Notes under the pieces: model-generated
What the model saw: the letters and a program-made list of their open reading frames with translations, nothing else
Told to the model about the DNA's origin: nothing
Database searches by the model: none
Program-made: the position numbers and the translations under genes
In this document: piece by piece, positions 1 to 21,820 of the stretch
Numbering within the stretch: the stretch's first letter is position 1
How the letters are laid out: every line of letters begins with the position of its first letter
Source of the DNA: a virus
DNA: 21,820 nucleotides
Virus record (IMG/VR): IMGVR_UViG_3300025151_008576
Span: 1 to 21,820 of that record
Direction: 5' to 3' (one strand)

Positions 1-131
<131 letters not shown>

Positions 132-139
132 TTATAGCC

Positions 140-745
140 TTAAGAGGCTGTTTGTGTTTTAAATATATCCATATTTCTTAAATCAGGCCAGTCTTCCCAT
201 TCCCATTTCCGAGGAGTCTTTTTTATGGCTCTCTCTATCTTATTAAGACCCTGTAATGCTGTCTCAGGTGTCATGTAGTAATGGTATCCCATCGTGGAAA
301 TATTTTGATCTCTCCAAGGTTTATCGGGGATTCTGCCATCATACGACATTTTCTTTAGCTCATCAGCCTCTTCCTTATCATCAGTCAGAATCATACCGCC
401 CCTGCCTAAGCTCAAATGTTTTTGAAACTGGAAACTTAAACACATTAAGGTTCCAGGAATGTAACCACCTTCTTTCCAATAAACAGCGGCATCAACAATG
501 TTAGTATTACCTATAAAATAATAATCTTTCCACTCTTTTGAATCCCAATGCCATTCGATTCCTAGCTTCTCACCTAAAAAGGGAATAGAGATATATGTAC
601 GAGTAGGAAAACTTACGTTATCAGCTTTGTGATAGCGTAAACATAACTCAATAGCGTGAGTGCAGCAATCCACTGCGACTGCATATTTTGCCCCGTAAAA
701 CCGAGCGATTGATTTTTCAAAGACCTCTACAACATCAAAATTCAT
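140..745 (-). CDS. Compact DegT/DnrJ/EryC1-type PLP-dependent aminotransferase-like protein
   Basis: The 201-residue product shows the DegT order of motifs: an N-terminal FEKSIARFYGAKYAVAV segment (9-25), a VDAA motif with Asp85 in the place of the PLP-ring aspartate, SFQFQKHLSLGRGG (104-117) with Lys109 as the probable Schiff-base lysine, and GYHYYMTPETALQGLNKIE as the counterpart of the GyNyRMsdlqAA segment. Family members usually aminate 4-keto sugars or act as sugar dehydratases and are about 370 residues long. This one stops shortly after the large domain and lacks most of the small C-terminal domain. I see no frameshift or leftover coding sequence downstream, so the short form looks natural. 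The start ATG overlaps the upstream methyltransferase stop as ATGA. With gmd next to it, a 4-keto sugar substrate is plausible but unproven. Confidence 0.8.
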   Translation of the reverse strand: MNFDVVEVFEKSIARFYGAKYAVAVDCCTHAIELCLRYHKADNVSFPTRTYISIPFLGEKLGIEWHWDSKEWKDYYFIGNTNIVDAAVYWKEGGYIPGTLMCLSFQFQKHLSLGRGGMILTDDKEEADELKKMSYDGRIPDKPWRDQNISTMGYHYYMTPETALQGLNKIERAIKKTPRKWEWEDWPDLRNMDIFKTQTAS

Positions 746-1269
746 TTTTTAGCCTCTACATTCAAACTTATTAAAATGCCGTGTTCTTTATCCATATGTG
801 GAATATATGCTTGGGAGTGATCGTCAAACTCTGCATGGTCGGTCTCTCTCCAGTCATACCTATTAACTGTTCTAAATCCAGATGCTTTTAGGAAGGTTTT
901 TAGGCTAGAAAAATCATACACCGTCTTATGATAAAAGGGAGGAGTTCCCATTTCACCATACAAGGGACCTAAAAACATACTAAGCGAGTAACCATTTTTA
1001 TACAAGTTACAAATCGCCGCAAAATCAGGGACAGCGAGCCTTAAGACACCTCCTGGCTTGAGGCATCGTCGCCACTCTTTAATAACAATTTCAGCCTCTT
1101 TCCTTGAGAAATATTCAAATAAGTGAGCAGCATAAATAACATCACAAGTATTATCAGCGAAAGGAAGAACTCTGACACTCTTATGGACTATATGATCATA
1201 ATCAGCTTGATCTATGTGAATCCAATCGGTCCCAAAATTTCTTTTACCGCAACCTAAATGCAACTTCAT
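742..1269 (-). CDS. Class I SAM-dependent methyltransferase
   Basis: The 175-residue product opens with LHLGCGKRNFGTDWIHID (3-20), the glycine-rich SAM-binding motif I and the acidic end of strand beta-2. It continues with LPFADNTCDVIYAAHLFEYF (motif II/III region) and LKPGGVLRLAVPD (about 75-87). This is the Methyltransf_11 layout used by many small methyltransferases in polysaccharide clusters. The acceptor cannot be read from the sequence. The setting between a cupin and a DegT-like gene suggests a sugar or a sugar-nucleotide intermediate. The start overlaps the cupin stop as ATGA, and its own stop overlaps the DegT start the same way. The family call is secure; the substrate is unknown. 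Confidence 0.88.
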   Translation of the reverse strand: MKLHLGCGKRNFGTDWIHIDQADYDHIVHKSVRVLPFADNTCDVIYAAHLFEYFSRKEAEIVIKEWRRCLKPGGVLRLAVPDFAAICNLYKNGYSLSMFLGPLYGEMGTPPFYHKTVYDFSSLKTFLKASGFRTVNRYDWRETDHAEFDDHSQAYIPHMDKEHGILISLNVEAKK

Positions 1270-1676
1270 AGAAATACCTTATCCATAGCCTGACCCTCGT
1301 AAGGACCAGTCTTATACTCATACACCAAGGTATCATCCTCTAGAATTTCATAGGTGTGACCTCCTTCTAAGGTAAAGGAAGAATCACCAGCGTTTAAGGT
1401 ATGAGTTTCTAGTAACTCTCCATCTATATCGTAAAAGAATACCTTTACGCTTCCTCGAATAACCACCCAACTCTCTTGCGCTATAACTCGTTTAACGCTT
1501 GGTGATTTCCAGATATGCTTATGTGGCTTAAAGGTCTGACCCTCATCCATTTTTAAGTAAGAACATTGAATGAATTGATCGGCATCAACTAATTCAGTCC
1601 TCTTTTCTGTGAACTCATCTGCTCGATATACCATATGAAGCAGAGCATCTTTTACTTTTGATTTTACTTTAATCAT
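1266..1676 (-). CDS. Small cupin-fold protein, WbuC-like
   Basis: The 136-residue product has a single cupin barrel. The first motif includes FKPHKH (49-54) and a downstream Glu68 in AQESWVVIRG. The second motif runs through LNAGDSSFTLEGGHTYEIL (94-112) with His107. His52, His54, Glu68 and His107 could make the usual metal site. Small cupins of this kind (WbuC family) occur in O-antigen and capsule clusters; some relatives are sugar-nucleotide epimerases or isomerases, and many have no known reaction. The start ATG directly follows the upstream deacetylase stop (TAA-ATG) and the stop overlaps the methyltransferase start. I assign the fold, not the reaction. Confidence 0.8.
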   Translation of the reverse strand: MIKVKSKVKDALLHMVYRADEFTEKRTELVDADQFIQCSYLKMDEGQTFKPHKHIWKSPSVKRVIAQESWVVIRGSVKVFFYDIDGELLETHTLNAGDSSFTLEGGHTYEILEDDTLVYEYKTGPYEGQAMDKVFL

Positions 1677-2309
1677 TTAATCTACCATCCATTTAACTAC
1701 CTGAAAAGCTTCAGCATATCTGCACCCTACTTCCATACCACTATTCTTATTTTTTGTGATGGCAAAATCAACCCAGTCTTCTCCTCTTCGGTCAACTTCA
1801 GTTTTGTGAGCTAAAATGCTTCTTCTTTTTATATCTATGTAATCAGAAATATCAATATAGAAATTATCTATAAACTCAGTTAAAGATTTATACCAATTAC
1901 TTCTGTACATTAAGATGCGAGGGCAATGCCTTGCTGCGTTTAAGCTCGCTTTACCTATAGCACTATGATCCTGGTGAACATCATGCTGCCAATGAGTTAT
2001 AACTGTATCAATATCCCACTCATTAATTAACTCATTTAAACGCTCTATTAAATCAACACCATATTCTACTTTTTTTGTTTCATACATTAAACAGCGAAGC
2101 TCTGTAACGCCTAAGACTTCTGCGGCTTCTTTGCCCTCTCGGTGAGCTTGATCTTTAGATCTTAATACAGTGCCATCAAAAGAAGAATAATCGCTCTCAG
2201 TAATAACCACTGAATAAACTTTATGGCCTTTCTCTAGATAACTAGCTATTGCCCCCGCACAGCCCAACTCAATATCATCGTAGTGGGCTCCTATCGCTAA
2301 AATGTTCAT
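1677..2309 (-). CDS. PIG-L/LmbE-family zinc-dependent deacetylase
   Basis: The 210-residue protein begins MNILAIGAHYDDIELGCAG, the PIG-L zinc motif with Tyr10 in place of the usual proline of AHPDDE. The second motif is HWQHDVHQDHSAIG (106-119), carrying Asp110, His112, Asp114 and His115. His9, Asp12 and His112 or His115 should hold the zinc. The family removes N-acetyl (or other acyl) groups from amino sugars, for example GlcNAc-PI, GlcNAc-inositol and bacillithiol or LPS intermediates. Length is normal. The start overlaps the DUF218-like stop as ATGA. With NeuB, NeuA and an ATP-grasp enzyme nearby, it may deacetylate an amino sugar or a nonulosonate precursor before re-acylation; that link is inference. 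Confidence 0.88.
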   Translation of the reverse strand: MNILAIGAHYDDIELGCAGAIASYLEKGHKVYSVVITESDYSSFDGTVLRSKDQAHREGKEAAEVLGVTELRCLMYETKKVEYGVDLIERLNELINEWDIDTVITHWQHDVHQDHSAIGKASLNAARHCPRILMYRSNWYKSLTEFIDNFYIDISDYIDIKRRSILAHKTEVDRRGEDWVDFAITKNKNSGMEVGCRYAEAFQVVKWMVD

Positions 2310-2824
2310 GTATATAATTTATGTTTTTTAAATATAGTGTTTTTTATTTCACTAAACTTATTATAGTCTACCCGATTAAATAGAGACAAAAATGACTGCA
2401 AACTATCTAGCTGGCCTCTAATGGCTGCTGGATCATTAAGTTTTTCAGTACGAACATAAGCATAATCAACAGAAACATCACTACCAAGAATGAAATCAAA
2501 AACGATCTTAGCTCGGTATTTTAAATGATAATCTGATGATACTACAGTAACCTTATCCCCTTCACATAAATACCTTTCTTTCAGATAGTAGGCTTCACCT
2601 ATCGTATCCTTACTTCTAGTCTGTAGCAAAATACGATCTGTGCGTGACATAAGATCATCATATTGATTCAAACGCATGGAAACTTCCAGGGACAGGGCTG
2701 CTTCACTATTGATAACAAGGTAAGCCTGTGGATCAGACAAGGCTATCTTTATGCCCACATCTAATCTATCGAAAAACTCAACCCCTAAATCTTTTTGAGA
2801 TAATACTGTTATGTAATGCTTCAT
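2306..2824 (-). CDS. DUF218/YdcF-like protein
   Basis: The 172-residue product carries a segment TRSKDTIGEAYYLKERYL (69-86) followed by KVTVVSSDYHLKYRAKIVF (91-109). This matches the pattern ExxSxNTxEN...VTSxxHxxRA of the DUF218 (YdcF/SanA/ElyC) fold. Known members affect envelope glycan or carrier-lipid steps or bind SAM, but biochemical roles are poorly defined. No signal peptide or membrane segment is visible, so it is probably cytosolic, unlike SanA or ElyC. Start and stop overlap both neighbours (TAATG upstream, ATGA downstream), so it is translated with the sugar genes. The fold call is moderate; no function is claimed. Confidence 0.65.
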   Translation of the reverse strand: MKHYITVLSQKDLGVEFFDRLDVGIKIALSDPQAYLVINSEAALSLEVSMRLNQYDDLMSRTDRILLQTRSKDTIGEAYYLKERYLCEGDKVTVVSSDYHLKYRAKIVFDFILGSDVSVDYAYVRTEKLNDPAAIRGQLDSLQSFLSLFNRVDYNKFSEIKNTIFKKHKLYT

Positions 2825-3729
2825 TAAATTTCAGAAAGAATCCTGTAAACGGTATCATCTTTATATTGTAAATCTCTTTCAGAGATTTTCTCATTAGTGG
2901 CAACAGAAAGAGATAGCGATGGAATATTAACACCATTGCATTTCGTAATGCTCAGGCTTCCTGCACACCTAGGATTAATTTCTAGCAACTTAAATTCGCC
3001 AAAATTATCCTGCTTAAATTGTATATTTATAGGCCCATAAAACTTTAAATTCTCTGTGATTCTTTCTACATACTGAACTAATTTATCGTTGTGTATACTC
3101 CTACCCACAGAACAGATGCCTCCCTTTGTCGCCATTCTAACTCTAGGGCATGCCACAACCAAACGTCCCTCAGAATCACACACAGCATCTACAGTAACTT
3201 CATCACCAGGTAAAAACTCCTGAATCAATAAACGATCTTTTTCTAACCCTCGCTCTTCAAACAATCCAATCACTAGATCTGCTTCTTCGACTGTACAAAC
3301 TTTAAATACATCTCTAGATCCACGCGACACAGAGGGACGAATGATTGCTGGGTAAGACTCTGGGTAGTTGGGTGTGGGTATAACTTTTTTTAAACGATTA
3401 ATAGTCTTTATCTTATCCAAACAAGTGCTAATGCTCTCGGAGTCCGAGATGATAGCCTGTGGTATTTTGTGCAAATTAGAGGCAAAAATAATTAGTTCTT
3501 CATCAACATTAGGGAAAATAAAATCAATCTTATTCTTATCAATTACAGAAGATACTGCCTCTAAGAACTTAGGATCTTGGGCAGGTGGAAGCACTACGCT
3601 CTCCTGTGCCAACCTTAACCCAGCAGCGTTTTTATCGCAATCAGCAGCAACAACATAGTGATCCTCACAAAGCGATCTGATTGTAGCGATACCAGAATCA
3701 CCCCCTGCCCCTGTAACTAAAATGTTCAA
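2824..3729 (-). CDS. ATP-grasp domain protein (carbamoyl-phosphate-synthase-like/PylC-like)
   Basis: The protein (about 301 residues) opens MNILVTGAGGDSGIATIRSL, the Rossmann-like pre-ATP-grasp domain. It then shows YPAIIRPSVSRGSRDVF (ATP lysine/glycine loop region, with Arg in place of the usual Lys), LIQEFLPGDEVTVDAVCD and FKLLEINPRCAGS (metal-binding Glu and Asn-Pro-Arg). ATP-grasp enzymes activate a carboxylate as acyl phosphate and couple it to an amine or thiol. Next to NeuB and near a deacetylase it could attach an amino-acid or acyl group to an amino sugar, which is inference. Start choice: a TTG at 3729 overlaps the NeuB stop as TTGA and has a GGAG five bases upstream. A GTG at 3741 would add four residues but lacks a ribosome site. 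Confidence 0.85.
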   Translation of the reverse strand: MNILVTGAGGDSGIATIRSLCEDHYVVAADCDKNAAGLRLAQESVVLPPAQDPKFLEAVSSVIDKNKIDFIFPNVDEELIIFASNLHKIPQAIISDSESISTCLDKIKTINRLKKVIPTPNYPESYPAIIRPSVSRGSRDVFKVCTVEEADLVIGLFEERGLEKDRLLIQEFLPGDEVTVDAVCDSEGRLVVACPRVRMATKGGICSVGRSIHNDKLVQYVERITENLKFYGPINIQFKQDNFGEFKLLEINPRCAGSLSITKCNGVNIPSLSLSVATNEKISERDLQYKDDTVYRILSEI

Positions 3730-4697
3730 GTCATCTCCCACTCTAAGATATCATTTATCTTTAAATCACACTTCAAAGTTCTACCTACTAAGTTACTCAG
3801 ATGTTTAGAATCAATCCCGCCTGGACTCTTTGTTTGCAAACAAATGAAATCATTATCTTTTATTAGATCACCCTGCTTAAGGTTTGTTCGGCTGATAAGT
3901 TTTCTTCTCTTTTGTGAAGCCATCATGCGCTCATCTAGGGATAAAGTCCTTGTATCAGACCCCAATAAAATCTCTGCCTCTCTTATTCGAGTCATCATCT
4001 CTTTAAGCATGGAAGGATCAACCCCAACCAAGTGATCAGCACCGTCTTGAGTCCTATCTAAAGTAAAATGCTTTTCAATTACGGTTGCCCCTAGAGTAAC
4101 TGCTAAAACTGGAGCCTCTACTCCAATCGTATGGTCTGAATAGCCCACCGTGTTGGAAAACTTTTTAAGATACTTAATATTATTTAAATTAGCATTTTCT
4201 ATTGGAGTGGGATACAACGAAGAACAGTGCATTAAGCATACTAGATGACCTAAACCACTTAGTAAATCTACAGCGTGTTGTATTTCTTCAGGTGTTGACA
4301 TACCAGTAGACAAGTAAACGGGCTTTCCTTTTTTAGAAACCTTTTTTAATAATCTGTCATAAACTAAATCTAAAGAAGATATTTTAAACGCATTTACCCC
4401 TATAGAATCTAATAAGTCTACAGAGTCTAGGCTTTCTGGGGTGGACAAGAAATGAATCCCGTACTCATCACAAAAACTTTTTATTTGCAGGTGTTCTTCT
4501 TTAGTTCTATGCAAAGACTCTAGCATCTTGAAATACGTTTTAGTATTATCATTTAATACCATTAAATCTTTAGCTACAATTGTCTGTATCTTGATGGCAT
4601 TAACACCGTTTTCTGAAGCTATTTTAATCATCTCTCTAGCTTCGTCCATCGAACTGTAAGTCCTGGCTATTTCTAAAATAACATATGTCTTATTCAT
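3726..4697 (-). CDS. neuB: NeuB-type nonulosonic acid (sialic-acid-like) synthase
   Basis: The 323-residue protein has the NeuB TIM barrel followed by a C-terminal SAF (antifreeze-like) domain. Visible motifs are IKIQT (36-40), FLSTPESL (83-90), FKISSLD (104-110), YLSTGMST (128-135), GYSDHTIG (185-192) and IEKHFTLDRTQDGADH (207-222). His189 and His210 are spaced like the two metal-binding histidines of meningococcal NeuB. The SAF part (about 265-323) contains GDLIKDNDF and LVGRTL. The family condenses PEP with an N-acetylhexosamine or bacillosamine derivative to make Neu5Ac, legionaminate or pseudaminate. The product cannot be told from the sequence. Odd: the normally conserved NHNG near residue 13 is replaced by RTYS. 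It overlaps the phosphatase gene by 8 bases. Confidence 0.92.
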   Translation of the reverse strand: MNKTYVILEIARTYSSMDEAREMIKIASENGVNAIKIQTIVAKDLMVLNDNTKTYFKMLESLHRTKEEHLQIKSFCDEYGIHFLSTPESLDSVDLLDSIGVNAFKISSLDLVYDRLLKKVSKKGKPVYLSTGMSTPEEIQHAVDLLSGLGHLVCLMHCSSLYPTPIENANLNNIKYLKKFSNTVGYSDHTIGVEAPVLAVTLGATVIEKHFTLDRTQDGADHLVGVDPSMLKEMMTRIREAEILLGSDTRTLSLDERMMASQKRRKLISRTNLKQGDLIKDNDFICLQTKSPGGIDSKHLSNLVGRTLKCDLKINDILEWEMT

Positions 4698-5172
4698 TTA
4701 TTGTCTCTAAGATTGTATCTATAGCCTCTCTAACAGCGCCATTCCCACCTAAGTTTTTCGTTACAAACCCACCGTAATTCGAACAGGTTACTTTTACTCT
4801 TGGTAGAGCATCTCCAACAGCAATAGGCAACGCAACTTTTTCTAATAAGGGGATATCATTAACATCGTCCCCAATAAAACAAAGCTCCGAGGCCATATCA
4901 ATCCCGTGCTTGTCGCAAAACTCCTGCGCTACCGAGATTTTATCATGACAGCGATAATAAACATCTGAAATTTTTAATTTACGGGCTCTATCAAATATTA
5001 ATCTCCACTCATCCGCAGTTGCAATGGCAAACTCTATGCCCTGCTTTTGAGCCAAATCAATCCCTTTACCATCACGAACAGAAAAGCTTTTAGCAATACC
5101 ATTATCAAAATAATATTTCTTGCCGTCTGTTAGCACTCCATCAACATCTAGTATTATCCCTTTGATTTTCAT
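4690..5172 (-). CDS. KdsC-like HAD phosphatase
   Basis: The 160-residue protein is a C0-type HAD phosphatase of the KdsC/NeuA-C-terminal family. It shows DVDGVLTDG (9-17) with nucleophile Asp9 and acid/base Asp11, VRDGKGIDLA (32-41), Thr52 as motif II, Lys78 (HDKI), GDDVNDIPLL (101-110) and a C-terminal GGNGAVREAID. Relatives dephosphorylate KDO-8-phosphate or 9-phospho-nonulosonates, as tetramers in the cytosol. Here it sits between NeuB and a radical SAM gene, so dephosphorylation of a nonulosonate 9-phosphate is the natural reading. The usual ISGR/ITGR after motif II is ATADEWR here, so substrate contacts may differ. The start overlaps the upstream radical SAM stop as ATGA. Confidence 0.88.
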   Translation of the reverse strand: MKIKGIILDVDGVLTDGKKYYFDNGIAKSFSVRDGKGIDLAQKQGIEFAIATADEWRLIFDRARKLKISDVYYRCHDKISVAQEFCDKHGIDMASELCFIGDDVNDIPLLEKVALPIAVGDALPRVKVTCSNYGGFVTKNLGGNGAVREAIDTILETINE

Positions 5173-6329
5173 GATTTCTTCTTTTTATTCTTAGAGGGGA
5201 GTAAAGCCCTTTTGCCTTTTTCTGGGTTATCAATACCTTCATACCATAGTTCTCCATCATCAGGCTTTTCTCTACCTCCCAAACGAGAAATGTTTGGATC
5301 TTGCCCAACATACTTCCGCAGCATTAAAGTACGATCTTCTAACTGAACAGGGTGATCCTCCATTAACCCGCCATGACAACAATCACCACACGATTCGAAC
5401 TTATCAAAAGCGGTCTTCGTTGCATGAGCTTCACGCAAAGCGGTCATCTTTTCACCTGTCCAAATAGAGGCTAAGGATTCTGTTTTTACATCTCCAATAA
5501 AATCCCTAGCAAGATAATCACTAACACAAGGGAAGACTTGCCCGTTATAACCTATAGTCATTCGCTGCCAAGGGGAAGGACAAACAAACTCAGGATCTCT
5601 AGGGAAGTTTCTCATGTCATCTGCTCTGTCCTCGTCGGCTATACAGTTAACTCTATGAACTAAAGGCTCCCAGAATTTAAAGAACTCTGCTGGATCATGT
5701 TCTATAGTAGAAAGGATTGTTTGAATTCTAATTAAAGGTTTTTTTAATCCCCGCTCCTCTCGGATTGAGTTAATCTTTTTAATCTTATCAACAAGATCAT
5801 AGAACTTGGCAGGATGCCTAATTCTGTTATAACTCTCCTCCATACCATCAACGGAGAAGCTAATCCAATCTAACCCTGAGTCTACAACTTCATGAAGGTC
5901 ATGATCATTCATACTCTCACCATTAGACAAAGTTGCTACATCCTTAATACCAGCAGCTTTAGCGTAGCGCACCATCTTCCAAATGCTTTTGTTTAGATGA
6001 GGCTCTCCTCTCCAACTTAGTTTAATAGAATATACTCCTTGCTTTGCGGCTTCATCAACAACTTTCTTAAACACCCACCAAGGCATGATGCCTTTAAGGT
6101 CTTCTGCCATGACTCCATTACCTGTAGGGCACATGGGGCATCTTAACTGACAGGCAGACGCTAACTCAACGTCTAAATGTGTTGGGAACGATGCTACCCT
6201 CTGGTACTTAGGAAAATAATGCCATTTAATCCTATCAATGGTATGAGCAATAATATTTCCTTGACCTAAGAAATATTTTAATCTACCCCACTTACTGGTC
6301 AGGGAAAAGTAATCTTTATTTGTCTTCAT
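5169..6329 (-). CDS. Radical SAM/SPASM-domain enzyme
   Basis: The 386-residue protein has the radical SAM cluster motif CxxxCxxC at Cys60, Cys64 and Cys67 (ACQLRCPMCPTG), a GEPHLN strand-2 motif (GEP-type) and the barrel segments LSNGESM and ISFSVDG. A SPASM-type C-terminal domain contains FVCPSPWQRM, YNGQVFPCVSD and FESCGDCCHGG, which can hold one or more auxiliary Fe-S clusters. It ends in a very lysine-rich tail. SPASM enzymes carry out oxidations, carbon-carbon bond formation or dehydrogenation, and similar genes are found in polysaccharide and nonulosonate islands without known reactions. It needs a low-potential electron donor; the ferredoxin at 17607-17861 is a candidate. It overlaps the NeuA gene by 14 bases, and the ribosome site is weak. 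The substrate is unknown. Confidence 0.9.
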   Translation of the reverse strand: MKTNKDYFSLTSKWGRLKYFLGQGNIIAHTIDRIKWHYFPKYQRVASFPTHLDVELASACQLRCPMCPTGNGVMAEDLKGIMPWWVFKKVVDEAAKQGVYSIKLSWRGEPHLNKSIWKMVRYAKAAGIKDVATLSNGESMNDHDLHEVVDSGLDWISFSVDGMEESYNRIRHPAKFYDLVDKIKKINSIREERGLKKPLIRIQTILSTIEHDPAEFFKFWEPLVHRVNCIADEDRADDMRNFPRDPEFVCPSPWQRMTIGYNGQVFPCVSDYLARDFIGDVKTESLASIWTGEKMTALREAHATKTAFDKFESCGDCCHGGLMEDHPVQLEDRTLMLRKYVGQDPNISRLGGREKPDDGELWYEGIDNPEKGKRALLPSKNKKKKS

Positions 6330-6993
6330 TTATTATCGTTTGCGCTAATAAAAAATCTAAGGGTTCGTCTATATCAACACCCTCTTTACTGCTTACTACT
6401 ACGCCTCCCCAGGAAGCATCATTTAGCGAAGTCTGCTTTATGATACACTTGGGAGTGGTCCCATATACTGCGCCTCGCATCATATAGGTGTCTGGGAGAT
6501 CTTGTCTCTGCTTAAATATATCATCAGAACTAATCACGGGCTTAACTTTATCGTCAACCAAAACTCTACACCTGTGAGGATGATCCCTTGTAGGAGATAA
6601 AGTTACTACCCAGTCTGACGAGCCCTCATGGACTTTTTTAATTACCTCATCAATAGTCTTTGATGATCTGAACGGGTAAGTAGGCTCCAAAATTAATACA
6701 ACATCATAGATAGATTCCATCTGACTCAATACATAATAGATCACATCAGGAATAAGTGGTGTTTGATCGTCTGCATAATTTTTGTCTCTTTGTTTCCAAG
6801 AAGCATTAAACTTTTCAGCAACAGCACCGATCTCAGGATCATCGGTAGACACAATGATATCAGTCACATACTCAGAATGTTGAGCAGCTTTAATCGTGTG
6901 AGCTATCAAAGGTAAACCACCCAAAACTTTTATATTTTTTCTAGGAATACCCTTTGATCCTCCTCTAGCAGGTATAATAGCAAGAACTTTCAT
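6316..6993 (-). CDS. neuA: NeuA-type CMP-nonulosonate cytidylyltransferase
   Basis: The 225-residue protein starts with the CTP-binding signature IIPARGGSKGIPRKNIK (6-22). It continues with GGLPLIAHTI, IIVSTDDPEI, ILEPTYPFRS (usually PTSPLR) and a closing GVDIDEPLDFLLA, which carries the Mg-binding aspartates. These are hallmarks of CMP-sialic/legionaminic/pseudaminic acid synthetases (NeuA, LegF, PseF). Length is that of a single-domain enzyme, and the phosphatase often fused to NeuA is encoded separately just downstream. It supplies the CMP-activated sugar for a glycosyltransferase, possibly the adjacent DUF115-like gene, whose stop overlaps this start as ATGA. CMP-KDO synthetase is less likely because of the IPRKN motif and the presence of NeuB. 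Confidence 0.92.
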   Translation of the reverse strand: MKVLAIIPARGGSKGIPRKNIKVLGGLPLIAHTIKAAQHSEYVTDIIVSTDDPEIGAVAEKFNASWKQRDKNYADDQTPLIPDVIYYVLSQMESIYDVVLILEPTYPFRSSKTIDEVIKKVHEGSSDWVVTLSPTRDHPHRCRVLVDDKVKPVISSDDIFKQRQDLPDTYMMRGAVYGTTPKCIIKQTSLNDASWGGVVVSSKEGVDIDEPLDFLLAQTIINEDK

Positions 6994-7763
6994 AGCTTAA
7001 TAACGGTCGCCCCTGCATCTGCAACAATACTATCCTCTTCGATACATTGTATCTCTACACCATATTGCTTGGCTTGTTCAAAAACGGATTTGAACTTACT
7101 TAAGGTAAGATCGTACTCTGTAAGAAACAGAGGCTCCTTGCCATTAGGATGGTACGCTTCTGGAAGGGACATAGGATCAATGTTGATATTAATAAAATCA
7201 TCAATGTCGCCATTCGCAAAATTGTCTGAAGCATACTTTTCCCTTAACTCTTGAATCTGTTCCCTTATTAAAGTGTTATATGGAGGAAACGAATAATAAT
7301 GATTAGCACTTCGATGATCAAAACCAAGATACACAATTTTCGCAGCACCCATTAAAACAGCTAAATGAGTGGCAGCAAACCCTATCTGTTCTGCACCTAT
7401 TATCCGTGTTTCATTTGTTACATTTCGTGTTAAATTGTCGTGAGTGGTTTTTACATTTTGTTGAGTTATTTGACAAATTTTATTCTGATTGCGTGTCTCA
7501 TTGTCGAGAAAAGGCTGCCCCTGGAAAAATCTGCACTCACAATCACCGAAAGACAAGTTAAACAACAAATGAACAAAATGTCCTGTCGAAAAATATGTTG
7601 TTTTTGGAAATGCTAGGTGACTCGCGTTAGTCCCTATGGAGATGCCATCGTTTATAGTTTGAATTTCATCATTCTTTAACTTACCGAGATGTGTGCCGTT
7701 TCCAATTATGTAAATGGTCTCACCTAAATGCTTATCTTTTATATCTGCTAAGTTTGTTATCAT
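6990..7763 (-). CDS. DUF115/MptE-like protein, possible nonulosonate (GT42-like) glycosyltransferase
   Basis: The product (257 residues from the ATG at 7763) starts with ETIYIIGNGTHLGKL, close to the GNGPSL nucleotide loop of DUF115 proteins and GT42 sialyltransferases. It has GISIGTNASHLAF and then TRIIGAEQIGFAATHLAVLM followed by GAAKIVYLGFDH, matching the second conserved block of DUF115 and the RITSG...IYLSGIDF block of GT42. The DUF115 fold is also the core of Maf flagellin nonulosonyltransferases. Lying directly beside NeuA, it is a reasonable candidate for using the CMP-sugar, but this is inference. Start choice: the ATG at 7763 overlaps the upstream stop as ATGA; an ATG at 7778 and a GTG at 7784 are also in frame. 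None has a good Shine-Dalgarno. Confidence 0.7.
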   Translation of the reverse strand: MITNLADIKDKHLGETIYIIGNGTHLGKLKNDEIQTINDGISIGTNASHLAFPKTTYFSTGHFVHLLFNLSFGDCECRFFQGQPFLDNETRNQNKICQITQQNVKTTHDNLTRNVTNETRIIGAEQIGFAATHLAVLMGAAKIVYLGFDHRSANHYYSFPPYNTLIREQIQELREKYASDNFANGDIDDFININIDPMSLPEAYHPNGKEPLFLTEYDLTLSKFKSVFEQAKQYGVEIQCIEEDSIVADAGATVIKL

Positions 7764-9262
7764 TTTTTTGTCCAGCATTCCCACACGAATGGATACGAAA
7801 ACTTTACTTTATGTGTCTCTGATAATCTCTCTAAAATTTTATCCCTTCGTAAAACAGGTGTTTCTCCGTAATAATGAAATTGAATTAAAAAAGTGTGTAC
7901 CTTCTCGACTAAATTAGCGTCCAACAACGACTCTAAAATATCAAATTCAGCCCCCTCCACATTCATTTGCATTAAATCAATAGGATCACCATTAACTGCA
8001 TCCCACTCCTCAAATACTTCAGTAATGTCTCGAACAGAGCAAGTTTGCTTATTTTCTCCCTTCATGATAAACGAAGATCCATCCTCTGAAACAGAAATAT
8101 CAAAGGTTCCGTTTTTGTTTCCTAACGCATAATTAAAAAACTTAACTTTATCAGAGGAATGCTTTAATGATCTATCGTAAAGCTCTTTAACAGGCTCAAA
8201 GCCATAACACTCACATCCATACTTTTCATTAATTTCTTTTGAGTACTCCCCAACATAAGATCCGATGTCCCACACGGTAGAATTGTTATGCAGGTGAGGC
8301 ATAAAAGATAATAACGTATCGCCTCCTGCCACAAAGAAAGCCTGTAAGTGTTTATCCTGTGTATGCCCATCAACATAAGTGCGGATGTCACGAACATGCA
8401 AATCCTCTGTAATGTTTTGATTGATTATCTTATCTTTAACTAGTACATTTTCAAAAATCCAGTCTTCTTGGGTATCATACTTCTTTACAAGTTTTTGATT
8501 CTCTTCTGCGTAAGGCAATAACTCAGCATATAGCTCAAGAGACAACGAATTTAAAATCTCATCTAAAGCCTCTAAGCTATCAAAAGTAAGGATGCCTTTA
8601 TCGTTAAAAAACGAACCTATATCGGTAGCTCCGTAGTAAATGGGTATTGTCCCCAAAGCCATACAATCCAGCAGCTTCTCACTAAAATAATAAGGGTTTT
8701 GCGTGTTTTCTATGACGATAGAAAACCTATAAGGAGACAGAGCCTCCTCCTTGGTATCGAAGGGCTTCCCTGCACCTGCGCCCCACAAATCTACGTCCGT
8801 AAACTTCTCAGCTATGCTGTGCCGCAATCTGTGTCCTGAAGCTTGCGTTTTATGGGAGTATATCATAGAAACCGATTTACTTTTTGAGGGGAACCCATAG
8901 TTGTCAGGCTCCACCCAGCAACCACCAAACGGGTAGAACTTCGTCTTCTCTGGGTACTTATCCAAAAGCTCTTTGTCATATGTTAGGAGAAAATCATAAT
9001 TGTCTATATACTTCTCTACATCAGTATAAATAGCGGGATTTGTTTCTCGCGTTTCAATTAAAAAACCTACATTAGTCCCAGGATGTTTTAAATGCTCTGA
9101 GGACATTAAGTAAGCATCGGTAAAAAGAGTGACTCCCTCCCAGCCAGAATCAACCTTAACATATCGAGTGTATCGAGGCTTCTTATTATCTGTCATTGAA
9201 TAGATGCCATCCTCAGTTTCTAAGTGAGCAAAAGACCTGTCACATAAGTTTATATCAATCAT
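7760..9262 (-). CDS. Two-domain protein: GT10-like fucosyltransferase fused to FkbM-family methyltransferase
   Basis: The 500-residue protein has two recognisable halves. The N-terminal half contains YRFSIVIENTQNPYYFSEK (178-196) and LLDCMALGTIPIYYG (197-211), the GDP-fucose-binding FxIxxEN...EK...G.xPxxxG signature of GT10 alpha-1,3/4-fucosyltransferases. The C-terminal half, from about 325, has VWDIGSYVGEYS (330-341), CYGFEPV and DLMQMNVEGAEFDILESLL (429-447), the SAM-binding and NVEGAE signatures of FkbM O-methyltransferases. A natural reading is addition of fucose, or another GDP-activated sugar, and methylation of a nearby hydroxyl by one polypeptide. No transmembrane segment is seen. 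The start overlaps the GT11 stop as ATGA, with a weak ribosome site, so it may rely on translational coupling. Confidence 0.88.
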   Translation of the reverse strand: MIDINLCDRSFAHLETEDGIYSMTDNKKPRYTRYVKVDSGWEGVTLFTDAYLMSSEHLKHPGTNVGFLIETRETNPAIYTDVEKYIDNYDFLLTYDKELLDKYPEKTKFYPFGGCWVEPDNYGFPSKSKSVSMIYSHKTQASGHRLRHSIAEKFTDVDLWGAGAGKPFDTKEEALSPYRFSIVIENTQNPYYFSEKLLDCMALGTIPIYYGATDIGSFFNDKGILTFDSLEALDEILNSLSLELYAELLPYAEENQKLVKKYDTQEDWIFENVLVKDKIINQNITEDLHVRDIRTYVDGHTQDKHLQAFFVAGGDTLLSFMPHLHNNSTVWDIGSYVGEYSKEINEKYGCECYGFEPVKELYDRSLKHSSDKVKFFNYALGNKNGTFDISVSEDGSSFIMKGENKQTCSVRDITEVFEEWDAVNGDPIDLMQMNVEGAEFDILESLLDANLVEKVHTFLIQFHYYGETPVLRRDKILERLSETHKVKFSYPFVWECWTKK

Positions 9263-10035
9263 ATTTTAATCCAATCTTCTGGGACGATATCACTATCGTT
9301 TAAGTTTTTATCAGGACCAAACCAGTTCTTAGGAGCCACTACCTTCTTGTCCTTTGATTTGTTCAACCATGCGCCCCACCAACTAAAAGAAGAGTTTGCG
9401 ATTATGTTATTATCACACAAAGACATCAACTTTAAATCACAAACATCACTTTGCTTCTCAACATACATGGCGTTAGGTAGTATTAAATTCTCTTTACACC
9501 AGCTTATGTCATCACTAAAAACTAGAATGGAATCAAAACCCCCTACCTCCTCCAAGGACTTAATGTAATACTCTTGCGGCTGGAGAGGGTGATGGTTTTG
9601 CAAATTAACATAGTCACCCCTACGAACATGTAACGATACTGTTTTAGTTTTTAATACGTCTTTATACTGAACCTCTGCTTCAGTTGAAAAATCAAAACAA
9701 TCTAAAATGTAATCTCTATTATGTTTAAAGTACTTCTCTGACTGAAAATACCCTCGATAGATACAATCCTCATAGTAAGGAAGCTCTTGATAATCAAAAC
9801 GCATTTCATTGCATTGTCTGGACAACTGAAGGCCCTCTGTGTAGGTGTTTACGCCACTCAAGATAGTGTCGTAATAGTTTCCAAAAGATGGGTCAAGCAG
9901 CATTGGAAAGGTAGCCGTATCATCATTATCTTTAGCTAAACTAAGAAGGGAGGCAATTTGAAATAACTGATTCCCTAGTCCATAATTATAGACTCCTCCT
10001 GGATTTCCTGGACCTAATAGATCACAGGTAATCAT
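9259..10035 (-). CDS. GT11-family alpha-1,2-fucosyltransferase
   Basis: The 258-residue protein has all three motifs of GT11: GLGNQLFQ (19-26), SLHVRRGDYV (136-145) with the GDP-fucose-binding HxRRGD, and NSSFSWWGAWLN (216-227). Bacterial members (for example FutC and WbsJ) transfer fucose from GDP-fucose in alpha-1,2 linkage to galactose. Length is slightly short for the family (usually 270-300). It overlaps GT25 upstream as TAATG and the GT10-FkbM gene downstream as ATGA. Its donor would come from gmd, which starts this phage's own route to GDP-fucose at 125, unless the host provides it. The linkage type is assumed from the family; the acceptor is unknown. Confidence 0.92.
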   Translation of the reverse strand: MITCDLLGPGNPGGVYNYGLGNQLFQIASLLSLAKDNDDTATFPMLLDPSFGNYYDTILSGVNTYTEGLQLSRQCNEMRFDYQELPYYEDCIYRGYFQSEKYFKHNRDYILDCFDFSTEAEVQYKDVLKTKTVSLHVRRGDYVNLQNHHPLQPQEYYIKSLEEVGGFDSILVFSDDISWCKENLILPNAMYVEKQSDVCDLKLMSLCDNNIIANSSFSWWGAWLNKSKDKKVVAPKNWFGPDKNLNDSDIVPEDWIKI

Positions 10036-10694
10036 TAATCTAAATCCTTCATTACGGCGTAGTTTGCCTCTTTGCCTGTGATGTCTGAATGAGACTCAAA
10101 TTGATGCAAGATGCGAGGATTGAAAATGTACAAAGGCTCCTCCATGCCTTGAAGATGAACATAAATCTCATCAATAACAAATAACCACTTGTTATCTTCT
10201 AGTAAGTCTAAGTTCTTTTTGATGTAGTCTAACTTTACAATGTAGCCGACAGTCGTTTTAGTAAAAGAGGTTTTACAAACATTAGCCATAGAAGTTGTAA
10301 CAGGTGGAGTTATATTGTTGCCTCCTAAATAACAAAAAGCATAGTCATCAGGAAGCTGTGAATAGTAATCCAAACATAAGGAGGTGAAATCAGAACAAGG
10401 CTCCGCATCATCCTCAAGAACTAGAATCTCTTTTTCTCCTTTTTCTATGGCTTGCTTCAGTAGTTCGATATGACTCAGGGTGCAAGCAATCGAATACTTA
10501 TTGTGATGCTGATCTCGATTCCAGGCGGGATGAACATTCTCTGGAAGCTCTAAAGTTTTCCCGTCTACCGCTGAAAACCTAGTAAGTTTCACTCCCATAT
10601 CATCGAATGATTTCTTTACTCTGTCCCAGCGATCTGATCTTCGATCTAGATTAATGCAATACACATTATCAAAAATATCATTTACGGTTTTCAT
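10035..10694 (-). CDS. GT25-family glycosyltransferase (LPS beta-1,4-galactosyltransferase type)
   Basis: The 219-residue protein shows the GT25 layout: VYCINLDRRSDRWDRVKKSF (11-30), FSAVDGKTL, SIACTLSHIELLKQAIEKG (68-86) and ILVLEDDAEP (90-99), where EDD is the metal-binding triad. GT25 enzymes transfer galactose or glucose in LPS and lipooligosaccharide outer cores, acting at the inner face of the membrane. It lacks a signal peptide. It sits between a sulfotransferase (ATGA overlap) and the GT11 fucosyltransferase (TAATG overlap). If it adds galactose, its product would be a typical GT11 acceptor, which is an inference from gene order only. Confidence 0.9.
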   Translation of the reverse strand: MKTVNDIFDNVYCINLDRRSDRWDRVKKSFDDMGVKLTRFSAVDGKTLELPENVHPAWNRDQHHNKYSIACTLSHIELLKQAIEKGEKEILVLEDDAEPCSDFTSLCLDYYSQLPDDYAFCYLGGNNITPPVTTSMANVCKTSFTKTTVGYIVKLDYIKKNLDLLEDNKWLFVIDEIYVHLQGMEEPLYIFNPRILHQFESHSDITGKEANYAVMKDLD

Positions 10695-11245
10695 ATGACA
10701 CCTACCTCGGAAATAAACTGTAAAATCCTACGATTATACTCTTTGGCAAGATTTACACCGTACTCTTTATACATTCCTATTGTATCCTTGTCTCGCCTGA
10801 CAAGGGAATCAGCAACGTCTTCTGGATCCCGAAACATACAAATGTAATGAGGATTATCTAGATGAGGGTGGAATAAGTCTAGAGTTAGACAAGACCTAGG
10901 ATCTTTCCATCCCCAAATTGCAGAACTTCTCTTTTTTACTAAAGCTTTAATATCGTCAGAGAACTGCGCCGAAACAGAAACAATCTCCTCCCTAGTTGGG
11001 GGCTTGAACCATGATCCTCCCGCTGCGGCTAAAATCCTTTCATTGAGTTGCATAAACTCATCATCCTCAAAATGACCTTGTGGGTTGGAGGCGTTGGCTA
11101 GTCCTAATTCTTCAGCATTCTCCAGCGCGTCTTCTAGCATGGTGGCCCCCATGGAAACCTTAGGGTCGTTATTAAAAGTATGAAGTGCTTTAGCCAGTAA
11201 GGAGGTTCCCGATCTGTGCATCCCTAAGACTACAAAGGTTTTCAC
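10691..11245 (-). CDS. PAPS-dependent carbohydrate sulfotransferase-like protein
   Basis: The 184-residue product begins MKTFVVLGMHRSGTSLLAKA. GMHRSGTS (8-15) is the 5'-phosphosulfate loop of PAPS sulfotransferases. The 3'-phosphate motif appears as YICMFRDPEDVADSLVRR, and IWGWKDPRSCLTL is also typical of this bacterial group. It would transfer sulfate from PAPS to a sugar hydroxyl, most likely in the cytosol. Start choice: a GTG at 11245 overlaps the upstream stop as GTGA and has AAGGAG six to seven bases in front. A longer frame from 11266 would add seven charged residues ahead of the nucleotide loop and has no support. No PAPS synthesis genes are seen, so the sulfate donor must come from the host. 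Confidence 0.87.
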   Translation of the reverse strand: MKTFVVLGMHRSGTSLLAKALHTFNNDPKVSMGATMLEDALENAEELGLANASNPQGHFEDDEFMQLNERILAAAGGSWFKPPTREEIVSVSAQFSDDIKALVKKRSSAIWGWKDPRSCLTLDLFHPHLDNPHYICMFRDPEDVADSLVRRDKDTIGMYKEYGVNLAKEYNRRILQFISEVGVI

Positions 11246-11985
11246 TCCCCTCTCCTTTTCTTCCACTCTTTTTGCATCCTATCTGCATTTTCGATAAGTA
11301 ACTCCTTCCCGTCTTTGGCAAACTTCCGCTTCATTTTCTTATAATCAACGTCCCAGTCAGTATCGTAGTCAGACTCTTTTAGTCGATCATCTAAGTGAAT
11401 ACCAAACTCACGAAGACAAACAACAGCCCTATCCAAAGTCCTAACTTGTTGAGTTATGTGAGCGTCTTCGTGACCATAACGACCGTAATCTTCACAGAAT
11501 ACTGTAATATTGTCTCTAACAAAACCGCCCCAGGTAGTGCAAGCCCCTCCAATCTGAGACGCAAGAAGAAAGTCTGGAACCTCTACATCCCGAACTTTTA
11601 TCCTGTCGATCAAACCTTGAACATTAACACAACACATCCCTACCTGACCAGCATATCTATCAAGAATATCGACCGACTTGTGTAGCCAGTCAACAGGTAG
11701 AAGTACATCGTTGTCAATGACGGTGCAGTAGTCATACTCCTTCTTCCTTAAAAAGGAATTAAGTCTCTTAGCCTTTCCTTCTGCTTCATCAAAATGAGTG
11801 AACTTTATTTTCTTACAAAACCCATGGGGCTCTAAAGATTCAAAGTATTCTTTGGTCCCGTCAGTCGATCCATCAGAAACAACCCACAAGGTAAAGTCCA
11901 TGCCAGCGTAATCAAAAATCTGCTCAAGCGTCTTCTTCGTTAATTTAAGTCTGTTGTGAACAGACATGATAATGTAATTTCTCAT
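11242..11985 (-). CDS. GT2-family glycosyltransferase
   Basis: The 247-residue protein has a GT-A fold signature. It opens with YIIMSVHNRLKLTKKTL, followed by WVVSDGSTDGTKEYF (34-48) and TVIDNDVLLP (88-97), where Asp91-Asn92-Asp93 is the DxD nucleotide-sugar and metal motif. A later YGRYGHEDAHITQQ segment resembles the ED acceptor-base motif. Family 2 enzymes are inverting transferases; the donor cannot be read. The C-terminus is rich in Lys and Arg, which may help peripheral membrane contact. The ATGA overlap upstream comes with a good Shine-Dalgarno (AGGAG) about nine bases before the ATG. The stop overlaps the GTG start of the sulfotransferase. Confidence 0.9.
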   Translation of the reverse strand: MRNYIIMSVHNRLKLTKKTLEQIFDYAGMDFTLWVVSDGSTDGTKEYFESLEPHGFCKKIKFTHFDEAEGKAKRLNSFLRKKEYDYCTVIDNDVLLPVDWLHKSVDILDRYAGQVGMCCVNVQGLIDRIKVRDVEVPDFLLASQIGGACTTWGGFVRDNITVFCEDYGRYGHEDAHITQQVRTLDRAVVCLREFGIHLDDRLKESDYDTDWDVDYKKMKRKFAKDGKELLIENADRMQKEWKKRRGE

Positions 11986-12593
11986 CTATGTACTCCTATT
12001 ATCTCAGCGCAATACTCAGGGTGGTAATCTTTACAAAACTCCTCGTACATTTTACCATCTGACTGCTCTTCTTTATTATACCACCCTCCTTTGGATAGCC
12101 ACAAAGATCTTTTCATAACCAACTGCATACAATCTATATTTTGAAAAATCGGAGGGTAACCATCAAGTAAGCAGCGGTGATTGTCCTCCCCAGTTCTTTG
12201 AATATACGGCCCAACCCTAATAGTGCCTTCTAGGATTGCAGGACTAATCAAAATGTCTCGTTCGCATAGAGCTAACGCCTCAAGGGCCTTGGGATACAGC
12301 AAATTATCAGGGTTAAAATGCACGATATATTCCCCTTTTGCCTCCCGTATTCCTAGATCCCTTAAGCTATGGCCCCAATCATTATATCTCTTTTTGGTGG
12401 CTCTGTAGCTGTATTTAAACGAGAATTTAGACAAGTCTGGAAGAGGTCTGTGGGTGGGTCCATCGTGATAGATTAACACCTCAAAGTCTTTATATGTGGA
12501 ATTATCTAAGGACTGCATCCCTTCCAGGAAAACCTCATCTGAGATAACCTCGTCGTAATGAGGGCAAATAATACTAAACTTATAATCAGTCAT
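11982..12593 (-). CDS. GT2-family glycosyltransferase (short, divergent)
   Basis: The 203-residue protein begins YKFSIICPHYDEVISDEVF, then VLIYHDGPTHRPLPDL (39-54) and EYIVHFNPDNLLYPKALEAL (88-107). The PDN of NPDN stands where the DxD of GT2 enzymes is expected, and FNPDNLLYP is common in phage and cyanobacterial GT2 proteins. The later ICxQxV-like part (QNIDCMQLVMKRSLWL) and GGWYN are also typical. It is short, near the minimum for a GT-A domain, so it may act with a partner such as the adjacent GT2. It overlaps the GT4 gene by eight bases and the next GT2 gene by four. Confidence 0.85.
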   Translation of the reverse strand: MTDYKFSIICPHYDEVISDEVFLEGMQSLDNSTYKDFEVLIYHDGPTHRPLPDLSKFSFKYSYRATKKRYNDWGHSLRDLGIREAKGEYIVHFNPDNLLYPKALEALALCERDILISPAILEGTIRVGPYIQRTGEDNHRCLLDGYPPIFQNIDCMQLVMKRSLWLSKGGWYNKEEQSDGKMYEEFCKDYHPEYCAEIIGVHR

Positions 12594-13797
12594 CTACAAC
12601 ACCCATGAGCTTAGTTATTTTCTCGTAGAGTTCTTTGTTGTTTTGAATCTGAAACGTATCCCTGTATAAACCTAATCTTTTTGAGGCTACTTTATTTAAA
12701 TCAAAGTACTCTTCAGTTAACGTGTGTAAGTTATTGCCCATAGACTCTCTATGATTTTTGTCTCTACAGACTTTAGTTAAAACTTTAACCCACTCACTCT
12801 TAGGGGCTTTTGGATCAATAAGGTATCCTGTTTTCCCATCAACAATAGTTTCATCGTAGCACCCTACGTTTGAAGCAATCAAAGGAACTTTATATCTGCC
12901 ACATTCAGCGACTTTAATTTCTGACTTAGAATCATTAAAATCATTCATTTGTAGAGGTGCAATTGCCACATCAATGTGAGCAAAAATTATGCCGTACATA
13001 TGTGTGGGAAGAGCCTCATGAATATACCAGTTCTTCTCTCCTCTAAATCCTTTTAGAAGTGTGTTTTTATAGTTTTTCCAAACCTCCAACTGCCAATCAT
13101 CCTTCTTGTCTCCCTCTGGTGGTTTTCCGAAAAAGTGCCACTCGACATTCTTAGCCCCAACCCTCTGATTAACGAAATGAGGAACTCCTGCAAACTCTTT
13201 TACATCCTCTTCGTGATGAATACCCCCTGCCCAACCAATTCGGACGGTACGCTTACTTCTTGGAGGAACCTTGGGGTGGTTCCAACCATCTAAGGTATAA
13301 TCAATGGCGTTTTTTACCACCGCCAGCACACCTCCGCAATACTCTTGTATTCTTTCAGCAAACTTTCTTTGAGTAACGGTAACTAGGTCAGAGTGATTAT
13401 AAACAAATTTAGTTGCATCAGATAATCCTTTATCTTCATAAACCTGCTTTAGTCGGTGACCTTCGTACAAGTTTGTTAATAGATCATCGGTGTCGTAATG
13501 AACAAATTTACCAAACTCTTTTGCTTTACCTATAATTCGAGCAGTATAATGACCGCCCCAGTTACAGATATTTTGCGTCATTACAACATCAGCCCACTTT
13601 AAGTTTTCAAACTCCCAATCCTCTTTCCATTGACCTGCCCTTTCGCCCTCCTCCTCGATACCTAGAGGATTTTTGTCAAACTTAACTTCAACAATATCAG
13701 GGTGCAACTCAGCCAACTTCTGGAAAGGATTCCAAGCTCTATAAAACGCACAACCGCCATCATTTGCGGGAACAACAAGTATCTTTAGTTTATCCAT
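12586..13797 (-). CDS. GT4-like (GT-B fold) glycosyltransferase, first gene of the glycan island
   Basis: The 403-residue protein begins KILVVPANDGGCAFYRAWNP, a variant of the GT-B N-terminal loop. It has FVHYDTDDLL (98-106), VVKNAIDY (159-166, the usual hinge N), IGWAGGIHHEEDV (186-198) and SEIKVAECGRYKVPLIASNV (291-310) followed by GCYDE, the C-terminal donor-sugar site with the E(x7)E-type region. It is therefore a GT4-like retaining transferase of unknown donor. The start ATG lies only six bases beyond the U-tract of a strong terminator, and no Shine-Dalgarno precedes it. How this gene is transcribed and translated is therefore unusual. It overlaps the next GT2 gene by eight bases. Confidence 0.88.
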   Translation of the reverse strand: MDKLKILVVPANDGGCAFYRAWNPFQKLAELHPDIVEVKFDKNPLGIEEEGERAGQWKEDWEFENLKWADVVMTQNICNWGGHYTARIIGKAKEFGKFVHYDTDDLLTNLYEGHRLKQVYEDKGLSDATKFVYNHSDLVTVTQRKFAERIQEYCGGVLAVVKNAIDYTLDGWNHPKVPPRSKRTVRIGWAGGIHHEEDVKEFAGVPHFVNQRVGAKNVEWHFFGKPPEGDKKDDWQLEVWKNYKNTLLKGFRGEKNWYIHEALPTHMYGIIFAHIDVAIAPLQMNDFNDSKSEIKVAECGRYKVPLIASNVGCYDETIVDGKTGYLIDPKAPKSEWVKVLTKVCRDKNHRESMGNNLHTLTEEYFDLNKVASKRLGLYRDTFQIQNNKELYEKITKLMGVVDD

Positions 13798-13803
13798 GGG
13801 TAT

Positions 13804-13837
13804 AAAAAAATATGGGGAGCCGTAAAGCTCCCCATAT
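13804..13837 (-). terminator. Rho-independent terminator after the replication operon
   Basis: On the minus strand an 11-base arm (ATATGGGGAGC) and its exact complement (GCTCCCCATAT) flank a six-base loop, followed at once by a run of seven T. The stem has a GC-rich centre and no mismatch. It lies about 20 bases after the stop of the lipoprotein gene (13860) and ends just before the ATG of the GT4-like gene (13797). It should stop transcripts of the gp46-to-lipoprotein operon and separates it from the glycan island. Confidence 0.93.
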
Positions 13838-13841
13838 TATA
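13836..13841 (-). promoter_or_regulatory. Candidate -10 element (TATAAT) overlapping the terminator edge
   Basis: The minus strand reads TATAAT here, overlapping the first two bases of the terminator stem. No TTGACA-like element sits 16-18 bases upstream. The box also loosely resembles the TATAAATA of T4 late promoters, which have no -35. A start about seven bases downstream would fall inside the hairpin, so the new RNA would lack most of the first arm and could escape the terminator. This would give the glycan island its own transcript with a leader of about 30 bases. It is a weak motif call with an attractive position. Confidence 0.3.
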
Positions 13842-13859
13842 GATCCTACTTTTTACTTC

Positions 13860-14252
13860 TTACGCTTTTTTTGCAGGATTTGCTGCCTCTACTTTTTTCT
13901 CAGCAACTTCCTCAGCATTAACTGCCTTCGTCGCTTCTGAAGAGTGGGACAATCCAAGACCAGAACCTAGAGACTTAAGAGCGTCCCCAAACTCCATATT
14001 CTTGTTCATAGGAACAATAGCCATTACCATGTTAGAGTAGTGCTGCCTTTTTCTAGAACTAAAGACAGAGGATCCACCCTCCCAAACAGCAAGGCTGGGA
14101 AGGAACCCTTTCAATAGGGTCCAAAGGTTGTCGAGAAATCCTCCAGGAGATTCGGTAGTACCTTCTCCCATAAAACCCTCAACCATAGAACAAGACATTA
14201 GGCCCGTTCCAAACAGAACCGCAATAGCGGCAGGTAAAATAATATTTTTCAT
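13860..14252 (-). CDS. Predicted phage lipoprotein of unknown function
   Basis: The 130-residue product begins MKNIILPAAIAVLFGTGLMS followed by Cys21. That is a basic N-terminus, a hydrophobic core and a lipobox LMSC, as for a type II signal peptide. The mature part has a second amphipathic or hydrophobic stretch (FLDNLWTLLKGFLPSLAVW), then SSRKRQHYSNMVMAIVP and a C-terminal Ala/Lys/Glu-rich tail. It should be anchored to a membrane outside the cytosol. Its ATG overlaps the gp32 stop as ATGA, so it is co-translated with gp32, and it is the last gene before the terminator. I do not recognise a family. Options include an outer spanin-like subunit or a superinfection-exclusion lipoprotein; neither is shown. 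Confidence 0.8.
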   Translation of the reverse strand: MKNIILPAAIAVLFGTGLMSCSMVEGFMGEGTTESPGGFLDNLWTLLKGFLPSLAVWEGGSSVFSSRKRQHYSNMVMAIVPMNKNMEFGDALKSLGSGLGLSHSSEATKAVNAEEVAEKKVEAANPAKKA

Positions 14253-14992
14253 GATTGTAATCTTTCCATGTAATCATCGTCACCAACCTCTGTAGTAGAA
14301 CGGTTGATGTCACCAGCAGACCTTTCAACCGCTGCGAAGGGGTTGATGCTTTCAGAAATCTGCTTAAGCTCCTCATAATCTTCCAGCTTCACAAGAGACT
14401 GGATATCGTGAAGAGTATCCATCCACTCCGATACCTCTTTCCCACTTCCCGCAGGAGTGGACTTAGGGCGAGGAGCCGATTGGTCGTATTTAGGCCACTG
14501 GCCCTCCATGATCTTGATGATCTTGAAGTCGTGACCCGTCTCGGGGTCAGTAATATCGCCATAGTCAGGATCAACCATAGCGGCAATAATTTTCTTAAAG
14601 AGGATAATACCTACTGAAAGAATCTTAACTGCACCAGTTTCTCGATCCACCACATTCATGTAGTAGCGATCACGCCCTTTAATTTGTCGAGCCAGATCCT
14701 CATCCTTAGTAGGCTCCTTCCATAAAGAGTAGTAAAGGTTGCAGATAGGGCACTGCTCACCGTGAACCTGACGGCAATGGATGTTTTTAACAGTTCCATC
14801 TGCCATGGGAACCCTATGCAACTTAGTCATTGCATAAAAGTTATCGTCCTCTCCTTTGGGGGGCAAGATGCGGACGCTGTTCGTCCCATCCTCAATTTTT
14901 AGGAATGTGTCAGACATTCCTCCACCTCCACCCGTGCCCTTTCCTGAAAGGTTCGCGTGAATCTCCTTAATCTTATCTAAATCAATAGCCAT
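14249..14992 (-). CDS. 32: gp32-type single-stranded DNA-binding protein
   Basis: The 247-residue protein has the T4 gp32 plan. The N-terminus is short and basic/acidic with a glycine-rich linker (GKGTGGGGG, 17-25). The core has a zinc site C73xxxH77xxxC81xxC84 (HCRQVHGEQCPIC), compared with H/C/C/C in T4, followed by OB-fold strands such as RYYMNVVDRETGAVKIL. It ends in an acidic tail (EVGDDDYMERLQS). T4 gp32 is 301 residues, so this is a shorter relative. It coats ssDNA and coordinates polymerase, helicase and recombination proteins in the replisome. A strong Shine-Dalgarno AAAGGAG lies six bases upstream, in a 63-base gap that may also hold a promoter. This fits the high expression expected of this protein. 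Confidence 0.9.
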   Translation of the reverse strand: MAIDLDKIKEIHANLSGKGTGGGGGMSDTFLKIEDGTNSVRILPPKGEDDNFYAMTKLHRVPMADGTVKNIHCRQVHGEQCPICNLYYSLWKEPTKDEDLARQIKGRDRYYMNVVDRETGAVKILSVGIILFKKIIAAMVDPDYGDITDPETGHDFKIIKIMEGQWPKYDQSAPRPKSTPAGSGKEVSEWMDTLHDIQSLVKLEDYEELKQISESINPFAAVERSAGDINRSTTEVGDDDYMERLQS

Positions 14993-14998
14993 TGTAAA

Positions 14999-15005
14999 CT
15001 CCTTT
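14999..15005 (-). promoter_or_regulatory. Strong ribosome binding site of the gp32 gene
   Basis: The minus strand reads AAAGGAG six bases before the gp32 ATG. It fixes the start at 14992 and is among the best ribosome sites in this window, most genes of which depend on overlap with the preceding stop. Confidence 0.75.
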
Positions 15006-15029
15006 GTAGTTGGTTAAGCTGTTAGTGCT

Positions 15030-15059
15030 ATAATAGGCGACTTTGCCTGTTTGTGTTAG
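15030..15059 (-). promoter_or_regulatory. Candidate weak sigma-70-like promoter upstream of gp32
   Basis: On the minus strand CTAACA (15059-15054) and TATTAT (15035-15030) are separated by 18 bases. They match TTGACA at four of six positions and TATAAT at five of six. The -35 box overlaps the stop codon of the UvsY-like gene. This lies in the only sizeable non-coding gap inside the replication operon, directly before a protein needed in large amounts. The spacer also contains a small AGGC/GCCT inverted repeat. Evidence is motif-level only. Confidence 0.25.
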
Positions 15060-15502
15060 CTGTAAATGTTTTTTTCTGCTCGCATATTAGCAGACAGTTG
15101 AACGAGCAGATCCTTCTTCTGTCCTAAAGATTGAACTAAGCTCCTAAGCATATTATACTTCAAAGTTAATTCATTGACCTTCAACGCCAGTAGGCGATAA
15201 CCGTCCTGTGAGAGAACGTAATCATCAAGGTCTTTTGCCGTAGGCTTTTTAGCGAACCCTGCACTCTCTTGGGTTCTCTCTTTCCTGGTCTGGGCCGTAT
15301 AAATAGTTAGCTCTAAGTTAGCGTCATCCAATTTTCTTTTACCCAGATCCTGCATGGCTGAATAGTAAGAGTAATGGCTGGCATGTCTAGAAAGCTCAAC
15401 ATCCATATTTGTTCGGTCAATCTTAGTTATGTTGTCACAGATCTGGTTATATGTATCCATATCTAGGTTGTCAACAATCTCATTGATGTCTAATTTAGGC
15501 AT
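15056..15502 (-). CDS. uvsY: UvsY-like recombination mediator candidate
   Basis: The 148-residue protein is largely helical and charged. Its central and C-terminal parts (VELSRHASHYSYYSAMQDL, KKPTAKDLDDYVL, then LKYNMLRSLVQSLGQKKDLL and VQLSANMR) follow the pattern of small phage proteins placed beside ssDNA-binding and recombinase genes, and of T4 UvsY (137 residues). UvsY loads UvsX recombinase on gp32-coated ssDNA. The neighbour here is gp32, which supports the role, but sequence similarity to T4 UvsY is not obvious by eye. The start ATG has AAGGA six bases upstream and overlaps the previous gene by 13 bases. Confidence is high for a real gene and low to moderate for UvsY function. Confidence 0.6.
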   Translation of the reverse strand: MPKLDINEIVDNLDMDTYNQICDNITKIDRTNMDVELSRHASHYSYYSAMQDLGKRKLDDANLELTIYTAQTRKERTQESAGFAKKPTAKDLDDYVLSQDGYRLLALKVNELTLKYNMLRSLVQSLGQKKDLLVQLSANMRAEKNIYS

Positions 15503-15876
15503 AATAATTCCTTAGCTAGTTCTGGGTTCAATCGAGCAAACATCATTATTGCTCGGGATACTGTTATAGTCACACGTTCGTTAGAAGCATACACATATTC
15601 TTCATCTTCTCCCTCACCTTCGCCTCCCATGCCGCAAAGCTCTAAATAACCGTGACAAATCTCATGAAAAAGAGTTTCCCTCGCAGGGGCATCGTCAATC
15701 TTCTCCTCTAGGTGAATTTCATAGGTATCAAAATCGCAAGTTCCCCAGCAGTTCTGAGAACCTGACTTTAGACCTTTCTTGAATACAATTTTAAAATTAG
15801 CCCACCCAACATCAACTGTTTGAAATTTAGGGTTAGCTTTTATTATATCGTAAATATGATCACTCTGTTGTTTCAT
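15490..15876 (-). CDS. Small HExxH zinc metallopeptidase-like protein
   Basis: The 128-residue protein contains ETLFHEICHGYLEL (67-80), an HExxH zincin motif with His71, Glu72 and His75. Glu100 in ASNERV, about 25 residues on, may be the third ligand. An upstream extended strand (YEIHLEEKI) matches the edge strand of minimal zincins (SprT-like and ImmA/IrrE-like folds). Such small phage proteins are common beside replication genes and usually have no assigned substrate. A highly acidic GEGEGEDEE insert (86-93) follows the motif. A GGAGG nine bases before the ATG supports this start; the gene overlaps the helicase by 17 bases. Activity is not proven by the motif. Confidence 0.8.
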   Translation of the reverse strand: MKQQSDHIYDIIKANPKFQTVDVGWANFKIVFKKGLKSGSQNCWGTCDFDTYEIHLEEKIDDAPARETLFHEICHGYLELCGMGGEGEGEDEEYVYASNERVTITVSRAIMMFARLNPELAKELLCLN

Positions 15877-17158
15877 AAGGGTCTGCCTCCGTCAAGCTTA
15901 AGGTATTATAGTCTACAGAAACAGGAACCACAAACCTCTGCTTACCATTTCTTGATTTCATAACATAACAACGCATCTGACCATCATCAAACTCCTCTTC
16001 GGTTTGATTTAAGGATATTGCATAATCACACGTTCGGATCTTTCCGTAAGCATCAGCCAACTCTGAGTCCGTAATTAATTTAACAGACCTCCCTTGCCTA
16101 TTGGTTTGCGTAGCAGTCCACAACAGGACATCACACTCAACAGCAATCCCTCTAAGCTCTTCGGAGATCCTTTGCTGCGCTTGGTACTCGGCAAGACCAT
16201 CACGGGTTGGACGAAGCAACTCTAGGTAATCAATCAGGATAACATCAGGCTTAAAATCCTCATAGTTTTGAAGTTGGACGAGGAGAGAGCGAATATCATT
16301 AATATTTGCTAACCCTGTCGGAAACTCTTTAATCATAAGTTGTGCATTGGGGAACTTATCACCAAAAAGCTGCAACCTCTTCTGAAGAAGAGAAAAACTA
16401 TCCTTCAGTTTCTTTTGTGGGATCAGAGTCATAACTGAATCGAATCGAGCGGCAATGCGATCTTCACTCATCTCCAAACTGATATAAAGAACCTTCTTAT
16501 TGTTCATCATAGCCTGAACGCCTTGATTAACCAAGTAAACAGACTTCCCAACTCCAGGAGGAGCAACCACCATAGCAAGTTCTTTGTTTCCTAAGCCTCC
16601 CTCTAGCTCTTTAGAGAGAGTGTCAAAGACAGTAGGGTGTCTGTTGCCTGTGTTGTCTTTTAGGCTACGCTCAAACCTAGCAAGGAGGTCGTTAAAATAC
16701 GTCTGCCCTAGATCAACATTTCTATTTATACATAATGCATCACGCACTAGGGTCTCAATCTCGCCCATCCTATCATCCTTTAGAAGGCTGATGCTATTGG
16801 TGATTGCATCCCGCATAGCTGCTTTTTGTGCAAACTTCTCGATTTGATCTAGAAAGAAATCAGTATGTCCAATACATGAAGCGTCCATAGAGTTAACTCT
16901 ATAAAGCTCATCATCATAATCAGAGAGATTCTCTTTGGGTGTTTTATATTCCTTAATACACTCCATCAAGTGAAGGTCTTTAGGGATATCCATGTACTCC
17001 TCGTAATAGCTTTTGATAGCTCGGAACAAGTTTGAGTGTACTGGAAACTCAAAGTATTCAGGCTGGACTAAGGAGCTAATCTGAAGATAAAAATCTCTAC
17101 TGTATTTAGCGAGGAAAATAATCCCCCTCTGAATATCATCACTAAAATCGTATTTCAT
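15860..17158 (-). CDS. 41: Replicative DNA helicase, gp41/DnaB type
   Basis: The 432-residue protein has a helical N-terminal domain (about 1-150) and a RecA-like C-terminal domain. Visible are GGLGNKELAMVVAPPGVGKS (187-206) with Walker A at 199-206, VLYISLEMSEDRIAARF (223-239) with catalytic Glu229, Walker B VILIDYLELL (306-315), the sensor TATQTNRQG (348-356) and KSRNGKQRF (401-409) with the likely arginine finger. Length is near T4 gp41 (475). It should form a hexamer that unwinds the lagging-strand template 5' to 3' with a primase partner, which is not in this window. The start overlaps the zinc-ribbon stop as TAATG. Confidence 0.92.
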   Translation of the reverse strand: MKYDFSDDIQRGIIFLAKYSRDFYLQISSLVQPEYFEFPVHSNLFRAIKSYYEEYMDIPKDLHLMECIKEYKTPKENLSDYDDELYRVNSMDASCIGHTDFFLDQIEKFAQKAAMRDAITNSISLLKDDRMGEIETLVRDALCINRNVDLGQTYFNDLLARFERSLKDNTGNRHPTVFDTLSKELEGGLGNKELAMVVAPPGVGKSVYLVNQGVQAMMNNKKVLYISLEMSEDRIAARFDSVMTLIPQKKLKDSFSLLQKRLQLFGDKFPNAQLMIKEFPTGLANINDIRSLLVQLQNYEDFKPDVILIDYLELLRPTRDGLAEYQAQQRISEELRGIAVECDVLLWTATQTNRQGRSVKLITDSELADAYGKIRTCDYAISLNQTEEEFDDGQMRCYVMKSRNGKQRFVVPVSVDYNTLSLTEADPYETTE

Positions 17159-17607
17159 TATTGTGGCTTGTTGAAGTCTAACTTTGCTGGGTTCTTACCC
17201 TGTCCATCATAGACTGCCAATGTCATTTGTCGCGCTTTTTCCACTGCTTTTCCTTTCTCTTCCACGCTCCTACGTTTGATAGCGCCTTTCTCTGCCCACT
17301 CGTCATACTTAGGGGTAACTTTGGAGTAGTGTGTCCACCCAGTATTGATAGCCCTCTTGGATGCAGCTTCGGCTTCTCGGTAGAACTCATGAGCGGAGTC
17401 TTTATCTAGCCCCTTTTCTTGATATTTTTTTGCCCTAGATCTGTTGCTATGACAATCACCCTTCATCTTGAAGGTGGTGACTGAGGACCAGTTCCTCTCT
17501 CTTAATTCCCCACACTCAGGGCATTCTGTTTTCTTAGGAGCTTCTCCCAAGGGGTGTTCCTGCTCCCAAATAGCCTCGCACTCATGACAAATCCAATCGT
17601 AATACAT
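17158..17607 (-). CDS. FmdB-like zinc-ribbon protein
   Basis: From the ATG at 17607 the product is 149 residues. It starts [20 protein letters not shown] and continues with CPECGELRERNW, giving two CxxC knuckles in the first 40 residues, the FmdB/CxxC-CxxC zinc-ribbon layout. The rest is charged and helical (AHEFYREAEAASKRAI, VEEKGKAVEKARQ) and looks like a nucleic-acid or protein-binding extension. Start choice: the ATG overlaps the ferredoxin stop as TGATG and has AGAGGAG upstream; a longer frame starting at 17649 would run back into the ferredoxin gene. It lies just ahead of the helicase, so a role in replication or late transcription is possible. Function is not known. Confidence 0.75.
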   Translation of the reverse strand: MYYDWICHECEAIWEQEHPLGEAPKKTECPECGELRERNWSSVTTFKMKGDCHSNRSRAKKYQEKGLDKDSAHEFYREAEAASKRAINTGWTHYSKVTPKYDEWAEKGAIKRRSVEEKGKAVEKARQMTLAVYDGQGKNPAKLDFNKPQ

Positions 17608-17861
17608 CAACCATGCTCCTCTGTTAAAGCAGCATTTATTTCTAGCCACTTCTCCTCTGCTTCATCATCAATTCGAATTGCATCTACAGGACACTCAGGC
17701 TCACACGCACCACAATCAATACACTCATCAGCATGGATGAACATGGGAAGGTTTGCGAACTCTTCTTTAGGGTCTGTTTCGTAGATACAATCAACAGGAC
17801 ACACCTCTACGCAAGCAGTATCCTTTACACCCACACAGGGCTCTTGAATTACATATGTCAT
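17607..17861 (-). CDS. Ferredoxin, [3Fe-4S][4Fe-4S] (FdxA-like) type
   Basis: The 84-residue protein has Cys9, Cys17, Cys21 and Cys25 in [19 protein letters not shown] and Cys47, Cys50, Cys53 and Cys57 in [12 protein letters not shown]. Compared with Azotobacter ferredoxin I, the position of Cys11 is Val12, so a 3Fe cluster (Cys9, Cys17, Cys57) and a 4Fe cluster (Cys21, Cys47, Cys50, Cys53) are expected, as in that protein. It is a soluble low-potential electron carrier. The ATG at 17861 overlaps the upstream stop as ATGA and has GGAAAG in front; a longer in-frame extension to 18026 has no conserved sequence. Possible partners include the radical SAM enzyme encoded in this window or host redox enzymes. 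Confidence 0.9.
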
Positions 17862-18301
17862 ACTCTTTCCTTCCATCGGACCAAGATCTCTTTCTTGTTT
17901 CCGTTCTTCATTAAGGCTATCACAGCATGAGTCTGGTCCCAAGGAGCTTTGCTCACATGAGATATATTCTTCCAGATACTGTCTACCTTGGCTACGCGCA
18001 TTTGTTTTACACACGCTCTCTTGCACCTGCTCTGTGCTTCAGAGATTAGTTGGGCTCCTTTAGGGCTGTCTCTCTTGATTCCCTCTTTCTTCATCTTCTT
18101 CATCTCTGGAGTACTATCCATCAACTGCTGCCAGTTTACTACTCCAGGTTGTGTTACCATCCTAGGCTCTTTCACTCCACAGATATTATCTGCTGGTGTT
18201 GCTACCCAACCTGAATCTAATTCACTAACCATGAAGGTGTTGTGAATGAGGGGAGGAAAGCATCCCAAGCTGAGTCCTAATGCTAATACTAACCTAACCA
18301 T
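17858..18301 (-). CDS. Small exported protein of unknown function
   Basis: From the ATG at 18301 the product is 147 residues and begins [20 protein letters not shown], a plausible signal peptide. Cys13 follows SLG rather than a standard lipobox, so lipid attachment is doubtful. The mature part is basic, with [19 protein letters not shown], a helical [17 protein letters not shown] and [11 protein letters not shown]; the cysteines could pair if exported. I do not recognise a family. Start choice: an AGGA lies about eight bases before this ATG, and the longer frame from 18343 would place a polar stretch before the signal peptide. It overlaps the small membrane gene by 13 bases and the ferredoxin start by four. 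It may act in the envelope, but no role is claimed. Confidence 0.72.
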
Positions 18302-18393
18302 TCTGTTATTCCTAATAAAAGTACAAACCCGAAAATCATCCATGCAATGGCTTCGATAATAACTACCGCTGTTACTGCATCACGCTGTCCCAT
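18289..18393 (-). CDS. 34-residue single-pass membrane protein
   Basis: A short frame directly after nrdJ encodes MGQRDAVTAVVIIEAIAWMI followed by [14 protein letters not shown]. About 22 consecutive nonpolar residues form one transmembrane helix after a short charged N-terminus. Its ATG overlaps the nrdJ stop as TAATG, and a GGAGGAG lies seven bases upstream, one of the best ribosome sites in the window. It overlaps the next gene by 13 bases. These signs make it a likely real gene although it is very short. It could be a holin-like, regulatory or membrane-anchoring peptide; nothing in the sequence decides. Confidence 0.68.
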   Translation of the reverse strand: MGQRDAVTAVVIIEAIAWMIFGFVLLLGITEWLG

Positions 18394-20324
18394 TAGCACT
18401 CTCCTCCAGCTAAGGAGCAAGCATCACCAGCTTGAACGGAAGCTAACTTATCTTCTTGGCCCCCCATATACTTTTGAATGTTATCGGGAGTGAACTCTAT
18501 TGCTTGAAGAGGCTCTCCTTCCTTTGCTCCTGCTCGATATACGGTAAGACCTTTAAGATAGGGCGCGTAATCCAGCGCAGCCTGAGAAAACTCCTCAGGA
18601 GTCGCTTCAGAGGGGAGGTTGATGGTTTTTGAGATACATGAATCCATGTACTTTTGGACCGTAGCTTGTACCTTAATGTGGTCTTCGGGGGCCACATCAT
18701 AGGCTCCGACAAAAGGTTCCAACGATTTCTTTGTATCGTAATACTCTTGGAATAACGGATCGACAACTAATTGCTCCTTCCAGATATTATTGCTGCGCCA
18801 CCTGCGATTATACATAGCAGCGAAGATAGGCTCAATCCCACTCGATACTCCGTGGAGCATTGATATAGTACCACAAGGAGGAATTGTAAGCATAACAGCA
18901 TTTCTAATGCCGTGCCTCTTAATAAGCATCCTAATCCTCGCTGGGAGGGTTTTTGCGTACTCTTCATTTAAATATTTTTTGTAATCGAATTCTGGGAAAG
19001 GTTTCTTGTCCCTTGCGAGATAAATCGACATTTTATACGACTCATCCCGTATGGTAGAAAAGAGTCGGTCTAAAAACTCTAGGCACTTTTCACTACCGTA
19101 CTTTATCCCCAGTTTAATAAGCATATAATGCAGACCTGTTACGCCCAATCCAATGCGACGAGATCTCTCGCCAACTAATTTACATTCCTCAGTGGGAAAG
19201 GTGTTTACCGTAAGAACATTGTCGAGAAATCTAATCCCTGTTCTCACAGTACGAGCCAACCTCTTCCAGTCTAGATCGCTGCCATCATCAAGCACCATGT
19301 TGCTGAGATTGACATTCCCTAAACAACAATTACCATAAGAGGGAAGAGAAATCTCACCACAAGGATTGGTTGAATCAAGGCTTTCAAAGTACGAAACATT
19401 AGTATAGCTGTTCGCAAGATCAATGTTATAGATTCCAGGGTCGCCAGATTCTACAGAGTTCTTCCAAATTAGATCCCAAAGCTCTCTCGCTTTTATATCT
19501 CTCTGTCCTACAAACTCAAAGGTGTCAGTCCATGTCTTCTTATGAAAAGCATTAGCTCGCCTAAGGACATCTTCTTCGTCTAAACCAATAACTCGAATAA
19601 CCTCGCCACCAGATCCTGTAATACCCTCAGAGCCACTATCGCCCTTCCAATGTCTAACTAGCTCGTATGAATGATATTCCTTATTATTAAAGGTGAAGTA
19701 CCAATCTTCATCTAGCTCAACTGCCTCTAGAAAGCGGTTGGTGATAGCAACGGAGATATTAAAATTATTTAGCTGCCCTTGATCTAGCTTAACACTTAGG
19801 AAATCCAGGAGGTCTGGATGTGTTACGTTTAGAATACCCATAAGGGCTGTTCGTCGGTTTTTACCTGCGCGAACATGCTCACCCACTTCATTGATCATCT
19901 TTAGGACAGAAACAGATCCAGGTGCAGAGTTACGAACACTACCAATGTCATCACCTTGAGGTCTTAGTTTTGATACGTTAAAACCTACTCCACCACCCGC
20001 GCAAGAGATTCTGTACATATCTTGAACAGTCTTACCGATGGAATCAACAGTATCTTCTGGAATAATAACATAGCAGTTAAGAAGATTATGATTCCCACGG
20101 TTACGGCCAGCACCAAAGATAATTCTACCCCCTGGGATAAGGTCTCCCGAACCCACTGAATCATAGAATAATTTCTCAACTTTCTCTTTGTCTTCATCTT
20201 TTTCCGCAGAGGCTATTACTTTTGATATGGCTTTTGCTCTTTCAGCCCACTTAGTTTCTCCAGGATATGCATACCTTGTTTCGAAAATTTCTTGTCCTAA
20301 CTCGTTTAAATTTGCTAACGCCAT
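18393..20324 (-). CDS. nrdJ: Class II (adenosylcobalamin-dependent) ribonucleotide reductase
   Basis: The 643-residue protein shows NLLNCYVI with Cys84, CAGGGVGFNVSKLRP, and the active site STNPCGEISLPSYGNCCLGN. The last carries Asn320, Cys322 (thiyl-radical cysteine), Glu324 and Cys333. Cys84 and Cys333 are the likely substrate-reducing pair. Further on are PPCGTISMLHGVSSGIEPIF (482-501), CISKTINLP (563-571) and a C-terminal CSLAGGEC tail that passes electrons from thioredoxin. No NrdB gene follows, and the motif set matches B12-dependent NrdJ rather than NrdA. It makes deoxynucleotides for phage replication. Odd points are Cys in PPCGTIS where PTGTIS is usual, and an extra segment of about 35 residues (about 226-262). 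It overlaps gp46 by 10 bases; the nearest Shine-Dalgarno (AAAGGAA) is rather far. Confidence 0.92.
   Translation of the reverse strand: MALANLNELGQEIFETRYAYPGETKWAERAKAISKVIASAEKDEDKEKVEKLFYDSVGSGDLIPGGRIIFGAGRNRGNHNLLNCYVIIPEDTVDSIGKTVQDMYRISCAGGGVGFNVSKLRPQGDDIGSVRNSAPGSVSVLKMINEVGEHVRAGKNRRTALMGILNVTHPDLLDFLSVKLDQGQLNNFNISVAITNRFLEAVELDEDWYFTFNNKEYHSYELVRHWKGDSGSEGITGSGGEVIRVIGLDEEDVLRRANAFHKKTWTDTFEFVGQRDIKARELWDLIWKNSVESGDPGIYNIDLANSYTNVSYFESLDSTNPCGEISLPSYGNCCLGNVNLSNMVLDDGSDLDWKRLARTVRTGIRFLDNVLTVNTFPTEECKLVGERSRRIGLGVTGLHYMLIKLGIKYGSEKCLEFLDRLFSTIRDESYKMSIYLARDKKPFPEFDYKKYLNEEYAKTLPARIRMLIKRHGIRNAVMLTIPPCGTISMLHGVSSGIEPIFAAMYNRRWRSNNIWKEQLVVDPLFQEYYDTKKSLEPFVGAYDVAPEDHIKVQATVQKYMDSCISKTINLPSEATPEEFSQAALDYAPYLKGLTVYRAGAKEGEPLQAIEFTPDNIQKYMGGQEDKLASVQAGDACSLAGGEC
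18401..18407 (-). promoter_or_regulatory. Shine-Dalgarno inside the 3' end of nrdJ
   Basis: GGAGGAG on the minus strand lies seven bases before the ATG of the 34-residue membrane protein. The same bases encode the Gly-Gly-Glu of the CSLAGGEC tail of NrdJ, so one stretch serves both a catalytic tail and a ribosome site. Confidence 0.7.
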
Positions 20325-21820
20325 TTTGATATTTTTGAGGTTCCTTTGGATTTAATTATAGACAGCCGTGGGGCTGAATGAAGTAATGTTTTTAAGTATT
20401 TATTATGTGTTATGATAAAAATTAACTTGTCTTTCTTAATCTCTTGCAGAAGAGAAAATAAACCATTGATTCCCTCCTCGTCTAAATTCTCAGCAATTTC
20501 GTCTAAGAAAAGAATGTTTGATTGATTCTTGTCGGTTAGCAATAGTAAATCTTTTAGTGCCATCATTACCGCTAAGTTAATCTTTCTTTTTTCGCCACCC
20601 GATAAGGATATATACTGAATAACGTGATCATCAGTTACTACTTTTTCGTTTAATTCTTCATCAAAATATAAATTATACTTAGAATCTGTTAAGAATGAAG
20701 TGTAGTAGTTGACACGGTTGTTTAGATAGTCTAAGATGTTCTTAATAATAAACTTAATTATTCCTTGTTGAGAGAACGCTTTCTCCCAAAATCTCATCAC
20801 TTCGTAATCTAATTTGTTTTCAGCCTTAACCTCAGCCCTACATTTAATTTTATCCCTGTAAGAATCAATTAAGGTCTCATAGTTAGTCTCGTCCCTACAC
20901 AGTTCTCGATAGGCTAATACTTTAGAAAACTCTTTAGAAGATATTGGAATGTCTACTTTCTGAGAGACTAAGGATTCTTCTGAGTTTAATAATATAACTT
21001 TCTCCTTTTCCAAAGTGGCAATCTCAGATTGAATAAAGGCAACATTCACAGTCTCCTCTACTGGCTGACCACACTTATCACAAACTCCCTTGGTGGGTGT
21101 ATTTAAGCGTTCCTTATTCTTTTTTATCTGTGAGTCTATTGAGTCGAGGTCTTTAGAGATATTAATAAGCTCCCAGCATCTGGATGACTCAGCCTCTTCG
21201 GCATCTAAGATGTCTTCTAACGATAAGGTCAGCACATTTTCGTCGTACTCTGAGAAATGCTCTTTAGCTTTTTTTAGTTTTTCAATCTTACCCGTAAACT
21301 CGGATATCATGCGGGTGTGTTCGTCCATCAAAGAGTCTTGCTCCTTCATGGTTTGGTAGAACCCTGCTTTATGATTTTTAATTCTATCCCGCATAGAGAA
21401 GATATCATCTAAGTCCAAGAAAGTCTTTATGATATTCCTCTTGTCTTCCGCATTGCAGTCTAAAAAGTTAGTATGGTTTTCTTGACCGAAGAACATAGAG
21501 GACAAAAGAACCTTATAATTTATCTTTAAAATCTCATCAATATACTCCTGCGTCTTTGCTATGCTTTCTTTTGTTTTCTCCTCTTGGTCAATAAAAAGCT
21601 GTAATTTGCTAGGCTTTTTCTGACGTACAATCCTAACACCATTATCTAACAGTAACTCTACAGAGCACTTCTTTTTATGTTTTACATGTACGATGGAGTC
21701 TTCAGTGCTTTTCCTGATGGTCTTTCCCGTCAGACCGAAATAAATAGCCTCAATAAAGGCGCTTTTGCCAGCACCATTCGAACCACCTGCGTCTTTGTTC
21801 TGCCCTTTAACAAGAACTAA
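20315..21820 (-). CDS. 46: gp46-type recombination endonuclease subunit (SbcC/Rad50 family), 5' end outside window
   Basis: The open frame continues without a start to the window edge, giving 502 codons; the reading at 21505 is an internal TTG, not a start. Near the edge is KDAGGSNGAGKSAFIEAIYF, with Walker A at about 21784-21761. The rest follows the SMC-like plan: MFFGQE (Q-loop area), coiled-coil arms, a zinc hook CDKC (21071-21082), the ABC signature LSGGEKRKINLAV, Walker B NILFLDEIAENLDEEG and the H-loop FIITHNKYL. With gp47 (expected just upstream) it resects DNA ends for recombination-dependent replication. T4 gp46 is 560 residues; this one should be about 520-530, with short coiled coils. 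Confidence 0.92.
   Translation of the reverse strand, partial: LVLVKGQNKDAGGSNGAGKSAFIEAIYFGLTGKTIRKSTEDSIVHVKHKKKCSVELLLDNGVRIVRQKKPSKLQLFIDQEEKTKESIAKTQEYIDEILKINYKVLLSSMFFGQENHTNFLDCNAEDKRNIIKTFLDLDDIFSMRDRIKNHKAGFYQTMKEQDSLMDEHTRMISEFTGKIEKLKKAKEHFSEYDENVLTLSLEDILDAEEAESSRCWELINISKDLDSIDSQIKKNKERLNTPTKGVCDKCGQPVEETVNVAFIQSEIATLEKEKVILLNSEESLVSQKVDIPISSKEFSKVLAYRELCRDETNYETLIDSYRDKIKCRAEVKAENKLDYEVMRFWEKAFSQQGIIKFIIKNILDYLNNRVNYYTSFLTDSKYNLYFDEELNEKVVTDDHVIQYISLSGGEKRKINLAVMMALKDLLLLTDKNQSNILFLDEIAENLDEEGINGLFSLLQEIKKDKLIFIITHNKYLKTLLHSAPRLSIIKSKGTSKISKWR

Follow-up and report, generated by a model that had tools for sequence, protein, structure and literature searches.

The phage-borne gene cassette described here is very likely a pathway for the synthesis and activation of a sugar resembling sialic acid. 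It lies in a window of 21,820 nucleotides (the whole stretch of DNA that was analysed), which is a fragment from a large, uncultured phage belonging to a widespread phage group. At a probability of roughly 60%, we read the cassette as a pathway for a tailored CMP-nonulosonate, situated in a hypervariable glycan island, in which a radical SAM enzyme, a PIG-L deacetylase and an ATP-grasp ligase perform the tailoring. More tentatively, and at slightly less than even odds, the radical SAM enzyme may represent an apparently undescribed, conserved step in the nonulosonate biosynthesis of many phyla that was captured by this phage, namely a BtrN-like carbinol oxidation or inversion giving a chemically unseen class of nonulosonate. 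Nonulosonates influence the recognition of bacteria by phages, plants and animals, and to our knowledge their known tailoring chemistry comprises ordinary dehydratase, transferase or SDR reactions only. The link between a radical enzyme and NeuB in different phyla predicts new sugar structures and offers a marker gene for finding them, while the phage setting suggests a group that exchanges entire de novo sugar pathways at a single locus, with relevance to virion glycosylation, receptor change and the evasion of host recognition.

A probable nonulosonate cassette in a phage glycan island

The original prediction named five genes at 2824-6993 (NeuA, radical SAM, KdsC-like, NeuB and ATP-grasp); all are present there on the minus strand, their families backed by profile matches, and they belong to a longer, tight run of ten genes. 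The features are, in order of transcription from NeuA, followed by the upstream genes:

6316..6993, minus: NeuA-like CMP-nonulosonate cytidylyltransferase (CTP_transf_3, 7.1e-23; PseF-type, 5.7e-36)
5169..6329, minus: twitch-type radical SAM enzyme of a NeuB-associated clade (PF04055, 6.7e-12; PF13186, 2.2e-13)
4690..5172, minus: KdsC/YrbI-type HAD phosphatase (TIGR01670, 129.8 bits, exceeding the cut-off of 106.95)
3726..4697, minus: NeuB-family nonulosonate synthase with altered SAF (antifreeze-like) region (PF03102, 4e-72)
2824..3741, minus: carbamoyl-phosphate-synthase-like ATP-grasp ligase (PF15632, 6.2e-27; PylC-like N domain)
2306..2824, minus: DUF218 (YdcF-like) protein (PF02698, 2.4e-6, barely over the gathering score)
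1677..2309, minus: PIG-L/LmbE-family N-deacetylase (PF02585, 4.5e-23)
1266..1676, minus: WbuC-family cupin (TIGR04366, 47.9 bits, exceeding the cut-off of 42)
742..1269, minus: SAM-dependent methyltransferase (PF08241, 1.3e-10)
140..745, minus: short (201 aa) phage-type DegT/AHBA aminotransferase-like protein, or mini-DegT (PF01041, 2.4e-17)
6990..7784, minus: MptE/DUF115- or CST-like protein, a weak candidate nonulosonate transferase (phrog_4603, 7.8e-5, partial)
7760..13797, minus: GT10-FkbM methyltransferase fusion, GT11, GT25, two GT2, a conserved GT4 and a sulfotransferase (Pfam)

Successive genes from NeuA through PIG-L overlap by 14, 4, 8, 16, 1 and 4 bp and thus have the appearance of one transcription unit. 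PIG-L lies just downstream of the five genes, as predicted, with the DUF218 gene intervening. The WbuC cupin, methyltransferase and mini-DegT, which the original prediction left unused, extend the cassette further downstream.

The assignment of NeuB, the KdsC-like phosphatase and NeuA to the core of a CMP-nonulosonate route is borne out by both family profiles and motifs. NeuB matches NnaB (2.8e-76) and PseI (1.4e-62), both under the equivalog cut-off; as a Neu5Ac synthase it scores 256.7 bits against the NnaB cut-off of 399.65. It keeps the PEP/metal-site motifs KIQT, SDHT and EKHFT, yet the antifreeze-domain arginine, kept in 40 of 50 aligned NeuBs, is replaced by Ser291 and, among other changes at conserved positions, N13 by threonine, so that reduced or altered activity is possible. 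In NeuA, the IPARGGSKGIPRKN signature and the C-terminal VDIDEPLDF align with the solved CMP-Neu5Ac synthetases 6ifd and 1eyr, identifying a NeuA-type cytidylyltransferase, its PseF-type score being 124 bits against a cut-off of 206. The KdsC-like protein carries DVDGVLTDG and GDDVND motifs and matches structures 2p9j, KdsC and 3e81. We propose that it is a nonulosonate-9-phosphate phosphatase: a phosphatase of this type fits a 9-phosphate product, because the 9-deoxy legionaminic and pseudaminic routes offer no phosphate to remove. A Kdo pathway was considered and rejected, since KdsA is lacking, the synthase is NeuB, and the cytidylyltransferase is closer to PseF/NeuA (124 bits) than to KdsB (54 bits).

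The cassette sits in a glycan island whose conserved left border in related contigs is the GT4 gene at 12586-13797, and the glycosyltransferases and sulfotransferase upstream of the cassette belong to the same island. In a comparison of 16 contigs, 74% of the genes in the island lacked a homolog with at least 50% identity in any other contig. NeuB was found in none of 45 records from other contigs of this phage group, all of them fragments. When the NeuB, radical SAM, ATP-grasp and DUF115 proteins were each used singly as queries against viral contigs, no matches were returned; related viral contigs were reached instead through alignments or the conserved ribonucleotide reductase. No LegB/PseB 4,6-dehydratase, full-length aminotransferase or PseG-like hydrolase is encoded in the window; since the contig ends within the island, the predicted absence of precursor enzymes holds for this fragment and does not extend to the whole genome. 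Precursor genes may lie beyond the cut end, and supply of the substrate by the host is plausible. The protein at 6990-7784 gives a weak, partial match to an alpha-2,3-sialyltransferase family (phrog_4603, 7.8e-5) and one of 0.019 to MptE-like proteins; its fold prediction (pLDDT 34) was unusable and was discarded, and profile comparison with the rhizobial DUF115 protein aligned 33 columns only, at a probability of 11%.

The radical SAM enzyme and its association with NeuB

The enzyme had been predicted to be of the radical SAM/SPASM type, of which the radical SAM part stands: C60, C64 and C67 of the CxxxCxxC cluster site are invariant. The SPASM part does not, as only four auxiliary cysteines (C250, C268, C314 and C317) are conserved, making this a twitch-type enzyme; the seven-cysteine SPASM motif (CX9-15GX4C, gap, CX2CX5CX3C, gap, C; PMC6231123) is not matched. 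These four are invariant and spaced as in BtrN, which is the top PDB match both by profile (2.5e-25) and by predicted fold (E=1.5e-12, TMt 0.75; one plasmid-record row was left out of the underlying alignment). Sequence and model together predict a single auxiliary cluster with four cysteine ligands, the BtrN-type twitch arrangement. BtrN converts an aminocyclitol alcohol to a ketone and has a fully cysteine-ligated auxiliary cluster (PMC9012708, PMC6231123), and we propose that the phage enzyme is a BtrN-like oxidoreductase or epimerase, bearing in mind that sequence similarity among SPASM/twitch proteins is a poor predictor of reaction type (PMC6231123). A role as a RiPP maturase was rejected: no precursor peptide gene was noticed, and all close relatives are near NeuB.

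The enzyme falls in a non-redundant clade of 17 rows (SH-aLRT 99) from several phyla, every one of which has NeuB within 8 kb. A nearby NeuB accompanies 16/16 rows scoring at least 190 bits and 10/21 scoring below 150 bits (Fisher p=0.0006, indicative only, as the rows are related). The refuting outcome named in the original prediction, a lack of co-occurrence elsewhere, is not seen for the radical SAM enzyme: NeuB is nearby in all 16 bacterial members of its clade. Moreover, the paired NeuBs are spread over several lineages, which argues that the pairing has been remade rather than solely inherited and favours a functional link. PIG-L also emerges as a genuine partner, being present in 12 of the 16 bacterial loci; compact operons occur in Omnitrophota, for example one of PIG-L, NeuA, radical SAM, WbqC and NeuB. 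The ATP-grasp gene (searched with a 26-sequence HMM) and KdsC are each missing from all 16, so neither the ATP-grasp partnership nor the five-gene order of the original prediction is conserved, and KdsC is specific to the phage in this setting. LegB-like genes occur in many of the bacterial loci, the rhizobial one encoding a LegB above its NCBIfam cut-off together with a PseG-like protein and SpsF, so that the phage would use the radical reaction on another backbone route, a point that weighs against the tailored reading. A literature search for radical SAM enzymes with nonulosonic or legionaminic acid found no paper in the collection searched, although absence there is not proof; the occurrence of this enzyme beside NeuB in many unrelated bacteria probably reflects an undescribed step in the synthesis of such sugars.

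The most serious competitor to a tailored product, though an unlikely one, is an ordinary Neu5Ac- or KDN-like CMP-nonulosonate pathway, with the radical SAM, PIG-L and ATP-grasp enzymes serving other sugars of the same glycan and their position reflecting module packing. The island is indeed a mix of modules from many sources, PIG-L and WbqC occur without NeuB in two viral contigs (L072 and L073), and polysaccharide loci, such as that of a Brachyspira plasmid, often encode radical SAM/SPASM proteins from outside this clade. Such packing accounts poorly for a clade found near unrelated NeuB lineages across phyla in 17 of 17 cases, or for a radical SAM gene whose reading frame overlaps those of NeuA and KdsC on either side.

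A proposed route to a tailored nonulosonate

Under the tailored-nonulosonate reading, the host would supply a hexose or hexosamine phosphorylated at position 6, which NeuB would condense with PEP. The resulting nonulosonate-9-phosphate would lose its phosphate to the KdsC-like enzyme, and NeuA would convert the free acid to its CMP form. The BtrN-type enzyme may abstract hydrogen from a carbinol carbon of the sugar, leading to oxidation or inversion, and an oxidised carbon could later be aminated by the mini-DegT. PIG-L would take off an N-acetyl group, the ATP-grasp enzyme may add another acyl or aminoacyl group, and transferases of the island would attach the finished sugar to a glycan.

A predicted sequence of deacetylation followed by acylation is compatible with the gene content. 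PIG-L keeps both zinc motifs, AHxDD and HxDH, as AHYDDIELG and HQDH (aligned with L006 and L007), and is 44-46% identical to its counterparts in rhizobial NeuB/radical SAM loci, 49% to that of L133 and 50-52% to those of two viral contigs. The ATP-grasp enzyme is proposed to be an N-acyl or aminoacyl ligase; as a fixed partner it was rejected, NeuB being adjacent in one and within 8 kb in one of 18 wider ATP-grasp loci. Several of these 18 contain an SpsF-like gene.

A less probable alternative is that the radical SAM enzyme and mini-DegT build the precursor, turning a hexosamine-6-phosphate by oxidation and transamination into a 2,4-diamino hexose. NeuB would extend this to a diamino nonulosonate carrying a 9-hydroxyl group, with no need for a 4,6-dehydratase. 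In butirosin biosynthesis, radical SAM alcohol oxidation is coupled with aminotransferase steps, and the BtrN-type match, the lack of LegB/PseB in this fragment and a phosphatase that agrees with a 9-phosphate all suit this proposal. The mini-DegT retains its PLP-lysine region (LSFQFQKHLSLGRGG) and has 58% identical full-length relatives in a 642-kb phage and in Synechococcus phage S-SCSM2R, where it adjoins a different radical SAM. However, many bacterial clade members retain LegB and hence already possess a route to the 4-keto sugar, and the mini-DegT, roughly half as long as normal, pairs with the WbuC cupin (a 76% identical copy adjoins a mini-DegT in L303) instead of the window radical SAM. 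In related islands it keeps other partners, so its link to this enzyme is weak. A cassette in decay or carried along without function, as the departures of NeuB from consensus and the short mini-DegT might suggest, is very improbable given ten intact, almost all overlapping frames, intact catalytic motifs and all seven radical SAM cysteines in a compact phage genome.

Comparison with known systems

Phage genes that tailor nonulosonates have a precedent in EpaA/EpaB, which convert pseudaminic to 8-epipseudaminic acid in Acinetobacter; these are an SDR and a cytidylyltransferase-reductase acting on a host-made nonulosonate, with neither radical SAM nor NeuB (PMC12053666). The legionaminic and pseudaminic pathways (LegB/C/H/G/I/F and PseB/C/H/G/I/F) share with the window a NeuB-family synthase and a CMP-transferase, whereas the window fragment lacks their dehydratase, full-length aminotransferase and hydrolase and adds KdsC, radical SAM, PIG-L and ATP-grasp. 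In the Neu5Ac-9-P/KDN-9-P route, as found in Bacteroides (NANS-type synthase with HAD phosphatase), synthase, KdsC-type phosphatase and CMP-transferase are likewise clustered and no precursor dehydratase is required; the phage phosphatase, however, scores 105 bits against the KDN-9-P phosphatase model (cut-off 180), its NeuB lacks the usual antifreeze-domain arginine, and the window carries extra tailoring genes. Finally, the radical SAM enzyme resembles the butirosin twitch dehydrogenase BtrN in its three plus four cysteines, their spacing, profile and predicted fold, but at about 16% sequence identity, with an N-terminal extension bearing conserved R33 and W36, and in the company of NeuB rather than aminocyclitol genes.

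Cassette layout and its glycan island

The right part of this 21.8-kb piece of the virus record carries phage replication genes (SbcC-like, ribonucleotide reductase, DnaB-like helicase and gp32-like protein), to the left of which lie approximately 13 kb of glycan genes on the same strand, with the contig ending inside the glycan island. All five genes of the original prediction were borne out, namely those for NeuA-like, radical SAM, KdsC-like, NeuB and ATP-grasp proteins (window 2824-6993, minus strand). Each overlap between them amounts to a few bases, and the cassette runs on gap-free through genes for DUF218, PIG-L, a WbuC cupin, a methyltransferase and a 201-aa DegT-like protein. Judged by gene families, the predicted nonulosonate pathway is well supported; a host origin of its substrate is plausible. 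Elsewhere in the island, a single 500-aa protein (window 7760-9262) represents the fusion of a GT10-like domain with an FkbM methyltransferase.

Relatives of the window were fetched as 80 viral contigs with ribonucleotide reductases 80-88% identical. Most of these have in common the gene order SbcC, reductase, Zn-ribbon, helicase and gp32, which in contigs of sufficient length also takes in a GT4 glycosyltransferase, and it is past GT4 that divergence begins. Across the window and 15 relatives, 140 of 190 island genes (74%) were found to be without a homolog of at least 50% identity in any other contig, while a conserved right border of the island is seen in several relatives. Given the divergence past GT4 and the mostly unshared gene content, the nonulosonate cassette is one version of a glycan island that undergoes swapping. 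The conserved GT4 forms the left border of this hypervariable island in a widespread group of uncultured phages (window 140-13797; related contigs L294-L308). Searches of 45 related contigs, all of them fragments, found no NeuB. The island of one relative (L294 4669-10647), its sequences read by eye, encodes a NeuA-like cytidylyltransferase, a cupin, an SDR, a dehydroquinate-synthase-like protein and a class III aminotransferase, a gene set that is possibly a cyclitol pathway.

The DegT-like gene at the end of the cassette has counterparts in other phage contigs, forming a family of proteins of approximately 200 aa, about half the normal length, in which the PLP-lysine region is retained.

Members of the short DegT-like family
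Window, 140-745, minus strand: 201-aa DegT-like gene
L091 (Synechococcus phage S-SCSM2R), 9004-9591: short DegT-like gene
L092 (phage sequence), 9001-9591: short DegT-like gene
L303 (related contig), 5915-6514, minus strand: short DegT-like ORF
L297, L300, L301 and L305 (related contigs): further members

A WbuC cupin lies close to the family member in both the window and L303. In the cyanophage (L091 9004-12671), a radical SAM gene comes immediately after the short DegT-like gene, with an annotated inosamine amidinotransferase three genes on, an arrangement that looks like an aminocyclitol-type decoration pathway.

Association of the radical SAM enzyme with NeuB

A radical SAM scan of 84,980 genomes yielded 60 loci, and further loci were obtained from samples of two phyla. 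A tree built from 58 non-redundant rows placed the window enzyme in a clade of 17 rows (SH-aLRT 99), the remaining 16 being bacterial loci that include Rhizobiaceae, Herbaspirillum, Bradyrhizobium, Rhodospirillaceae, Nitrospinales, Omnitrophota and Melainabacteria. NeuB lies no more than 8 kb away in every one of the 17 rows; outside the clade the link is weaker, NeuB being nearby in 10 of 21 scorable rows below 150 bits. On rhizobial replicons, full-length relatives of 35% identity were found beside LegB, NeuB, SpsF, PseG, WbqC and PIG-L. In a NeuB tree, which like the radical SAM tree came from a quick search and has long branches, such that exact branching is not trustworthy, the NeuBs paired with the clade belong to several lineages, which argues for repeated pairing of the two enzymes. 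Outside the clade, plasmid pBHWA1 of Brachyspira hyodysenteriae (L009) carries several radical SAM/SPASM genes amid LPS-type sugar genes.

The other partners differ in their distribution. Of the 16 bacterial loci in the clade, 12 have PIG-L and 13 have WbqC, a gene that the window lacks. Neither ATP-grasp nor KdsC was found in any of these 16 loci, profile searches included, and both are thus additions of the phage cassette; that ATP-grasp takes the place of WbqC in acyl exchange is a guess. The pair of PIG-L and WbqC is not exclusive to nonulosonates, since it was also found without NeuB in two viral contigs (L072 and L073). At approximately 9150-13150, these encode a PseB/CapD-like SDR, PIG-L (50-52% to that of the window), WbqC and GDP-mannose dehydratase/fucose-synthase-like proteins, with no NeuB within the stretch covered. 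An unusual nonulosonate, as proposed from the radical SAM and ATP-grasp partners, is a probable product because of the radical SAM association, rather than ATP-grasp.

An arginine in the antifreeze domain of NeuB touches the N-acetyl group of ManNAc. This residue, retained in 40 of 50 aligned NeuBs, is missing from the window NeuB, whose substrate may therefore be without the standard N-acetyl, an indication of small weight because the same loss is frequent among viral NeuBs.

Radical SAM type and predicted reaction

The SAM cluster residues of the radical SAM enzyme are C60, C64 and C67. C250, C268, C314 and C317 are invariant across the radical SAM alignment, in which no auxiliary cysteine beyond these four is invariant. 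By the definitions in PMC6231123 and PMC9012708, these residues mark a predicted twitch domain whose single cluster is fully ligated; PMC6231123 cautions that in radical SAM enzymes with such domains fold or function is difficult to infer from sequence. The first PDB match of a 30-sequence profile of clade and near-clade members was BtrN, the butirosin twitch radical SAM dehydrogenase (2.5e-25; next match 6e-15), and BtrN was again first for the predicted model (pLDDT 86; E=1.5e-12; TM 0.75 on BtrN). BtrN oxidises an alcohol of its aminocyclitol substrate, and by analogy we infer that the window enzyme would oxidise or epimerise a sugar carbinol.
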